Positions 1 to 64,000 of a DNA stretch of 64,000 bases are shown piece by piece. Source of the DNA: Streptomyces sp. WP-1 (GTDB lineage: Bacteria > Actinomycetota > Actinomycetes > Streptomycetales > Streptomycetaceae); the NCBI RefSeq assembly GCF_030450125.1, contig NZ_CP123923.1:2852001-2916000 (forward strand). The letters run 5' to 3'. How positions within the stretch are numbered: the first letter of the stretch is position 1; each line of letters opens with the position of its first letter. Below the pieces are notes generated by a model. That model did not search any database. It had not been told where the DNA came from and was given only the letters and a program-made list of their open reading frames with translations. The position numbers were made by a program, and so were the translations under genes.

Positions 1-78
1 CGGCTGTCGTTCCGGAACGCGGTGGACGGGGGCGCGGTGGCGACGCTGATCCTGCCGGTGGCTTCGCAGGCGCGGTAG
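1..78 (+). CDS. C-terminal end of a truncated protein, possibly a sensor histidine kinase
   Basis: Only the last 25 codons are in the window, ending in TAG. The tail (GGAVATLILPVASQAR) resembles the last strand of a histidine-kinase ATPase domain, where a Gly-Gly-small residue turn leads into a short hydrophobic strand ending in Leu-Pro. That assignment is inference from a very short segment. A GC-rich hairpin follows it, so the gene probably ends its own transcription unit before the rodA-like gene. Confidence 0.4.
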   Translation, partial: RLSFRNAVDGGAVATLILPVASQAR

Positions 79-138
79 GGCTCGGGGGTGCGGTTCGTCG
101 GCGGGTGCGGGCCGTACGGGGCTTGTCGCGCAGTTCCC

Positions 139-157
139 CGCGCCCCTTTGGGGCGCG
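139..157. terminator. Hairpin terminator after the partial first gene
   Basis: Perfect inverted repeat CGCGCCCC-TTT-GGGGCGCG with 8-bp arms, followed by TTGTAGT. It lies between the first stop codon and the next start. Confidence 0.6.
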
Positions 158-199
158 TTGTAGTGCGGCGAATTAATCCGGTTTGGGTAAGTTCGCGGC

Positions 200-1561
200 A
201 TGACCGACGCCGGAACCGCCGCGGCGACGGCCCCGGCCGCCGTGCCCGTCGTACGGCTGCCCCGGCGTCGCGGGATCGAGTTAGCGCTGATCATGCTGGC
301 CGTCACGCTGTCGGTGTACGGCTACTGCGCGGTGGGGCTGGCCCGGGCCGGGCGGCTGCCGCCGGGGGCGCTGGCGTACGGGGCCGGGCTCGGGGTGCTC
401 GCACTGGTCGCCCATCTCGCCGTACGGCTGCGGGCGCCGTACGCCGATCCGCTGCCGCTGCCCATCGGGGTGCTGCTCAACGGGCTCGGCCTGGTGCTGA
501 TCTACCGGCTGGACCTGGAGACACCGGGCGACCGGGCCGCCCCCGCCCAGCTGGTGTGGTCCGCGCTCGGGGTGGCCCTGTTCATCGTCGTCGTCCTGCT
601 GCTGCGCGACCACCGGCTGCTCCAGCGGTACTCCTATGTGTGCGTGGTCGCCGCGCTGGTCCTGCTGCTGCTGCCGAGCCTGTTCCCGGCGGTCAACGGC
701 GCCCGGATCTGGATCCGGGTCGCCGGCTTCTCCATCCAGCCGGGCGAGTTCGCGAAGGTGCTGCTGGCGGTGTTCTTCGCCGCGTACCTCGCCGCCAACC
801 GCAACGCGCTCGCGTACACCGGCCGCCGGCTCTGGCGGATGCAGTTCCCGACCGGGCGGGTGCTCGGGCCGATCGTGACGATCTGGCTGCTCAGCGTCGG
901 GGTGCTGGTTTTGGAGCGGGACCTCGGCACCTCGCTGCTGTTCTTCGGTCTGTTCGTGGTGCTGCTGTACGTCGCCACCGGGCGCACCGGCTGGATCGCG
1001 GTGGGGCTGGTGCTCGCCGTGCTGGGCGCGGTGGCCGTCGGCCGGGTGGAGCCGCATGTCGGCGGCCGGATCGCGGACTGGCTGCACCCCTTCGCCACCA
1101 TCGAGGCCGGGCGGGGCCCCAACCAGCTGTCCCAGTCGCTGTTCGCGTTCGCGGCGGGCGGCCTGCTGGGCACCGGACTCGGGCTCGGGCACTCGGTGCT
1201 CATCGGGTTCGCCACCAAGTCGGACTTCATCCTGGCCACGGCCGGCGAGGAACTGGGCCTCGTGGGCCTGGCGGCGATCATCCTGCTGTACGCGCTGCTG
1301 GTGGAGCGCGGCTACCGGGCGGGCCTCGCGCTGCGCGAGCCGTTCGGGCGGCTGCTCGCGGTGGGGCTCGCCTCGATCCTGGCGCTCCAGGTGTTCGTGA
1401 TCGCGGGCGGTGTCACCGGGCTGATCCCGCTGACCGGCATGGCGATGCCCTTCCTCGCGCAGGGCGGCTCCTCGGTGGTCACCAACTGGGCGATCGTGGC
1501 CCTGCTGATCCGGGTCAGCGACTCGGCGCGCAGCCAGTACGACGGCGGGGAGGCGCCATGA
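200..1561 (+). CDS. RodA/FtsW/SpoVE-family peptidoglycan glycosyltransferase
   Basis: Polytopic membrane protein of 453 residues with about ten hydrophobic segments. It is a SEDS-family member, which polymerises lipid II into glycan strands together with a class B penicillin-binding protein. The family motif region is visible near the C-terminus (GLIPLTGMAMPFLAQGGSS), as is the conserved GRI-DW-P stretch near residue 290. There is no clear ribosome site at ATG 200, but TAAGTT sits 6 nt upstream, suggesting a leaderless message. The stop overlaps the start of the PBP gene (ATGA), so the two are translationally coupled as a SEDS-PBP pair. It could serve elongation/sporulation or be an accessory paralogue; the sequence does not decide. 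Confidence 0.9.
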   Translation: MTDAGTAAATAPAAVPVVRLPRRRGIELALIMLAVTLSVYGYCAVGLARAGRLPPGALAYGAGLGVLALVAHLAVRLRAPYADPLPLPIGVLLNGLGLVLIYRLDLETPGDRAAPAQLVWSALGVALFIVVVLLLRDHRLLQRYSYVCVVAALVLLLLPSLFPAVNGARIWIRVAGFSIQPGEFAKVLLAVFFAAYLAANRNALAYTGRRLWRMQFPTGRVLGPIVTIWLLSVGVLVLERDLGTSLLFFGLFVVLLYVATGRTGWIAVGLVLAVLGAVAVGRVEPHVGGRIADWLHPFATIEAGRGPNQLSQSLFAFAAGGLLGTGLGLGHSVLIGFATKSDFILATAGEELGLVGLAAIILLYALLVERGYRAGLALREPFGRLLAVGLASILALQVFVIAGGVTGLIPLTGMAMPFLAQGGSSVVTNWAIVALLIRVSDSARSQYDGGEAP

Positions 1562-3057
1562 GCGACTACACCGGGATGGGCGGCGAGGGCGGGCGGCCGA
1601 TGGCCCGGTACATCCGGCACGCCTGCGCGTTCTGCACCCTGCTGCTCGCGGCGCTGCTCGTGAACGCGGCCCGGGTGCAGCTCGTGCAGGCCGGCACCTA
1701 CACCGGCAACCCGGCCAACCGCCGCGCGGCCATCGCCCGTTACCAGCAGCCGCGCGGCGACATCCTGGTCGGCGGCAAGCCGGTCACCGGCTCCGTGGAC
1801 ACCCATGAGCAGCTGCGCTACGAACGCACCTATGTGGACGGGCCGTTGTACGCCCCGGTGACCGGCTTCGCCTCGCAGTCGTACGGCACCACGTTCCTGG
1901 AGGACACCGAGGACGGGGTGCTCTCCGGCGCCGACCCGATGCTCGCGCCGCTGCCGCTGTGGAACGACCTGACGCGCGGCCGCAATCCGGGCGGGAACGT
2001 CGTGACGACCCTCGACCGGGCGGCGCAGGAGGCCGCTTACCGGGGGCTGGGCGGCCGCAAGGGCGCGGTGGCCGCCGTCGACCCCTCGACCGGGCGCATC
2101 CTGGCGCTGGTGACGAGCCCGTCGTACGACCCGGCCCAGCTGTCCGGGAACGCCGAGTCGGTGGCGTCCGCGTGGGCGCGGCTGGGCGGCGACCCGGACA
2201 AGCCGATGCTCAACCGGGCGGTGCGGCAGACCTATCCACCGGGCTCCACCTTCAAGGTGGTCACCGCGGCGGCGGCGCTGGACGCGGGGGTGGTCACCGA
2301 CCCGGACGCGCGCACCGTCTCCCCCGACCCCTATCGGCTGCCCGGCACCCGCACCCAGCTGACCAACGAGGGCGACGGCTGCGCGGACACCTCGCTGCGG
2401 GACGCCTTCGAGTGGTCCTGCAACACGGTCTTCGCCAAGCTGGGCGTGGACGTCGGGGTGCGGGACATGACGGCCACGGCGGAGGCGTTCGGGTTCAACG
2501 ACAACGGGGTGCGCGTGCCCTTCCCGGTCGCGCCCAGCACCTTCGACTCCCACGTGGACAAGGCCCAGTTGGCGCTGTCCTCGATCGGGCAGTACAACAC
2601 CCGTGCCACCCCGCTCCAGATGGCGATGGTCGCGGCGGCCGTCGCCGACGACGGGCGGCTGCACACGCCGTACCTGGTGGAGCGGACGACCCGGCGCGAC
2701 GGCGAGACGGTCGCGGGCGGCGGGACGCATCCGGTGCGCCAGGTCATGCGCCCGTACACGGCCGAGCAGTTGAAGGAGCTGATGACCGGGGTGGTGCGGG
2801 AGGGCACCGGCACCCGGGCGGCGATCCCCGGCGCGGTCGTCGGCGGCAAGACCGGCACCGCGCAGCACGGGGTGGGCAACACCGGCCTCCCGTACGCCTG
2901 GTTCGTCTCCTGGGCGCAGGACCAGGACGCGGCGGAGCCGGCGGTCGCGGTCGCGGTGGTGGTGGAGGACGCCTCGGCGGACCGGGGCGAGATCAGCGGC
3001 GGGGGCGACGCGGCGCCGATCGCCCGGGACGTGATGCGGGCGGTGCTCGGCCGGTGA
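1558..3057 (+). CDS. Class B penicillin-binding protein (transpeptidase)
   Basis: 499 residues: a short cytoplasmic tail, one membrane anchor (about residues 22-41), a dimerisation/linker region and a transpeptidase domain. All three active-site motifs are present: S230-T-F-K233 (SxxK), S287-C-N289 (SxN) and K431-T-G433 (KTG). It cross-links peptidoglycan stem peptides outside the membrane and is the expected partner of the preceding SEDS glycosyltransferase, whose stop overlaps this ATG by 4 bp. The length is shorter than PBPs with PASTA domains, and no PASTA repeats are visible. In Streptomyces such pairs can be involved in sporulation septum or spore-wall synthesis; the exact role is inference. 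Confidence 0.93.
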   Translation: MSDYTGMGGEGGRPMARYIRHACAFCTLLLAALLVNAARVQLVQAGTYTGNPANRRAAIARYQQPRGDILVGGKPVTGSVDTHEQLRYERTYVDGPLYAPVTGFASQSYGTTFLEDTEDGVLSGADPMLAPLPLWNDLTRGRNPGGNVVTTLDRAAQEAAYRGLGGRKGAVAAVDPSTGRILALVTSPSYDPAQLSGNAESVASAWARLGGDPDKPMLNRAVRQTYPPGSTFKVVTAAAALDAGVVTDPDARTVSPDPYRLPGTRTQLTNEGDGCADTSLRDAFEWSCNTVFAKLGVDVGVRDMTATAEAFGFNDNGVRVPFPVAPSTFDSHVDKAQLALSSIGQYNTRATPLQMAMVAAAVADDGRLHTPYLVERTTRRDGETVAGGGTHPVRQVMRPYTAEQLKELMTGVVREGTGTRAAIPGAVVGGKTGTAQHGVGNTGLPYAWFVSWAQDQDAAEPAVAVAVVVEDASADRGEISGGGDAAPIARDVMRAVLGR

Positions 3058-3101
3058 GACGGGGCTGCCGAAGGCGGCCGGGGTCTCCTTAGGGTGCGAC
3101 C

Positions 3102-3587
3102 ATGACGGATACCGCGCCCGCGTACGAACTGGCCCAGGTCAACATCGCCCGCCTCCGACACCCGCTGGACTCGGCCGAGTTGAAGGACTTCGTCGACGGA
3201 CTCGACCCGGTGAACGCGGTCGCCGACGCCTTGGACGGCTTCGTGTGGCGGCTTGAGGGCGACTCCGGCAACGCGACCGACGTCCCGGTGTTCGGGGACG
3301 CCTGGATGATCGTCAACATGTCGGTGTGGCGGGACGCGGAGGCGCTCACCGCGTTCATGTACCGGGGGCTGCACCGGGAGTTGCTGGCCCGGCGCAGGGA
3401 GTTCTTCGAACGGCTGGAGGAGGCGGTGACCGCGCTGTGGTGGGTGCCGGCCGGCCACCGCCCGGCGGTCGCCGAGGCGGAGGACCGGCTGCTGCACCTG
3501 AGGGCGCACGGCCCGACGCCGTACGCCTTCACGCTGCGGGCGCCGTTCGCGCCCGGCGCGGAGGCGGCGGTCAGCCGATCGGCTTGA
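3102..3587 (+). CDS. DUF3291 domain protein
   Basis: 161 residues, soluble, with the family pattern of an N-terminal ELAQVNIARLR strand, a central W-x-N-M-S-VW segment and LWWVP-G-P toward the C-terminus. These proteins have a ferredoxin-like fold related to dimeric alpha-beta barrel monooxygenases; no function is established. It begins 44 bp after the PBP stop. Its last 17 bp overlap the end of the convergent membrane-protein gene. Confidence 0.75.
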   Translation: MTDTAPAYELAQVNIARLRHPLDSAELKDFVDGLDPVNAVADALDGFVWRLEGDSGNATDVPVFGDAWMIVNMSVWRDAEALTAFMYRGLHRELLARRREFFERLEEAVTALWWVPAGHRPAVAEAEDRLLHLRAHGPTPYAFTLRAPFAPGAEAAVSRSA

Positions 3588-4497
3588 CCGCCTCGGAGCG
3601 GACCTGGAGGGTCTGCCTGGCGAGCGCCGCCAGATCGACCTGGGCGGGGTCCTGGGTGAGGTGCGGGGTGTCGACGACGGCGATGGTGGCACCGGTGTTG
3701 TCGTCGGCCCAGGCACACATGGGCAGGGTCATCCTGGAACCGACCTGCTCCTGGGTCAGCACCTCGCAGGAGATGGTGATGCCGCCGAGGCCGAAGTCCT
3801 TCGCCGGCACGGCGACCTTGGCGCCGCTGCCCTCGGAGGCGCCCTTCATCATGTTGCGGCGGGCCTCGTCGGTGTTCTTGAAACGGCCGTACATGCCGGA
3901 GACCACCAGGGTCCCCTTGGTGTCGTCGCCGCCCAGGCTGTAGCTGCCGACGACACCGTGGGTGTCCTTGGCGTCCCAGGCGCCGTCCGCCTCGTCCCCG
4001 ATCTTCTTGCCCTCGGTGTCGGAGAGGTCCTTGGCCAGCTCGTACTTCCCGGAAAGCAGCGTCTGGGGCAGCGTGAGCTTGTTCTTGGCGTCGGGGAAGG
4101 TGGTCGCCGCCTTGTAGCCGATCGCGCCGAGGGCGACCAGACCGCCCACGATCAGCACGACCGCGCCGCCGACGATCCCGAGGATCAGGCCGACCCGGCT
4201 CTTCTTCGGGGGCGGCGGCACGACGGGCGGCATACCGCCCCAGCCCGGGTACGGCGGCTGCTGCCCGCCCTGGGGCTGGGGGTACGGCGAGGCGCCGTAC
4301 GGACCGGGGTTCTGCGGCTGGGGCCGGCCGTAAGGGGCCTGCTGCCCGTAGGGGGACTGCTGGCCGTACGGGGACTGCTGGCCGTACGGGGACTGCTGGC
4401 CGTACGGGGGCTGCTGGCCCTGGGGAGGCTGCTGGCCGTACGGGGAACCCGGCTGGTTCGGGTACGGCGGCTGCTGCGGCGACGGAGGCATGGACAC
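3571..4497 (-). CDS. Pro/Gln/Tyr-rich single-pass membrane protein
   Basis: 308 residues from GTG 4497; an ATG two codons later at 4491 is equally possible. The first 90 residues are disordered and contain tandem SPYGQQ hexapeptides. One membrane segment follows at about residues 100-125, then an extracytoplasmic domain of about 180 residues with no enzyme motif. Many Streptomyces proteins have this proline-rich cytoplasmic tail plus anchor plus small exported domain; function is unknown. The hexapeptide run is encoded by near-identical 18-bp DNA repeats (about 4335-4410), so copy number may vary between strains. The 3' end overlaps the DUF3291 gene by 17 bp. Confidence 0.75.
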   Translation of the reverse strand: MSMPPSPQQPPYPNQPGSPYGQQPPQGQQPPYGQQSPYGQQSPYGQQSPYGQQAPYGRPQPQNPGPYGASPYPQPQGGQQPPYPGWGGMPPVVPPPPKKSRVGLILGIVGGAVVLIVGGLVALGAIGYKAATTFPDAKNKLTLPQTLLSGKYELAKDLSDTEGKKIGDEADGAWDAKDTHGVVGSYSLGGDDTKGTLVVSGMYGRFKNTDEARRNMMKGASEGSGAKVAVPAKDFGLGGITISCEVLTQEQVGSRMTLPMCAWADDNTGATIAVVDTPHLTQDPAQVDLAALARQTLQVRSEAVKPIG

Positions 4498-4622
4498 GCC
4501 AGCACGCTACTGCACCCGGGTGAATGGACGGGTACCGAGGCGGCGCCGGAACCGCCCCGCTCCGCCGCCGCCCCGCCCCCTTCCGCCGCCGCTCCAGCCC
4601 GCCCCATCGCCGCCCGGCCCGC

Positions 4623-5732
4623 TCAGTCCTCCTCCGCCCCCGCCTCGATCGCCTCCCCCACCTCTGCGACCCGCGCCCGCTCCTCCGCCGCGAAGCGCCG
4701 CGCATCCAGCTGGTCGGCCAACTCCTCGTCCTGGGCCATCAGCTGCTCCAGGCCGGTGTCGCCCAGCTCCAGCACGCCGAGGTCGGCGTACGCCCGCTGG
4801 AGCCGCTCGCCCCACAGGCCGATGTCCTTGACGCAGGGCACGATGCGGCTGAACAGCAGCCTGCGGAAGAGCCGGAGGAACTCGGTGTGCTCGGTGAGTT
4901 CCTCGGCCTCGGCGCGCGGGATGCCGAAGTTCTCCAGCACCTCCACCCCGCGCAGCCGGTCGCGCATCAGATAGCAGCCCTCGACGACGAACTCCTCGCG
5001 CTCGCGCAGCTCGGCGTCGGTGAGCTGTTGGTAGTAGTCGCGCAGCGCCATCCGGCCGAAGGCCACGTGCCGGGCCTCGTCCTGCATGACGTAGGTGAGG
5101 ATCTGCCGGGGCAGCGGCTTGCCGGTGGTGTCCCGGATCATGCCGAAGGCGGCGAGCGCCAGCCCCTCGATGAGCACCTGCATGCCGAGGTAGGGCATGT
5201 CCCAGCGGCTGTCGCGCAGGGTGTCGCCGAGCAGCGCCCGGAGGTTGTCGTCGATCGGGTAGACGAGCCCGATCTTCTCCTTGAGGAACCGGCTGTAGAT
5301 CTCGGCGTGCCGGGCCTCGTCCATGGTCTGGGTCGCGGAGTAGAACTTGGCGTCCAGGTCGGGCACCGACTCCACGATCCGGGCCGCGCAGATCATCGCG
5401 CCCTGCTCGCCGTGCAGGAACTGGCTGAACTGCCAGGAGGCGAAGTGCCGGCGCAGCTCGCCCTTGTCGCGCTCGCTCATCCGGTCCCAGTGGGGCGTCC
5501 CGTACAGGACCGTCGCCTCGTCGGGGGTGCCGAGCACGTCGTGGGGGTCGACCTCCAGGTCCCAGTCGATGCGCCGGGTGGCGTCCCACTGCTTGTCCTT
5601 GCCCTTCTGGTACAGGGCCAGCAACCGCTCGCGGCCGTCGTCGTACTCCCAGCTGAACCGGGCCGCGCCGGACGCGGGCACCTGCCAGGTGGGCTCTCCG
5701 GGTTCGTCGGCGTACAGGTCATGGGTGGACAT
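4623..5732 (-). CDS. Ferritin-like (R2-type) diiron protein
   Basis: 369 residues, mainly helical, starting at MSTHDLYADEP. Two DEARH motifs (MDEARHAEIYSRF and MQDEARHVAFGRM), each preceded by helices carrying glutamates, give the ligand pattern of a ferritin/ribonucleotide-reductase-R2-like diiron centre. Such proteins activate oxygen for hydroxylation or N-oxidation, or are desaturase-like; the substrate cannot be told. It is divergent from a second diiron protein across 123 bp, and the pair probably shares a promoter region. It lacks an NrdA partner here and is not obviously an NrdB, so I do not call it a reductase subunit. Confidence 0.8.
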   Translation of the reverse strand: MSTHDLYADEPGEPTWQVPASGAARFSWEYDDGRERLLALYQKGKDKQWDATRRIDWDLEVDPHDVLGTPDEATVLYGTPHWDRMSERDKGELRRHFASWQFSQFLHGEQGAMICAARIVESVPDLDAKFYSATQTMDEARHAEIYSRFLKEKIGLVYPIDDNLRALLGDTLRDSRWDMPYLGMQVLIEGLALAAFGMIRDTTGKPLPRQILTYVMQDEARHVAFGRMALRDYYQQLTDAELREREEFVVEGCYLMRDRLRGVEVLENFGIPRAEAEELTEHTEFLRLFRRLLFSRIVPCVKDIGLWGERLQRAYADLGVLELGDTGLEQLMAQDEELADQLDARRFAAEERARVAEVGEAIEAGAEED

Positions 5733-5855
5733 GTCTCGCAGGCTCACACGCAGACGCGCGGTCAACAAGTCATGCGCAGGGGATTGACGCCCTTGCTGAC
5801 AGGCAGTCTCATAAGTTGCGGACGACATACCCCCGGGTAACGAGGTGAGGGAGCC

Positions 5856-6794
5856 ATGACGACCCTGACGGAAGCGGACGCGCTGGACGGCCTGCGCGAC
5901 GCGCTCGGCCTGCTCAAGGACCGGGAGCAGGTGGCCGAGCGGCTGCTGGTCTCCTCCGCCAAGCACTCCTTCGACCCCGACAAGGAGCTGGACTGGGACG
6001 CGCCCTTCGAGGAGGGCAAGTGGTTCTGGCCGCCGGAACTGGTCTCGCTGTACGGCACACCGATGTGGCAGCGGATGAGCGAGGAGCAGCGCATCCTGCT
6101 CTCCCGGCACGAGGCGGCGGCACTGGCCTCGCTCGGCATCTGGTTCGAACTCATCCTGATGCAGCTGCTGGTGCGGCACATCTACGACAAGTCCGCCACC
6201 AGCGCGCATGTGCGCTACGCCCTCACCGAGATCGAGGACGAGTGCCGCCACTCCAAGATGTTCGCGCGCCTGATCGAGCGCGGCGACACCCCCTGGTACC
6301 CGGTCAGCAAGGCGCACCTGAACCTGGGCCGCCTCTTCAAGACCATCTCCACCACCCCGGGCTCCTTCACGGCGACCCTGCTCGGCGAGGAGGTCCTGGA
6401 CTGGATGCAGCGCCTGACCTTCCCGGACGAGCGGGTGCAGCCGCTGGTGCGGGGCGTGACGCGAATCCATGTGGTCGAGGAGGCGCGCCATGTGCGGTAC
6501 GCCCGTGAGGAGTTGCGCCGCCAGATGGTGACCGCCCCGCGCTGGTCCCAGGAGTTCACCCGGGTGACCTCCGGCGAGTTCGCCCGCGTCTTCTCCATCG
6601 CCTTCGTCAACCCGGAGGTGTACACCAACGTCGGTCTCGACAGGCGCGAGGCCATGGCGCAGGTCAAGGCCAGCGGCCACCGCCGCGAGATCATGCAGAC
6701 CGGCGCGAAGCGGCTGACCGACTTCCTGGACGACATCGGCGTGCTGCGGGGGGTCGGGCGGCGGCTGTGGCAGTCGTCGGGGCTGCTGGCGTAG
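5856..6794 (+). CDS. AurF-like diiron oxygenase
   Basis: 312 residues, with a good ribosome site (GAGGGAG) before ATG 5856. The metal-binding helices are visible as EIEDECRHSKMF (around residue 125-135) and HVVEEARHVRYA (around 205-215), the signature of the p-aminobenzoate N-oxygenase AurF group. AurF itself oxidises an arylamine to a nitro group; the substrate here is unknown. It is divergent from the other ferritin-fold gene and ends just before a strong bidirectional terminator. It is a stand-alone pair, with no biosynthetic cluster beside it in the window. Confidence 0.82.
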   Translation: MTTLTEADALDGLRDALGLLKDREQVAERLLVSSAKHSFDPDKELDWDAPFEEGKWFWPPELVSLYGTPMWQRMSEEQRILLSRHEAAALASLGIWFELILMQLLVRHIYDKSATSAHVRYALTEIEDECRHSKMFARLIERGDTPWYPVSKAHLNLGRLFKTISTTPGSFTATLLGEEVLDWMQRLTFPDERVQPLVRGVTRIHVVEEARHVRYAREELRRQMVTAPRWSQEFTRVTSGEFARVFSIAFVNPEVYTNVGLDRREAMAQVKASGHRREIMQTGAKRLTDFLDDIGVLRGVGRRLWQSSGLLA

Positions 6795-6826
6795 CGGGAG
6801 GCGCGAAGCCCCCGCCGGCAAAACGC

Positions 6827-6872
6827 GCGAAGTCCCCGCCGGTGGAACCCCCTTCCCCGGCGGGGACTTCGC
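6827..6872. terminator. Strong bidirectional terminator
   Basis: Perfect 16-bp inverted repeat: arm GCGAAGTCCCCGCCGG at 6827-6842, 14-nt loop, matching arm at 6857-6872. It lies between two convergent genes. A third, near-identical copy of the left arm (GCGAAGCCCCCGCCGG) lies at 6803-6818, so an alternative longer hairpin can form. Confidence 0.8.
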
Positions 6873-6889
6873 CGCGACGGCCGCTCCCC

Positions 6890-7468
6890 CTACTCGTGGG
6901 CGCTGAGCACACCGCCGTTGCTGAGCACGATGTACACGCCGTTGGCGTCGAGGCCGACGTCGTGCTGGTCCTTCGTCTCGATGGTGGCGGCCACACCGTC
7001 GTGGCCGATGATCTGCGCGCGGTAGCGCAGCTCGCCGAACTTCGTCACCTTGACGGTCCAGCCGCCCGCGACCTTGAAGGTGCCCGGACCCTGGTGGCCG
7101 CCGCCCATCCAGGCGTGCACCTCGCCGCCCAGCGTGAGCACGACGAACATGTCGTTGGCGTCGAGCCCGGCGTCGTGCCCGTCGGTGTCCAGGGTGGCCA
7201 GGACCGAGCCGCGGTTGACGATCTTGAGGCGGTAGCTCTGCTCACCGAGCTCGTAGATCTCGGCGGTGCTGCCGTCCGGCAGCTTCTGGGTGCGCTGCGG
7301 GGCCGGCTTCTCGGCCACGGCGGCCGACACGGCGGTGCCGTGCACGCCGGTGACCGAGACGGACGTGGCGGCCTGGGCGGAGACGGCGGCCGACGAGAAC
7401 GCGGCGGCCGCGGCGACGGCCACCAGGCCGGTGAGGCGAGCGGTACGGCGAACACTGCGAGCGGTCAT
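6890..7468 (-). CDS. Secreted protein with two tandem copies of a beta-rich module
   Basis: 192 residues. Residues 1-33 form a signal peptide (twin Arg-rich n-region, hydrophobic core, AQA-A cleavage site). The mature part contains two homologous stretches of about 45 residues: GEQSYRLKI...LDANDMFVVL and GELRYRAQI...LDANGVYIVL, each with an invariant GLDAN turn, separated by a short Gly/His-rich linker. No catalytic motif is visible. It looks like a small extracellular structural or binding protein that arose by internal duplication; I do not recognise a named family. Convergent with the AurF-like gene. Confidence 0.75.
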   Translation of the reverse strand: MTARSVRRTARLTGLVAVAAAAAFSSAAVSAQAATSVSVTGVHGTAVSAAVAEKPAPQRTQKLPDGSTAEIYELGEQSYRLKIVNRGSVLATLDTDGHDAGLDANDMFVVLTLGGEVHAWMGGGHQGPGTFKVAGGWTVKVTKFGELRYRAQIIGHDGVAATIETKDQHDVGLDANGVYIVLSNGGVLSAHE

Positions 7469-7580
7469 GATCGAAGTCCCCCTTGGGCGTCGGCTGTCGT
7501 TCCCTACACGCCGTCAGATGGACGTTCCGCCACCGCAGTTCACCCGGTTCTGTCCGCACTTGGTAACAACGCGCGGGCCC

Positions 7581-8150
7581 CTAGCCCACCGCGGCCGCAC
7601 CGGTGAAGGCGACGAGCGCGGCGACCCCGTCGACCTCCAGGGCCTCGTCACGGGCACCGGTGCACAGGGCCGCGTCCAGGTGGCCGAGGGCCGTGCCCGC
7701 CGCTTCGAGGCCGGCGGATCCCGCCAGTACGACGACGAGCAGCTCGGGCGCTGCGGGCAGTGCCACCCGCCCCCGTACGATCTCCACCCGCGCACCGGCC
7801 CGGCCGCGCCGGGTCATCACGTTGAAGTCGACGAGCGGGCCGCCGAGCAGCCGGCAGTCGGTGTCCGCGTCCCCGGGGAAGGCGAAGGGGACATACGGTT
7901 CGGCCACGGGGTGCGCGGTCCCGTCGACGGTCAGCACCATGCCGGGGCCGTCGACCAGGGTGATGACCCGGTCGACCCCCTCGAAGCGGGAGAACGGGCC
8001 GCCCCGGTCCACGTCGGCGAGGCTGACGCGCCAGGCGAAGTCCGCCATGTCCGCCCCCTCGGGGGCCGCGGCGATCTCACGGGTCAGCCCGCCCCCGTTC
8101 TTCCACGGCACCGCCGGACGCTCCCCGGCCCTCAGCACCCGCACCGTCAT
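7581..8150 (-). CDS. HutD/Ves family protein
   Basis: 189 residues with ribosome site GAAGGAG before the ATG at 8150. The N-terminal PWKNGGGLTREIA motif is diagnostic of the HutD/Ves cupin-like family, followed by FAWRVSLADV and DRVITLVDG. In proteobacteria HutD is linked to histidine-utilisation operons, possibly limiting urocanate; in Streptomyces the gene usually stands alone and its role is unproven. Divergent from a TetR regulator (119-bp gap), which may control it. Confidence 0.85.
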   Translation of the reverse strand: MTVRVLRAGERPAVPWKNGGGLTREIAAAPEGADMADFAWRVSLADVDRGGPFSRFEGVDRVITLVDGPGMVLTVDGTAHPVAEPYVPFAFPGDADTDCRLLGGPLVDFNVMTRRGRAGARVEIVRGRVALPAAPELLVVVLAGSAGLEAAGTALGHLDAALCTGARDEALEVDGVAALVAFTGAAAVG

Positions 8151-8269
8151 CCCGTACTCCTTCTCGTCCGATGTCCCCCGTGTGTATCCGCGGACCGCCC
8201 CCGCTGTCGAGCGCGGTAGGCCGACCGGCACCCCGCGCTCCCCGCGGCACGCGAGTTACGCTGCGTGGC

Positions 8270-8929
8270 ATGACCCCCGAGACCGCCACCCCCGCGTATC
8301 GCCGGCTCAGTGTCGAGGAGCGCCGGCGCCAGCTGCTCGACGCGGCGCTGACGCTGTTCGCGCACCGGGCCCCCGAGGACGTGTCGCTGGACGACGTGGC
8401 GGAGGCGGCGGGGGTGTCGCGGCCGCTGGTGTACCGGTACTTCCCCGGTGGCAAGCAGCAGCTGTACGAGGCCGCGCTGGGCTCGGCCGCGGACGAGCTG
8501 CGGCAGTGCTTCGACGAGCCCCGCACCGGCTCCCCGCTGGCCCGGCTGACCCGCGCCCTCACCCGCTATCTGGCCTTCGTGGACGAGCACGACACCGGCT
8601 TCGCGGCGCTGCTGCGGGGCGGCAGCGTGGCGGAGACCTCCCGCACCACGGCCATCGTGGACGGGGTGCGGCGGGCCGCCGCCGAGCACATTCTCAGCCA
8701 TCTCGGCGCCACCGATCCCGGGCCCCGGCTGCGGATGACCATCCGGATGTGGATCACGGCCGTCGAGGCGGCCTCCCTGATCTGGCTGGACGAGGACAAG
8801 CAGCCGCCCGCCGGCGAACTGCGCGACTGGCTGGTGGACCAGTTCGTCGCCGCGCTCTCGGTCACCGCGGCCCGCGACGAGCAGACGGCCGCCCTCGTGG
8901 GCACCCTCGCGACGGATGGCCGAGACTGA
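8270..8929 (+). CDS. TetR-family transcriptional regulator
   Basis: 219 residues. The N-terminal helix-turn-helix (residues about 15-60) reads RRQLLDAALTLFAHRAPEDVSLDDVAEAAGVSRPLVYRYF and is typical of TetR; the C-terminal ligand domain is all-helical. A TACGCT box at 8257-8262 lies 7 nt before the ATG, so translation is probably leaderless. It is divergent from hutD and overlaps the downstream small gene by 14 bp; either could be a target. Confidence 0.9.
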   Translation: MTPETATPAYRRLSVEERRRQLLDAALTLFAHRAPEDVSLDDVAEAAGVSRPLVYRYFPGGKQQLYEAALGSAADELRQCFDEPRTGSPLARLTRALTRYLAFVDEHDTGFAALLRGGSVAETSRTTAIVDGVRRAAAEHILSHLGATDPGPRLRMTIRMWITAVEAASLIWLDEDKQPPAGELRDWLVDQFVAALSVTAARDEQTAALVGTLATDGRD

Positions 8930-9224
8930 GACCGTGAAGAGCCAGGACATCCCGTTCGAGGACGGCCCCATGGACGGACGCGTGCTGCCCGTCCTGCTCG
9001 GGCCGACCGGACATCCCCCGAAGACGTACCGCATCCCCGTCCCCGCCCCGGACGACGGGCCGCCCACGGTGTACGTCTACCGGCGCGTGCCGCGCGGCCA
9101 CAGCAAGCGGCTCGGCCTGATCCAGGGCTGGAAGTACGTGTACGACCCCGACGACACCTCCGGCGGCCGGCTGCGCCGGCCCTGGTCGAGGCCGTCCGGC
9201 AAGCCGGGTGACACGCAGGAGTGA
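8916..9224 (+). CDS. Hypothetical protein, 102 residues
   Basis: Small soluble protein without signal or membrane segment. It contains PPKTYRIPVP and VYVYRRVPRG and is basic and Pro-rich at the end. The start at 8916 overlaps the TetR gene by 14 bp, suggesting coupling; an internal ATG at 8970 (MDGRVLP) is an alternative. Family not recognised; composition and codon use are like the neighbours, so I regard it as real. Confidence 0.6.
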   Translation: MAETETVKSQDIPFEDGPMDGRVLPVLLGPTGHPPKTYRIPVPAPDDGPPTVYVYRRVPRGHSKRLGLIQGWKYVYDPDDTSGGRLRRPWSRPSGKPGDTQE

Positions 9225-9339
9225 CAGGGTTGCGCCGAACCGCGCACACGCGGCGCGCGCCCCGCAGGTATACGTCTGATTATCGCGTTCGGATAGGGCT
9301 CGGCAATGCGCCCACCCCTTCCGCACCCGAGGTGATGAC

Positions 9340-10362
9340 GTGTCAGGAAAGCTTGTGCGCCTGGCCTGTACGGCCACGGTGGCGGCCCAGGCCGTCCTCG
9401 CGCCCGTGCCCGCCGCCGCCGCGCCCGAGCCGCAGCGCTCCGTCTCCCAGCTGCTGACGGACCTGCAGAAGCTGTACCGGCAGACCGAGCAGGCCACCGA
9501 GACCTATGACGCCACCGCCGACCGGCTGGGGCGGCAGAAGTCCGAGGTGGCCCGCCTCGACAAGGAGCTGGGCCGCGCCCGGCGCGCCCTGGAGGCCGGC
9601 CGCGCCGACGCCGGCCGGCTGGCCCGCCAGCAGTACCAGGGCGCCTCCGGCGGCCTCGGCCCCTACGTCAGCCTGCTGCTCGCCCCGGATCCGCAGCGCA
9701 TGCTGGACGAGAGCCACGTCCTCGCCGAACTGGCCCGCCAACGCGCCCATGCGGTCGACCGGTTGACCGGCGCCGAGCGGCACTCGGACGCCGTCGCCCG
9801 CACCGCCCGCAAGGCCCTGGACACCCAGCGGGCCCTGGCCGGACAGCAGAAGAAGCAGCGTGACACCGTCCAGGCGAGACTCGCCGACGTGGAACGCCTG
9901 CTGGCCTCCCTCGACCCGGACCAGCTGGCCGCCGTCGACCGCCTCGAACAGCAGGGCGTCACCGCGGCCCAGCGGGCCCTCGCCGGATCGCTCTCCGACC
10001 ACCACCCGGCCTCCCGCCAGGGCGAACGCGCCGTCCGCTTCGCCCTGAAGCAGGTCGGCAAGCCCTACGTCTGGGGCGCGCAGGGCCCCTCCTCCTACGA
10101 CTGCTCCGGCCTGACCTCCCAGGCCTGGCAGCACGCGGGCACCCCGATCCCCCGCACCAGCCAGGAACAGTGGCGGCACCTGCGCCACATCCCACTGCGC
10201 CAACTGCGCCCCGGCGACCTGGTGATCTACTTCCCCGAGGCGACCCACGTGGCCATCTACGCGGGCCACGGCAAGGTCGTCCAGGCCCCGAGACCCGGCT
10301 CCCGGATCAAGATCTCCCCGATGGCATCGAACCCGGTACTGGGCGCCGTACGCCCGGATTAG
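9340..10362 (+). CDS. Secreted NlpC/P60 peptidoglycan endopeptidase
   Basis: 340 residues from GTG 9340 (GAGGTGAT ribosome site). A signal peptide ends near residue 28 (AAAA). Residues about 35-215 are a long heptad-rich coiled coil, and residues about 225-340 form the NlpC/P60 cysteine peptidase with Cys255 (YDCSGL), His303 (THVAIY) and Gln315 as the third catalytic position. Enzymes of this RipA/SWP type cut D-Glu-mesoDAP or LL-DAP bonds in stem peptides. The coiled coil probably keeps the enzyme autoinhibited or links it to a regulator. Last backbone gene before the insertion-sequence debris. Confidence 0.9.
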   Translation: MSGKLVRLACTATVAAQAVLAPVPAAAAPEPQRSVSQLLTDLQKLYRQTEQATETYDATADRLGRQKSEVARLDKELGRARRALEAGRADAGRLARQQYQGASGGLGPYVSLLLAPDPQRMLDESHVLAELARQRAHAVDRLTGAERHSDAVARTARKALDTQRALAGQQKKQRDTVQARLADVERLLASLDPDQLAAVDRLEQQGVTAAQRALAGSLSDHHPASRQGERAVRFALKQVGKPYVWGAQGPSSYDCSGLTSQAWQHAGTPIPRTSQEQWRHLRHIPLRQLRPGDLVIYFPEATHVAIYAGHGKVVQAPRPGSRIKISPMASNPVLGAVRPD

Positions 10363-10450
10363 CGCCCCGCCGGGGGCACGGGGAAACCGCGCCCGCGCCC
10401 CCACGGCGGCTAGAGCGTATCCCTTTGATCAATAAGTCAGTTGATCGGAT

Positions 10451-10733
10451 GTGTTCATCCGGTTAGTGATCAGTGATGCGATGTGGGGCCGGATCGAGCC
10501 GTTGATGCCGGCCGGTCCGGTCCGTGGGCGGCGGTGGGCCGACCACCGCGGAACGCTGAAGGCGATCGCGTGGACGTACCGCACCGATTCGCCCTGGCGG
10601 GACCTCCCCGACGAGTTCGGCCCGTTCCAGACCGCCCACAAACGACTGATCAGGTGGGCCGCCGACGGCACGTGGGAGATGGTCCTCGCCTCTGTCCTGG
10701 CAGTGGCGGACGCCGATGACGACATCGACGACC
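10451..10733 (+). pseudogene. N-terminal fragment of an IS5-family transposase
   Basis: About 94 codons match the N-terminal (DUF4096) part of an IS5-family transposase: VISDAMWGRIEPLMP, then RGRRWADHRGTLKAIAWTYR and FQTAHKRLIRW. Similarity stops near codon 94, where the DDE domain should begin. The reading frame runs on by chance into the next gene, giving an apparent 278-residue fusion. No catalytic DDE residues remain. It differs in sequence from the minus-strand IS5 relic about 1.5 kb away, so these are two separate elements. Confidence 0.75.
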
Positions 10734-10867
10734 TGCGAATGATGGAGCGGTCGATCACAGTGAGCAAGCCCACCCGACTCAGCGAGATACTGAAGCCCGG
10801 TATGGGCTCAGTGCACATCGCCATCTTGCCGCGAGCACTGCGATCCACGCTGATCGAAAGGAAGAGC

Positions 10868-11287
10868 GTGACGTACTACGCGGACCTGACTCCGTACACC
10901 TACGGGTCACCCGAGCGGCCCGCCCTCAATGTAGGTTGGCTGTCGGCCGACGAACCCTACACAAGAGGCGTGGTTGCGGAATGTGTGGTCGACGCGCTGA
11001 AGGCGCTCTGCGCAACACGGGTCAATCAGATGCGAGGACTGCACTTCTGTGAGTTCTGCGACGCTTTCATGCCGCACGTCAAAGGCGGTGCAAATGGCGA
11101 GGAGGAGATCCTTCTCGGCTCTGCCGAAATACATTTCGGCGGCGACTCCGAAGTCGTGTACGCGGCTCCGAATCTCATCGTGCACTACGTGCTGGAGCAC
11201 TCCTACTGTCCACCGGAGGAGTTCTGTTCGGCTGCAGTAAATGCTGCCGGTATGGAGTGCGCCGACAGGCTGACGCTGCCAGAGTGA
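10868..11287 (+). CDS. DUF7919-type hypothetical protein
   Basis: 139 residues from GTG 10868, with AAAGGAAG as ribosome site. It begins TYYADLTPYTY, a hallmark start of a Streptomyces family of unknown function, and keeps the RGLHFCEFC di-cysteine segment, an AEIHFGG strand, and APNLIVHYVLEHSY-PPEEF near the end. Cys pairs suggest a small metal or structural site. It is intact and has its own terminator despite sitting between two IS relics. Codon use is less GC-biased than the backbone, so it may have been acquired. Confidence 0.7.
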   Translation: MTYYADLTPYTYGSPERPALNVGWLSADEPYTRGVVAECVVDALKALCATRVNQMRGLHFCEFCDAFMPHVKGGANGEEEILLGSAEIHFGGDSEVVYAAPNLIVHYVLEHSYCPPEEFCSAAVNAAGMECADRLTLPE

Positions 11288-11330
11288 CGGTCGCCGTTCA
11301 TGGCGACTCGCTGATGGTTCACCCGACGGT

Positions 11331-11370
11331 CGGTGTCGTGCCTCCCTTGTGCATCGGGAGCACGACACCG
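11331..11370 (+). terminator. Terminator after the DUF7919 gene
   Basis: Inverted repeat with arms CGGTGTCGTGCCTCCC (11331-11346) and GGGAGCACGACACCG (11356-11370), one bulged base, starting 43 bp after the stop. Confidence 0.7.
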
Positions 11371-11789
11371 CCCCTTCCTGTCGGCGTGCTCCACAGCTTC
11401 GGCCGTGCGATTCATGATGGGGCGATTCCTGCGGAGGTGACAGCCTCCATGCAGGCGATCACCTCGGCCGATTCGCCGACTTCGCTCGTGCGCCCCTCAA
11501 CCTCAGCTGGGTCTGGCTGCAGCACCGCTGCTGCAACAAGCGGCGCCACACCCGAAGCGCGGCCAACAGGTGATCGGCGTCCACGGGACCGTGATGTGCA
11601 CGAACCCGGAGTGTGGGGCGTGTGGAGAAGGTGCGTCGATTGCCGTAGTCGGTGTGCTCACCGTGACAGGTCAGGTCGATGCCGACCCGCTCGGCGAGAA
11701 CCCGGATCCCTTGGACTGCTTCGTTGGCCCAGGAGCCCGGAGCTCGATGGGCGCACGACCGTAGCGCGGCCCAGGTCTCCTTGGTATGG
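11371..11789. other. Unassigned degenerate DNA between IS relics
   Basis: No convincing gene. A minus-strand frame continuing from the transposase relic reads through about 90 codons without family-like sequence. A plus-strand frame (about 11570-11764) has a CTNPECGACGEG di-cysteine string that hints at a zinc-ribbon fragment but has no ribosome site or recognisable family. Treated as insertion-sequence debris. Confidence 0.4.
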
Positions 11790-12616
11790 CGGTGCGGTCT
11801 GCGGCATCCGGCGGGCCAGGACATCGTGCGTTCGATGGTCCAGCGGTGGCGGCCCAGCCGCGCCGAGGACTCGATACCTTTGCGGGCGATGCGATGCCGG
11901 ATGCCTTGGCCGCGTGACCATTGCCGCAGGTGGTCGTGGCCGTATCCCTTGTCGGCGTGAAGCTTGGCCGGTCTGCGCCTGCGGGGTACGCGTCGGGAGC
12001 GGATCGGCGGTATCCCCTTCACCAGCGGGATCAGCGCCTGGCTGTCGTGGAGGTTGGCGCCCGAGATCCCCACGGACAGGGGCAGACGGCAGACCCGGTC
12101 CGCTCGGTGATCAGGTGGATCTTCGAACCGTACTTGCCCCGATCGACAGGATTCGGGCCTGTCAGCTCCCCTTTTTTCAGGGCCCGCATGTTCACCGGGT
12201 CAATCGCGCAGCGGGACCGGTCCAGCTCGCCGCGGGAGCCGCACTCGTCCAGGACCAGGCGATGGAGCTTCGCCTACACCCGGGTTTTCGACCCATTCGG
12301 TGAACCGCCGGTGGGCAGTCGCCCCCGAGGGGCCGAACGACGCGGACGGCAGCTGCTGCCACGTGCAGCCCGAGGTCGCCACGAAAACGATCGCAGCCAG
12401 CACTTCCCGGTCGCCGTGCCGACGCCGGCCGCCGCCCTGAGGCCGCGACGGCGCCTCCGGCACCACTCGCTGAAACAGCTCCCACAACTCGTCCGGCACC
12501 AGCCGCTCAACGATCCTCACCGCAACCGACAGCTCACCCAGCCAAATGAGATGACGTCTTAGATTGGCCGCTGTACGGTCCATGGCACGCAGCAGTTCTT
12601 CCAGCTCCATGGCCAC
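11790..12616 (-). pseudogene. Decayed IS5-family transposase
   Basis: Reading from 12616 downward, the N-terminal part is clear (LVPDELWELFQRVVPEAP, then GCTWQQLP and TAHRRFTEW). The frame then breaks near 12290 at an in-frame stop. It resumes in another frame as KLHRLVLDECGSRGELD and NPVDRGKYGSKIHLITERTG, then shifts again before VGISGANLHDSQALIPLVKG and KLHADKGYGHDHLR. It reaches RHRWTIERTMSW (the final DDE glutamate region) before similarity is lost. At least one nonsense and one frameshift mutation are therefore present and the protein cannot be made. No matching terminal inverted repeats could be fixed by eye. Confidence 0.8.
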
Positions 12617-12808
12617 AGACTCGCGCTCTCGACTGGGGTCGTGAAGCCTCTTTCAACGGGAGACACCTCACGCACGGGATGAGCGTCCCGCCGTGCGCCG
12701 ACGAGACGGCCCCGGTGCCGGCCGAGGCCGTCTGCGGGCCGTCCGAGGCCAGCCGACGTCGACCGGCAACAACAGAGGACGACAGCAGGGGCGCAGGTCA
12801 GCGCCCCA
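12617..12808. other. Intergenic stretch upstream of the IS relic and 3' of the monooxygenase gene
   Basis: 192 bp without a supported gene; probably contains the outer end of the IS5 relic and the 3' trailer of the conservon operon. I could not identify a hairpin or target-site duplication. Confidence 0.35.
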
Positions 12809-14062
12809 TCAGGCCCCGGAGATCGACGCAAGGTAGGCGTTCGCCTTCTCCGGCTCGAAGAAGAAGTTCTCGAAGTCGGCCGGGTCGTTGAAGCCGTTGG
12901 CGAACCGGTCCGCCACCGGCTGCAGCTGCCCCGCCGCGCCGATGAGGTTCAGGACATGCTCCGGCGGCGGCGCCAGCATCGCGTTCGTCCACTTGGTGAC
13001 GTGCCGCGCCGTCTGCCAGTACCGCTCGAACGTGCCCCGCATCCACTCCTCGTCGAACGGCTGCTCCCCGCGCTCCAGGATCGACGCGAGGTAGGAAGCC
13101 GCGCACTTGGAAGCGGAGTTGGAGCCCTGGCCGGTGATCGGGTCGTTGGCGACGACCACGTCGGCGACGCCGAGCACCAGGCCGCCCGAGGGCAGCCGGC
13201 CGATCGGGTTGCGCACGGTCGGCGCGTACCGTCCGGCCAACGTGCCACCGGCGTCCGTGAGTTCGACCTTCGTCGCCCGCGCGTACTCCCAGGGCGTGAA
13301 CCTCTCCATGAGTTCCAGGGTCAGGGAGAGATGCTCGGCCGGGTCCTTGACGCCGTTGAAGACATCGAGCGGGCCGCCCGGTATGCCCTCCCAGAACAGG
13401 ATGTCGGCGCGCCCCGAGACGGTGTACGTCGGCATGACGAACAGCTCGCCGACGCCCGGCACCAGGTTGCAGCGCACCGCGTCGAACTCCGGGTGCTCCG
13501 GGCGCGGTCCGAGCCCGTGCACGTACGCCACCGCGAGCGCGCGCTGCGGCTCGCGGTACGGGGAGCGCGCGGCGTCCCGGCCGAACATGGACACCAGCTC
13601 GCCCTTGCCGGCGGCGACCAGCACCAGGTCGTAGGTGCGCGAGAAGTAGTCGAGGTCGCCCACCGCCGCGCCGTGGATGACCAGTTGACCCCCGCGCTGG
13701 GCGAAGGTCTCCATCCAGCCGGCCATCTTCACCCGCTGGTCGACGGACTGGGCGTAGCCGTCCAGCTTGCCGACCCAGTCGATCGCGCGCTGGGTGGGGC
13801 CGGGGTCGTGCGAGCCGGGGGCGGCGACCGAGACGCCAAGGCCCTGGATCTTCGGGGCCTGGGACTCCCAGAAGTTCAGCTGGAGGTCGCGCTCGTGCTG
13901 GAGCGCGGTGTGGAACATGCACTGCGTCGACATGACGCGGCCGGACCGGATCTCGTCCGCGGTCCGGTTCGACATCAGGGTGACCTCGTAGCCGTGCGAC
14001 TGCAGGCCGAGGGCGATCTGGAGGCCGGACTGGCCGGCTCCGACGACGAGTATCTTCCGCAT
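12809..14062 (-). CDS. FAD-dependent monooxygenase, styrene-monooxygenase-like
   Basis: 417 residues. An N-terminal Rossmann FAD motif is visible (ILVVGAGQSG, glycines at residues 8, 10 and 13), and residues about 295-305 match the second FAD-binding segment of this class (GLVLGVADVVVANDPITGQGSN). The layout matches StyA-type two-component epoxidases that take reduced flavin from a separate reductase; no reductase is encoded nearby. It is the last gene of the conservon operon, 23 bp after the GTPase gene, a position sometimes taken by a P450 in other conservons. That suggests an oxidation output tied to the CvnA-D signalling complex, which is inference. Confidence 0.85.
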   Translation of the reverse strand: MRKILVVGAGQSGLQIALGLQSHGYEVTLMSNRTADEIRSGRVMSTQCMFHTALQHERDLQLNFWESQAPKIQGLGVSVAAPGSHDPGPTQRAIDWVGKLDGYAQSVDQRVKMAGWMETFAQRGGQLVIHGAAVGDLDYFSRTYDLVLVAAGKGELVSMFGRDAARSPYREPQRALAVAYVHGLGPRPEHPEFDAVRCNLVPGVGELFVMPTYTVSGRADILFWEGIPGGPLDVFNGVKDPAEHLSLTLELMERFTPWEYARATKVELTDAGGTLAGRYAPTVRNPIGRLPSGGLVLGVADVVVANDPITGQGSNSASKCAASYLASILERGEQPFDEEWMRGTFERYWQTARHVTKWTNAMLAPPPEHVLNLIGAAGQLQPVADRFANGFNDPADFENFFFEPEKANAYLASISGA

Positions 14063-14085
14063 GCGGGTGGTGGCTCCTTACAGGA

Positions 14086-14745
14086 CTACTCGGGGGTTTC
14101 GTCCAGCGCGTGACCGACCAGGGCCAGAAGGGTCTCGATGGCCGAAATCCGCCGGCGCGCATCCATGATCATGACAGGGATGTGCGCGGGTATCGTCAGC
14201 GCCTCCCGTACGTCCTCGATGTCGAACCACTCGCTGCCGTCGAAGTGGTTGACCGCGACGACGTACGGCAGTCCGCAGCTCTCGAAGTAGTCCAGGGCGG
14301 GGAAGCAGTCCTTGAGGCGGCGGGTGTCGGCCAGCACGACGGCGCCGATCGCGCCGCGCACCAGGTCGTCCCACATGAACCAGAACCGCTGCTGACCCGG
14401 CGTGCCGAACAGGTAGAGCACCAGGTCGTCGTCGAGCGTGATGCGGCCGAAGTCCATGGCCACGGTGGTGGTGACCTTGTCCGGGGTGCCGGACAGGTCG
14501 TCGGTGCCCTCGCTCGCCTGGGTCATCAGCGCCTCGGTCTGCAAGGGCGTGATCTCCGAGACGGCCGTGACCAGGGTGGTCTTGCCGACGCCGAAGCCGC
14601 CCGCCACCACGATCTTCGTCGCGACGGGGGCCCGCGTCCGGTCCGTCTGCCAGGCCTTCAGATCCTCGTCGGGCTCGGTGAAGCCGGCGACGAGGGGGGC
14701 GGCGCCTCCCGAGGAGGCGGTGGCGTCAGAGACGGCGAAGTCCAC
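14086..14745 (-). CDS. cvnD: Conservon GTPase (CvnD)
   Basis: 219 residues from GTG 14745, overlapping the DUF742 gene by 20 bp. The P-loop GGFGVGKT is at residues 49-56; a switch-II-like FGTPGQQRFWFMWDDL and a nucleotide-specificity VNHFDG follow. This is the MglA/Arf-like small GTPase that forms the final member of a conservon, signalling with the roadblock protein CvnB and the membrane sensor CvnA. The canonical NKxD is replaced by VNHFDG, as is usual in this family. Order and overlaps match the standard cvnABCD operon. Confidence 0.93.
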   Translation of the reverse strand: MDFAVSDATASSGGAAPLVAGFTEPDEDLKAWQTDRTRAPVATKIVVAGGFGVGKTTLVTAVSEITPLQTEALMTQASEGTDDLSGTPDKVTTTVAMDFGRITLDDDLVLYLFGTPGQQRFWFMWDDLVRGAIGAVVLADTRRLKDCFPALDYFESCGLPYVVAVNHFDGSEWFDIEDVREALTIPAHIPVMIMDARRRISAIETLLALVGHALDETPE

Positions 14746-15139
14746 TCAGCACCCTTTCCAGCAGAGCGCGGTCCGGGCGGCCGGTGCCGTGACCGGTTCC
14801 GGTGCCGTACACACGGATCTTTCCCTGGTCCGCGAGGTCGCTGAGGAGCACGCGGACCACGCCGAGCGGCATCTTCAGCAGCGCGGCGATCTCGGCCACC
14901 GTGCGCATACGGCGGCACAGCTCGACGATGGCCCGCATCTCCGGCATGACACCGGCGAGCGATCCCTTCGTCAGTTCCCTGCGCTCCTCTGGCGCCTCGA
15001 TGGCCGCGGTGCTGGCCACGAAGGTCTCCACGAGGAGGACGTGCCCGAAGCGGGTGCGGCCGCCGGTGAGCGAGTAGGGGCGCACGCGGGCGGGTTTGCG
15101 CTCGCCGCCGCGCACCGGGAGCTTCGGTGTGCCGCTCAT
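14726..15139 (-). CDS. cvnC: Conservon DUF742 protein (CvnC)
   Basis: 137 residues. It contains the DUF742 signature RVRPYSLTGGRTRFGH near residues 18-33 and a C-terminal winged-helix-like part (EIAALLKMPLGVVRVLLSDLADQGKIRVY). In conservons it lies between the roadblock protein and the GTPase; its biochemical role is not established, though the helix-turn-helix look suggests DNA or protein binding. Its start overlaps the cvnB stop by 4 bp and its end overlaps cvnD by 20 bp. Confidence 0.93.
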   Translation of the reverse strand: MSGTPKLPVRGGERKPARVRPYSLTGGRTRFGHVLLVETFVASTAAIEAPEERRELTKGSLAGVMPEMRAIVELCRRMRTVAEIAALLKMPLGVVRVLLSDLADQGKIRVYGTGTGHGTGRPDRALLERVLSGLRRL

Positions 15140-15627
15140 CGGGCGCTCCCCGCCGACTCCAGGGACTTGCGCAGCTCGCTGCGGAGTTCAGGGGTGAGGA
15201 CATGCCCGGCGCGGCCGACGAACAGCGCCATGTGGTAGGCCACCACGCTCATGTCGCACGCGGCGGAGCCGTGCACGCCGAGCAGCGAGCCGTCGCTGAT
15301 GGACATCACGAACAGGCTGCCCTCCTCCATCGCGACCATGGTGTGCTTGACCCCGCCGAACGTCATCAGCTTGGCGGCGCCGACGGTGAGGCTGCCGATG
15401 CCGGAGACGATGGTGGCGAGGTCGGCGGAGGAACCGCGGGGGCCCTTGCCCGGGCGGGCCTGGCGGGACCGCTCTGTGTGGCCCGGGTCGGACGACAGCA
15501 GCAGCAGACCGTCCGAGGAGACCACGGCGACGGACTGGATGCCGGGGACCTCCTCGACCAGGTTGGTCAGCAGCCAGTGCAGATTGCGGGCCTCACTGCT
15601 CAGCCCGAAGGTACTGGGAGCGGTCAA
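15136..15627 (-). CDS. cvnB: Conservon roadblock/LC7 protein (CvnB)
   Basis: 163 residues with a TTG start that overlaps the cvnA stop (TTGA), indicating translational coupling. The roadblock/LC7 fold is seen in NLHWLLTNLVEEVPGIQSVAVVSSDGLLL and the later VAMEEGSLFVMSISDGSLLGV strands. Such proteins act as GTPase-activating or scaffold partners of the CvnD GTPase on the membrane sensor. No better ATG exists nearby, which supports the TTG. Confidence 0.92.
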   Translation of the reverse strand: MTAPSTFGLSSEARNLHWLLTNLVEEVPGIQSVAVVSSDGLLLLSSDPGHTERSRQARPGKGPRGSSADLATIVSGIGSLTVGAAKLMTFGGVKHTMVAMEEGSLFVMSISDGSLLGVHGSAACDMSVVAYHMALFVGRAGHVLTPELRSELRKSLESAGSAR

Positions 15628-18623
15628 CTGCTTGCCTCCTCGACAGGGCCCCCCGTGGCTTCTCCGGAATGGTCTTCGATCTCTGCCTCTACGTCGCGGT
15701 AGCCGGCCTGTGCTCCTCGGCGGAAGCCACCGAGCCTGCGGCGCAGGGCCTCGGCATCGACGCTGGTGCTGCGCTGGCGGGGCGGGGGTGCGGGTGCGGT
15801 GATCCTGGGGGTGCGCTTGGGCAGCCCCTTGCTGGTGACCCGCTCCTCGGCCCCGCCGTCGTCGGCGGCCCCGGTCATGGGCCGCGCGTGGCTGACGGGT
15901 TCGGCATCGGCGGGAGGAACCGGCTGGTCGCCGGGTGCCTCGTCCGGTGCGTTGTCCGGCGCGTTCTCGGGAGCCTTGTCCCGTGGGTTCTCCGGCGCGC
16001 TCTCGGGGGCCTCGCCCCGTGCGTTGTCCGGCGCGCTCTCGGGGGCCTCGCCCCGTGCGTTGTCCGGCGCGCTCTCGGGAGCCTCGCCCCGGGCGTTGTC
16101 CGGCGCGCTCTCGGGAGCCTCGCCCCGGGCGTTGTCCGGCGCGCTCTCGGGAGCCTTGTCCGCTGCCTCGTCCGTGAGCGGGAGCAGCAGCTCCATCGTC
16201 GTCTCGGCGAAGGTCTCCACCGGGGCCTTGGGACGGGTCTCGGCCGCCTCCGGGCCGGGCCCCGCCTGCTCGTGCGTCGTCTCCTCGGCGGCTTCGGGCG
16301 CCGCCTCCTCGGACGTGGTCGCGTCCGGGACGTCGTCCTGCTCGGGCTCCGGCTCAACGCCGGCGTCCCTGACCGCCCTCTCCGCCAGTGCCACCAGCGG
16401 GTCCTGCTGCTCTGCGTCCTCCTTCGGACGCGTCGGCAGGACATGGGAGTTGGCCTCGGCGACGGCGCCCGGCAGGGTGAAGGTGCCGGTGGTGGAGGTG
16501 GCGGCCTGCGGGGGTACGGCGATGGCGGGGGCCTCGGACAGCAGGGTGGCCGGCAGCACCACGACCGCGGCGACCCCGCCCTGCTTCTGCTCGCGCAGCT
16601 GCACCCGCACGCCGTGCCGGTGGGCGAGGCGGGCCACGACGTACAGGCCGAGCCCGAGTCCGTCCTCGCCCTCCCGCTCGTACCCCGCCTCGGGATCGAA
16701 CTCGGCGAGGCGCGCGTTGAGCCGGGTGAGGCGGTCCTCCGCCATGCCGATGCCCTCGTCGTGCACGGAGAGCATGACCTCGCCGGACTCCAGCAGCCAG
16801 CCGGACACCTCGACCGGCACGTCCGGCGGGGAGAACGTGGTGGCGTTCTCCATCAGTTCGGCCAGCAGGTGCGAGAGGTCGTCCGCGGCGAAGCCCGCGA
16901 CATGCGCGTGCGGCGGCAGCGAGGCGATGCGCACCCGCTCGTACCGCTCGATCTCGCTGACCGCGGCGCGCACCACGTCGACCAGCGGCACCGGTCCGTG
17001 GTGCTGCTGCACATGCTCGGTGCCGGCGAGGACCAGCAGGTTCTCGCTGTGCCGGCGCATCACGGTGGCGAAGTGGTCCAGCTTGAAGAGGGTGGCGAGG
17101 CGCTCGGGGTCCTGCTCGCGGTCCTCCAGGCCCTCGATGACGGCGAGCTGGCGCTCGACCAGCCCGAGGGTGCGCAGCGCCAGGTTGACGAAGGTGCCGC
17201 CGATGCCGGCGCGCACCCGGTCCAGTTCGGCCGCCGCCTCGGCGAGTTCGGCGCGCAGCTCCTCGCGGGCGTCGGCCATCTTCTGCCGCTGCCCGACCAG
17301 GTGCTTGCGGTCGGTCTCCAGGGTGGTGACCCGCTCGTGCAGGGCGGCGGCGTGCGCGTGCAGGGCGTTGACGGAGCGGACGGCCTGCGCGAACTCGTCG
17401 TTGCGGCCGGTGAAGGCGATGGGTTCGCGGCCGGCCGGGTCGCCGGGCTCGGCGAGCCGGGCCGTGCCGCGGCGCAGCACCGACAGGGGCCGGGTGAGGG
17501 TGCGGGCCATGGCGGTGGCGATGCCGACCGCGACCAGCAGCAGGACGCCGAGGACGGCGACGCGGATCTCCAGCGCGGTGACGTCGTCGTCCCGCAGCTT
17601 CTCCAGGTCCTGGGTGCGGTGCTCGTAGAGGGCGGACTCCGCGCCGCGCATCAGGTCGAGGCGCCCGGACAGGGCCGCGTCCAGCTTGGCGGCACTGGGC
17701 GTCGAGGCGCTGTCGGGGAAGGCCGGCTGGGCGGTGAAGGTGTCCAGGTACTTCTCGGCCGAGTTGACGTCGGCGCCGTTGACCGTGGAGTCGTACGCGT
17801 CGACGGCCGACTTGGGCGCGTTCTCGCGGAAGTCGGCGAGGGCCGCGTCGGAGCGCAGCCGGGCCTGCTGGGCGGCGGCGGTGAGCGCGTCGCGCTGCTT
17901 GCGGCCGGCCGCGCTGGGCACGGAGGTGGTGGTGGGCAGCCCGGTGACGGGGTTGAACACCGTCCGGTCGGTCGCCGGGACGTTGAGCGCGGCGAGCAGC
18001 AGGCCGCGGGCGGCGGCGGACTGCTGGACCGCGGTGTCCAGTTCGGCGAGCGCGTAGGCGCCGGAGCCGGCCCGCGGGGGCATCCGCTCGGCCAGCTGCT
18101 CGGCGAGCCGGTGCAGTTCGGTGATCGTCGCCGAGTACGCCTGGTGGGCTTCGAGCGCCGTGCTCCTGCCGGTGAGGGCGGCGCGCCGGACGGTGGCGAT
18201 GTGGTCGAGGTCGCCGCGCAGGCCCGCCGGGGTGCCGCTGTCGGCGCGCAGGTCCGCCACCTGGCGGTCGACGCGGGTGCCGCGGTCCTCGGAGGGCGCC
18301 TTGGACTCGGGGCGGCCGGCCGCGATGTAGGAGGTGACCTCGTCGCGCTCGTCGGCCAGGGAGCCGGCGAGGGCGAGCGCGTCCTGGGTGCGGGAGGCCA
18401 GCGTCACCAGGTCCTGGGAGTCGCTCACGTCCGAGGACGCGGTGAGGAGGGAGGGGGCTCCGGCGCCCGCGACCGCGGCGGCCACGACCGCGACGGCGAC
18501 GATCAGCCGGGTGCGCACATGCGTGGGCCGCCCGGTGCCCACGGGAGCCTCGGGGACGGCCTTCTCGGGGGCCGTCTGCCTGCCTGTGCGCCGAGGCCGC
18601 TTCATCTGCACCGGTGCTCGCAT
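15624..18623 (-). CDS. cvnA: Conservon sensor kinase (CvnA) with a repetitive C-terminal tail
   Basis: 999 residues (ATG 18623; a second ATG at codon 7). Layout: Arg-rich cytoplasmic start, first membrane helix at about 38-60, nitrate/nitrite-sensor-like extracytoplasmic helical domain to about 345, second membrane helix at about 348-368, HAMP, coiled coil, then a kinase-like core. His517 lies in LFKLDHFATVMRRHSENLLVLAG; the N-box is ELMENATTFSP; the G-boxes are DEGIGM and GLGLGLYVV. The last 280 residues are acidic, Pro/Ala-rich and disordered, with six tandem copies of a 12-residue unit (APESAPDNARGE). It heads the cvnABCD-monooxygenase operon. Confidence 0.92.
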   Translation of the reverse strand: MRAPVQMKRPRRTGRQTAPEKAVPEAPVGTGRPTHVRTRLIVAVAVVAAAVAGAGAPSLLTASSDVSDSQDLVTLASRTQDALALAGSLADERDEVTSYIAAGRPESKAPSEDRGTRVDRQVADLRADSGTPAGLRGDLDHIATVRRAALTGRSTALEAHQAYSATITELHRLAEQLAERMPPRAGSGAYALAELDTAVQQSAAARGLLLAALNVPATDRTVFNPVTGLPTTTSVPSAAGRKQRDALTAAAQQARLRSDAALADFRENAPKSAVDAYDSTVNGADVNSAEKYLDTFTAQPAFPDSASTPSAAKLDAALSGRLDLMRGAESALYEHRTQDLEKLRDDDVTALEIRVAVLGVLLLVAVGIATAMARTLTRPLSVLRRGTARLAEPGDPAGREPIAFTGRNDEFAQAVRSVNALHAHAAALHERVTTLETDRKHLVGQRQKMADAREELRAELAEAAAELDRVRAGIGGTFVNLALRTLGLVERQLAVIEGLEDREQDPERLATLFKLDHFATVMRRHSENLLVLAGTEHVQQHHGPVPLVDVVRAAVSEIERYERVRIASLPPHAHVAGFAADDLSHLLAELMENATTFSPPDVPVEVSGWLLESGEVMLSVHDEGIGMAEDRLTRLNARLAEFDPEAGYEREGEDGLGLGLYVVARLAHRHGVRVQLREQKQGGVAAVVVLPATLLSEAPAIAVPPQAATSTTGTFTLPGAVAEANSHVLPTRPKEDAEQQDPLVALAERAVRDAGVEPEPEQDDVPDATTSEEAAPEAAEETTHEQAGPGPEAAETRPKAPVETFAETTMELLLPLTDEAADKAPESAPDNARGEAPESAPDNARGEAPESAPDNARGEAPESAPDNARGEAPESAPENPRDKAPENAPDNAPDEAPGDQPVPPADAEPVSHARPMTGAADDGGAEERVTSKGLPKRTPRITAPAPPPRQRSTSVDAEALRRRLGGFRRGAQAGYRDVEAEIEDHSGEATGGPVEEASS
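15949..16161. repeat. 36-bp coding tandem repeat in cvnA
   Basis: Six contiguous units begin at 15949, 15985, 16021, 16057, 16093 and 16129 (last one truncated). Each encodes the 12-residue APESAPDNARGE-type unit in frame. Units 3-5 are nearly identical; the outer ones have drifted (ENPRDK, ENAPDN). Because the unit is a multiple of three, slippage would change length without breaking the frame. Confidence 0.85.
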
Positions 18624-18995
18624 TCCTGAACTCGTCTACCCAAGGGCCCGGGTGGCGCCCCGTCAGCTCGGTGCCAAGTGGTGCGTGCACCCGGTTCGTA
18701 CGGTTCCCGACCCTCCCAGCGCCGGTGGGCAGTGGTCGCGCATCACCTGACCCGCCACCCGAAGGAGTGAACATCGGAGGGGAGTTGGCGGGCAAGTTCC
18801 TCTGGCGTGTGCCGGGCCGTCCCGCGGCGGGCCGGTTGGACGCGCGCGACAGGGTTTGGCAATATTCGCCACCGCGCTTTTTCGGGGTGCCCCATTCCCG
18901 CCCAAACCAGGCGCCTGGCCTGCGCGAGCATGTCAATCCGACGGCGATTGCCGGCCTTTGGCAGGCGCCGTGAAGGGGTCGTGCAGACTGGCCGG
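18624..18995. promoter_or_regulatory. Divergent regulatory region between cvnA and the PP2C-like gene
   Basis: 372 bp with no supported gene, expected to carry promoters for both directions. A less GC-rich stretch near 18857-18890 includes the near-palindrome GGCAATATTCGCC. A CAGACT box lies 6 nt before the ATG of the plus-strand gene. Confidence 0.4.
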
Positions 18996-19784
18996 ATGCG
19001 CACTGATCTCGTTTCGGAACCCGGCGACGCGACCCGACCCAACGAGGACTTCGCCGATGTCGGACTACCCGCCTCCGGACAGGGCGGTTGCGTGATCTTG
19101 CTGGACGGGGTGACACCGCCCGCCGGGGAGACCGGCTGTCTGCATTCCGTCCCCTGGTTCACCACCCGGCTCGGCGGGGCGCTGACCGAACTGACCGTTT
19201 CCGGCCTGGATCTGACGCCGGCCGACCTCCTTTCGCGGGCGATCGAGCGCACCGCGCGGGCGCACGCGGACACCTGTGACCTTTCTCACCCGCGCACTCC
19301 GCAGGCAACCGTGGTGGTCGTGCGCTGGTCCGCCGAGGCGGTCGAGTACCTGGTCCTGTCCGACTCGGCGCTGCTGCTGCGCTCGCCCGACGGGGAGGTC
19401 ACCGCGGTCCTGGACGACCGGCTGGCCCGGCTGCCCCGCTCGGCGCTGGCCACCGACGCCCTGGTGGACGCGCACCTGCGCAACAAGGAGGGCGGCTTCT
19501 TCACGGCCGCCGCGGACCCGTCCGTCGCCGCCCGCGCGGTGACCGGCACCGTGCCGCGCGCCGAGGTCGCCGCGCTGGCCGCCCTGACCGACGGCGCGAC
19601 CCGCTGGACGGAGACGTTCCGCCAGGGCGACTGGACGGGGCTGTTCGACGTCCTCGCCAAGGAGGGCGCCCGCTCGCTCGTCGACCGGGTACGGGAGCTG
19701 GAGTCGGCGGACGCGAGGGAGCGGGCGTTCCTGGGGCGGAGCAAGACGCACGACGACGCGACGGTGGTGTACGTCGAGCTGTAG
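18996..19784 (+). CDS. PP2C-like protein phosphatase
   Basis: 262 residues starting MRTDLVSEPG. Recognisable PP2C elements: the opening NED (TRPNEDFAD), a LLDGV strand in place of the usual DGxGG, a central EYLVLSDSALLLRS strand-pair, and the closing HDDATVVYVEL with the metal-binding aspartates. The metal-site motif after the first Asp is DGVTPP rather than DGMGG, so activity is not certain, though this variant is common in actinobacteria. It could act on phosphorylated proteins or on the neighbouring conservon sensor; the latter is only proximity. An upstream in-frame extension exists but has no ribosome site. Confidence 0.7.
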   Translation: MRTDLVSEPGDATRPNEDFADVGLPASGQGGCVILLDGVTPPAGETGCLHSVPWFTTRLGGALTELTVSGLDLTPADLLSRAIERTARAHADTCDLSHPRTPQATVVVVRWSAEAVEYLVLSDSALLLRSPDGEVTAVLDDRLARLPRSALATDALVDAHLRNKEGGFFTAAADPSVAARAVTGTVPRAEVAALAALTDGATRWTETFRQGDWTGLFDVLAKEGARSLVDRVRELESADARERAFLGRSKTHDDATVVYVEL

Positions 19785-19803
19785 CGCCCCTTCCAGCCGC
19801 GGG

Positions 19804-20349
19804 TCACTTCTCCATGACGCCGTTCAGCTGGTGCAGCAGCCGGGCCAGCTCGGCCACCTCGCGGCGGTCCCAGTGGGCGAGCTGGCTGACGTACCGGGCG
19901 CGGCGGGCCTCGCGGACCCGGCCGACCCGGCGGTGGCCCTCCTCGGTGAGGGTGACGAGCCAGGCGCGGCCGTCGGCGGGGTCGGGCTCGCGGGTGATCA
20001 GGCCCAGCTCCTCCAGGGCGCGCAGCTGGCGGGACATGGTGGCCTTGCCGACGCCGAAGTAGCCGGCGAGTTCGGTGGCCCGCCGGCCGCCCTGCTCGTT
20101 CAGCCGGATCAGCAGCCCGTAGGCGGAGGTCTCCAGGTCGGGGTGGACCTCCCGGGCCATCTCGCCCTGGTTGGCGCGGGCGCGTCGCAGCAGTACGGTC
20201 AACTCGCGTTCGAGTGCCAGGAATTCCTGGTCTGCACCACTGGGCGTCACCTGCTCGGCGACGCGTGCTTCTGCGCCGTTTCCGTCCTCGTGCACGTCAC
20301 ACCCCTGATCGGTTTCGCGGTCCTGAAAGTTTCTGCCGAACGCCGTCAT
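19804..20349 (-). CDS. MarR-family regulator
   Basis: 181 residues; GGAG precedes the ATG. Winged helix at about residues 75-145: RATELAGYFGVGKATMSRQLRALEELGLITREPDPADGRAWLVTLTEEG, the classic MarR pattern including the DxR wing. The N-terminal 35 residues are an unconserved acidic extension. It is convergent with the phosphatase gene (19 bp apart) and divergent from the lysozyme gene, so it may regulate either itself or the lysozyme. Confidence 0.88.
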   Translation of the reverse strand: MTAFGRNFQDRETDQGCDVHEDGNGAEARVAEQVTPSGADQEFLALERELTVLLRRARANQGEMAREVHPDLETSAYGLLIRLNEQGGRRATELAGYFGVGKATMSRQLRALEELGLITREPDPADGRAWLVTLTEEGHRRVGRVREARRARYVSQLAHWDRREVAELARLLHQLNGVMEK

Positions 20350-20554
20350 AGCCGCAGCTCCGTAAGTATTTCGCAGGCGTAGACCAACGGCGGCGGCCGG
20401 ACCCCCTTCCCACGCCGCTGTCTACGTGCGTAGCTTTTTCGTCAGGCATTCAATGACATGGCCACGACAGTGCGCCACTTCCGCGGTCACTGCCATGTTC
20501 CCCCCACTTTCACCCCACCCTCCCCACCCTCCCCACCCTCCCCGGAGGCACGTC

Positions 20555-21379
20555 ATGCCCGCGCCCAGACCCCGCTCGCTCCGCCCGCGCCCCCTCGCCG
20601 TCCTGGTCACGGCCCTGCTCGCGGCGGCGGCCTGCGCACTCCCCCTCACCACCGCCCAGGCGGCGGCCACGCCCACCCGCGGCACCGCCTACATGGGGGA
20701 GACCGTCGCCGCCCACGACGGCAGCCACTCCACGCCCACCAGCGGGGACGCCGCCCAGACCGAGGGTGTGGACGTCTCCAACTACCAGGGCAGCGTGGCC
20801 TGGTCGACCCTGTACGGCAGCGGTGTCCGCTGGGCCTACACGAAGGCGACGGAGGGCACGTACTACACGAACCCCTCCTTCGCCCAGCAGTACAACGGCT
20901 CGTACAACGTGGGCATGATCCGCGGCTCGTACCACTTCGCCACCCCGGACACCACCGGCGGCGCCACCCAGGCGAGCTACTTCGTCGCGCACGGCGGCGG
21001 CTGGTCCAAGGACGGCAAGACCCTGCCGGGCGTGCTCGACATCGAGTGGAACCCCTACGGTGCCGACTGCTACGGCAAGACGGCGAGCCAGATGGTCAGC
21101 TGGATCGCGGACTTCCTGACCACGTACAGGTCCCTCACCGGCCGTGACGCCGTGCTCTACACCGCCACCAGCTGGTGGACCGAGTGCACCGGCGGCTACG
21201 CCGGCTTCGCGGGCAGCAACCCGCTGTGGATCGCCCGCTACGACACCACCCCGGGGACGCTCCCGGCCGGCTGGTCGTACTACACGATGTGGCAGTACAC
21301 CTCCTCCGGCGCGACCGTCGGCGACCACGACAAGTTCAACGGCGCGCTCGACCGCGTCCAGGCGCTCGCCAACGGCTGA
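20555..21379 (+). CDS. Secreted GH25 lysozyme (N-acetylmuramidase)
   Basis: 274 residues. GGAGG sits 7 nt before ATG 20555; longer in-frame starts have no ribosome site. The signal peptide has an Arg-rich start and ends near AQAA. The GH25 fold is seen in GVDVSNYQGSVAW (first catalytic Asp region), AYTKATEGTYYTNP, GSYHFA, LDIEWNPYG (catalytic Asp-x-Glu) and WQYTSSG. It hydrolyses the MurNAc-GlcNAc bond outside the cell, as in cellosyl. A direct C-rich repeat (CCCCACCCT units, about 20514-20541) lies just upstream in the leader. Confidence 0.92.
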   Translation: MPAPRPRSLRPRPLAVLVTALLAAAACALPLTTAQAAATPTRGTAYMGETVAAHDGSHSTPTSGDAAQTEGVDVSNYQGSVAWSTLYGSGVRWAYTKATEGTYYTNPSFAQQYNGSYNVGMIRGSYHFATPDTTGGATQASYFVAHGGGWSKDGKTLPGVLDIEWNPYGADCYGKTASQMVSWIADFLTTYRSLTGRDAVLYTATSWWTECTGGYAGFAGSNPLWIARYDTTPGTLPAGWSYYTMWQYTSSGATVGDHDKFNGALDRVQALANG

Positions 21380-21423
21380 CGGCCGGGGCGGCGGCCACCG
21401 GGACGCCCCCGGCCGGCGCCCGC

Positions 21424-21450
21424 CGCGCCCGGCTCGGCGAGCCGGGCGCG
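21424..21450. terminator. Bidirectional terminator between the lysozyme and lon genes
   Basis: Perfect hairpin with 12-bp arms (CGCGCCCGGCTC and its complement) and a GGC loop, between two convergent genes. A second, weaker inverted repeat around CCCGGGCC (about 21463-21493) follows it. Confidence 0.75.
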
Positions 21451-21514
21451 CGCACGGCGAGGACCCGGGCCTCCCTCGCGGGAACCCGGGCCCTGCCTTT
21501 CCCCACGGCGTCCG

Positions 21515-23935
<2,421 letters not shown>

Positions 23936-23956
23936 GATCTCCCCTTCGGCAGTCAA

Positions 23957-23977
23957 CTTGAGTTATGCCGACTCAAT
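23957..23977. promoter_or_regulatory. HAIR element, HspR operator of lon
   Basis: CTTGAGT-N7-ACTCAAT at 23957-23977, one mismatch from the HAIR consensus CTTGAGT-N7-ACTCAAG bound by HspR. It begins 22 bp upstream of the lon ATG. Confidence 0.85.
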
Positions 23978-24017
23978 GTCTGTCGCGGGGGGAATGTTCC
24001 CGACGAGGCGTTCGCTG

Positions 24018-24773
24018 TCAGCGATCACCTTGTCGGTGCAGGTGGGCGGGGGTTTCGACGGCCGCCCAGCGGCGCACGACGGGCCAGGTCGAGACGCCGA
24101 TCGTCAGCGCGATCAGATGGCCCCAGTTCGTCATGGGGTCCGTATAGGCGAGCAGGTCGGTCAGCAGGAGGTAGGCCGTACCGGCGATCAGGGGCCAGCG
24201 CAGCCAGGGGCGCAGCAGGCCGGCCAGGGCGCCGGTGCTCGCGGCGACGCCGAAGCTGATGCCGTAGTCCAGGCGGTGCAGTGAGGTCCCCGGGAGATCG
24301 CCGGCGAGGACCGCGAGGCCCACCGGGACCTCCGTCGCCAGGGTCGCCAGCACATGGCCCGCGAGGAAGACGCAGGCGGCCCGCGCACCCCCTATCCGGC
24401 GCTCCAGCGCGGTGAGCACCAGGACGAACGCCAGCGCGTACGGCGAGAGCAGCCCGCCCGCGATCCACAGCGCGCTGGCCAGCAGCACCACCGCGGGCGA
24501 GCGCACCAGATGGGCCACGTCCGTGCTGGAGCCCTGGTAGAGGGCGTACACCAGGGAGGGGGGCGCCTGGGCCGCGATCAGGGAGGTGACGGCCAGGAGG
24601 GCCGCGTAGCCGAAGGTGAACGGCGTCCCGGCGGGCGTCGGCAGCGGCAGCCGTGGGCGCGCCCGCGGCACCGCGAGGCGGCGGGCGGGCGGCGGCGCGG
24701 GCAGCACGGTCCGCTGGCGAGGCACACCGTCCAGCAGGTCCGCGCCCACGGTCTTCGGCGCGATCCGTTCCAC
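24018..24773 (-). CDS. Rhomboid-like integral membrane protein
   Basis: 251 residues from GTG 24773, preceded by AAGGAG. Six or so hydrophobic segments. The patterns HVLATLATEV, DYGISFGVAASTGALAG and NWGHLIAL are placed as in actinobacterial rhomboid-like proteins, but the canonical GxSG serine motif is not clear (the nearest is AAST). It is therefore either a diverged protease or an inactive pseudo-rhomboid. It is not obviously in an operon with lon; the 82-bp gap holds the HAIR promoter of lon. Divergent from the spermidine-synthase-like gene. Confidence 0.65.
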   Translation of the reverse strand: MERIAPKTVGADLLDGVPRQRTVLPAPPPARRLAVPRARPRLPLPTPAGTPFTFGYAALLAVTSLIAAQAPPSLVYALYQGSSTDVAHLVRSPAVVLLASALWIAGGLLSPYALAFVLVLTALERRIGGARAACVFLAGHVLATLATEVPVGLAVLAGDLPGTSLHRLDYGISFGVAASTGALAGLLRPWLRWPLIAGTAYLLLTDLLAYTDPMTNWGHLIALTIGVSTWPVVRRWAAVETPAHLHRQGDR

Positions 24774-24956
24774 GGTGGCGCTCCTTCCGTTCCCCCACAC
24801 CCTCCGCGCTGGGGGAGGCCGCTGTCCACGTCCGGAGCCCCAGGAGAGCGATTTCACGGCAACCTCATAAGTTTCGGCCACGTCCGTCACCCACGCCCCC
24901 GGCCGGACATCCGTAATCGCCGTGAAAGCAAAGCCCTGTTCAAGCAGGATGGACCC

Positions 24957-25634
24957 ATGGCTGCCCCAGAGGACTCCCCCGTGGTGCTGGACCGGCGCGA
25001 GGGGCCGTACGGCGAGGTGGTGCTGCGCAGACACGGCGCGCTGCTCCAGATCATCGCCAACGGCTGTTTCCTGATGGACACTTCGGACGGCCGCTCGGAG
25101 CGGCTGCTGATCGACGCGGCGTACGACGCCCTCGACGGGCGCCCGGAGCCGGCCGTGCTGATCGGCGGGCTCGGCGTCGGATTCTCACTCGCACACGCGT
25201 CCGACGATCCCCGCTGGGGACGGATCACGGTCGTGGAGCGGGAACCCGCCGTCGTCGACTGGCACCACGCGGGCCCCCTGTCCGGTCTGACCCGCGCCGC
25301 ACGGGCCGATCCGCGCACCAGGATCGTCCGGGACGACCTCGTCCGTTACGTCCATGAGACATCGGACACGTTCGACGCCCTGTGCCTCGACATCGACAAC
25401 GGCCCCGGCTGGACGGTCACCGAGGACAACGAGGGCCTGTACGCACCGGCCGGACTGGCCGCCTGCGCACGGGTGTTGAGACCGGGCGGGGTGCTCGCCG
25501 TCTGGTCGGCGCGGCCGTCCCCGGAATTTGAAGGAACCTTGTGGAATGCCGGGTTCCGACGGGTGCGTACCGAAGAGGTGCCCGTTGCCCGGGGAGTTCC
25601 GGACGCCGTGCACCTCGGCGTCCGCCCTGGATAG
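24957..25634 (+). CDS. Spermidine-synthase-like (SAM-dependent methyltransferase-fold) protein
   Basis: 225 residues with the class-I methyltransferase fold: VLIGGLGVGFSLAHA is the glycine-rich nucleotide loop, ITVVEREPAVVDW the acidic end of strand 2, and FDALCLDIDNGPGW the strand-4 Asp-x-Asp expected of polyamine synthases. The short N-terminal beta domain (YGEVVLRRHGALLQIIANGCFLM) is like that of spermidine synthase. Members of this group in Streptomyces lack biochemical assignment. ATG 24957 lies 112 bp before the response-regulator region, in the same direction. Confidence 0.75.
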   Translation: MAAPEDSPVVLDRREGPYGEVVLRRHGALLQIIANGCFLMDTSDGRSERLLIDAAYDALDGRPEPAVLIGGLGVGFSLAHASDDPRWGRITVVEREPAVVDWHHAGPLSGLTRAARADPRTRIVRDDLVRYVHETSDTFDALCLDIDNGPGWTVTEDNEGLYAPAGLAACARVLRPGGVLAVWSARPSPEFEGTLWNAGFRRVRTEEVPVARGVPDAVHLGVRPG

Positions 25635-25745
25635 CGACGGCACCGCCGATCCCCGTAGGGTGCTGCCCTGACGCGGATCTTTCGCGTCGATCGCAGACAT
25701 GGGATCACCCCACGGGTTCCGGAAAGCAACAAGCAGGGGCGGGCG

Positions 25746-26492
25746 ATGGAGCAGACACACACCTCCCAGAGCGGCGCGGCGGCGACCACCACCACTCCGG
25801 GCGCCCAGCGCCGGGTACTGGTCGTCGAGGACGACACCACGATCGTCGACGCCATCGCGGCCCGGCTCCGCGCCGAGGGCTTCCTCGTACAGACCGCGTC
25901 CGACGGACCGGCCGCCGTGGACACGGCCGAGGCGTGGCAGCCCGACCTGCTGATCCTCGACATCATGCTGCCCGGCTTCGACGGCCTGGAGGTGTGCCGG
26001 CGCGTGCAGGCCCAGCGCCCGGTGCCGGTGCTGATGCTCACCGCGCGCGACGACGAGACGGACATGCTGGTCGGGCTCGGCGTCGGCGCCGACGACTACA
26101 TGACCAAGCCGTTCTCCATGCGCGAGCTGGCCGCGCGGGTGCATGTGCTGCTGCGCCGGGTGGAGCGGGCCGCCATCGCCGCCTCCACGCCCCGCTCGGG
26201 CATCCTGCGCCTCGGCGAGCTGGAGATCGACCACGCGCAGCGCCGGGTGCGGGTGAAGTCGGAGGACGTCCATCTGACGCCCACCGAGTTCGACCTGCTG
26301 GTGTGCCTGGCCAACACCCCGCGCGCGGTGCTCTCCCGGGAGCAGCTGCTGGCCGAGGTCTGGGACTGGGCGGACGCCTCCGGCACCCGCACCGTCGACA
26401 GCCACATCAAGGCGCTGCGCCGCAAGATCGGCGCCGAGCGCATCCGCACCGTGCACGGTGTGGGCTACGCGCTGGAGACGCCGACCCCGTGA
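25746..26492 (+). CDS. OmpR/PhoB-family response regulator
   Basis: 248 residues. The receiver domain (about 22-135) has the acidic pair VVEDD, phospho-acceptor Asp72 (LLILDIMLPG) and Lys121 (TKPF); the C-terminal winged helix (about 155-245) has LTPTEFDLLVCLANTP and RTVDSHIKALRRKIG. It is coupled to the downstream kinase gene by a 4-bp overlap, GTGA at 26489-26492. The signal is unknown. Confidence 0.95.
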   Translation: MEQTHTSQSGAAATTTTPGAQRRVLVVEDDTTIVDAIAARLRAEGFLVQTASDGPAAVDTAEAWQPDLLILDIMLPGFDGLEVCRRVQAQRPVPVLMLTARDDETDMLVGLGVGADDYMTKPFSMRELAARVHVLLRRVERAAIAASTPRSGILRLGELEIDHAQRRVRVKSEDVHLTPTEFDLLVCLANTPRAVLSREQLLAEVWDWADASGTRTVDSHIKALRRKIGAERIRTVHGVGYALETPTP

Positions 26493-27613
26493 GCGTGAGC
26501 GGGCGCCAGGCCGCACGGAGGAGCACCGGGGCCCGCACGGAGGACCCCTGGGGCGGCGTACGCCCCTTCTCGATCAAGACCAAGCTGACCGCGCTGGTGG
26601 TCATCGCGGTGCTGATCACCACCGGTCTGTCGATCGTCGCGGTGCACACCAAGACGGAGCTGCGCTTCATCACGGTGTTCTCGATGATCGCCACGCTGCT
26701 GATCACCCAGTTCGTCGCGCACTCGCTCACCATGCCGCTGGACGAGATGAACACGGTCGCCCGGGCCATCTCGCAGGGCGACTACACCCGCCGGGTGCGC
26801 GAGGCCCGCCGGGACGAACTGGGCGACCTGGCGCAGACGATCAACGTCATGGCCGACGAGCTGGAGGCCCAGGACCGCCAGCGCAAGGAGCTGGTCGCGA
26901 ACGTCTCCCATGAGCTGCGCACCCCGATCGCGGGCCTGCGCGCCGTGCTGGAGAACATCGTCGACGGGGTCACCGAGGCCGACCCGGAGACCATGCGGAC
27001 GGCCCTGAAGCAGACCGAGCGGCTCGGCCGCCTGGTGGAGACCCTGCTGGACCTGTCCCGGCTCGACAACGGCGTCGTACCGCTGAAGCTGCGGCGCTTC
27101 GAGGTGTGGCCGTATCTGTCGGGCGTGCTGAAGGAGGCCAACATGGTCGCCTCGGCGCGCGCGGGCATGGCCACCGGCTCCGGCAGCCACACCCGTACCG
27201 ACGTCCATCTGCACCTGGACGTCTCCCCGCCGGAGCTGACCGCGCACGCGGACCCCGAGCGCATCCACCAGGTCGTCGCCAACCTGATCGACAACGCGGT
27301 CAAGCACAGCCCGCCGCACGGCCGGGTGACCGTGAAGGCGCGGCGCGGGCCCCAGCCGCAGTCGCTGGAGCTGGAGGTCCTGGACGAGGGTCCGGGCATC
27401 CCGCGCTCGGAGTGGCACCGGGTCTTCGAGCGGTTCAACCGGGGCGCCGTGACCCGGCCGCACGGTCCGGGCAGCGACGGCGGCACGGGCCTCGGGCTCG
27501 CGATCGCCCGCTGGGCGGTGGATCTGCACGGCGGCCGGATCGGGGTGGCCGAATCAGAGCGCGGCTGCCGGATCATCGTCACCCTTCCGGGAGCGAACTC
27601 CGCTTCAAGTTGA
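26489..27613 (+). CDS. Sensor histidine kinase
   Basis: 374 residues from GTG 26489. Two adjacent membrane helices (about 34-54 and 60-78) leave almost no extracellular sensor, so it probably senses within the membrane or through a partner. A HAMP domain follows, then the H-box with His141 (NVSHELRTP), N-box [11 protein letters not shown], and G-boxes DEGPGIP and [10 protein letters not shown]. It is the cognate kinase of the overlapping response-regulator gene. Confidence 0.93.
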
Positions 27614-27914
27614 CGTAAAGTTCCAGCGAAGGCACAAGATCCACGGTCGTCCGCGCCGTCTTCGCGCAGCTGGACACGTGTGGAGCGACACAGGCCCGCG
27701 CCGCCCGCAGAAGCCGGGGGCGCAGGGCCGGGCCGGTGCACCCCGGCACGTCCGGAACCACGCTTGTTTCCCGCCATTTCAAGCCCTGAAACAAGATTTT
27801 CGGTGTGACTTACACGACGATGAACGGGCCCGACCTGACCTTCACCGTCTCCAAGGCGTAGCCTTTATTCCCGCTGTCCATCACCTTGTGAAGCGGAAGA
27901 GGGCGGTTGCCGCC
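27614..27914. promoter_or_regulatory. Long leader/promoter region of the 2-oxoglutarate decarboxylase gene
   Basis: 301 bp without a supported gene. A TTGACG hexamer at 27611-27616, at the end of the kinase gene, could be a -35 element. AGAGGG at about 27898 serves the GTG at 27915. An in-frame extension upstream of the GTG has no family similarity. Confidence 0.4.
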
Positions 27915-30900
27915 GTGTCGCCACAGTCCCCCAGTAACTCGAGCATCTCCACCGACGACCAAGCCGGGAAGAACCCCGCGGCCGCCTTCGGTGCCAACGA
28001 GTGGCTCGTCGACGAGATCTATCAGCAGTACCTCCAGGACCCGAATTCGGTAGACCGTGCCTGGTGGGACTTCTTCGCCGATTACAAGCCGGGCGCGCCT
28101 GCCACGCCCGCGCCGGCGGGTACTGCGGCCGCGGGGGTCGCAGCGACCCCCACCCCGGCGCCCCAGGCCGCCGCTCCGGCGCCCGCGGCCCCGGCGGCCC
28201 CGAAGCCCGCCGCCGCCCCGGCGCCCGCTCCCGCGGCTCCTGCCGCGGCTCCCGCGGCGAAGACGGCCCCCTCCCCGGCCAAGCCGGCGCAACCCGCACA
28301 GGCGCCCGCTCAGCCGGCGGCGAAGGCCGCCCCCGCCGCCGAGGCCCCCGCGGGCCCCGAGCAGATCACCCTGCGCGGTCCGGCCGCCGCGGTCGCGAAG
28401 AACATGGACGCCTCGCTGGAGGTGCCGACCGCCACCTCGGTCCGCGCCGTCCCGGTGAAGCTGCTGTTCGACAACCGCATCGTCATCAACAACCACCTCA
28501 AGCGCGCCCGCGGCGGGAAGATCTCCTTCACGCACCTCATCGGGTACGCGATGGTGCAGGCCATCAAGGCCATGCCGGCGATGAACCACTCGTTCACCGT
28601 CAAGGACGGCAAGCCGACCCTGGTCAAGCCGGCCCACGTCAACCTCGGTCTCGCCATCGACCTGGTCAAGCCCAACGGCGACCGCCAGCTCGTCGTCGCG
28701 GCGATCAAGAAGGCCGAGACGCTGAACTTCTTCGAGTTCTGGCAGGCCTACGAGGACATCGTCCGCCGCGCCCGCGAGGGCAAGCTGACCATGGACGACT
28801 TCACCGGTGTCACGGTCTCCCTGACCAACCCCGGCGGCCTGGGCACCGTGCACTCCGTGCCGCGGCTGATGCCCGGCCAGGCCGTGATCATGGGCGTCGG
28901 CTCCATGGACTACCCGGCCGAGTTCCAGGGCACCAGCCAGGACACCCTGAACAAGCTCGGTGTCTCCAAGGTCATGACCCTGACGTCGACCTACGACCAC
29001 CGGGTCATCCAGGGCGCCGCCTCCGGCGAGTTCCTGCGCCAGGTCGCCAACCTGCTGCTCGGCGAGAACAAGTTCTACGACGACATCTTCGAGGCGCTGC
29101 GCATCCCCTACGAGCCGGTCCGCTGGCTCAAGGACATCGACGCGTCCCACGACGACGACGTCACCAAGGCCGCGCGCGTCTTCGAGCTGATCCACTCCTA
29201 CCGGGTCCGCGGCCACGTCATGGCCGACACCGACCCGCTGGAGTACCGCCAGCGCAAGCACCCCGACCTGGACATCGTCGAGCACGGCCTCACCCTGTGG
29301 GACCTGGAGCGCGAGTTCGCCGTCGGTGGTTTCGCCGGCAAGTCGATGATGAAGCTGCGCGACATCCTCGGTGTGCTCCGCGACTCGTACTGCCGCACCA
29401 CCGGCATCGAGTTCATGCACATCCAGGACCCCAAGCAGCGCAAGTGGATCCAGGACCGGGTCGAGCGCGGCCACGCCAAGCCGGAGCGCGAGGAGCAGCT
29501 GCGCATCCTGCGCCGGCTCAACGCTGCCGAGGCGTTCGAGACGTTCCTGCAGACGAAGTACGTCGGCCAGAAGCGCTTCTCCCTGGAGGGCGGCGAGTCC
29601 GTCATCCCGCTGCTGGACGCGGTCATCGACTCCGCCGCCGAGTCCCGCCTGGACGAGGTCGTCATCGGCATGGCCCACCGCGGCCGCCTGAACGTGCTCG
29701 CCAACATCGTCGGCAAGTCGTACGCGCAGATCTTCCGCGAGTTCGAGGGCAACCTCGACCCGAAGTCGATGCACGGCTCCGGCGACGTGAAGTACCACCT
29801 GGGCGCCAACGGCACCTTCACCGGCCTGGACGGCGAGCAGATCAAGGTCTCGCTGGTCGCCAACCCCTCCCACCTGGAGGCGGTCGACCCGATCCTGGAG
29901 GGCGTCGCCCGCGCCAAGCAGGACATCATCAACAAGGGCGGCACGGACTTCACCGTCCTGCCGGTGGCGATCCACGGCGACGCGGCCTTCGCGGGCCAGG
30001 GCGTGGTGGCCGAGACCCTGAACATGTCGCAGCTGCGCGGCTACCGCACCGGCGGCACCGTGCACATCGTCATCAACAACCAGGTCGGCTTCACCGCGGC
30101 GCCCGAGTCCTCGCGTTCCTCCATGTACGCGACGGACGTGGCCCGCATGATCGAGGCCCCGATCTTCCACGTGAACGGCGACGACCCCGAGGCCGTCGTC
30201 CGGGTCGCGCGGCTGGCGTTCGAGTTCCGCCAGGCGTTCAACAAGGACGTGGTGATCGACCTCATCTGCTACCGCCGCCGCGGTCACAACGAGTCGGACA
30301 ACCCGGCCTTCACCCAGCCCCTGATGTACGACCTGATCGACAAGAAGCGCTCGGTGCGCAAGCTGTACACCGAGTCCCTGATCGGTCGCGGCGACATCAC
30401 CCTGGAAGAGGCCGAGCAGGCCCTCCAGGACTACCAGGGCCAGCTGGAGAAGGTCTTCACCGAGGTCCGCGAGGCCACCGCGCAGCCGGCCGCCGGCGCC
30501 GCCCAGGAGGCCCAGGACGGCTTCCCGGCCGCGGTCCCGACCGCCGTCTCCGCCGAGGTCGTCAAGCGGATCGCCGAGTCCCAGGTCAACATCCCCGAGC
30601 ACATCACCGTGCACCCGCGGCTGCTGCCGCAGCTCCAGCGCCGTGCGGCGATGGTCGAGGACGGCACCATCGACTGGGGCATGGGCGAGACCCTGGCCAT
30701 CGGCTCCCTGCTGCTCGACGGCACCCCGGTCCGCCTCGCGGGCCAGGACTCCCAGCGCGGCACCTTCGGCCAGCGCCACGCGGTGCTGATCGACCGGGAG
30801 ACCGGCGAGGAGTACACCCCGCTCCAGTACCTCGCCGAGGACCAGGCGCGGCTGAACGTCTACAACTCGCTGCTGTCCGAGTACGCGGCCATGGGCTTCG

Positions 30901-31718
30901 AGTACGGCTACTCGCTCGCGCGTCCCGACGCGCTGGTGATGTGGGAGGCCCAGTTCGGCGACTTCGTCAACGGCGCCCAGACGGTCGTCGACGAGTTCAT
31001 CTCCTCGGCCGAGCAGAAGTGGGGCCAGACCTCCGGCGTCGTCCTGCTGCTGCCGCACGGCTACGAGGGCCAGGGCCCGGACCACTCGTCCGCGCGCCCG
31101 GAGCGGTTCCTCCAGCTGTGCGCCCAGAACAACATGACGGTGGCCATGCCCACCTCGCCGTCGAACTACTTCCACCTGCTGCGGTGGCAGGTGCACAACC
31201 CGGCCCACAAGCCGCTGGTCGTCTTCACCCCGAAGTCGATGCTGCGCCTGAAGGCCGCCGCCTCCAAGGCGGAGGAGTTCACGACGGGCGGCTTCCAGCC
31301 GGTCATCGGCGACGCGACCGCCGAGGCGGCCGCGGTCCGCAAGGTCGTCTTCTGCTCCGGCAAGGTCTACTACGACCTGGAGGCCGAGCGTAAGAAGCGC
31401 GGCGCCACGGACACGGCGATCATCCGCATCGAGCGCCTGTACCCGCTCCCGGGTGCCGAGCTCCAGGCGGAGGTCAACAAGTACCCGAACGCCGAGAAGT
31501 ACCTGTGGGTCCAGGAGGAGCCGGCGAACCAGGGTGCCTGGCCGTTCATCGCGCTCAACCTGATCGACCACCTCGACCTGGCGGTCGGCGCGGACATCCC
31601 GGCCGGCGAGCGGCTGCGGCGCATCTCGCGCCCGCACTCCTCGTCCCCGGCGGTGGGCTCCGCCAAGCGCCACCAGGCCGAGCAGGAGCAGCTGGTGCGT
31701 GAGGTGTTCGAGGCGTAG
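27915..31718 (+). CDS. kgd: Multifunctional 2-oxoglutarate decarboxylase/dehydrogenase E1 with E2-like domain
   Basis: 1267 residues, the actinobacterial fusion (also annotated sucA). The N-terminal segment [17 protein letters not shown] is followed by an Ala/Pro-rich flexible linker (about 60-150). Next come an acyltransferase (E2-like) catalytic domain with D361-H362-R363, and the thiamine-diphosphate E1 domain with [26 protein letters not shown] and [13 protein letters not shown]. It converts 2-oxoglutarate to succinyl-CoA with DlaT and Lpd, or to succinic semialdehyde. FHA proteins such as OdhI/GarA inhibit it in relatives. GTG 27915 was chosen because family similarity starts there. Confidence 0.95.
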
Positions 31719-31733
31719 GCCTCCGGCACGACA

Positions 31734-31777
31734 ACGCTGAAGGGCCCGGTTCCGCACGGAATCGGGCCCTTCAGCGT
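31734..31777. terminator. Very strong bidirectional terminator
   Basis: Long inverted repeat: ACGCTGAAGGGCCCG at 31734-31748 pairs with CGGGCCCTTCAGCGT at 31763-31777, with further TTCCG/CGGAA pairing inside. It separates kgd from the convergent DUF6104 gene. Confidence 0.85.
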
Positions 31778-31787
31778 TCTTCCCCGC

Positions 31788-31970
31788 CTACTCGTCGTCG
31801 TCCTCGTCGTCGAGGCGGGCGAGCCAGGTGGCCAGGCGCTCCACCGGCACCTCGAAGTCGGGGTTGAGGTCCACGAAGGTGCGCAGCTGCTCGGCGAGCC
31901 ACTCGAAGGTGACCTCCTCCTCGCCGCGCCGCTTCTCCAGCTCCTCGATGCCGCGGTCGGTGAAGTACAT
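31788..31970 (-). CDS. DUF6104 small protein
   Basis: 60 residues: MYFTDRGIEELEKRRG, then VTFEWLAEQLRTFVDLNPDFEVPVERLATWLARLDDED. A highly conserved short acidic helical protein of streptomycetes, of unknown function. Ribosome site GGAGA precedes the ATG. Located between the kgd terminator and the PadR-controlled region. Confidence 0.8.
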   Translation of the reverse strand: MYFTDRGIEELEKRRGEEEVTFEWLAEQLRTFVDLNPDFEVPVERLATWLARLDDEDDDE

Positions 31971-32075
31971 GGGGTTGCGTCTCCTGGTCTGCGAATGCGC
32001 CCGGGCCGATGGGACAGGCGCCGGCGTCGCCACCAGCCTAAGCAATGCGCGGGGCGCTGTTCCCGAAAGAGTGTC

Positions 32076-32104
32076 TTGACTTCGCGAGGCCACGATATAT
32101 CGTG
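32076..32104 (+). promoter_or_regulatory. Promoter with palindromic PadR-type operator
   Basis: TTGACT (32076-32081), a 16-bp spacer and TATCGT (32098-32103) make a promoter for the DUF4097-padR operon. The perfect 14-bp palindrome CACGATATATCGTG (32091-32104) covers the -10. A related imperfect motif, CGCGATATGGCGCG, lies at 32117-32130. Autorepression by the downstream PadR protein is inferred. Confidence 0.65.
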
Positions 32105-32160
32105 TTTCTCGAAGGACGCGATATGGCGCGTCACGATCGTGTACGGCCGAGGAGGTCCCG

Positions 32161-33045
32161 ATGTCCGAGTGGTCCGTCACCGAGCCACGGAAGCTGACGT
32201 TCGACACCCCGGTGAGCACCCTCCAGGTGCGCATCGCGGGCGGCACGGTGAACGTGGTGGGGACCGAGGAGGGCCCCGCCCGCCTGGAGGTCTCGGACAT
32301 CGAGGGCCCGCCGCTGCTGGTGACACACGAGAACGGCACCCTGACGGTGGGGTACGAGGACCTGACCTGGCAGGGCTTCACCAAGCTTCTCGACCGCAGG
32401 AGCTGGCGCCGCAGCGCGGTCGTCTCGCTGGCGGTCCCGGCGGACGCCAGGGTCGAGGTGGGCACGGTCGGCGCCGGCGCGGTGATCTCCGGCATCCGGG
32501 GCCCGGCGGTGGTCCGGGGCGTCACCGGCGACACCGCCCTGGTCGGCCTCTCCGGACCGGTCCACGCGAACACCGTCTCGGGGAACCTGGAGGCGCAGGC
32601 CGTCACCGGCGAGCTGCGCTTCGCCTCGGTGTCCGGGGACCTGACCGTGGTCGAGGGCTCGGGCCCCGCCGTGCGGGCCGACTCGGTCAGCGGCTCGATG
32701 ATCGTGGACCTGGACCCGGAGGGCCCGACGGACGTCCATCTCACCAGCGTCTCGGGCGAGATCGCCATCCGGCTGCCGCACCCGGCGGACGCGGAGGTGG
32801 AGGCGAACACGGCGAGCGGCCGGATCTCCAACGCCTTCGAGGGACTGCGGGTGCGGGGCCAGTGGGGCGCCCACAAGATCACCGGCCGGCTGGGCGCGGG
32901 CACCGGACGGCTGCGGGCCACCACGGTCTCCGGCGCGATCGCCCTGCTCCGGCGCCCCGACCGGACGCCCGACGGCACGACCGACGGCGCCGCCGACCCG
33001 GCCGACGGCACGACCGGCGGCCCGACCGACAAGAAGGTGCTCTGA
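32161..33045 (+). CDS. DUF4097 beta-helix-type protein
   Basis: 294 residues with no signal peptide. The body is a series of short repeats built on V-x-G-x-(V/I)-x-G/S (VSGNLEAQAVTGELRFASVSGDLTV and similar), as expected for the DUF4097 adhesin-like/beta-helix family. It ends in a low-complexity tail of D-G-T repeats. Function unknown. The padR gene starts one base after its stop. DUF4097-PadR pairs are common in Streptomyces; one explanation is that both respond to envelope stress. Confidence 0.8.
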   Translation: MSEWSVTEPRKLTFDTPVSTLQVRIAGGTVNVVGTEEGPARLEVSDIEGPPLLVTHENGTLTVGYEDLTWQGFTKLLDRRSWRRSAVVSLAVPADARVEVGTVGAGAVISGIRGPAVVRGVTGDTALVGLSGPVHANTVSGNLEAQAVTGELRFASVSGDLTVVEGSGPAVRADSVSGSMIVDLDPEGPTDVHLTSVSGEIAIRLPHPADAEVEANTASGRISNAFEGLRVRGQWGAHKITGRLGAGTGRLRATTVSGAIALLRRPDRTPDGTTDGAADPADGTTGGPTDKKVL

Positions 33046-33046
33046 C

Positions 33047-34039
33047 ATGCCCCCCGTCTTCGCTCACGGACGCCTGCGCCTGTACCTGCTCAAGCTGCTG
33101 GACGAAGCGCCGCGCCATGGCTACGAGGTGATCCGCCTCCTGGAGGAGCGCTTCCAGGGGCTGTACGCGCCCTCGGCGGGCACCGTCTACCCCCGGCTGG
33201 CCAAGCTGGAGGCCGAGGGCCTGGTCACCCACACCACCGAGGGCGGCCGCAAGGTGTACGCCATCACGGACGCGGGCCGCGCCGAACTGGCCGGGCGCGG
33301 CGGCGAGTTGGCCGACCTGGAGCTGGAGATCCGCGAGTCGGTGGCGGAGCTGGCGGCCGAGATCAAGGCCGATGTGCGGGGCGCGGCCGGCGATCTGCGC
33401 CGTGAGATGCGCGCGGCCGCCTCCGAGGCCCGCGGGGGCGGCGAGGCCCCCGGGGACGCCGGGGGATCCGGGGAATCCGGGGACGACAAGGACGCCTGGC
33501 GCGCCGCCAAGGAGGAGATGCGCCGGGTCCGGCAGGAGTGGAAGGAGCAGGCCCGCCGCGCCAAGGACGAGAGCCGCCGGGCCCGCGAGGAGGCCCAGCG
33601 CGCCCGCCATCAGGCCCAGGAGGCCCAGGCCCGGGCCCGTGCCCAGGCGCAGGAGGAGATGCAGCGGGTCGCCCGCCGTGTCCAGGACCACTTCGCGCGC
33701 GGCAACTGGCCCGCGGGCGTCCGTGAGGGCCTGACCGAACTGGCCCGGGAACTGGGCGACCTGAGCAAGGACTGGACCACCCCCCGCCCGGCCCCCGCCC
33801 CGAGCCCGACCTACACCACGACGGACGTCCCCGCCGAGTACATCCCGTCCTGGACGCACGAACCCCCGACCGGCGATCCCGCCCGCGACCTCGACCGCCT
33901 GCTGGACCGCTTCCGGGACGACATCCGCGACCTGTCCCGCGACCACGGGGTGACCCCGGACCAGCTGCGGACGGCCCAGGAGCAGCTGTCGCGCGCGGCG
34001 GCGGAGATCACCTCGGTCCTGCGCCCGCAAAAGGGATAG
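33047..34039 (+). CDS. PadR-family regulator with long C-terminal coiled coil
   Basis: 330 residues, three times the size of a minimal PadR. The winged helix (about 8-80) reads LRLYLLKLLDEAPRHGYEVIRLLEERF...YPRLAKLEAEGLV. After it come a Gly/Asp-rich linker, an Arg/Glu/Ala-rich charged helix (about 155-215) probably forming a coiled coil, a Pro-rich section and a final helical segment. It probably represses its own operon through the TATA-centred palindrome upstream. The large tail could sense a partner or oligomerise. Confidence 0.88.
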   Translation: MPPVFAHGRLRLYLLKLLDEAPRHGYEVIRLLEERFQGLYAPSAGTVYPRLAKLEAEGLVTHTTEGGRKVYAITDAGRAELAGRGGELADLELEIRESVAELAAEIKADVRGAAGDLRREMRAAASEARGGGEAPGDAGGSGESGDDKDAWRAAKEEMRRVRQEWKEQARRAKDESRRAREEAQRARHQAQEAQARARAQAQEEMQRVARRVQDHFARGNWPAGVREGLTELARELGDLSKDWTTPRPAPAPSPTYTTTDVPAEYIPSWTHEPPTGDPARDLDRLLDRFRDDIRDLSRDHGVTPDQLRTAQEQLSRAAAEITSVLRPQKG

Positions 34040-34131
34040 CGGAAGCACTCCCGGAGGGACGGCGGAAGGCGGGCCCGGCACCCCGGACCCGCCCCCGCCC
34101 CACCGACGGGGTCAGGACGTCACCAGCGAGG

Positions 34132-35097
34132 TCAGGACGTCGTCAGTACGATCTTCCCGAACTGCCCGCCGGACTCCATCCGTTCGAAGCCCTCGCGGGC
34201 GCGGTCCATCGGGAGCACCTCGTCGATGACGGGCCGTACGCCGGTCGTGGCGCAGAAGGAGAGCAGGTCCTCCAGCTCGTCCTTGGTGCCCATGGTGGAG
34301 CCGACGACCTTCAGTTCGAGGAAGAAGATCCGGGTCAGCTCGGCGTGCGAGGGCCGGTCGCCGCTGGTGGCACCGGAGATGACGATCGTCCCGCCGGGGC
34401 GCAGCGACTTCACCGAGTGGGACCAGGTCGCGGCGCCCACGGTCTCGATGACCGCGTCCACCCGCTGCGGCAGCCGCGCCCCGCTCTCCACGGCCTCCAC
34501 CGCGCCCAGTTCCAGGGCCCGCTTCCGCTTGGCCTCGTCGCGGCTGGTGGCGAACATCTTCAGCCCCGCCGCCTTGCCGAGCACGATCGCGGCCGTGGCG
34601 ACCCCGCCGCCCGCGCCCTGCACCAGGACCGAGTCACCGGGCCGTACCCCGGCGTTGGTGAACAGCATCCGGTACGCCGTGAGCCACGCGGTGGGCAGAC
34701 AGGCGGCCTCGGCGAAGGACAGCTCCTTCGGCTTGGGCAGCACGTTGAAGGTCGGTACGGCGACCTGCTCGGCGAAGGTGCCCTGGTAGCGCTCGGTCAG
34801 GATGGAGCGCGGCTCCTTCGGGCCGACGCCGTGGCCGGTCTGGCCGATGACGGAGTGCAGGACGACCTCGTTGCCGTCCGCGTCGACCCCGGCGGCGTCG
34901 CAGCCGAGGATCATCGGCAGCCGGTCCTCCGGGAGGCCGACGCCCCGCAGGGACCAGAGGTCATGGTGGTTGAGGGAGGCGGCGCGCACATCGATGGTGC
35001 TCCAGCCGGGGCGGCCCTCGGGGGCCGGACGCTCCCCCAACTCAAGGCCGGAGAGCGGCTGGTCGCGGTCGATTCGGGCGGCGTAGACGGCGAACAT
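34132..35097 (-). CDS. Zinc-free medium-chain alcohol dehydrogenase / quinone oxidoreductase
   Basis: 321 residues. GroES-like N-terminal domain, then a Rossmann domain with VLVQGAGGGVATAAIVLGKAAG as the dinucleotide loop, and FATSRDEAKRKRALELGA, where Arg/Lys residues after strand 2 suggest NADPH. Catalytic zinc ligands are not evident, so it belongs with quinone oxidoreductase/crotonyl-reductase-like members. A GTC-AGGACGT direct repeat lies at its 3' end. Substrate unknown. Confidence 0.85.
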   Translation of the reverse strand: MFAVYAARIDRDQPLSGLELGERPAPEGRPGWSTIDVRAASLNHHDLWSLRGVGLPEDRLPMILGCDAAGVDADGNEVVLHSVIGQTGHGVGPKEPRSILTERYQGTFAEQVAVPTFNVLPKPKELSFAEAACLPTAWLTAYRMLFTNAGVRPGDSVLVQGAGGGVATAAIVLGKAAGLKMFATSRDEAKRKRALELGAVEAVESGARLPQRVDAVIETVGAATWSHSVKSLRPGGTIVISGATSGDRPSHAELTRIFFLELKVVGSTMGTKDELEDLLSFCATTGVRPVIDEVLPMDRAREGFERMESGGQFGKIVLTTS

Positions 35098-35252
35098 GCT
35101 GCCGACGATAGGTGCGCCGGACGGTCAGGGGAACCGGGCCGCGCTGTGACACATGCCCTCTTGCACACCGGCACCCGGGCGGCGCAGCGGGCTGCGCCGC
35201 CGTCCACCGGCCCATCCGGCGACGCGCGGCGGCCGGGTGGGCCGGTGGAAAG

Positions 35253-35289
35253 GAGACGGCCCCGCCCGAAGAACGGGCGGGGCCGTCTC
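35253..35289. terminator. Strong terminator after the malic enzyme gene
   Basis: Perfect 16-bp arms GAGACGGCCCCGCCCG and complement, loop AAGAA, 8 bp beyond the malic enzyme stop (read on the minus strand). Confidence 0.85.
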
Positions 35290-35297
35290 GGCCGACG

Positions 35298-36521
35298 TCA
35301 GCGACGGGCGACGCCCTCGGCCCGCGCCGCCGCGGCCACCGCCGCGGTGACCGCCGGAGCGACCCGCTCGTCGAACGGCGAGGGGATCACGTAGTCCGCC
35401 GCGAGATCGTCACCGACGACCGAGGCCAGTGCCTCCGCCGCCGCGATCTTCATGCCCTCGGTGATCCGGCTGGCCCGCACCTGGAGGGCGCCCGCGAAGA
35501 TCCCGGGGAAGGCCAGCACGTTGTTGATCTGGTTCGGGAAGTCCGAGCGCCCGGTGGCCACGACCGCCGCGTACTTGTGGGCGACCTCGGGGTGCACCTC
35601 GGGGTTCGGGTTGGCCATCGCGAACACGAAGGCGCCCTCGGCCATACCGGCCACGGCCTCCTCGGCGACCGTGCCGCCGGAGACGCCGATGAAGACGTCC
35701 GCGCCCTGGAGCGCGTCCGCCAGCGTGCCGCTGAGACCGGCCTTGTTGGTGAAGCCGGCCAGGTCGCGCTTGACCGGGGTCAGGTCCTCGCGGTCCGCGG
35801 AGACGACGCCCTTGCGGTCCGCCACCGCCACATCGCCGATGCCGGCCTCGACCAGCATCTTGGCGATGGCGACACCGGCCGCGCCGGCGCCCGAGATCAC
35901 GGCGCGCAGCTGCCCGATCTCCCGGCCGCTGAGCCGTGCCGCGTTGCGCAGCGCCGCGAGCGTCACCACGGCGGTGCCGTGCTGGTCGTCGTGGAAGACC
36001 GGGATGTCCAGGCGCTCCTGGAGGCGGCGCTCGATCTCGAAGCACCGGGGCGCCGAGATGTCCTCCAGGTTGACTCCGCCGAAGGAGGGAGCGAGCCGGA
36101 CGACGGTCTCCACGATCTCGTCCACGTCGGTGCAGTCGAGCGCGATCGGCACCGCGTCGACCCCGCCGAACTGCTTGAACAGGATCGCCTTGCCCTCCAT
36201 CACGGGGAGGGAGGCCTGGGGACCGATGTCCCCGAGTCCGAGCACCGCCGTGCCGTCGGTGACGACGGCGACGACGGAGGACTTCCATGTGTAGTCGTTG
36301 ACGAGCTCCGGCTGTTCCGCGATCGCGGTGCACACGCGCGCGACGCCGGGCGTGTACGCGAGGGAAAGGTCGTCCTTGTCGCGGACGGGCACGGTGGCCT
36401 GCACAGCCATCTTGCCGCCACGGTGCAGAGCGAACACCGGATCGAAGGAATCGAGGGGCTCGGCCCCGCCGTCCTGGTCCGTACCGACGTCGCTGCGAGG
36501 ATTGACGATCTCCGCTGCCAC
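35298..36521 (-). CDS. NAD(P)-dependent malic enzyme
   Basis: 407 residues from GTG 36521 with AGGGG upstream. Short bacterial malic enzyme: [13 protein letters not shown] (catalytic Tyr), [22 protein letters not shown] (catalytic Lys), [11 protein letters not shown] (metal ligands) and a Rossmann part with [16 protein letters not shown]. It oxidatively decarboxylates malate to pyruvate, providing NAD(P)H for storage-lipid and polyketide synthesis. The small-molecule ACT or phosphotransacetylase-like extensions of other classes are absent. Which cofactor is preferred is not decided by the sequence. Confidence 0.93.
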
Positions 36522-37140
36522 TTGTTCTACCCCTTAGCTATGCATGGGTTGAGGGTCGACCACTCCTGGTGAGGGGTGGGCGGGCACCGCGCAGGGCCCG
36601 ATTGCGGATACGCACGGGTCATGCGCGACGGGCGCGCCGCACACGCGCCCTGGGCCCCGGATGAGGGGTGTAAAGAACCTTCTTACCGGACGGACGGCGC
36701 CCACGACGAGTCCAATAGGTGCAAGGTCACATCTCGGAACCAGTTCGCCACACAGAGATGACATACCGCTGACGGCACCGCTGACGGCGACGCGGGGCTC
36801 CGGGGACTCGACGGGGCCGGACCGCTGCGGCGGGCGCACGACACGGTCGTACGACACCCACATGTCCGACCGTCCACATGTCGGGATGTGCCGGAGGTTT
36901 TCCGGCGGTGGGACGGGATTCGCGCAGGTGGCCCGGTGCGGTATGGCACCGAGAGACCAAGGATGTACCGACCTGATCGGATTCGGGGGTCACCCGTTAT
37001 CCGATTTTGACATATCGGCGCCCCTGAATGGCGTAGTCCGAATGGCAAGATGCCGTAAACCCGCGAGGTCGCGCCACCCAATGGTGTGTGTTCTCGTCTA
37101 CCCAGCGGCAAACTCTTCCCATACGCCGGAGGAATCCACG
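36522..37140. promoter_or_regulatory. Long intergenic region between malic enzyme and amino-acid ABC transporter
   Basis: 619 bp. Frames run through it, but none has both a ribosome site and a recognisable protein. It should hold divergent promoters. I note ACCGTCCACATGTCGGGATGT around 36870-36890 and the less GC-rich CGATTTTGACATATCG near 37001. The length would allow a small RNA or leader, but I see no specific fold. The ribosome site for the binding protein is GGAGGA before 37141. Confidence 0.4.
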
Positions 37141-38097
37141 ATGACCGCACGTTCCACCCGTCGTTCGACCGCCACGCACCCCCGGCTGGCTGCGGTCGGT
37201 GCGATCGCGGTCGCAGGCGCCCTGCTGCTCACCGGCTGCGGCGACCAGACGAAGGGCAAGAGCAACGACTCCGGCAGCGCCACGGCCAGTGCCCCGCTCG
37301 CGAGCAGGCTCCCGCAGTCCATCCGGGGCAAGGGCAAGATCCTGGTCGGCTCGGACATCGCGTACGCCCCCGTGGAGTTCAAGGACTCCAGCGGCAAGGC
37401 CGTCGGTCTCGACCCGGACCTCGCGGCCGCGCTGGGCAAGCAGCTCGGGGTGAGGTTCGAGTTCCGGAACGGCACCTTCGACGCCCTGCTCACCGGTCTG
37501 CGCTCGGGCCGCTACGACATAGCCATGTCGGCCATGACCGACAACAAGGACCGCCAGCAGGGCGTCGACCCGGACACCGGCAAGAAGGTCGGCGAGGGCG
37601 TCGACTTCGTCGACTACCTGACCGCCGGCGTCTCGATCTACACGCGCAAGGGCGACACCCAGGGCATCACCGGCTGGTCCGACCTGTGCGGCAAGAAGAT
37701 CGCCGTGGAGCGCAGCACCGTCTCCGAGGACCTGGCCAAGGCCGAGGCCAAGAAGTGTCCGGCCGGCAAGAAGCTCTCCATCGAGCCCTTCGACGACGAC
37801 CAGCAGTCCCAGACCCGGCTGCGCTCGGGCGGCGTGGACGCGGCCTCCTCCGACTTCCCGGTCGCGGCGTACGCGGCGAAGACCTCGGGCGGCGGCAAGG
37901 ACTTCCAGATCGTCGGCGACCAGGTCTCGGCGGCGCCGTACGGCATCGCGGTCTCCAAGGAGGCGACCCAGCTGCGGGACGCGCTCAAGGCCGCGATGGA
38001 CGCGATCATCAAGAACGGCGAATACCAGAAGATCCTCGCGAAGTGGGGCGCCCAGGACGGCGCCGTCAAGGAATCCGTGATCAACGGCGGCAAGTGA
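37141..38097 (+). CDS. Polar amino-acid ABC transporter, substrate-binding lipoprotein
   Basis: 318 residues. Lipoprotein signal with lipobox LLTGC, Cys33 as lipidation site. The family-3 solute-binding domain shows ILVGSDIAYAPVEFKDSSGKAVGLDPDLAAALG, FDALLTGLRSGRYDIAMSAMT and the closing IIKNGEYQKILAKWG. It binds a polar amino acid (glutamate, glutamine, arginine or cystine class; not resolved) outside the membrane and delivers it to the two downstream components. Confidence 0.92.
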   Translation: MTARSTRRSTATHPRLAAVGAIAVAGALLLTGCGDQTKGKSNDSGSATASAPLASRLPQSIRGKGKILVGSDIAYAPVEFKDSSGKAVGLDPDLAAALGKQLGVRFEFRNGTFDALLTGLRSGRYDIAMSAMTDNKDRQQGVDPDTGKKVGEGVDFVDYLTAGVSIYTRKGDTQGITGWSDLCGKKIAVERSTVSEDLAKAEAKKCPAGKKLSIEPFDDDQQSQTRLRSGGVDAASSDFPVAAYAAKTSGGGKDFQIVGDQVSAAPYGIAVSKEATQLRDALKAAMDAIIKNGEYQKILAKWGAQDGAVKESVINGGK

Positions 38098-38134
38098 CCC
38101 GCGTTCCCAGCGGCCACCGAGAGGCAGCACATCC

Positions 38135-39067
38135 GTGACTGACACAGAGAAGACGGCCGGGGAGCAGGGCACTCCCCCGGCCGGCCCGGAAGCCATCAGA
38201 GCCATCCCGGTGCGGCACTACGGACGCTATGTGTCCGCCGTCGTCGCCATCGCGATCCTCGTCGCGATCATCAACGCCTTCAGCCAGGGCAAGATCAACT
38301 GGCATGCGGTGCCGGAGTACTTCTTCGACCACCGGATCATGACCGGTGTCAGCAAGACGCTGCTGCTGACGGTCCTCTCGATGCTGATCGGCATCGTCGG
38401 CGGTGTCGTCCTGGCCGTCATGCGGCTCTCGAAGAACCCGGTGACCTCGTCCATCGCGTGGTTCTACATCTGGTTCTTCCGCGGCACCCCGGTCCTGGTC
38501 CAGCTGTTCCTGTGGTTCAACCTGGGCCTGGTCTTCGAGTACATCAACCTGATGCCCTTCTACAAGGACTACTGGTCGAACTTCATGACGCCGCTGCTGA
38601 CGGCGCTGCTCGGCCTGGGTCTGAACGAGGCGGCGTACATGGCCGAGATCTGCCGGGCGGGCCTGCTCGCGGTGGACGAGGGCCAGACCGAGGCGGCCCA
38701 GGCGCTGGGCATGAGCCATGCGAAGACGCTGCGCCGGGTGGTCATCCCGCAGGCGATGCGGGTGATCGTGCCGCCGACCGGCAACGAGGTCATCAACATG
38801 CTGAAGACGACCTCCCTGGTGGCGGCCGTCCAGTATCCCGAGCTGTTCCGCTACGCCCAGGACATCGGCCAGAACTCCGGCGCCCCGGTGGAGATGTACT
38901 TCCTGGCCGCGGCCTGGTACCTGATCATGACCTCGGTGCTCAGCGTGGGCCAGTACTACATCGAGCGGTACTACGCCCGCGGTTCCAGCCGCAGCCTCCC
39001 GCCCACCCCGTGGCAGAAGGTCAGGGCGCATCTGACGACCTTCTCCAGCAGGAAGGTCATGGCATGA
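38135..39067 (+). CDS. Amino-acid ABC transporter permease
   Basis: 310 residues from GTG 38135. HisM/GlnP-type permease with an N-terminal extension, five or six membrane helices and the EAA loop seen as [44 protein letters not shown]. One permease gene is present, so it probably works as a homodimer. Its stop overlaps the ATPase start (ATGA), coupling the two. Confidence 0.93.
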
Positions 39068-39867
39068 GCGAGAAGCTGAGCAAGCGGGACTCCGCGGCCT
39101 CGGGCAGCGCCGCGATGGTCCGGGCGGAGGGCGTCCACAAGTCGTTCGGGCATGTGGAGGTGCTCAAGGGCATCGACCTGGAGGTGCGCCCCGGCGAGGT
39201 GTTCTGCCTCATCGGCCCCTCGGGTTCGGGCAAGTCCACCTTCCTGCGGTGCATCAACCACCTGGAGAAGATCAACGCCGGGCGGCTGTACGTCGACGGC
39301 GAGCTGGTCGGCTACCGCCAGAAGGGCGGCAAGCTGTACGAGCTCAAGGACAGCGAAGTCGCCATGAAGCGCCGGGACATCGGCATGGTCTTCCAGCGCT
39401 TCAACCTGTTCCCGCACATGACGGCGCTGGAGAACGTCATGGAGGCGCCGGTCCAGGTCAAGGGCGTGGCCAAGGGCGAGGCACGGGAGCGTGCCGCGCA
39501 GCTCCTGGAGCGGGTGGGCCTGGCCGACAAGGCGGGCAACTACCCCTCGCAGCTCTCCGGCGGCCAGCAGCAGCGGGTGGCGATCGCGCGGGCGCTCGCG
39601 ATGGACCCCAAGCTGATGCTGTTCGACGAGCCGACCTCGGCCCTGGACCCGGAGCTGGTCGGCGACGTCCTGGACGTCATGCGCGACCTCGCCGAGTCCG
39701 GTATGACGATGGTCGTCGTCACCCATGAGATGGGTTTCGCCCGCGAGGTGGGCGACAGCCTGGTGTTCATGGACGGCGGTGTCGTGGTCGAATCCGGCCA
39801 TCCACGGGACGTGTTGACGAATCCGCAGCACGAGCGGACCCAGTCGTTCCTGTCGAAGGTGCTGTAA
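39064..39867 (+). CDS. Amino-acid ABC transporter ATPase
   Basis: 267 residues. Walker [11 protein letters not shown]-loop [13 protein letters not shown], signature LSGGQQQR, Walker [15 protein letters not shown], switch His in [13 protein letters not shown]. GlnQ/ArtP class. A 13-residue insertion around [18 protein letters not shown] between Walker A and the Q-loop is typical of the Streptomyces members. It powers the preceding permease. Confidence 0.95.
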
Positions 39868-39892
39868 CCGGCCGCGGAGCGGACGGGCGGCA

Positions 39893-39920
39893 GAGGGGGC
39901 GGTGCGCGCACCGCCCCCTC
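39893..39920. terminator. Bidirectional terminator after the ABC transporter operon
   Basis: 28-bp perfect palindrome, arm GAGGGGGCGGTGCG plus complement, between two convergent genes. Confidence 0.7.
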
Positions 39921-39940
39921 CCCTGTCCTGCGGGCCCGGT

Positions 39941-40699
39941 CTACTTGAGGGCGAGGACCAGGCTGTCCGACGGGGAGCACCACACGGGCCTGGCCTCGGC
40001 GAAGCCCTTCTCCTTCAGGGTCCGCACATGCCAGGCGGCGGGGGGCACATCACCGTCGGCGTGCTCGCCGTAGATCTCGAAGCGGCGGGCGGTCGGCTCG
40101 GCGAGCACCGGGTCCTTGGCCGCGACCTGCCACCACTCGGCCCAGTCCAGGGCGCCGTCCCGCTTGGCCTGATCCATACGGGCGTGCCGCTGGGCGCGCT
40201 CGGCCGCGTTGATCCGGGGCGTGCTGTCGTCGATCATGTGGTCCGCGTTCATGAACACACCGCCGGCGCGGACGAGTCCCGCGAGCCGGCCATAGAGGTC
40301 CGCGAGGGGTTCGCTGTGCAGCCAGTGCAGGGCCGTCGCGGTCAGTACGGCGTCGTACGACTCGTACGGCAGCTTCGTGGCCCAGTCGGGGTCCTTGAGG
40401 TCGGCGGTCACGAAGGAGACCCGGTCGTCGCCGTCGAAGGTGCCGCGCGCGATGGCGAGCAGGGCCGGGTCGAGATCGACACCGGTGCTGGTGGCCTCGG
40501 GGAACCGGGCCAGCAGCCGGGCGGTGATGCTGCCGGTGCCGCAGGCGAGGTCGAGCACACGGGGCGCCGTACCGACGAGGGCCTCGACCATGTCGAGCAT
40601 GATCCGGAAGCGCTCCTCGCGGTCCGGCATGTACCACTCCTGCTGCCGGTCCCAGCTGTTCTGCCAGGCCGCCCAGTCGGTTCCGGTACCCGTGGTCAT
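39941..40699 (-). CDS. Class-I SAM-dependent methyltransferase
   Basis: 252 residues. VLDLACGTGSITARLL is motif I, TGVDLDPALLAIARG motif II, and FVTADLKD plus AVLTATALHWL follow. The pattern and length resemble trans-aconitate/malonyl-ACP-type small-molecule methyltransferases. Substrate unknown. Divergent from the CGNR regulator (100 bp). Confidence 0.85.
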   Translation of the reverse strand: MTTGTGTDWAAWQNSWDRQQEWYMPDREERFRIMLDMVEALVGTAPRVLDLACGTGSITARLLARFPEATSTGVDLDPALLAIARGTFDGDDRVSFVTADLKDPDWATKLPYESYDAVLTATALHWLHSEPLADLYGRLAGLVRAGGVFMNADHMIDDSTPRINAAERAQRHARMDQAKRDGALDWAEWWQVAAKDPVLAEPTARRFEIYGEHADGDVPPAAWHVRTLKEKGFAEARPVWCSPSDSLVLALK

Positions 40700-40799
40700 G
40701 GAGCCCGCCTTTTCCCTCGCTCGCGTAATACCCTGGATGCACGATCGACTGTTACCCGACCGCTGGTACGACGATAGAGCGCGCCCGTAAGGACTACAA

Positions 40800-41429
40800 G
40801 TGGAACTGGCCTATTACTCGGATTACGCCGTACGACTCGTCAACACCGAGGAACCGACCCGGGGCAAGGACTGCCTGACCTCGGTCGAGGCCATCCGTGA
40901 CCTCTTCGGCGTGAACGCGTCCGCGGCCCGCCGTGCCACCGACGCCGACGTCACCCGCTTCCGTTCGGTCCGGGCCCGGCTGCGCTCGGTGTTCGAGGCG
41001 GCCGACGGGGGCGACGAGACGCTCGCGGTGGACCTGCTGAACTCGCTGCTGCTGGAGTTCCCGGTCAGCCCCCAGATCTCCGGCCACGACCACCGGGACG
41101 AGGACGACCGCCCGCTGTGGCACATGCACCTGGCCGACCACCCCTCCAACGCCACCGCGGGCTACGCGGCGATCGCGGCGATGGGCCTCGCCTTCCATCT
41201 CACCGAGTACGGCGTGGACCGGCTCGGCCTGTGCCAGGCGGTCCCCTGCCGCAACGCCTACCTGGACACCTCGACCAACCGCTCCCGGCGCTACTGCTCC
41301 GACCGCTGCGCCACCCGCGCCAATGTGGCCGCCTACCGGGCCCGCAAGCGCCTGGAGGCCGACCGGTCGCCGAGCAGCGGCCGCACCGCCGAGACGGCCC
41401 AGCCCAGCACGGCCAGCGGCGAACGCTGA
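40800..41429 (+). CDS. CGNR zinc-finger / ABATE-domain regulator
   Basis: 209 residues from GTG 40800 (AAGGAC ribosome site). The N-terminal ABATE-like stress-response domain starts ELAYYSDYAVRLVNTEEP. The C-terminal zinc finger is CQAVPCRNAYLDTSTNRSRRYCSDRCATRANVAAYRARK, i.e. C-x4-C...C-x3-C, the CGNR-type treble clef presumed to bind DNA. Its last 97 bp run antisense over the 3' end of sodX; this is an unusually long convergent overlap. Confidence 0.88.
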   Translation: MELAYYSDYAVRLVNTEEPTRGKDCLTSVEAIRDLFGVNASAARRATDADVTRFRSVRARLRSVFEAADGGDETLAVDLLNSLLLEFPVSPQISGHDHRDEDDRPLWHMHLADHPSNATAGYAAIAAMGLAFHLTEYGVDRLGLCQAVPCRNAYLDTSTNRSRRYCSDRCATRANVAAYRARKRLEADRSPSSGRTAETAQPSTASGER

Positions 41430-41767
41430 CCGGCCCGGAACGGCCGCACCCGCAGCCACGCCCGCCCCAGCACCAGCTCCTCCGGCACCACCCCGTAGTC
41501 GGTGCTGTCCCCACCCGCGTACGGATTGTCCCCGAGCACCCACCAGCCCGCCTCGCGCCGCTCCACGGCCCGCTTGACCACCAGCAGGTCCTGCTGGAAC
41601 GGATGCCGCAGGACGACGATGTCACCGGGCCTGACCGCGCCGCCGTAGCGCACCAGCAGCTGATCGCCGTGCTGGAGCGTGGGCACCATGGACGGCCCCG
41701 TCACCTCGGCCAGCCCGAACGGCGCGGGTGACCTCCCCCGCTCGCTCTCCTGCGACAGCTCCGGCAT
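41333..41767 (-). CDS. sodX: Nickel superoxide dismutase maturation protease (SodX), S26 family
   Basis: 144 residues if started at ATG 41767, which has GGGAGG 9 nt upstream; a GTG at 41812 is possible. Signal-peptidase-type catalytic dyad: Ser26 (TGPSMVPTL) and Lys65 (LLVVKRAV), plus the LGDN-YAGGDSTDYG box. There is no membrane anchor, as expected for the cytoplasmic protease that removes the SodN propeptide to expose the N-terminal nickel hook. Divergent from sodN (145 bp). The 3' end overlaps the CGNR gene. Confidence 0.9.
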   Translation of the reverse strand: MPELSQESERGRSPAPFGLAEVTGPSMVPTLQHGDQLLVRYGGAVRPGDIVVLRHPFQQDLLVVKRAVERREAGWWVLGDNPYAGGDSTDYGVVPEELVLGRAWLRVRPFRAGQRSPLAVLGWAVSAVRPLLGDRSASRRLRAR

Positions 41768-41912
41768 TCCCGGCACCTCCCCGGTCCGTTCCTCCACCAG
41801 TCCCAGTCTCACCCTGGACTTTTGTCCTAAGCACTAGGGGGCACTCAGGAAAACAGGTCCCTCAGGGAGTAATGTCGCACCTGAGAAGACGATCACGAGG
41901 AAGGAATGCTCC

Positions 41913-42308
41913 ATGCTTTCCCGCCTGTTTGCCCCCAAGGTCAAGGTCAGCGCCCACTGCGACCTGCCCTGCGGCGTGTACGACCCGGCCCAGGCCCGCA
42001 TCGAGGCGGAGTCGGTCAAGGCCGTCCAGGAGAAGATGGCCGGCAACGACGACCCCCACTTCCAGGCCCGCGCCACCATCATCAAGGAACAGCGCGCGGA
42101 GCTCGCGAAGCACCACGTCTCCGTCCTCTGGAGCGACTACTTCAAGGCCCCGCACTTCGAGAAGTACCCCGAGCTGCACCAGCTGGTCAACGACACCCTG
42201 AAGGCCCTCTCGGCCGCCAAGGGCTCCACTGACCCGGCGACGGGCCAGAAGGCGCTCGACTACATCGCCCAGATCGACAAGATCTTCTGGGAGACGAAGA
42301 AGGCTTGA
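41913..42308 (+). CDS. sodN: Nickel superoxide dismutase (SodN)
   Basis: 131 residues. A 14-residue propeptide (MLSRLFAPKVKVSA) is followed by the nickel hook HCDLPCGVYD, in which His15, Cys16 and Cys20 become His1, Cys2 and Cys6 of the mature enzyme after SodX cleavage. The four-helix remainder is complete and ends IFWETKKA. GAGGAAGGA is the ribosome site. Detoxifies superoxide in the cytoplasm; expression is nickel-dependent in streptomycetes. The final codons (ACG AAG AAG GCT TGA) have less typical wobble bases than the rest and appear to be supplied by the element integrated here. Confidence 0.96.
   Translation: MLSRLFAPKVKVSAHCDLPCGVYDPAQARIEAESVKAVQEKMAGNDDPHFQARATIIKEQRAELAKHHVSVLWSDYFKAPHFEKYPELHQLVNDTLKALSAAKGSTDPATGQKALDYIAQIDKIFWETKKA
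42290..42308. repeat. Left attachment-site copy (3' end of sodN)
   Basis: GGAGACGAAGAAGGCTTGA. The matching copy at 55205-55223 is GGAGACCAAGAAGGCCTGA: 17 of 19 bases are equal, and both differences are at wobble positions of the same codons (E-T-K-K-A-stop). The integrase remnant starts 8 bp further on. Confidence 0.7.
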
Positions 42309-42315
42309 TCTATGG

Positions 42316-42852
42316 CTAGGCGGTTTGACCTGCGGTTTCGCGGGCCGCATCGCCTACCTGTCCGCACCCGGTCCGCAGGCCGCCGAGAACGGCGTCCATG
42401 ACGGACCGGGTGCGGTCTTCTTCTCCCGGCCAGAGGTGCGCGTAGATCCGCAGCGTGATGACGGCCGACGCGTGGCCGAGGACGAGCTGGACCTGCTTGA
42501 CGCTCGCTCCGCCGGCGATGAGGGCGGAGGCGTAGAAGTGGCGCAGGTCGTGGGTCACCATGTGCGGCAGTTCGACGATCTTACGGCCTTCCCGCTCGGC
42601 GGCCCCGTTCTCGGCCGTCTGGAGCGTCTTGCGAGCCCCGTTCCACTCGGTCTTCCACCGCCGGTAATTGAGCGGTTCCCCCTCCTCCATGGTGAACAGC
42701 CACTCCTTGGAGGGCCGTGCGGCGAGATGCTCGAGGAGCGCGTCGGTGACGACCTCGCCGACCGGGACCGTGCGCCGCGACTTGGCGGTCTTCGGCGGCC
42801 CGATCTTCCCCGACTGGAGACGCTGGCGCTCGACCCTGCGAAAGGCGGCCAA
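42316..42852 (-). pseudogene. Tyrosine recombinase (integrase), C-terminal remnant
   Basis: About 178 codons matching the catalytic C-terminus of a phage-type integrase: the beta-hairpin Lys in GPPKTAKSRRTVPV, then THDLRHFYASALIAGGASVKQVQLVLGHAS and IYAHLWPGEED with the Tyr nucleophile. The upstream part, including the core- and arm-binding domains and the first catalytic Arg, is missing; similarity stops at about 42850, where an unrelated plus-strand remnant begins. The gene's 3' end lies 8 bp from the att copy, the usual position for an element integrase. Confidence 0.85.
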
Positions 42853-43284
42853 GGAACTCGCCTACGCCTCCAGTGAGCCGGGCGGGCTCGCCGTCGCCCT
42901 GCTCTTCGCCGCCGTGCACCTGGCCCGCGCCGCCGCCAAGTGGCACGAGCGGCGCGGCCACGAGCAGCAGGCCGCAAGCGGCCGAGGAAGCCTTCCGCCA
43001 CCTGCAGGTGGCCTATCAGGAGGCCGCCGCACCGGTCTTGGCGGACCTCGCCCGCCGCGCGCCACAACCACCAGCCACTTCGAGCAGGACCTTCGCACGG
43101 TCATCCCCGACCACGCCGACAGCGTCCTGGCCGATCCCGCCTGGCCCGCCCTGACCACTACCCTCGCCCGCGCCGAAACCGCCGGCCACAACACCCGGCA
43201 CCTCTTGGCCGAGGTCGCAGCCCAAAGGGAACTCGACAGCGCCAAGCATCCCGCCGAGGTCCTCAACTGGCGCATCACCGTACT
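42840..43284 (+). pseudogene. Frameshifted remnant of a mobilisation/relaxase-like protein
   Basis: One frame gives KAAKELAYASSEPGGLAVALL followed by AAVHLARAAAKWHERRGHEQQA. It then changes frame to AAEEAFRHLQVAYQEAAAPVLADLARRAP, and changes back to HFEQDLRTVIPDHADSVLADP and AETAGHNTRHLLAEVAAQRELD, ending at HPAEVLNWRI. The helical Ala-rich pattern with the closing VL-WRI resembles the C-terminus of Streptomyces mobilisation (relaxase) proteins as I remember them; this is not certain. Two compensating frameshifts lie between about 42965 and 43075. There is no start region, so it is a fragment. Confidence 0.5.
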
Positions 43285-43453
43285 ACCGAACAGGCGATCT
43301 CAAGCAGCACGCAGGCGTCACGCAAGCAGCGCTGCTGCCGCTCCAATCGCCGCTGCACATGGATCGGCAGTTCCCTCTACCGAAAGCGCCCGCAGCCAGA
43401 CGCACGGAGGGCAGGGCTTCCGTCGCTGATCGCTTCCCACCTCGTGAACGTAC
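43285..43453. other. Gene-free stretch in the element
   Basis: 169 bp of degenerate sequence between the mobilisation remnant and the 3' end of the kinase gene. I see no hairpin strong enough to call a terminator. Confidence 0.3.
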
Positions 43454-43981
43454 TCAGTTCCCGTCTCCGGCGGCAGTGATCGCTGCAAGAAGTGCGTCGA
43501 GGTCTCCGTTGTACACGATCACCTCCTCGTCCTCGGCGGGGACGTCGAAGCGGGCGAAGAAGTCGTCGAGGGCTTCGGGGGTGACAGTCAGCGCGTTGGC
43601 GTCCTCGCGCTGGTTGCGTTCGGCCAAGCGCCGCAGCAGCTCGGCGCGGTCGGCGGGGAGGTAGACGACCAGCGGATGGCCGCCCGCCTCGCGGGCGGCC
43701 ATCCGCCAGGCGTCCCGCTCGGTGCGGCGCCACAGACCGTGGTCCAGGACGACGGCGTTCCCGGCCTCGATCTCCTTGATGAACCGCGTGCGGATCGCTT
43801 CGACGACGGGCCGCTCGCGCTCGAAGTAGGTGTGCTCGGGGTAGTCCACGCCGTAGCGGCCGTGGAGGCGGTGGACTTCCTCGTCGACGGACAGCCGGGT
43901 GAAGCCGTGGCCGGCCAGGGTTTGTGCGACGGTGGTCTTCCCCGAGCCGGTCAGGCCGGCCAAGAGAACGGCGAGGGGCAC
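43454..43981 (-). CDS. P-loop kinase (AAA_33 / small-molecule phosphotransferase type)
   Basis: 175 residues from GTG 43981, chosen for the GGAAGGGA ribosome site; an ATG at 44017 would add 12 residues. Walker A is GLTGSGKT at residues 9-16. A DEEVHRLHGRYGVDYP segment, VVLDHGLWRRTERDAWRM and the lid RLAERNQREDANALTV complete the layout of AAA_33 kinases, related to zeta toxins, gluconate kinases and chloramphenicol phosphotransferase. The substrate may be a sugar or nucleotide made by the upstream glycosyltransferase genes. Last gene of the minus-strand operon. Confidence 0.75.
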   Translation of the reverse strand: MPLAVLLAGLTGSGKTTVAQTLAGHGFTRLSVDEEVHRLHGRYGVDYPEHTYFERERPVVEAIRTRFIKEIEAGNAVVLDHGLWRRTERDAWRMAAREAGGHPLVVYLPADRAELLRRLAERNQREDANALTVTPEALDDFFARFDVPAEDEEVIVYNGDLDALLAAITAAGDGN

Positions 43982-44028
43982 GTGGTCATCCCTTCCGCGA
44001 CGAGCTTGCGCGAGCATCGGGCATTGTC

Positions 44029-44895
44029 TCAGTCCTGGCTGGTGTGCGCGTAGGGCCGCCAGGTGGTGAAGATGCCGCGGGCCTCCGCGGGCCAGCCGAA
44101 GGGCAGTCGATCCAGGCTCACGCGGCGGAACGCGAACCGGGGATCACTAATGTTGATCACGCCGCCGTGCCGGCCGACATGGGCCAGCAGGCGGCCGGCC
44201 TCGTCACGGACGGCCGGGGTGCGTTCCTCCCAGGTGCCGGAAGAGAAGTGCTGGACCCGGCGGCGGAGATCGTCAAGAACGCCGGCGCGCCACTTGAAGT
44301 GGTGGACCGCGCAGATGCGATCCGCATCGGGCCTGTGGCCGGAAGCCCGGTGGTTGCCGGAAGCCACGGCCACGTCGTGGCGGGCGAGGACGATCTTTCG
44401 GGGGTCGCCGTGCAGAAGCCGGTGGGTGAGGTGGCCGCCCAAAGGATAGGCGAGGTCGAGCCCGCCTTCGGGCCGCCAGCCGGTCAGGCGTCCGCTCGCG
44501 GCGACCCGGTCGAGCATCAGCCCGCCCACCACACGGTGCCCGGACTTGTCGGCCTGGGTGATCACTTCGGCGAGCGGGGCGGGGTATTGCTGGAACTCAT
44601 CGGCGTCGGCGAGCAGGTGCCAGCCGGGCCCGGCCCGGTGCCGCAGGGCGTTTCGGAGCTGGGTGTTGGTGTGCTCGTGCCACGGGCCGGTGCTGGTGCC
44701 GGTGGGGATGATGCCCAGCTCGCGGACGGCAGCCTGGAGCTCGTGCCGCCGGAGGTCGGGGACGTGGTCGGGAAAGTGGAAGGCGATGAGGAACCGCTCG
44801 ACGCCCAGCCAACGGTAGTGGCGGACCCAGGCGGCCAGCAGGGGCGGCTCGACGGGGCCAACGACGGCGATCAGCGCGGGAGGCGTACTCAGCAT
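44029..44895 (-). CDS. GT2-like (DUF-type) glycosyltransferase
   Basis: 288 residues. It begins LIAVVGPVEPPLLAAWVRHYRWLGVERFLIAFHF and carries a metal-binding LLADADEFQQYP (D-x-D-E) that matches the acidic nucleotide-sugar site of family 2/92-like transferases (Glyco_tranf_2_4). Three conserved His residues occur in the second half (LTHRLLHGDP, AVHHFKW). Its ATG follows the stop of the upstream GT4-like gene with no gap (TGAATG). Acceptor unknown; no membrane segments, so it is probably cytoplasmic. Confidence 0.75.
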   Translation of the reverse strand: MLSTPPALIAVVGPVEPPLLAAWVRHYRWLGVERFLIAFHFPDHVPDLRRHELQAAVRELGIIPTGTSTGPWHEHTNTQLRNALRHRAGPGWHLLADADEFQQYPAPLAEVITQADKSGHRVVGGLMLDRVAASGRLTGWRPEGGLDLAYPLGGHLTHRLLHGDPRKIVLARHDVAVASGNHRASGHRPDADRICAVHHFKWRAGVLDDLRRRVQHFSSGTWEERTPAVRDEAGRLLAHVGRHGGVINISDPRFAFRRVSLDRLPFGWPAEARGIFTTWRPYAHTSQD

Positions 44896-46125
44896 TCAGG
44901 ACTCCTTCGAGCGCAAGGAGACGAAGGTGTGGGTGAGGAAGTCGGCCTGCCCGGCGGCCGACCGCATGCCCAGCAGCCCCGGGGCGTCGGGGCCAGGCAG
45001 CGGGAGCGGCCGGCGGATGACGGTGTGCAGGGCTTCGGCGAGGGCAGCCGGGTCGCCCACGGGGAACGCCAGGGCCCAGGGTTGGCCGCGCAGGCGAGCG
45101 GTGAGGGCACCATCGTGGTCGGAGACGATCAGAGGGACGCCGAGGCGGGCAGTGTCCATGACGAGCCCGGATTCCTTGCCGGTCCCGGCGTGGCGGGTGA
45201 CCAGGGCGGCGTCTGCGGCGGCGTACACCAGCCGGAGCACGGCTTCGCTGACCGGGCCTGGCACGGTGTGCACACGCAGGCTGGGCAGGTCCCGCCACCG
45301 CTGCAGGACGGCTTTGTCGAGCGGGGAGCCGGTGACCACGAGGTGCAGGGGCTCCTTCAGCCGGGCCAGGGCGGCATCGATGACGGCGATGTCCTTGTAG
45401 GGCCACCAGCCGCCCACCAGGCAGACCACGGCCTCGGCGGCCGGGATGTCGAATGCGGCCCGGCCGCCCTCGCGTTCAGCAGCGGACAGACGGCGGCCGT
45501 CATCGACCGCGAAGCAGCCGACAACCGCCGGCAGATCGGGGAAGGCCGCGGCGAACTGGTCGGCGACGGCGCGCGTCGGATACACCGCGACCACCCGCTC
45601 CTCGCCTCCGCGGGCAAGCTGGCCGAGCAGCCGTACGGCGGCGTCCTCTGTGGTGACCGCCTCGTGGACGAACCGCAGGTGCGGCTGGCCGCCCAGGAGT
45701 GCGGCGGCGCCGTGCAGAGCCTCGCTCGCGGTCAGAATCACCACCGCGTCGGCGTCAGGCTCCAACCGGCGGGCGGACCGCAGCGCAGCCCCCTCGGTGA
45801 AGCAGCGGGCGAGGAGCGTGACTTGGTGCGATAGCCGCCGCATGCGACGGGGCCAGCGGCGCGACCGCAACAGACACTGCCCGGCCGCGGAGAGCCCGGC
45901 AGTCAGCCGGGCTGCGGCCAGCAGGACGCCCGCAGTCCACCCGGACGGGCCGGTGACCAGCTGCGCGCCCGCTTCGCGCAGGGCGCGGGCCGCCTCGGTG
46001 GCGATCCCGTGCGGGGCGATGACCAGGCTGCCTGGCCGGGCCTGGGCGAGGGCCACCAGCGTGCGCTGGTGGTGCCCGCCCAGGCGGTTCGCGTACGGCT
46101 CGATGAGCACGAGCGGACCGGTCAT
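44896..46125 (-). CDS. GT4-like glycosyltransferase
   Basis: 409 residues. GT-B layout: an N-terminal domain starting VLIEPYANRLGGHHQRTL, and a C-terminal nucleotide-binding domain with CLVGGWWPYKDIAVIDAAL (strand after the interdomain linker) and HAGTGKESGLVMDTARLGVPLIVSDHDGAL (the E-x7-E-like GT4 motif region). Its ATG overlaps the upstream stop by 4 bp. Donor and acceptor are unknown. Confidence 0.8.
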   Translation of the reverse strand: MTGPLVLIEPYANRLGGHHQRTLVALAQARPGSLVIAPHGIATEAARALREAGAQLVTGPSGWTAGVLLAAARLTAGLSAAGQCLLRSRRWPRRMRRLSHQVTLLARCFTEGAALRSARRLEPDADAVVILTASEALHGAAALLGGQPHLRFVHEAVTTEDAAVRLLGQLARGGEERVVAVYPTRAVADQFAAAFPDLPAVVGCFAVDDGRRLSAAEREGGRAAFDIPAAEAVVCLVGGWWPYKDIAVIDAALARLKEPLHLVVTGSPLDKAVLQRWRDLPSLRVHTVPGPVSEAVLRLVYAAADAALVTRHAGTGKESGLVMDTARLGVPLIVSDHDGALTARLRGQPWALAFPVGDPAALAEALHTVIRRPLPLPGPDAPGLLGMRSAAGQADFLTHTFVSLRSKES

Positions 46126-46826
46126 CCGGACACCGCCTGGTCGCCATGGGCGAAGGTGAACCTCTCCCGCAGCCAGGCGGGCTCGTTGAGGTGGTCGAAC
46201 CGCTGCGACTCCCGGGCGGCTTCGCCTGCGAAAGCGACGCCTTCCCGGGCCCCTGAGGCGGCGAAGGAGGCGAACTCACCGCTATGGCTCGCCGTCCACG
46301 CCTGAATCCGCTGGTGGGCGTCGCCGTCGGCCATCCCGTACTCGCTGCCGCGGGCCAGCATCGCGCACTCACGGAAGCCCGCCTTCCAAGCGTGGAACGG
46401 GCTCTGGTTGAACCGAGTGATCCCGGCGGTGCGCTGGGCGAACTCGATCCGGCCGGGCAGAGCGGCGAGCACGTCGACGGCCTCGCCCATCTCCCGCAGG
46501 GCACTGCGGCGGATCAGTTTCAGCCCACCGTAGCCGTAGGTCAGGCCGTTGACCGGGTTGACCGCCCGCCACACGCGCATGGACACCCCCTCGTCCAGCG
46601 GCTCGACGGCGGCCACATCGAAGTCGGGGTCGATGGCGAAGTCGCCGTCGGCGAGGAAGAACTGCTCGCGGTCGACGACCTCGGCGCACAGCCGGTAGGC
46701 CCTCCGCATCCCGTGCACGCCGTGCAGGCGCTTGACCGTGCCGCCGAGCGTCCGCTGGAGCCGGGAGTGCAGGGAGTTGGCCATCGGCTCGTCGTACGAC
46801 AGGAGCACCGCGTCGAAGCCGGTCAC
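46122..46826 (-). CDS. GT-A-fold glycosyltransferase-like protein
   Basis: 234 residues from GTG 46826, overlapping the upstream stop by 4 bp. The sequence begins FDAVLLSYDEPMANSLHSRL and has FLADGDFAIDPDFDV (a DGD in place of DxD) and YGYGGLKLIRRSAL, consistent with a GT-A nucleotide-sugar-binding core of a type seen in bacterial proteins that compare glycan-related neighbours. The annotation as a transferase is inference from DGD and context; it has no membrane segment. Confidence 0.6.
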   Translation of the reverse strand: MTGFDAVLLSYDEPMANSLHSRLQRTLGGTVKRLHGVHGMRRAYRLCAEVVDREQFFLADGDFAIDPDFDVAAVEPLDEGVSMRVWRAVNPVNGLTYGYGGLKLIRRSALREMGEAVDVLAALPGRIEFAQRTAGITRFNQSPFHAWKAGFRECAMLARGSEYGMADGDAHQRIQAWTASHSGEFASFAASGAREGVAFAGEAARESQRFDHLNEPAWLRERFTFAHGDQAVSG

Positions 46827-47980
46827 GAGATGGCCTCCAGGTAGCGAGTGGCGACCAGGGCGGGGGCGAAGTCGGCGGTGGAGGCGTGGGCCCGCTTGGC
46901 GTGCACGACGTGGAACTCGTCGTCGGTGGCAAGGCGTTCGGCCAGAGCGACGGCCTCAGCCGGGGTGGTGAAGCACAGCTCCGGGTCGATGTGCTCGGTG
47001 AGCCAGCCCAACTTCGGTGAGATGACCGGCAGCCCCATGCCCTGGCAGTCGATCACGCTCATCGACCAGGGGCAGCCGGGCCGGAAGGGGGCCACGCCGA
47101 AGCGGGCGCCGGCCAGCAGGTTCTTGTAGCGGACGCGGTCGCCCCGGTCGGAGACGACCTGGACGTGCGGCAGGGCGGCGAGTTGGTCACGCATCTTCTC
47201 CGGGCTGTCGTCCAGGCCCTTGCGCTCGGCCCGGCGCCGGCCGAACAGGTCCATCACCCGCAGCCGGACGGTGCCGGAGGCGACCAGGTCGCGGGCCAGG
47301 TCCACGAACTGCTCGGTGCCGTAGTGGGCGTACAGCCGGTGGTTGTAGACACCGATCGCGCCTCCAGCGCCGCCCGGGGGCCTGTCGGCGGGGTCACGGA
47401 CCAGGCGCTCGTCGCGCGGCGCGGGCACGATCCGCAACCGGTCGCCCAGGTCCACGGTCATCCGGGCGGCGGCGGCCGACACCCAGGATGCGGCCGTGGA
47501 GGAGTGGACCATCACCCGGTCGCAGGCGGCCAGACCGGCGGCGAACGCCAGCAACACCGGCCTACCCAGCCCCGCGTCGTTCAGGGACGGGTCCAGCAGG
47601 AGCTGCCCGCCGTCCGTGAAGGAGAAAGGCAGGTAGTGGCAGTATCCGGCGAGCAAGGCATCCGATCCGGCCTCCAGCAGGGCCGTGCGGATCGCCGGAG
47701 CCTCCTCGACCTGGTTGGCCACCACCACATCCGGCTGCTCGGCCCGGATCAGCGCCACCAGCTCGTCGATGTCCGCCGAGAACCGGGCCCGATACTTGGT
47801 CCCCGGCACCCTGGTCCGATGGAAGCCGCAGCGGGCGTCCCCAGCCGCAGCCGGGGCGGCGACGGTCACCTCGGCCCCGGCGTCGACCAGGGCCGGGGCC
47901 AGCAGGTCCGCGAAGATCCAGCCCGAATCCGCCGACAGCCGGTCGGGATTGGAGATGTTCAGCAGGTACAGCACGCGCAT
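46823..47980 (-). CDS. GT4-like glycosyltransferase, first gene of the operon
   Basis: 385 residues with ribosome site GGGAGG. GT-B type: RVLYLLNISNPDRLSADSGWIFADLLAPAL at the start, IGVYNHRLYAHYGTEQFVDLA at the domain boundary, and GVAPFRPGCPWSMSVIDCQGMGLPVISPKLG in the nucleotide-binding part. The typical GT4 glutamate pair is weak, so it may be a diverged member. It leads a five-gene operon (four sugar-transfer proteins plus the kinase) divergent from the XRE regulator across 148 bp. Confidence 0.75.
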   Translation of the reverse strand: MRVLYLLNISNPDRLSADSGWIFADLLAPALVDAGAEVTVAAPAAAGDARCGFHRTRVPGTKYRARFSADIDELVALIRAEQPDVVVANQVEEAPAIRTALLEAGSDALLAGYCHYLPFSFTDGGQLLLDPSLNDAGLGRPVLLAFAAGLAACDRVMVHSSTAASWVSAAAARMTVDLGDRLRIVPAPRDERLVRDPADRPPGGAGGAIGVYNHRLYAHYGTEQFVDLARDLVASGTVRLRVMDLFGRRRAERKGLDDSPEKMRDQLAALPHVQVVSDRGDRVRYKNLLAGARFGVAPFRPGCPWSMSVIDCQGMGLPVISPKLGWLTEHIDPELCFTTPAEAVALAERLATDDEFHVVHAKRAHASTADFAPALVATRYLEAIS

Positions 47981-48128
47981 GATGCGTCGCCTCCCTCATC
48001 TGCCCGGACGGATCGATCCGGGTCGGTGAGGGAAGGAAAGCGGTGACGTGAGCCGTGACGGGATGATGAACTTGGATCACTCACGGTTCATTCATGCTCA
48101 CCAACAAGTGACGCGGGGCGGGGCTTCG

Positions 48129-49103
48129 ATGGACGCGCACAGCGAGGAGATCACCGTCGAGCAGGCGGCAGAGGACTTCGCGGCCGAGGTGGCCAGGTGG
48201 CGGGAGGTACGCGGCATGTCCAAGCGGGCGTTAGCCCAGGCCATGGGCTTCGACCCGTCCTACGTCAGCCATATGGAGTCCGGCCGCACCAAGCCCAGCG
48301 AGGAGTTCGCCCGGCTCGCGGACGAGGCCCTGAACGCCGGGAAGGCGATCTGGCGGCGCTGGTGCGACTACGAGCAGGCCCGCACCCGTAGCAGGCGCCC
48401 GCCCGCACCACCGCCGGCCCCGCGCAGGCACGAGCAGCCGTACGCCACCGGCTCCGCCCTCGTGGTCGAACACGACGCCGCCCGGCTCCAGTACGACGGC
48501 CATTCGTATAGGCTCACCATGCGTCGGTTGCTGCGGAACACCGGCACTGAGCCGGTGACCCGCTACCTGATCCGCATCTCCGTCGACCGCTATCCCGGCG
48601 ACCCGGAGCGGTCCAACGCACACTACCGGGCCAACCCGCTGACCTGGGGCGAACTCGACCTCACCGCGACGTGCCGGGGCGAGGCAATGCGTTGGCAGGC
48701 CAAACACGACCGGGACGCCTTCAAAGAAGTCTGGCTGCTGTTCGACAACGAACACGGCCGCTTCCCCCTCTACCCCGGCGACTCCGTGTGGATCGAGTAC
48801 GCCTACACCGTCGGCGACGACAAGTGGGGCAACTGGTTCCAGCGCGCCGTCCGCCTGCCGACCGAGCAGCTCGAAGTACAGCTCGCCTTCCCCGCCGACC
48901 TCGACCCGGTGCTCTGGGGCACCGAGACCTCGATGACCGCCGAAGCCTCCCCCCTGCGGACCCCGCCCGTCCGCAGCGACCACGGTGGCCTACGGCAATT
49001 CACGTGGATCACGGCCACACCCGCCCTGCACGCTCGGTACCGTCTTGAGTGGCGGTTCCGGGCACGGCCCGAACACGAGACGGATCAAGGGGAGTTCAGG
49101 TGA
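48129..49103 (+). CDS. XRE-type regulator with large beta-rich C-terminal domain
   Basis: 324 residues from ATG 48129; an earlier in-frame GTG at 48048 and an ATG at 48060 are possible. Helix-turn-helix at about 17-72 (RGMSKRALAQAMGFDPSYVSHMESGRTKPS). After a Pro-rich linker comes a domain of about 200 residues rich in strands (RLLRNTGTEPVTRYLIRISVDRYPGDP, WIEYAYTVGDDKWGNWFQRAV), not a family I can name. It is probably a ligand-sensing or interaction domain. It heads the XRE-deformylase-NUDIX operon and faces the glycosyltransferase operon, so it is the likely regulator of both. Confidence 0.8.
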   Translation: MDAHSEEITVEQAAEDFAAEVARWREVRGMSKRALAQAMGFDPSYVSHMESGRTKPSEEFARLADEALNAGKAIWRRWCDYEQARTRSRRPPAPPPAPRRHEQPYATGSALVVEHDAARLQYDGHSYRLTMRRLLRNTGTEPVTRYLIRISVDRYPGDPERSNAHYRANPLTWGELDLTATCRGEAMRWQAKHDRDAFKEVWLLFDNEHGRFPLYPGDSVWIEYAYTVGDDKWGNWFQRAVRLPTEQLEVQLAFPADLDPVLWGTETSMTAEASPLRTPPVRSDHGGLRQFTWITATPALHARYRLEWRFRARPEHETDQGEFR

Positions 49104-49663
49104 TTGACGTGCGGCCCAGCCAGCAGATGCGAGACCTCGGAGTCGTCCAGCACGGCGCCGGCATCCTCGCCGAACCGACCCGCGCCTTCGCCCTGCCCGC
49201 CGAGCGCGACGAGGCCGAGCGCATCACCGACGAGTTGTTCGCCGCCATGGAGCGGGTCGGCCAGGTCCACCCCTTCGCCAAGGGCATGGGCATCGCCGCC
49301 CCGCAGATCGGCATCGGCCGCGCCGCCGCCGTCGTCCAGCCGCCCGGCGACGGACCCTCCGTCATCCTGCTCAACCCGAAGATCACCGACTGCTCCGACG
49401 AGACGGACGAGCAGTACGAGGGCTGCCTCAGCTTCTTCGACGTCCGCGGCCTCGTACCCCGCCCCCTGAAGATCACCGTCGAGACCACGGTCATGACCGG
49501 CGAGACCGTCACCACCGTGTACGAACGTGGCCTCGCCCGCCTCATCCACCACGAGATCGACCACCTCGACGGCCTGCTCTATACCGCCCGCATGCGGACC
49601 GGCGTCGAGCCCATCCCCGTAGAGGAGTACCGGCAGACGGGCCGGGCCTGGGCCTACGAGTAG
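49100..49663 (+). CDS. def: Peptide deformylase carried on the integrative element
   Basis: 187 residues from GTG 49100, coupled to the regulator gene by GTGA. All three Def motifs are intact: G62-MGIAAPQ69, E107-GCLS111 and H151-EIDH155, so Cys109, His151 and His155 hold the metal and Glu152 is catalytic. It removes the N-formyl group from nascent proteins. A genome normally has a housekeeping def elsewhere, so this one is accessory. It may give resistance to deformylase inhibitors, act on a formylated small molecule or peptide, or rescue translation; nothing in the sequence chooses. Confidence 0.92.
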   Translation: MIDVRPSQQMRDLGVVQHGAGILAEPTRAFALPAERDEAERITDELFAAMERVGQVHPFAKGMGIAAPQIGIGRAAAVVQPPGDGPSVILLNPKITDCSDETDEQYEGCLSFFDVRGLVPRPLKITVETTVMTGETVTTVYERGLARLIHHEIDHLDGLLYTARMRTGVEPIPVEEYRQTGRAWAYE

Positions 49664-49699
49664 GCCGCTGCCATCAACCCGGCCGGCGAAGGGATCACC

Positions 49700-50200
49700 G
49701 TGGCTCAGCCGCCAACCGATGACCAGCCCAAGACGCTCAAGCCTGCCCTGGAATCCATGACCCTGCTGGTCGCCGCCGTCATCGTCCACGACAAGGCCAC
49801 CAACCGCGTGGTCCTCATCCAGCGCAGCGACCAGGCCAAATTCGCCAAGGGCATGTGGGACCTCCCGGTCGGCAAGAGCGAACCCGGCGAGCCGATCACT
49901 GCGACGGCCGTCCGCGAGCTGTACGAAGAGACCGGTCTGACCGTTAAGCCGGAAGTGCTCAAGGTCGCCCACATCATCCACGGCGCCTGGGGCGTGGAGG
50001 CCCCAAACGGCTTCCTCACGGTCGTGTTCGTCGCCCACGAGTGGACCGGCAAGCCAGAGAACCGCGAACCGCGCAAGCACGCCCAAGTCCGCTGGGTCGA
50101 CGCCAAGGCCATCCCCAAGGAATTCGTGGAGACCACTGCCAGTGCTCTCCATCGCTACCTGGCCGGCGGGCCCCAAGTGTCCCTGGATGGCTGGGAGTGA
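49700..50200 (+). CDS. NUDIX hydrolase
   Basis: 166 residues from GTG 49700 (GAAGGGA ribosome site). The Nudix box is complete at residues 58-80: GKSEPGEPITATAVRELYEETGL. The preceding FAKGMWDLPVG and later VVFVAHEWTG fit an ADP-ribose/NDP-sugar or (d)NTP pyrophosphatase. With four sugar-transfer proteins next door, hydrolysis of a nucleotide sugar is an attractive but unproven role. It starts 36 bp after def, same operon. Confidence 0.9.
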   Translation: MAQPPTDDQPKTLKPALESMTLLVAAVIVHDKATNRVVLIQRSDQAKFAKGMWDLPVGKSEPGEPITATAVRELYEETGLTVKPEVLKVAHIIHGAWGVEAPNGFLTVVFVAHEWTGKPENREPRKHAQVRWVDAKAIPKEFVETTASALHRYLAGGPQVSLDGWE

Positions 50201-50360
50201 AGACCTGTCCGGACAGATCACTGGGGGCTGAAGCTACTGCCTGAGCAGCCGAGCACAGCTGCACCGATTGGTAACCGCCGCCGCGATTCGGACACTTTCC
50301 CCGTCCCGCAACTGCATGCTGGCGTGATTGGCACTTTCATTGCGGTGATCAACCCCATAC

Positions 50361-50402
50361 CGTGAGTCACGCTTTTTGCCTTGGCTGCGCTCGTGTGTCA
50401 CG
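50361..50402. promoter_or_regulatory. Paired 11-bp palindromes upstream of the four-gene operon
   Basis: CGTGAGTCACG at 50361-50371 and CGTGTGTCACG at 50392-50402, 31 bp apart centre to centre (about three helical turns, same face of DNA), 36 bp before the GTG at 50438. This is an operator-like arrangement; the regulator is unknown. Confidence 0.45.
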
Positions 50403-50437
50403 CCAAGGTGCGGTGGGGGAACGGGGAGGGATACAAC

Positions 50438-50959
50438 GTGGATCCGCTGGCGTTTCCGGTGCTTGCCGGAACGGTGCTGACCGAAGCTGTCAGGTTCCTG
50501 TTTGATCGCGCGAGTGCCGTGCTCGACAGGCGGGCCGGGCGTGTCCCGGCCGAAGAGCCGGAAAGCGTGGCAGGACGGCCGAGCGCCCTGCAGGTGCGAG
50601 CCGGAGAACTTACAGACGCGCGTGTCGAGCGCATCAGCCAGGCCCAAGGCGCCCTTCGGGTCTATCTGTCCCGCCCAGACCTATTGCAGGGGGAGGACGA
50701 GGGGCTTCGTGACCTCCTCGGCCAGTTGCGTCGAGACCTCGAAGAGGTCTACGGATGCAGCCTCCCGTTCGGGGACGAGCAGCGCCCTCAGCCCAGTGCG
50801 GAAGTGTCTCAGCACGCAGACGAGATCTCGGGTCAGCAGGTCGGCATCCGTGCGCAGGGAATGACCGCCAAGGGCCGGGCCCGGGTTGTACAGACCAGCA
50901 GGACCATCACTGAGACTGGCGAGCAGGTCGGCATGCACTTCGACGGACCAATCGGCTGA
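50438..50959 (+). CDS. Unknown 173-residue protein, first gene of a four-gene operon
   Basis: GTG 50438 with GGGGAGGG upstream. Residues 1-30 (DPLAFPVLAGTVLTEAVRFLFDRASAVL) form an amphipathic or membrane-peripheral helix. The middle is charged and helical (RVERISQAQGALRVYLSRPDLL). The last 45 residues are a Gly/Val/Gln-rich strand-like tail (GQQVGIRAQGMTAKGRARVV). Small proteins with such Gly-rich repetitive ends often precede STAND-type NTPase genes in Streptomyces; I offer this as resemblance only. It ends 13 bp before the large gene. Confidence 0.65.
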   Translation: MDPLAFPVLAGTVLTEAVRFLFDRASAVLDRRAGRVPAEEPESVAGRPSALQVRAGELTDARVERISQAQGALRVYLSRPDLLQGEDEGLRDLLGQLRRDLEEVYGCSLPFGDEQRPQPSAEVSQHADEISGQQVGIRAQGMTAKGRARVVQTSRTITETGEQVGMHFDGPIG

Positions 50960-50972
50960 GGCTGACGCATCC

Positions 50973-53828
50973 ATGAGCTTCGAGAACGACGACGCCCGGC
51001 AAGGCACACAAGAGCCCGATCCGTATGGGCGATTCGATGGGCAACCGTCATCGCCATCTGAAGCCGGAGATTCGCTCCCTCCGTCACCAAGCGATCCGAC
51101 AGCAGATGCTGCGGATCATCACTGGCGTCCAGCGACGAACCCGCCCACCAGCGCAGAGCAACTCGTAGCCTCCGGTGACGGTGCCCCGACCCTTGAAAAG
51201 CCCCAGCCTCCCTCCGATGACGCTATTCCGTCAGTCCAGGACGGGGCAGCCCTCGCGTCTGAGGGAACGCACGAGGTCTCGCGTACGGATGGCTTCGCGC
51301 CGTATGAGGGCCCAGCGAAGGAGGCGGAGGCACCACCAGACACGCCCTCTCCGAGCGGTGAGACAGAGACAACCGAGGGCTCGGAGTTACAGCACCGAGT
51401 CTTACACGAAGGGCACCGCGCCAACCACGACGAAGGGCGTGATGGAGCAGCGGTGGGCGGGGGATCGGGCTACACGCCTTCGGCAGACGACGCCCAATCA
51501 CAAGGCAAGTCGGCCGTTGTCGACGGTGCCGCTCCTCGTGACACGCCCTCTGCCACGAGCACGCCGCCGCAGGACCCCCCGGGCTCCGCGTCCCAGCGAC
51601 ATACGCCGGATCCAGCCACGGTAGAAGCCTTCCACCAGGCGGCACTCCTTCAGCGCACTGTGGTCAACAACGGCGAGATGATCGCCGTGAAAAACGTATT
51701 CGAGCAGACACTCGACACTCACGCACCGATTTCTGCTGGGTACCTCAACGTCGTCAGCGAAGTGTACGCCGAACTGTATGTGAAGCAGGACGGCGACTAC
51801 TTCGCAAAGACCGAGCGCAGCACCTTCACCGATGCCTACTCGCTGCTCGGACCGGATGGGTCCGTTCTGGTCATCAGTCGGCTCCCCGGAACGAGTCGTA
51901 ACATCACTGCATACGCCCTCATGGCCCGCCTCATGGAGAGCGGCCTCATCAAGGAGGTCTGGCCGCTCTCGTTCGGAAGCGCTTCGGTCTTTCCAGTCAA
52001 GCGTCTCCCACGCGAGCACCACCGTGGCTACGTACTCGAACTCCCCCCCGATGAGGATGGTTTCGAGGTCCACGACTCTTTCGGCGCGAATCTGGAAAAG
52101 GTGCGGGAGTACCTCGGTCCGCGCCATAGTCGTCTCATCGTGATCACTACTCCCGAGCAGTGGCGACGCATCGGTCGCGGCGCTCCGGAGGGTGTAGCCC
52201 CTGACCTCGGTACGGCGCGGCCGACCGATGTCGCGGAGCGATGGCTGCGGGCTGAAGAGCCAGATTTTCCAGTGACCTCCTGGCTCAGGCATCGGAAGAT
52301 GAAAGCCCTCCTGGAGGGGCAGAGTCCGACCGAGGTTCTGCGCATTGTGGAACTCATGCGGGAGGCTCGACGGACCGCCTTGCGTGCCATCGCTGAAGCC
52401 TCCGTTGGCCTGGATGCATTGCAGCTTCGTCGCGCCGAAGCGGTGGCGGATACCGATGAGGCCATTGACGAGCAAGTCAACGAGGTGGCGGCCGCCCGCG
52501 ACAACTGGGAGGACGACCTCCATGACTGGCATGAGAAGTCGGAAAGAACCAGTTTCCAGCGCAACTTTCTGGTAACCGCAGCCGTATTACGCGGGGCGCC
52601 TGTCGGTCACATTTACGCCAAGGCTGCCGATCTCACTAAATCCCTTGAAGGGGACAACATCGAGGTCACAGGACAGAAAGCACCAGGCGTAATCGCCATG
52701 ACCCGGGCTATCCATGCGGAGCGCACAAAGGAAGGCGTGCTCAGCTTCCGGCGCCCGCACTGGGACGACGCCGCTCTGGAATACTTCTGGGCTGACCGCC
52801 CGCTCGCGCGCGTACCGTTCCTGCAGTGGCTGGCGCATGCCCCCCTGGATGAACCGAAGCTGGCCATGGAAAGCGTCGACCTAGATTATAGGCGGGCCCT
52901 AGCCGAGAGAATTGGAGATTTCGCCGTCCGCTGGGCAGTTCGCCACCGCCGACAGGAACCGCTGGAGGAGATTGTCACAACATGGCACAAGAATCCCAAA
53001 AAGGGACTGTGGCCTCTGGCCACAACCCTCTTAGATGACGCGGCCGTTCACCCAGCCAGCGCGCCGTACATCCACACGATGTTGCTGGCCTGGGCAAGCC
53101 GCAAGACAGACGCCGCTCTACCCTTGGCAGTCGTATCTGTCTGCGCTGGAAAGTTCGGCCGGGCCCACACCGGGAAGGCGCTGCGGCGCCTTCGGCATGC
53201 CGCCGAGTCAGAGCATGCCGAAGTGGCCGAGGCGTTGCAAGACGCCGTGCGTACCCTCTGGGCAGATGCTTCCGTGCGGCCATTGCTGTTCAAGGACATC
53301 GTCGACTGGTGTGGAAACGACAAGATCAAGGACACCGTCGGCCGCCAGACATTCGCCGCATTAGCGACAGTCGCAGGACCAAGCAACCTCGACATTCCAC
53401 TCATCCTCGACAATGCTAGCCACGGAGACGACGAGGAATTCCACCCATCGCCAGAGGACCTAGTTAAAGGCTGGCGAACCCTGTTGAGGGAAGGCCCTGG
53501 GCCGACCGGGACTAGGCAGGTAGACAAGGCGGTATTCCTTTGGCTGGACGCCGCCTTGCGGCACCGCCCTTTGAAAGACCTCATCCTGCATTCCCTGCGG
53601 AAGGCCGTTGACATACGAGGCACAGAGGAAGGGCGAGTCCTGCGAGAGACGCTCCGCGCCTGCGCACACGGCTGGGTGCAAGGCAAGGACCGCCCCTTCT
53701 CCAAGGAAAGGGAGGCAGTCCGGCAGGAGCTGAGCGCTCTCCTCGACGAAGACCTGCACGCCGCGGTGCAGGAGCAAGAGCAGGAGGAGGCCACCGGGGC
53801 CAGCACCAGGGGGACCGACACCGCGTGA
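50973..53828 (+). CDS. Large protein with disordered N-terminus and eroded P-loop (inactive-STAND-like)
   Basis: 951 residues from ATG 50973. Residues 1 to about 210 are low-complexity (Pro, Ser, Asp, Glu, Thr), surely disordered. At about 225-395 a P-loop-like Rossmann core is visible: VLVISRLPGTSRNIT (residues 298-312) aligns with a Walker A loop but has Ser308-Arg309-Asn310 in place of Gly-Lys-Thr. GYVLELPPDED (352-362) occupies the Walker B position and RLIVITT (387-393) the sensor strand. The rest (400-951) is all-helical, with repeat-like segments. It looks like a STAND/AAA-type protein that has lost ATP hydrolysis. Function unknown; it is the centre of the operon. Confidence 0.75.
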   Translation: MSFENDDARQGTQEPDPYGRFDGQPSSPSEAGDSLPPSPSDPTADAADHHWRPATNPPTSAEQLVASGDGAPTLEKPQPPSDDAIPSVQDGAALASEGTHEVSRTDGFAPYEGPAKEAEAPPDTPSPSGETETTEGSELQHRVLHEGHRANHDEGRDGAAVGGGSGYTPSADDAQSQGKSAVVDGAAPRDTPSATSTPPQDPPGSASQRHTPDPATVEAFHQAALLQRTVVNNGEMIAVKNVFEQTLDTHAPISAGYLNVVSEVYAELYVKQDGDYFAKTERSTFTDAYSLLGPDGSVLVISRLPGTSRNITAYALMARLMESGLIKEVWPLSFGSASVFPVKRLPREHHRGYVLELPPDEDGFEVHDSFGANLEKVREYLGPRHSRLIVITTPEQWRRIGRGAPEGVAPDLGTARPTDVAERWLRAEEPDFPVTSWLRHRKMKALLEGQSPTEVLRIVELMREARRTALRAIAEASVGLDALQLRRAEAVADTDEAIDEQVNEVAAARDNWEDDLHDWHEKSERTSFQRNFLVTAAVLRGAPVGHIYAKAADLTKSLEGDNIEVTGQKAPGVIAMTRAIHAERTKEGVLSFRRPHWDDAALEYFWADRPLARVPFLQWLAHAPLDEPKLAMESVDLDYRRALAERIGDFAVRWAVRHRRQEPLEEIVTTWHKNPKKGLWPLATTLLDDAAVHPASAPYIHTMLLAWASRKTDAALPLAVVSVCAGKFGRAHTGKALRRLRHAAESEHAEVAEALQDAVRTLWADASVRPLLFKDIVDWCGNDKIKDTVGRQTFAALATVAGPSNLDIPLILDNASHGDDEEFHPSPEDLVKGWRTLLREGPGPTGTRQVDKAVFLWLDAALRHRPLKDLILHSLRKAVDIRGTEEGRVLRETLRACAHGWVQGKDRPFSKEREAVRQELSALLDEDLHAAVQEQEQEEATGASTRGTDTA

Positions 53829-54685
53829 GGCGCTTCATTCCCTGGCCACGACGAAGCACGCCCGCAGAAGAACCGCCGGCCCCACCTCCCACTTGGACTT
53901 ATACGTTCGTCGACCGGCTCGCCAGCAGTGAGCCGACGCTGCGGTTCACCGCGCAAGTTCATGTGACATGGAGGGCGGGACAAGGCGGTGGCACCAGTAG
54001 CCCAGATGACGCAGCCCGTCTCGTCCGGGAGATTGTGGACGACGCCGCAGCGTCATGCGATGTCCTGCGGCGCGACGTTGCGGAGTACGACATCAACGCT
54101 GCCTTGCGGGCGCAACTGCCGCTGAGTGGATTCGGGGTTGAAGTTCTTCATAGTTATGTCCGCCTCACGATCGATGACTCTACTCAGAAGGCAGCCCTCC
54201 TGGCGGAGCGAATGCGCCAGGGCTACGCCCTCGAAGAGGCTCGTCGGCGACGAGAGCAGGAGCGAGAAGATACCCAACGACGCGTCGAGCACTCTCATGA
54301 GGAGGACCAGCTCCGCCGCGAGTACGAGCTGGACGCGTTAGCCCGCAGGCAAGCGCGAGCACGTGCGGAATTCCTCCGCACGGAGATCCTCACCGACCCT
54401 GCTTCAGCTCGTCTTTACACGCTGCTGGAATGCTACACGGAGCACTGGCCGCGGCTGGGTGCGCCTCCTGCCGGGACGAGTCTTCCGGACTTGGTGCGCG
54501 AAGTTCAGCAGTGGCAACCGCAGGCACGGTGGGTGGTGGTAGCCCAACTGCTCCATGGCTTCGTGGCTGGGCTCACGGAGGAAGGTCGCAAGGAGTTGCT
54601 GACCATCCTGGCAAAGGCCGTCAAAGTGCACGGCGACGAAAAAACAGCCCAAGCCCTGATAAACGCCGCAGGGGAGCAGGAATGA
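53825..54685 (+). CDS. SPFH-like or coiled-coil partner protein
   Basis: 286 residues from GTG 53825, overlapping the large gene by GTGA. A Pro-rich start, then a compact alpha/beta domain (about 20-115: FTAQVHVTWRAG, PDDAARLVREIVDDAAASCDVLRRDVAEYDINAALRA, EVLHSYVRLTIDD) that resembles an SPFH/band-7 core. A charged coiled coil follows (about 118-185, RRRREQEREDTQRRVEHSHEEDQLRREYELDAL) and then a helical C-terminal part. SPFH assignment is by eye only. Probably an oligomerising scaffold for the eroded-P-loop protein. Confidence 0.65.
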   Translation: MRRFIPWPRRSTPAEEPPAPPPTWTYTFVDRLASSEPTLRFTAQVHVTWRAGQGGGTSSPDDAARLVREIVDDAAASCDVLRRDVAEYDINAALRAQLPLSGFGVEVLHSYVRLTIDDSTQKAALLAERMRQGYALEEARRRREQEREDTQRRVEHSHEEDQLRREYELDALARRQARARAEFLRTEILTDPASARLYTLLECYTEHWPRLGAPPAGTSLPDLVREVQQWQPQARWVVVAQLLHGFVAGLTEEGRKELLTILAKAVKVHGDEKTAQALINAAGEQE

Positions 54686-54900
54686 GATTAATCCTGTGGC
54701 GATGCGTCCTGGACCCGGCCACAAGTCTTCTGGCCCGCCGCATCCGCGCCCAGTCCCACGGCCGTTTGTCGTACGACGCTGCCTGGCGGCTCGCCCGTGT
54801 TATCCGTTCCCCCGACGAGATGGTCTACCGACTCCACGGCCACAGACTTGAAGCAGAGCCGTGGGCGAGCCCGGACGGGTTACCAGCCGATGGACCCTAA
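54682..54900 (+). CDS. Small unknown protein, last gene of the four-gene operon
   Basis: 72 residues, ATG overlapping the previous stop (ATGA). Basic N-terminal half (LARRIRAQSHGRLSYDAAWRLARVIRSP), short acidic end. No family recognised. Coupling by overlap and the terminator directly behind it argue that it is real and belongs to the operon; it might be a regulator or immunity-type protein, which is speculation. Confidence 0.55.
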   Translation: MRLILWRCVLDPATSLLARRIRAQSHGRLSYDAAWRLARVIRSPDEMVYRLHGHRLEAEPWASPDGLPADGP

Positions 54901-54909
54901 CAGCTTCGA

Positions 54910-54940
54910 TGCCATGCGCCATCCGGCTCGGCGCATGGCA
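54910..54940 (+). terminator. Terminator of the four-gene operon
   Basis: Perfect 11-bp arms TGCCATGCGCC (54910-54920) and GGCGCATGGCA (54930-54940), 9-nt loop, 10 bp after the last stop. Confidence 0.75.
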
Positions 54941-55145
54941 CCCCCTTGCTGCAGGCCGGCCAACTCCTCAGGCCGTGACAACCAGGACGCCACGGCGGTG
55001 CGGCAGCGTCGCTCGCCTTCCTTCAACCTGATCGGCTACACCATCACACCGAGGGTCCCTCCCAGGTTGCAGCAGGGCAGTCCGCACACAGTCCGCAGAA
55101 CACCCGATCGCGACCGTCGCACCCCATCGCCACCAATCACCAAAA

Positions 55146-55196
55146 GGCCAGGTCAGCGACGTGCAGCGAGCATCGCTGCAGGTCACCGACCTGGCC
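55146..55196. repeat. Nested inverted repeat next to the right att copy
   Basis: Outer arms GGCCAGGTC (55146-55154) and GACCTGGCC (55188-55196); inner arms TGCAGCGA (55162-55169) and TCGCTGCA (55173-55180). It lies 8 bp from the att copy. It could be recombinase/excisionase arm sites or a terminator. Confidence 0.5.
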
Positions 55197-55204
55197 GATT
55201 ACTA

Positions 55205-55223
55205 GGAGACCAAGAAGGCCTGA
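55205..55223. repeat. Right attachment-site copy (displaced original sodN 3' end)
   Basis: GGAGACCAAGAAGGCCTGA. It encodes E-T-K-K-A-stop with GC-rich wobble bases typical of backbone genes. It matches 17/19 with the end of sodN at 42290-42308. Confidence 0.7.
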
Positions 55224-55241
55224 CCCTTCCTCTCCCGCGGC

Positions 55242-55278
55242 AAGGGGGCCCCGTCGGCGTGTCCGGCGGGGTCCCCTT
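55242..55278 (+). terminator. Probable original sodN terminator
   Basis: AAGGGGGCCCCGTCGG pairs with CCGGCGGGGTCCCCTT over a 5-nt loop; the two non-Watson-Crick positions are G-U pairs in RNA. It lies 19 bp after the duplicated sodN stop codon, the position expected of that gene's own terminator. Confidence 0.65.
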
Positions 55279-55352
55279 GTGTGTGCGTGGGCCGCCCGGC
55301 ATCCTGTTCCGCCCCGGATCGACGCACCAGCCGCCAGGAGCGTGCCCGCCCC

Positions 55353-55712
55353 ATGACCGACGCCCCCGCCCGCGTCCGCGAGCTCAGTCTCTACCGCCGG
55401 TACTTCGATCTCGTCGCGGCGGGCGCCAAGGCCGTCGAGGTGCGGGTGAAGTATCCGCACCTCGCCGACCTCGCGCCGGGCGACACCATCCGCTTCCGCG
55501 TCAAGGGCACCGACGAGACCTGCGACGTGCGGGTCGATCGGGTCACCGCGTACCCGGACTTCGAGTCCCTTCTCGACGGCGAGGGCTCAGCGCACGTCAA
55601 CCCCACCGCCACCCGCTCCCAGCAGCTCGCCGACATCCGGGCCATCTACCCACCCGAGAAGGAAGCGCTCGGCGCACTCGCCATCGGGATCGAGCGGGTC
55701 GCTGATCAGTAG
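55353..55712 (+). CDS. ASCH-domain protein
   Basis: 119 residues; CAGGAG precedes the ATG. ELSLYRRYFDLVAAGAKAVEVRVKYPHLADLAPGDTIRF is the ASCH/YqfB beta-barrel signature (the G-K-x-x-E-x-R element). ASCH domains are related to PUA and are thought to bind RNA or modified nucleosides. First backbone gene right of the element. Confidence 0.88.
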   Translation: MTDAPARVRELSLYRRYFDLVAAGAKAVEVRVKYPHLADLAPGDTIRFRVKGTDETCDVRVDRVTAYPDFESLLDGEGSAHVNPTATRSQQLADIRAIYPPEKEALGALAIGIERVADQ

Positions 55713-55782
55713 GGCGGGACTGCTCGACGAGGTGAGTCCGCCGCGACTCGGCCACGGCGGAAGGCCGGGGCCAACGTGGAGC

Positions 55783-58050
55783 CTACGACGGTTGGTTGGC
55801 GGGGAGCGGGAGCGGTGGGGGTGCCGGGAGCATGGCCAGTTCGGTCAGCAACTGGCGGAGGTGGACCAGGGGTTGTGTGAGCGGGGGGCGGTGGGTCAGG
55901 AGGGTGGTGGCCGCCGTGGTCAGGGCCTGGGTGACCTCGGGGGCGGGGTGGTCTGGGCGGGGGGCGGTGTCGGCGAGGGCGGTGGCGGCACGCGACAACG
56001 CGGCGCAGGCGGAGCCCAGTTCGGGTGGGACCGGGGAGCCGCTGCGGAGCAGGGCGCGGGCCTGGCGGGTGGTGGCGGCGTAGAGGGTCAGGCGGTGGCG
56101 GACCAGGCGGGAGTCGACGCCCCAGGTCAAGGGACGGGCGACCAGCGTCAGTTGCTGGAGGCGGTGGTCCAGCGAGCGGGCCAGCGCGTCGAGTTCGGCG
56201 CCGTCCGGACGGGTTGACGCCGCGCGGTCCAGCAGGTCCGACAGCGCCCTGAAGTAGGCCCGGCGGGCCGACTCCACCGTGTCGCGGGTGCTGGTGGGAA
56301 GCACGAAGTAGGCCACCGCGATACCGATCGCCGCACCGAGGGCCGTTTCCTCCAGGCGGAGCAGCAGCAGCCCGGCGGAGAACTCGTGCAGGACGCTGTA
56401 GAGCTGTGACACCATGATGGTGACGAAGAAGATCATGCAGGCGTAGCTGACGTTCACCAGGTAGAAGCCCAGGGACATGCTGGTCACGATCACCACCAGC
56501 ACCCACCCGGTGTGCCCGGCGGTCAGATGCGCGAGGCCGACGCCCGCGCCGAGTCCGACGAGGGTGCCGACCACCCGGTTGACCGCCTTGATGGAGGTCT
56601 CGGAGCGGGTCGCGGTGCCGGCGAAGGCGATGAACGCGGCCAGCACCGCCCAGTAGTAGCGGGCCTGCGACAGCTCACGGCCCGCCAGGATCGCGAGGGT
56701 GCCGGCGACCGCGACCTGGATCGCCTGCCGGGTGGTCAGCGTCAGCCGGCTCAGCGGGTTCCAGTGGCTGCCGCGCGCCGCGACGTCCGAGGCCACGGCC
56801 GCGGAACCGGGCAGATTGCCCTGGGCCAGGGTGACGACGGGGTCGTACGCCTCGTCGGTGATGTCCTCGTACGGCGGCGGGGCGGTGGTGGTGCGCGCCA
56901 GGGTGACGTACTCGACGGCCGCGGCGGCCAGATGGTGCGCGGGCCAGCGGCCGGTGTCCGGTGCCGCCGTATCCGTACGGGCTTCCAGCAGGGGGCGGGC
57001 CGCGTACTCCACCGCGCCGTACTCCCGGCGGCCCAGGTGGCCGGCGATGCGGGCGGCCGCGGGGACCAGGTCGCCGCCGTCCTCGGCCAGCGTCTCGGCC
57101 GCGGCGGCCAGCGCGTCGATCGCCAGATGCGCGTCCAGCAGCCGGCGCCGCAGCGCGGGGCCGGACCAGCCCGCGGGCAGCGCACCGGGCTCCGCCGACC
57201 AGCCCTCGATCATCAACGCGGCTTCGGACAGGCTCAGTTGACGGGCGTGCAGCCGACGCCGCAGCCGGGCGCGGCGGCGCGGATCGGCCGTCAGCAGATC
57301 GGCACTGGCGCGGGCCACCGCACGGGCCCGCGCGCCGAACGCCTCGCGCACCCGGCGCAGGGTGCGGCGCGGGTTGGTGCGCAGCACGGTCAGCGACAGC
57401 AGCAGCACCCAGCCCGTCGCGACCCCGACCGCCGACAGCAGGGCGGGCAGCATGGACAGCTTCGCGCCGAGGAACGCGGCGAAGAAGTAGCCCATCCAGA
57501 TCATGAAGCCGTAGAAGAAGAACGCCATGCCGAAGCGGCGCACGAAGACCGCCACGAACATCACGGCGACGAAGACGCACAGCATCAGATCCGTACGGCC
57601 GGCCACCGCGACGCCCGCGAGCATCCCGACGCCGATGGCCGGCGGGAAGAAGACGGCGGTGCGCACCTTCGGCCGGACGCCGGTGCCGGACAGGGCCATC
57701 GAGCCCATCATCGCCATGACGGTGCCGAGCAGCATCGCGATCAGGGTGCCCTGGGGGCCCGCGTGGGTCGCGGTGGCGTACAGGTACTCGATGCCCAGGG
57801 TGCTGGCCATCGCCAGCGCCGCCGACAGGGCCGTCCGCAGCCGGTTGAGACCCGGGTCGGAGCCGACGACCCTGTCCCGTATCCCGCGCAGGTCCCCCCT
57901 ACCGCGCGGGTCCCATATTCGGCGCGGGCCCCCCGATCCGCGCGGGTCCGGCATCCCGCGCGGGCCCCGTGTCCCGCGCGGCGCGGCCACTCCTCGGTCC
58001 ACCCGTGTCCACTCCCCCCAGCGATCCGGAACCGTCAGGTCCGGATCCAT
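55783..58050 (-). CDS. FUSC-family inner membrane transporter
   Basis: 755 residues. Two blocks of hydrophobic helices (about 70-230 and 455-585) flank a cytoplasmic helical domain, the twofold layout of FUSC/YccS/aromatic-acid exporter proteins. The N-terminal 60 residues are a positively charged run of P-R-G repeats encoded by repeated CCGCGCGGG motifs. It probably exports aromatic or other organic anions. Divergent from a MarR regulator, with several palindromes between, so it is probably repressed by it. Confidence 0.85.
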   Translation of the reverse strand: MDPDLTVPDRWGEWTRVDRGVAAPRGTRGPRGMPDPRGSGGPRRIWDPRGRGDLRGIRDRVVGSDPGLNRLRTALSAALAMASTLGIEYLYATATHAGPQGTLIAMLLGTVMAMMGSMALSGTGVRPKVRTAVFFPPAIGVGMLAGVAVAGRTDLMLCVFVAVMFVAVFVRRFGMAFFFYGFMIWMGYFFAAFLGAKLSMLPALLSAVGVATGWVLLLSLTVLRTNPRRTLRRVREAFGARARAVARASADLLTADPRRRARLRRRLHARQLSLSEAALMIEGWSAEPGALPAGWSGPALRRRLLDAHLAIDALAAAAETLAEDGGDLVPAAARIAGHLGRREYGAVEYAARPLLEARTDTAAPDTGRWPAHHLAAAAVEYVTLARTTTAPPPYEDITDEAYDPVVTLAQGNLPGSAAVASDVAARGSHWNPLSRLTLTTRQAIQVAVAGTLAILAGRELSQARYYWAVLAAFIAFAGTATRSETSIKAVNRVVGTLVGLGAGVGLAHLTAGHTGWVLVVIVTSMSLGFYLVNVSYACMIFFVTIMVSQLYSVLHEFSAGLLLLRLEETALGAAIGIAVAYFVLPTSTRDTVESARRAYFRALSDLLDRAASTRPDGAELDALARSLDHRLQQLTLVARPLTWGVDSRLVRHRLTLYAATTRQARALLRSGSPVPPELGSACAALSRAATALADTAPRPDHPAPEVTQALTTAATTLLTHRPPLTQPLVHLRQLLTELAMLPAPPPLPLPANQPS

Positions 58051-58063
58051 GCAATCCCGGTAC

Positions 58064-58117
58064 GATACCGGTAACTATCGGTATCATACCGATAACCGCT
58101 GATGCGATACTGGTATC
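58064..58117. promoter_or_regulatory. Cluster of MarR-type operators between the FUSC and marR genes
   Basis: Perfect 19-bp palindrome TATCGGTATCATACCGATA (58076-58094). It overlaps GATACCG-N8-CGGTATC (58064-58085) and is followed by GATACTGGTATC (58106-58117). All share the GGTATC/GATACC half-site. Confidence 0.7.
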
Positions 58118-58143
58118 AGTCGACGGTGAGACGGCGGTACGGG

Positions 58144-58719
58144 ATGAGTGGAGCGGACCCGGCGCTCGATGTGATCGAGCGCCAGACGGCCGTGCTGATG
58201 CGCAACTTCGAGCTGCTGCACCGGCGTACCGATGTCCACGACCGCCTCGACCGGGCGCAGTATCTGCTGCTGCGCACCCTCAGCGACGGCGGCCCGATGA
58301 CCATCACCACCCTCGCCTGCACCCTCGGCCTCGACCCCTCCACCGCGGGCCGGCAGGTCGCCGCGCTCACCGGCGCCGGCCTGGTGGAACGCGCCGCCGA
58401 CCCCGCCGACCGGCGCCGCTGGGTGATCACGCCCACCGCGGAGGGGCTGCGCGAGATGCGCGTCGTACGGGACCGGCGCACCGAGAGCCACGCCGACCTG
58501 CTGGGCGACTGGGACCCGGAGGACCTGCGCACGCTGGGCACGATGCTGGACCGGTACAACCGGGCGGTCGCCGCGCGCTACCTCCTCACGCCGCCCACCG
58601 ATACGCCCGCCGAGACGCCCACGGAAGCACCTGCGGGGGCACCCACAGGGACGGCGGCCCGCACGGAGACGACGGCTCCCGCCGAGACCCCGGCCACCGC
58701 CGCCGCCCCCTCCCGCTGA
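58144..58719 (+). CDS. MarR-family regulator (of the FUSC transporter)
   Basis: 191 residues from ATG 58144; a longer in-frame start at 58102 would lie inside the operator cluster. Winged helix with TITTLACTLGLDPSTAGRQVAALTGAGLVERAADPADRRRWVITPTAEG. The last 40 residues are a Thr/Pro/Ala-rich tail. The GGTATC palindromes upstream are the likely operator for itself and the divergent transporter, the familiar MarR-exporter arrangement. Confidence 0.88.
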   Translation: MSGADPALDVIERQTAVLMRNFELLHRRTDVHDRLDRAQYLLLRTLSDGGPMTITTLACTLGLDPSTAGRQVAALTGAGLVERAADPADRRRWVITPTAEGLREMRVVRDRRTESHADLLGDWDPEDLRTLGTMLDRYNRAVAARYLLTPPTDTPAETPTEAPAGAPTGTAARTETTAPAETPATAAAPSR

Positions 58720-58775
58720 CCCGAACCCCTCAGGGCCGCAGCACCGCCACGATCACGGTCACGGGACCGCCACCA

Positions 58776-59249
58776 TCACGGCCGCAGCACCGCCACGATC
58801 CGGTTGATCACCGCCGCCGCCGTGTCCAAGTCCTCCGGCGAGAACTCCCCCAGCGCCTCACCGAGCCACCGCTTCCCCGTGGCCTCGGCGCGCGCGACCG
58901 CCTCCCGCCCCTCCCCGGTGGCCCGCGCCCGGCGCGCCCGCTGGTCCCCGGGCTCCCGGGTGGTGGCGACCAGGCCGCCGTCCTCCAGTCGGCGCACCTC
59001 ACGGGTGACATGCGGGGCGTTCACCATCAGGGCCTCGGCGAGCTCCCCCATCCGCAGGGGTTCCGGCGAGGCCGCCAGCACCCGCAGCACCGCGAGGGAC
59101 GCCCGGTCCACCGAGACCCCGGCCTCCCGGCGCAGCCTGCTGTGCGCGCGGTTGCCGGTCATGGTGTACGCGAGTGCCGAGAGCGCGGTGTAGAGGCCGT
59201 CCAGGGCCGCCCGCCCCTCGGGCTCCATGGGGTCCACCCGTCGGTCCAT
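58776..59249 (-). CDS. MarR-family regulator (of the P450)
   Basis: 157 residues from ATG 59249 (an ATG at 59228 is possible). MGELAEALMVNAPHVTREVRRLEDGGLVATTREPGDQRARRARATGEG is the recognition helix and wing. Divergent from the cytochrome P450, with an AT-rich operator between. Direct short repeats (CACGATC/CACCATCAC-type) occur in the trailer at about 58740-58800. Confidence 0.87.
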   Translation of the reverse strand: MDRRVDPMEPEGRAALDGLYTALSALAYTMTGNRAHSRLRREAGVSVDRASLAVLRVLAASPEPLRMGELAEALMVNAPHVTREVRRLEDGGLVATTREPGDQRARRARATGEGREAVARAEATGKRWLGEALGEFSPEDLDTAAAVINRIVAVLRP

Positions 59250-59353
59250 CCACCGATCATGTCGTACGGCCCGCACCCCCGTCGCCTCTGGCCGAAACTT
59301 GCCCCCTACACCTATTCCGCCTCCCCCACCCACGGGAGTAACCTGAAAGCAAC

Positions 59354-59374
59354 TTACTTACTTTTGTTAAGTAA
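59354..59374. promoter_or_regulatory. Operator of the MarR-P450 pair
   Basis: TTACTTA-N7-TAAGTAA (59354-59374), unusually AT-rich for this genome, 18 bp before the P450 start and just behind its ribosome site. Confidence 0.65.
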
Positions 59375-59392
59375 CCGAGGAGGTCCACGACG

Positions 59393-60655
59393 ATGCCCGA
59401 GACCCCCACCGCGCCGCCGGTCCCCACCCCGGCCTCGGCCTCCACCCCGTCCCCGGCCGCACCCCCCGCCTACGCCACCCACCGCGCCCCCGGCTGCCCC
59501 TTCGACCCCCCGCCCGAGCGCCACCGGCTGCTCGCCGAGGGCCCGCTGGCCCGTATCTCCCTGTGGGACGGCAACACCGCCTGGCTGGTGACCCGGCACG
59601 CCGACCAGGTAGCGCTGCTGCGGGACGAGCGGATCAGCGCCGACAACCGGCTGCCGAACTTCCCGAGCGTGAGCGCGGGGAGCCAGGCCACCCGTGCCCA
59701 CAACCGCACGTTCATCTCCATGGACGAGCCGGAGTACAACGAGCAGCGGCGGCGTTTCACCGCCGACTTCACCGTCAAGCGGATCAACGAGCTGCGGCCC
59801 CGGATCGAGGCGATCGTCACCGAGCTGCTGGACGCGATGGAGCAGGCCGGGCCCCCGGCCGACCTGGTGCGGGCGTTCGCGCTGCCGCTGCCGTCGCTGG
59901 TGATCTGCGAACTGCTCGGTGTCCCCTACGCCGACCACGGCTTCTTCCAGCGGGTCAGCGCGGTGATGATCGACACCCGCAGCACCCCCGAGGCCGCGCT
60001 CGCCGCCTCCCAGGAACTGGTGGACTACCTCGGCGATCTGGTGGCCGCCAAGGAGAAGGACCCGGGCGACGATCTGCTCAGCCGGATGGCCGTCGAGTAC
60101 CTGCGCACCGGGATCAGCACCCGCGACGAATGCGCCAAGCAGGCCCGGCTGCTGCTGGTGGCCGGGCACGAGACGACGGCCAACATGATCGCGCTCGGCG
60201 TCTGCGCGCTGCTCCAGCACCCCGGGCAGCTCGCGGCCGTGCGCGACGGCGAGCCGCGCCGGGTGGTGAACGCCGTCGAGGAGCTGCTGCGGTACCTGAC
60301 CATCGTGCATCTGGGGCGGCGCCGGGTCGCGGTCGCGGACGTGGAGGTCGGCGGGCAGGTGATCCGCGCGGGCGAGGGCGTCGTCTTCGCCACCGATCTC
60401 GCCAACCGCGACCCCGAGGTCTTCGAGGACCCCGACCGGCTGGACATCGACCGGGCCGCGCGCCGGCACATCGCCTTCGGCACCGGCCCCCACCAGTGCC
60501 TCGGCCAGAACCTCGCCCGGATGGAACTCCAGGTCGCCTATCCCGCGCTGCTGCGCCGGTTCCCCGGACTGCGCCTGGAGCGACCGCTGGCACAGATCCC
60601 GTTCCGGGAGGACATGGCCGTCTACGGGGTGTACGAGCTGCCCGTGGCCTGGTGA
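59393..60655 (+). CDS. Cytochrome P450
   Basis: 420 residues, GAGGAGGT ribosome site. The heme loop FGTGPHQCLGQNLAR has the thiolate Cys369; I-helix A257-GHETT262; ExxR at Glu297-Arg300. Soluble bacterial class I enzyme, sequence style of the CYP105 group (FGxGxHQCLGQNLAR). An N-terminal Pro/Ala/Ser/Thr-rich extension of about 25 residues is unusual. No ferredoxin gene follows directly. Probably a xenobiotic-inducible hydroxylase controlled by the divergent MarR protein. Confidence 0.93.
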   Translation: MPETPTAPPVPTPASASTPSPAAPPAYATHRAPGCPFDPPPERHRLLAEGPLARISLWDGNTAWLVTRHADQVALLRDERISADNRLPNFPSVSAGSQATRAHNRTFISMDEPEYNEQRRRFTADFTVKRINELRPRIEAIVTELLDAMEQAGPPADLVRAFALPLPSLVICELLGVPYADHGFFQRVSAVMIDTRSTPEAALAASQELVDYLGDLVAAKEKDPGDDLLSRMAVEYLRTGISTRDECAKQARLLLVAGHETTANMIALGVCALLQHPGQLAAVRDGEPRRVVNAVEELLRYLTIVHLGRRRVAVADVEVGGQVIRAGEGVVFATDLANRDPEVFEDPDRLDIDRAARRHIAFGTGPHQCLGQNLARMELQVAYPALLRRFPGLRLERPLAQIPFREDMAVYGVYELPVAW

Positions 60656-60705
60656 CCTGACCGGGCACCCCGACGACCGACGGGGACGGACGGACCCCGG
60701 ACCAA

Positions 60706-60745
60706 GAATTCATCAAGCAACTTGGCAAAGTTGCTTGATGAATTC
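60706..60745. promoter_or_regulatory. Perfect 40-bp palindromic operator overlapping a promoter
   Basis: Arm GAATTCATCAAGCAACTT (60706-60723), 4-bp spacer GGCA, exact complementary arm (60728-60745). TTGGCA (60722-60727) and TACGGT (60746-60751), 18 bp apart, could be the promoter of the following marR gene. Confidence 0.75.
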
Positions 60746-60757
60746 TACGGTGAGGGC

Positions 60758-61255
60758 GTGACCCCCGGCTCCGCTCCCGCTCCCCCGCCCGCTTCCACGC
60801 CCCCGCCCTCCCCCTCCGACACCGCGCAGCGCCTCAACCAGGCGATGAAGCGCCTGCGGGCGCGGCTGCGCGCGGAGTCGGGGCAGCACGCGACCGGGCT
60901 GACCGCCACCCAGCTCGCCGTCCTGGCCGAGGTGGTGCGCGAGGGCCCGGTCACCGCGGCGCGGCTCGCCGCGCTGGAGCACGTCACGCCCCAGGCCATC
61001 GCCCAGAGCCTCACGGTGCTGAAGGCCGCCGGGCTGGTGCACGGCGCGCCCGACCCGCGGGACGGCCGCCGCAAGCTGATCAGCGCCGACCCCTCGGCCG
61101 GCGCGCTGATCGAGCGGCTGCTCGCGGGGCGCGCCTCGTTCCTGGCCCGCGCGATCACGCAGGTCGTGAAGCCGGAGGAGCGCGACGCCCTGGAGAAGGC
61201 CGTCGAGTTGCTGGAGCGTCTTGCCGGGGCCGGGAGCCACCCGCACATCCCCTGA
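60758..61255 (+). CDS. MarR-family regulator (autoregulated)
   Basis: 165 residues from GTG 60758, 6 nt after a TACGGT box, so probably leaderless; an upstream ATG at 60722 lies inside the operator and is less likely. Winged helix with AARLAALEHVTPQAIAQSLTVLKAAGLVHGAPDPRDGRRKLISADP. A Pro/Ser-rich start is followed by the dimerisation helices. Likely represses itself and the isochorismatase-like gene 22 bp downstream. Confidence 0.87.
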   Translation: MTPGSAPAPPPASTPPPSPSDTAQRLNQAMKRLRARLRAESGQHATGLTATQLAVLAEVVREGPVTAARLAALEHVTPQAIAQSLTVLKAAGLVHGAPDPRDGRRKLISADPSAGALIERLLAGRASFLARAITQVVKPEERDALEKAVELLERLAGAGSHPHIP

Positions 61256-61277
61256 GATCCGCGAGGAGAACCACCGA

Positions 61278-61877
61278 ATGACCAGCTCCGCCGCCCTGCC
61301 CGCCCTCGACCCCGCGCGCACCGCCCTGCTGGCGATGGACCTCCAGGGCGGGATCCTGCCGCTCGTCCCGGAGCCGGACGCCCTGGTCGAGCGGGTCAAG
61401 GGCGCCATCGCCGACGTCCGCGCCGCCGGTGGCACCATCGGCTACGTCCGGGTCGCCTTCACCGAGGACGACTGGGCCGCGATCCCCGAGACCAACAAGT
61501 CCTTCAGCCCGCTCGCCGCGGCCAAGCGCAACCACCACGAGGACCCGGACACCCAGGTCGACGCGCGGATCGCGCCCGAGGACGGCGACATCGTCGTACG
61601 CAAGGTCCGGATCGGCGCCGCCTCCACGACCGACCTGTACGAGCGGCTGCGCGAGCGCGGCATCGACACGCTGGTCCTCTCCGGCATCAGCACCAGCGGT
61701 GTCGTGCTGTCCACGCTGATCGACGCCGCCGACCGCGACTACCGGGTCATCGTGCTGTCCGACGGTGTCGCCGACCGGGACCAGGAGGTCCACCGGGTGC
61801 TGCTGGAGAAGGTGTTCCCGATGCGGTCGTACGTCATCGACATCGCGCGGCTGCGCGAACTGCTGCGCGCCGCCTGA
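61278..61877 (+). CDS. Isochorismatase-like hydrolase lacking the usual cysteine
   Basis: 199 residues; GAGGAGAA ribosome site. ALLAMDLQGGILPLV carries the first catalytic Asp, and VVRKVRIGA the Lys region. The nucleophile loop reads LSGISTSGVVLSTLIDAA, where family enzymes have Cys in the SGVV position (T-x-x-CV). The absence of Cys is shared by a known Streptomyces subgroup and suggests altered or no hydrolase activity. Cotranscribed with the MarR gene upstream. Confidence 0.85.
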   Translation: MTSSAALPALDPARTALLAMDLQGGILPLVPEPDALVERVKGAIADVRAAGGTIGYVRVAFTEDDWAAIPETNKSFSPLAAAKRNHHEDPDTQVDARIAPEDGDIVVRKVRIGAASTTDLYERLRERGIDTLVLSGISTSGVVLSTLIDAADRDYRVIVLSDGVADRDQEVHRVLLEKVFPMRSYVIDIARLRELLRAA

Positions 61878-61917
61878 CCGTTCACACCCCGGCCCCGGCC
61901 CGCGCTCAAGGGGGCGC

Positions 61918-61989
61918 TCAGGCGGCCCACTTCATGACGAAGTCCGCACCGACGTCCCGCATCTGCTCCAGGCCGTACGACCCTTCGTG
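61918..61989 (-). pseudogene. Possible C-terminal remnant of a lost gene
   Basis: The minus strand reads HEGSYGLEQMRDVGADFVMKWAA then stop. It looks like the end of a hydrolase of the isochorismatase/DJ-1 type, with nothing gene-like upstream. Low certainty. Confidence 0.25.
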
Positions 61990-62013
61990 CGGGACCGGCG
62001 GAGCGGCGCGGGG

Positions 62014-62241
62014 TCAGTGCAGCCGGGGCACGAGCAGGTAGATGCCGTAGCCCACCACCACGGCGCAGGCCAGGAAGCACAGTCCCGCCTGGGCGCGGGC
62101 CAGGGCGGTGGCGGGGCCGGTGCGGCGGTCGGCGGCGCGGGAGAGGCCGAGGACGCCGAGGGTGAAGACGACGACCACGGCGACGGTGGCGCCGAGGCTG
62201 ACCGCGGCGACCCGGGCGAGGGCGGACCAGTCGATGTGCAT
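62014..62241 (-). CDS. Small two-helix membrane protein next to PiT transporter
   Basis: 75 residues with membrane segments at about 8-33 and 52-71, and a charged loop between. It lies 16 bp after the phosphate transporter stop on the same strand, so probably cotranscribed. Unknown function; it could be a partner of the transporter. Confidence 0.7.
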   Translation of the reverse strand: MHIDWSALARVAAVSLGATVAVVVVFTLGVLGLSRAADRRTGPATALARAQAGLCFLACAVVVGYGIYLLVPRLH

Positions 62242-62257
62242 GGCGGACTCCCGGGTT

Positions 62258-63412
62258 TCAGACGGCCGAGCCGATGTCGGTGGGGGTCTGGGAGCGGAGG
62301 GTGACCTCGTGGTGGTCGTTGACGTTGTCGGCGTGCACCGGGTTGCGGCGGGAGAGGACGACGACGCCGAGGGCGAGCGCCATCGCCACCAGGGCGACGA
62401 CGACGGTGCCGATGGTGCCGCCGTGCTTGACCACGCTCGCCGCGAGGCCGCCGACCAGCGCGGCGAACGGCAGGGTGATCAGCCAGGCCAGCGCCATCCG
62501 CCCGGCCACGCCCCAGCGGACCTCCGCGAGCCGGCGGCCGAGGCCCGCGCCGAGGATGCTGCCGGAGGCGACCTGGGTGGTGGACAGGGCGAAGCCGAGG
62601 TGGGCGGAGGTGAGGATCACCGCGGTGGAGGCCGTCTCGGCGGCGAAGCCCTGCGGTGACTGGATCTCCGTCAGGCCCTTGCCCATGGTGCGGATGATCC
62701 GCCAGCCGCCCAGATAGGTGCCGAGGCCGATCGCGAGGCCCGCGGAGCCGATCACCCAGACCGGCGGCCCCGCGTCATGGCCGAGCGCGCCCGCGGAGAT
62801 CAGGGTCAGCGTGATCACGCCCATGGTCTTCTGCGCGTCGTTGGTGCCGTGCGCGAGGGAGACCAGGGAGGCGGAGGCGATCTGGCCGAGCCGGAAACCC
62901 TTGGTCACCCGGTCCTGGCGGGCGCGGGCGGAGAGCAGATAGGCGAGGTAGGTGGCGGCGCAGGCGGCCGCGCCGGCCACCAGCGGGGAGGCGACGGCGG
63001 GCAGCAGCACCTTGTCGAGCACCTGGTCGAAGTGCACGCCCTTGGACCCCGCGCCGACCCAGACCGCGCCGATCAGCCCCCCGAACAGGGCGTGCGAGGA
63101 ACTGGAGGGCAGTCCGGCCAGCCAGGTCGCCAGGTTCCACAGGATCGCCCCGACCAGCCCGGCGAAGATCATCGCGGGGGTGACCAGGGCGTCGTCCACG
63201 ATGCCCCCGGAGATCGTCCGGGCCACCTCGGTGGACAGGAACGCGCCCGCGATATTGAGGACACCGCTGATCAGGACCGCGATTCTGGGCCGGAGCGCGC
63301 CGGTGGCGATCGAGGTGGCCATCGCGTTCGCGGTGTCATGGAACCCGTTCGTGAAGTCGAAGGCCAGCGCCGTCACGATGACGACCGCCACGAGCAACGT
63401 GATGTGGTCCAT
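62258..63412 (-). CDS. pit: PiT-family low-affinity inorganic phosphate transporter
   Basis: 384 residues, about ten membrane segments. The duplicated family signatures are GFHDTANAMATSIATGAL near the start and SLAHGTNDAQKTMGVI in the middle, each with the phosphate-binding N/D residues. GLPSSSSHALFGGLIG is also diagnostic. Symports phosphate (as metal-phosphate) with protons. ATG 63412 was chosen; a TTG at 63424 is possible. No PhoU-like gene sits upstream in the window. Confidence 0.93.
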   Translation of the reverse strand: MDHITLLVAVVIVTALAFDFTNGFHDTANAMATSIATGALRPRIAVLISGVLNIAGAFLSTEVARTISGGIVDDALVTPAMIFAGLVGAILWNLATWLAGLPSSSSHALFGGLIGAVWVGAGSKGVHFDQVLDKVLLPAVASPLVAGAAACAATYLAYLLSARARQDRVTKGFRLGQIASASLVSLAHGTNDAQKTMGVITLTLISAGALGHDAGPPVWVIGSAGLAIGLGTYLGGWRIIRTMGKGLTEIQSPQGFAAETASTAVILTSAHLGFALSTTQVASGSILGAGLGRRLAEVRWGVAGRMALAWLITLPFAALVGGLAASVVKHGGTIGTVVVALVAMALALGVVVLSRRNPVHADNVNDHHEVTLRSQTPTDIGSAV

Positions 63413-63555
63413 GTCTCCAGCCAACCAAGACCCGGCCGATTCCGCGCGAACTGGGAGCGAAGGCCCGGGAATGCTCAGGAGGAGACGGGGTGCAAAGGCC
63501 GCGGCGGGCCGGTGGTCCGGGCCCGGTGCCGGTGGGCTGTGCCAAGCTGGTGGGC

Positions 63556-63954
63556 GTGAGTCTGGAGGATCTGCGGCGGCTGCGGCGGGTACGGGACCGG
63601 ATGGACCGTGAGTACGCCGAGCCGCTCGACATGAGCGAGCTGGCGCGCGGCGCCCTGATGTCCCCGGGCCATTTCCAGCGCAGCTTCCGCAAGGCGTTCG
63701 GGGAGACGCCGTACAGCTATCTCATGACCCGCCGCATCGAGCGGGCCAAGGCGCTGCTGCGCCGGGGCGACCTCACGGTGACCGAGGTGTGCCTGGCCGT
63801 GGGGTGCACGTCGCTGGGGTCCTTCAGCTCCCGTTTCACCGAGCTGGTCGGCCGGACCCCGAGCGCCTACCGCGCCGCCTCCCACGAGCCGGCCGCGGTG
63901 ATCCCCTCCTGCGTGGCCCGCACCTTCACCCGGCCCCGCCGCCACCCCTGCTGA
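63556..63954 (+). CDS. Small AraC-type regulator
   Basis: 132 residues from GTG 63556 (an earlier frame start at 63490 lacks support). Only the DNA-binding part is present: two helix-turn-helices, LDMSELARGALMSPGHFQRSFRKAFGETPYSYLMTRRIERAKALL and LTVTEVCLAVGCTSLGSFSSRFTELVGRTPSAYR. Stand-alone AraC domains of this size often pair with a downstream glyoxalase/VOC gene, which would fall outside the window. Confidence 0.88.
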   Translation: MSLEDLRRLRRVRDRMDREYAEPLDMSELARGALMSPGHFQRSFRKAFGETPYSYLMTRRIERAKALLRRGDLTVTEVCLAVGCTSLGSFSSRFTELVGRTPSAYRAASHEPAAVIPSCVARTFTRPRRHPC

Positions 63955-64000
63955 TCTTCCCCGGCGCTTTCCCCGGGGCCGCGCGCGCCCGCGTCCCGAC

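Follow-up and report, generated by a model that had tools for sequence, protein, structure and literature searches.

Introduction

Integrative mobilizable elements are known to settle at the 3' ends of protein-coding genes. ATE-1, an integrative mobilizable element (IME) located at the 3' end of guaA and equipped with a MobV relaxase, is the only canonical actinobacterial IME named in the sections of a 2017 review on which we draw (PMC5704250). AICEs have been detected by means of the DUF3631 domain, which corresponds to the RepAM replication domain, and the Pif protein of the AICE pSAM2 belongs to the NUDIX proteins (PMC3218068, in the passages used here). The AICEs described in the cited sources reside mostly in tRNA genes; the part of PMC9513070 considered here counts 14 protein-gene sites, of which it names rlmN. 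PAISt of Streptomyces turgidiscabies, a 674 kb element at bacA with an 8-bp palindrome as its core, has been demonstrated experimentally to integrate and to excise (PMC4057263, in the excerpts available to us).

In this study, we analyse the 3' end of sodN, the gene of nickel superoxide dismutase, in a 64-kb stretch of Streptomyces DNA, referred to as the window. We are highly confident that positions 42290-55223 are the decayed copy of an integrative mobilizable element whose family is widespread in Streptomyces and whose integrase would recombine a site on the element with the end of sodN. As far as the cited part of PMC5704250 describes IMEs of the ATE-1 type, the sodN elements resemble them in having a tyrosine integrase and a relaxase of their own and in occupying the 3' terminus of a conserved protein-coding gene; judged by a search for FtsK/SpoIIIE, they would probably also be devoid of a mating apparatus of their own. 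They differ from ATE-1, in the same part of that review, by their target sodN, their Streptomyces host, a PF03432 relaxase with a MobC-like partner, and a DUF3631 ATPase. With PAISt, as presented in the excerpts of PMC4057263, they share the genus, a protein-coding gene whose 3' end serves as target, and modules flanked by repeats of the gene end; however, they target sodN, have a 19-bp repeat, are far smaller than 674 kb and are known here from sequence alone. No mention of sodN as an attachment site was found in the open-access literature searched, to which the list of protein-gene sites in Table S5 of PMC9513070 did not belong.

The sodN Gene and the 19-bp Repeat

A match to sodN is present in 196 of 199 Streptomyces genomes, two of these matches being weak. 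Most of 127 sodN relatives, from occupied and empty loci alike, share the C-terminus FWETKKA, and a few end in KQA, KNA, KKG or KQG. The features of the locus in the window are compiled in Table 1.

Table 1. Features of the sodN locus; positions refer to the 64-kb window.
Feature	Position	Strand	Evidence
sodN, nickel superoxide dismutase	41913-42308	+	PF09055, E 1.5e-43; frame intact, ends in FWETKKA and stop
attL, left 19-bp repeat copy, equal to the sodN tail GGAGACGAAGAAGGCTTGA	42290-42308	+	same position in relatives
Element left end, conserved in the family	42309-42423	+	left-end profile match, 113 bits
C-terminal tyrosine integrase remnant	42316-42852	-	PF00589, E 4.2e-16; ~residues 209-385 of 385
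Terminator-like hairpin from the element, after the left copy	42363-42414	+	-43.8 kcal/mol, z -6.4
C-terminal relaxase remnant	42830-43303	+	abuts the integrase remnant; 57.5-68% identity to relaxases of 11 other elements
Cargo, AAA_33 P-loop kinase-like protein	43454-44017	-	PF13671, E 8.8e-24
Cargo, three glycosyltransferase-like genes and one unknown	44029-47980	-	PF13704, PF13692, PF13439
Cargo, XRE-type HTH regulator	48129-49103	+	PF13560, E 3e-13
Cargo, peptide-deformylase-like protein	49100-49663	+	PF01327, E 2.1e-31
NUDIX gene of the element family	49676-50200	+	PF00293; 82-88% identity to NUDIX genes of 10 other sodN elements
Cargo, 952-aa reading frame	50970-53828	+	lower-GC stretch; no known family
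Cargo, 286-aa reading frame	53825-54685	+	overlaps the 952-aa frame; no known family (Pfam, PADLOC)
Element inner right end	55145-55204	+	77-88% identity in 17/19 other right ends
attR, right 19-bp repeat copy GGAGACCAAGAAGGCCTGA, displaced sodN end	55205-55223	+	pattern search and relatives
Displaced terminator-like sodN hairpin	55236-55283	+	-40.8 kcal/mol, z -5.2; similar sequence after sodN in G371, G386, G383
ASCH gene right of attR	55353-55712	+	PF04266 on the longer frame 55281-55712

A preceding inspection of the bare letters, hereafter the sequence-only reading, had noticed that the tail of sodN recurs 12.9 kb away. This is borne out by a search with a combined 19-bp pattern, allowing up to three mismatches, which matches the 64-kb window at attL and attR only, against 0.05 matches expected by chance; the whole 7.6-Mb genome contributes a single further match, with two mismatches and 3.6 Mb off. 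A chance or gene-conversion duplication around ordinary variable genes would be in keeping with the variability of the interval between sodN and an AraC-like gene across the genus. However, besides the low chance expectation, the same paired copies, inner ends and integrase are found in many species, and these comparative data refute such a duplication, the probability of which we regard as negligible. A tRNA gene as the attachment target was likewise considered and rejected, the window being free of tRNA genes.

Linkage of the Integrase Clade to sodN

The full-length integrase of a relative (G101) served as the query for a search of 199 Streptomyces genomes. Among the matches listed, full-length relatives with 85-100% identity occur in 13 genomes; these are followed by fragments of the same clade and then by full-length matches of at most 47% identity. 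Twelve of the 13 integrases adjoin sodN, and in 11 of the 13 genomes the same contig contains a second repeat copy at a distance of 13.7-20.6 kb, the exceptions being G099, with the second copy on another contig, and G025, which has no credible copy. Other Streptomyces do carry the integrase next to sodN together with a paired copy, an arrangement that the sequence-only reading had suggested looking for. The thirteenth integrase, that of G025, is located at the 3' terminus of a gene for a solute-binding protein (PF00496); the tail of this gene, TTCTGGGAGATCAAGAAGGCCTGA, is almost equal to that of sodN, and the sodN gene of G025 itself also bears an element left end.

From a second collection, consisting of genome contigs, 80 of 132 integrase loci were taken in, 67 with at least 77% and 13 with at most 48% identity. 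In the former group, sodN is no more than 71 bp away in 62 of the 67 loci; in the latter, it is near the integrase in none of the 13, within the DNA examined. Five of the 67 are not directly next to an intact sodN: in L255, L264 and L294, sodN is 4.3-6.4 kb from the integrase, at L297 the contig ends, and L301 adjoins a 3' fragment of sodN only. Apart from one locus from Actinacidiphila (L302) and one labelled Microtetraspora (L290), all 67 derive from Streptomyces. An order-wide check of 60 genomes (E<=1e-60) gave the integrase in 5 of 45 Streptomyces, window included, and in 0 of 15 genomes from other genera; one of these five matches is a 68% fragment in G419.

Across 11 aligned integrases, R186, H301, R304, H327 and Y337, which we take to be the catalytic residues, are invariant. 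For 1333 of 1378 pairs (53 loci, r 0.35), the integrase DNA shows greater similarity than the adjacent host DNA, which is consistent with horizontal spread, bearing in mind that the host stretch contained intergenic DNA and that slower change of the integrase gene could add to the difference.

Element Ends and Repeated Integration

A left-end profile was built from the sodN left ends of the 13 genomes with a full-length integrase and applied to 119 genomes, comprising the list of sodN matches down to G064, with eight genomes fetched for their integrase excluded. A left-end signal is present in 58 of these, being strong in 34 and weak in 24, and there is none in 61. At the opposite end, the 60 bp inside the right copy are conserved to the degree given in Table 1, compared with a maximum identity of 53% for a control of 2000 random 60-mers from the window; the right copies of G166 (32%) and G146 (38%) are without the conserved inner end. 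In eight genomes (G049, G007, G057, G052, G179, G015, G166 and G142), a further clear left end comes after the right copy, a mark of repeated integration; in G164 and G099, a weaker left end follows.

Taken together, the linkage of the clade to sodN, the paired copies with their conserved inner end and three genomes where a terminator-like sequence adjoins sodN directly (see below) corroborate the earlier proposal of an element integrated at the sodN 3' end. At the level of sequence, the attachment site, the linkage, the ends, the gene content and the decay of the sodN element are established by the comparisons reported here.

Gene Content and Element Class

Complete members of the family, 13.7-20.6 kb in size and represented, for example, in S. 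cyaneochromogenes MK-45, contain in this order the integrase, an XRE regulator, a 64-aa excisionase-like HTH_17 protein, a DUF3631 replication-type ATPase, a MobC-like protein and the relaxase, accompanied by variable cargo. Of the 13 genomes, 11 combine the XRE, HTH_17, DUF3631, MobC and relaxase families; G101 has just the last two, and the element of G099 is split across contigs. Pfam support comes from one representative per family, with XRE and MobC slightly below the cut-offs: the relaxase representative matches PF03432 above the cut-off (E 1.1e-8), and the MobC-like one reaches 22.0 bits vs. a cut-off of 23.2. The relaxase family is found in 14 of the 22 element stretches called, remnants counted. 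Relatives of this relaxase turn up in 305 plasmid records (72 from Streptomyces), with 40-46% identity in the 12 matches listed; a single plasmid record falls into the band of 60-80% identity.

On the basis of this gene content, complete members would be classified as integrative mobilizable elements. An AICE of the pSAM2/pMEA300 type, transferred as double-stranded DNA via TraB, would likewise account for the tyrosine integrase, the small HTH_17 protein, the DUF3631 ATPase—present in 10 of 12 elements and missing from G101 and the window copy—and the NUDIX gene of many members, and the sodN elements also resemble AICEs in their accretion and decay at one site, as far as the cited parts of PMC3218068 and PMC9513070 go. 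However, an FtsK/SpoIIIE domain is absent inside all 12 elements, window included, and from the conserved families scanned, and the sodN elements possess a relaxase and a MobC-like gene as well as an att site in sodN, all of which sets them apart from AICEs as portrayed in the same parts of these sources; membership in that class is very unlikely. Even less probable is a prophage or phage remnant with sodN as attB. Phage tyrosine integrases are indeed related, the top listed phage match having 34% identity over 93%, but identity stays below 60% in all 2078 phage records with a match, no structural gene appears among the Pfam matches obtained with the scanned representatives of core and cargo genes, and relaxase and MobC-like genes are part of the elements.

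Decay and Cargo of the Window Copy

Compared with complete mobilizable members, the window copy is by its sequence a decayed element, half of the integrase gene and most mobilization genes being gone. The tyrosine-recombinase remnant that the sequence-only reading had placed just inside the left copy is confirmed by its Pfam match (Table 1); its stop codon lies 7 bp to the right of attL, and its product is 89-95% identical to other sodN integrases. An internal deletion has fused the C-terminal half of the integrase gene to the relaxase end, so that this copy would be mobile only with an integrase provided in trans. Int-less elements located between att sites and mobilizable in cis are termed CIMEs, which the window copy resembles in sequence by having kept both att sites and by lacking a complete integrase.

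The GC content at 50-55 kb is 62-65% vs. ~69-75% to either side. The 952-aa frame has neither a Pfam nor a PADLOC match, and for 46122-46826, within the glycosyltransferase-like stretch, no Pfam family was matched. Defence cargo was considered and rejected, PADLOC giving weak P-loop/HTH matches only, to eight proteins, five of them from the window.

Origin of the sodN Gene End

The sodN gene ends in GCT-TGA at 18 of the 34 strong left ends vs. 7 of the 85 other sites (Fisher P 3.6e-7, relatedness ignored); GCT is not a diagnostic marker, because the other 16 of the 34 strong left ends carry GCC. In S. albospinus (G191), sodN ends in GCTTGA and the displaced right copy in GCGTAA, and the flank to the right of that copy resembles the sequence directly after sodN in G114 (81% over 90 bases) and G161 (75% over 114). 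This end swap, together with the flank, suggests that exchange takes place before the last wobble base and that the gene end is element-borne. The sequence-only reading had considered the left copy to be probably supplied by the element; this can be upheld for the part to the right of the exchange point, at least the stop codon and the wobble base preceding it, given that GCT-TGA tracks the left end and given the case of S. albospinus, but the rest of the copy need not come from there. Among the pairs compared, attL and attR differ at repeat position 7 only in the window (G/C) and in G015 (C/G), which are too few to place the exact exchange point.

Right Flank and Ancestral Neighbour of sodN

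In element-free relatives, sodN had been expected to run into 55205-55280. This is the case in G371, G386 and G383, where sodN is directly joined to a terminator-like sequence resembling the window from 55224 onward, with 77-79% identity over the first 71-74 bases from 55205; the DNA beyond the displaced terminator, in contrast, is not simply ancestral. In a search of 392 genomes with the whole right flank, full cover was obtained, among the matches listed, only by the window itself. Thirty-three bases of the flank are also matched at a fourth sodN locus (G296), and the match in G146 is that genome's own right copy.

An AraC-like gene directly follows sodN in several empty genomes and is located at ~63526 in the window. 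It was found in 23 of the 61 genomes with no left-end signal (<=300 bp from sodN in 9 of the 23), in 11 of the 24 with a weak signal (3 of the 11) and in 5 of the 34 with a strong signal (0 of the 5). Judged from these comparisons, the AraC-like gene is the ancestral neighbour of sodN, and the window DNA between the attR terminator and this gene is not ancestral.

Part of that DNA has a recognizable affiliation. The ASCH protein is 76-82% identical to the products of cargo genes of five other sodN elements, and the best three DNA matches among those listed (87%; G372, G317, G212) are all at sodN loci: between the att copies in G317, directly after an integrase remnant and a NUDIX gene in G212, and ~370 bp past sodN in G372, with no integrase match there. 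In G104, an integrase remnant is followed by an ASCH fragment. These relatives at sodN loci, together with an AraC-like gene found only at ~63526, make an older remnant to the right of attR likely, and the ASCH gene is probably what is left of an older sodN element. The right-end profile did not reveal a third att copy in the window ahead of the AraC-like gene. The remaining ASCH DNA matches lie elsewhere in their genomes.

Hairpins Downstream of sodN

Folding supports the hairpin that had been proposed to follow the right copy, with the energy given in Table 1. A hairpin also follows the left copy, a feature that the sequence-only reading did not mention. It overlaps integrase codons on the opposite strand and, in 47 left ends (window plus 46 of the 67 sodN-clade loci), exhibits almost no covariation, with 13 of 22 pairs invariant and one double change in one sequence, a pattern that speaks neither for nor against selection on the RNA. 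The GCACCCGG..CCGGGTGC hairpin occurs in 24 of 24 weak-signal genomes, a count that is partly circular because the class-defining profile includes that hairpin, and also in 14 of 61 no-signal genomes, in some of which it may be native. Of 33 hairpins at weak- or no-signal sites, 25 are paired past the outer 8 bp, vs. 18 of 43 element left ends (P 0.005), the latter being those of the 47 aligned left ends that have the motif, window included; pooling all other sites gives 33 of 54 (P 0.07), and both P values ignore relatedness.

Against this background, we put forward tentatively, at slightly under an even chance, that sodN 3' ends have been rewritten repeatedly throughout the genus, with each arrival swapping the last bases, the stop codon and the terminator, and with hosts keeping the integrase-derived hairpin as the sodN terminator after the element has decayed.

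Proposed Mechanism and Implications

In the mechanism that we propose, the tyrosine integrase would exchange strands within the shared GGAGACSAAGAAGGC, at a presumptive point preceding the final wobble base. Up to that point, sodN would remain chromosomal; what follows of the coding end, no less than the wobble base of the last codon and the stop, would be brought in by the element together with a new terminator-like hairpin, with the old sodN end and its terminator being shifted to attR. Reintegration at the rebuilt site would create tandem remnants. Going by gene content, complete members would be transferred in single-stranded form and depend on a helper; excision of sodN elements presumably occurs as well, and their hairpins would act as terminators.

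The 3' end of sodN emerges as a common integration hotspot that appears to be undescribed; it lies in a stress gene conserved in this important genus and is occupied by a relaxase-bearing mobilizable family in bacteria whose known integrative elements mostly use TraB. With a conserved integrase and a short target in a gene present in almost all Streptomyces examined, the system is a possible tool for site-specific integration. Finally, sodN elements allow a direct test of how an element replaces a host terminator and whether hosts retain the replacement.

Variation at the sodN junction

At a number of empty sites, in genomes without the left-end signal, the sodN stop codon is followed after some 10–40 bp by an inverted repeat resembling GACCGGCGATCGGTGCACCATCGCAGGTC, and a similar one, GACCTGCGAT..ATCGCAGGGTC, is found about 20 bp past the stop in some element left ends; perhaps these repeats serve in recombinase binding or form a 3' UTR structure. 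Short 3' fragments of sodN precede an element left end that does not adjoin a complete sodN in G185 (locus L133, position 1098) and in S. kebangsaanensis (L301, position 10668), and both extend about 20 bp beyond the 19-bp att repeat. The divergent element of L131 (genome G031) has similar non-element sequences after both the left and the right copies; here, the left end between sodN and the integrase gene int seems to have been replaced.

Cargo and right flank in the window

The two overlapping reading frames of the cargo gave no Pfam or PADLOC match. Relatives of the ASCH-domain gene, which stands right of the right att copy, occur in many places in the genus, both at sodN and elsewhere, with DNA identities of 84–87% among the best 12 matches besides the window.

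Positions of cargo, flanking gene and integrase loci
Feature	Location	Position	Remark
Two overlapping reading frames, 952 + 286 aa	window	50970-54685	lower-GC stretch
ASCH-domain gene	window	55353-55712	
int near protein-gene end	L310, L312, L314, L315, L318, L320, L321	about 11045-11260	

Likely attachment outside sodN

In G025 (L119, 1-1669), a sodN-type element with full-length int occupies the 3' end of a gene for a solute-binding protein, the tail of which is sodN-like; this gene end is likely a secondary attachment site. Near the right end of the same element are reading frames of two families, both also present in G166, which resemble transposase pieces.

Among 12 loci with the next most similar integrases (42–48% identity), six (L312, L314, L315, L318, L320, and L321) have the stop of a YchF-like gene, with the protein end MQDGDVVEFRFNV, 108–116 bp from the int end, and in L310, 39 bp separate the int end from an mmsA-like gene. 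No convincing second copy of either gene end was found in the DNA examined around these loci. Protein-gene ends are possibly targets of a wider integrase clade.
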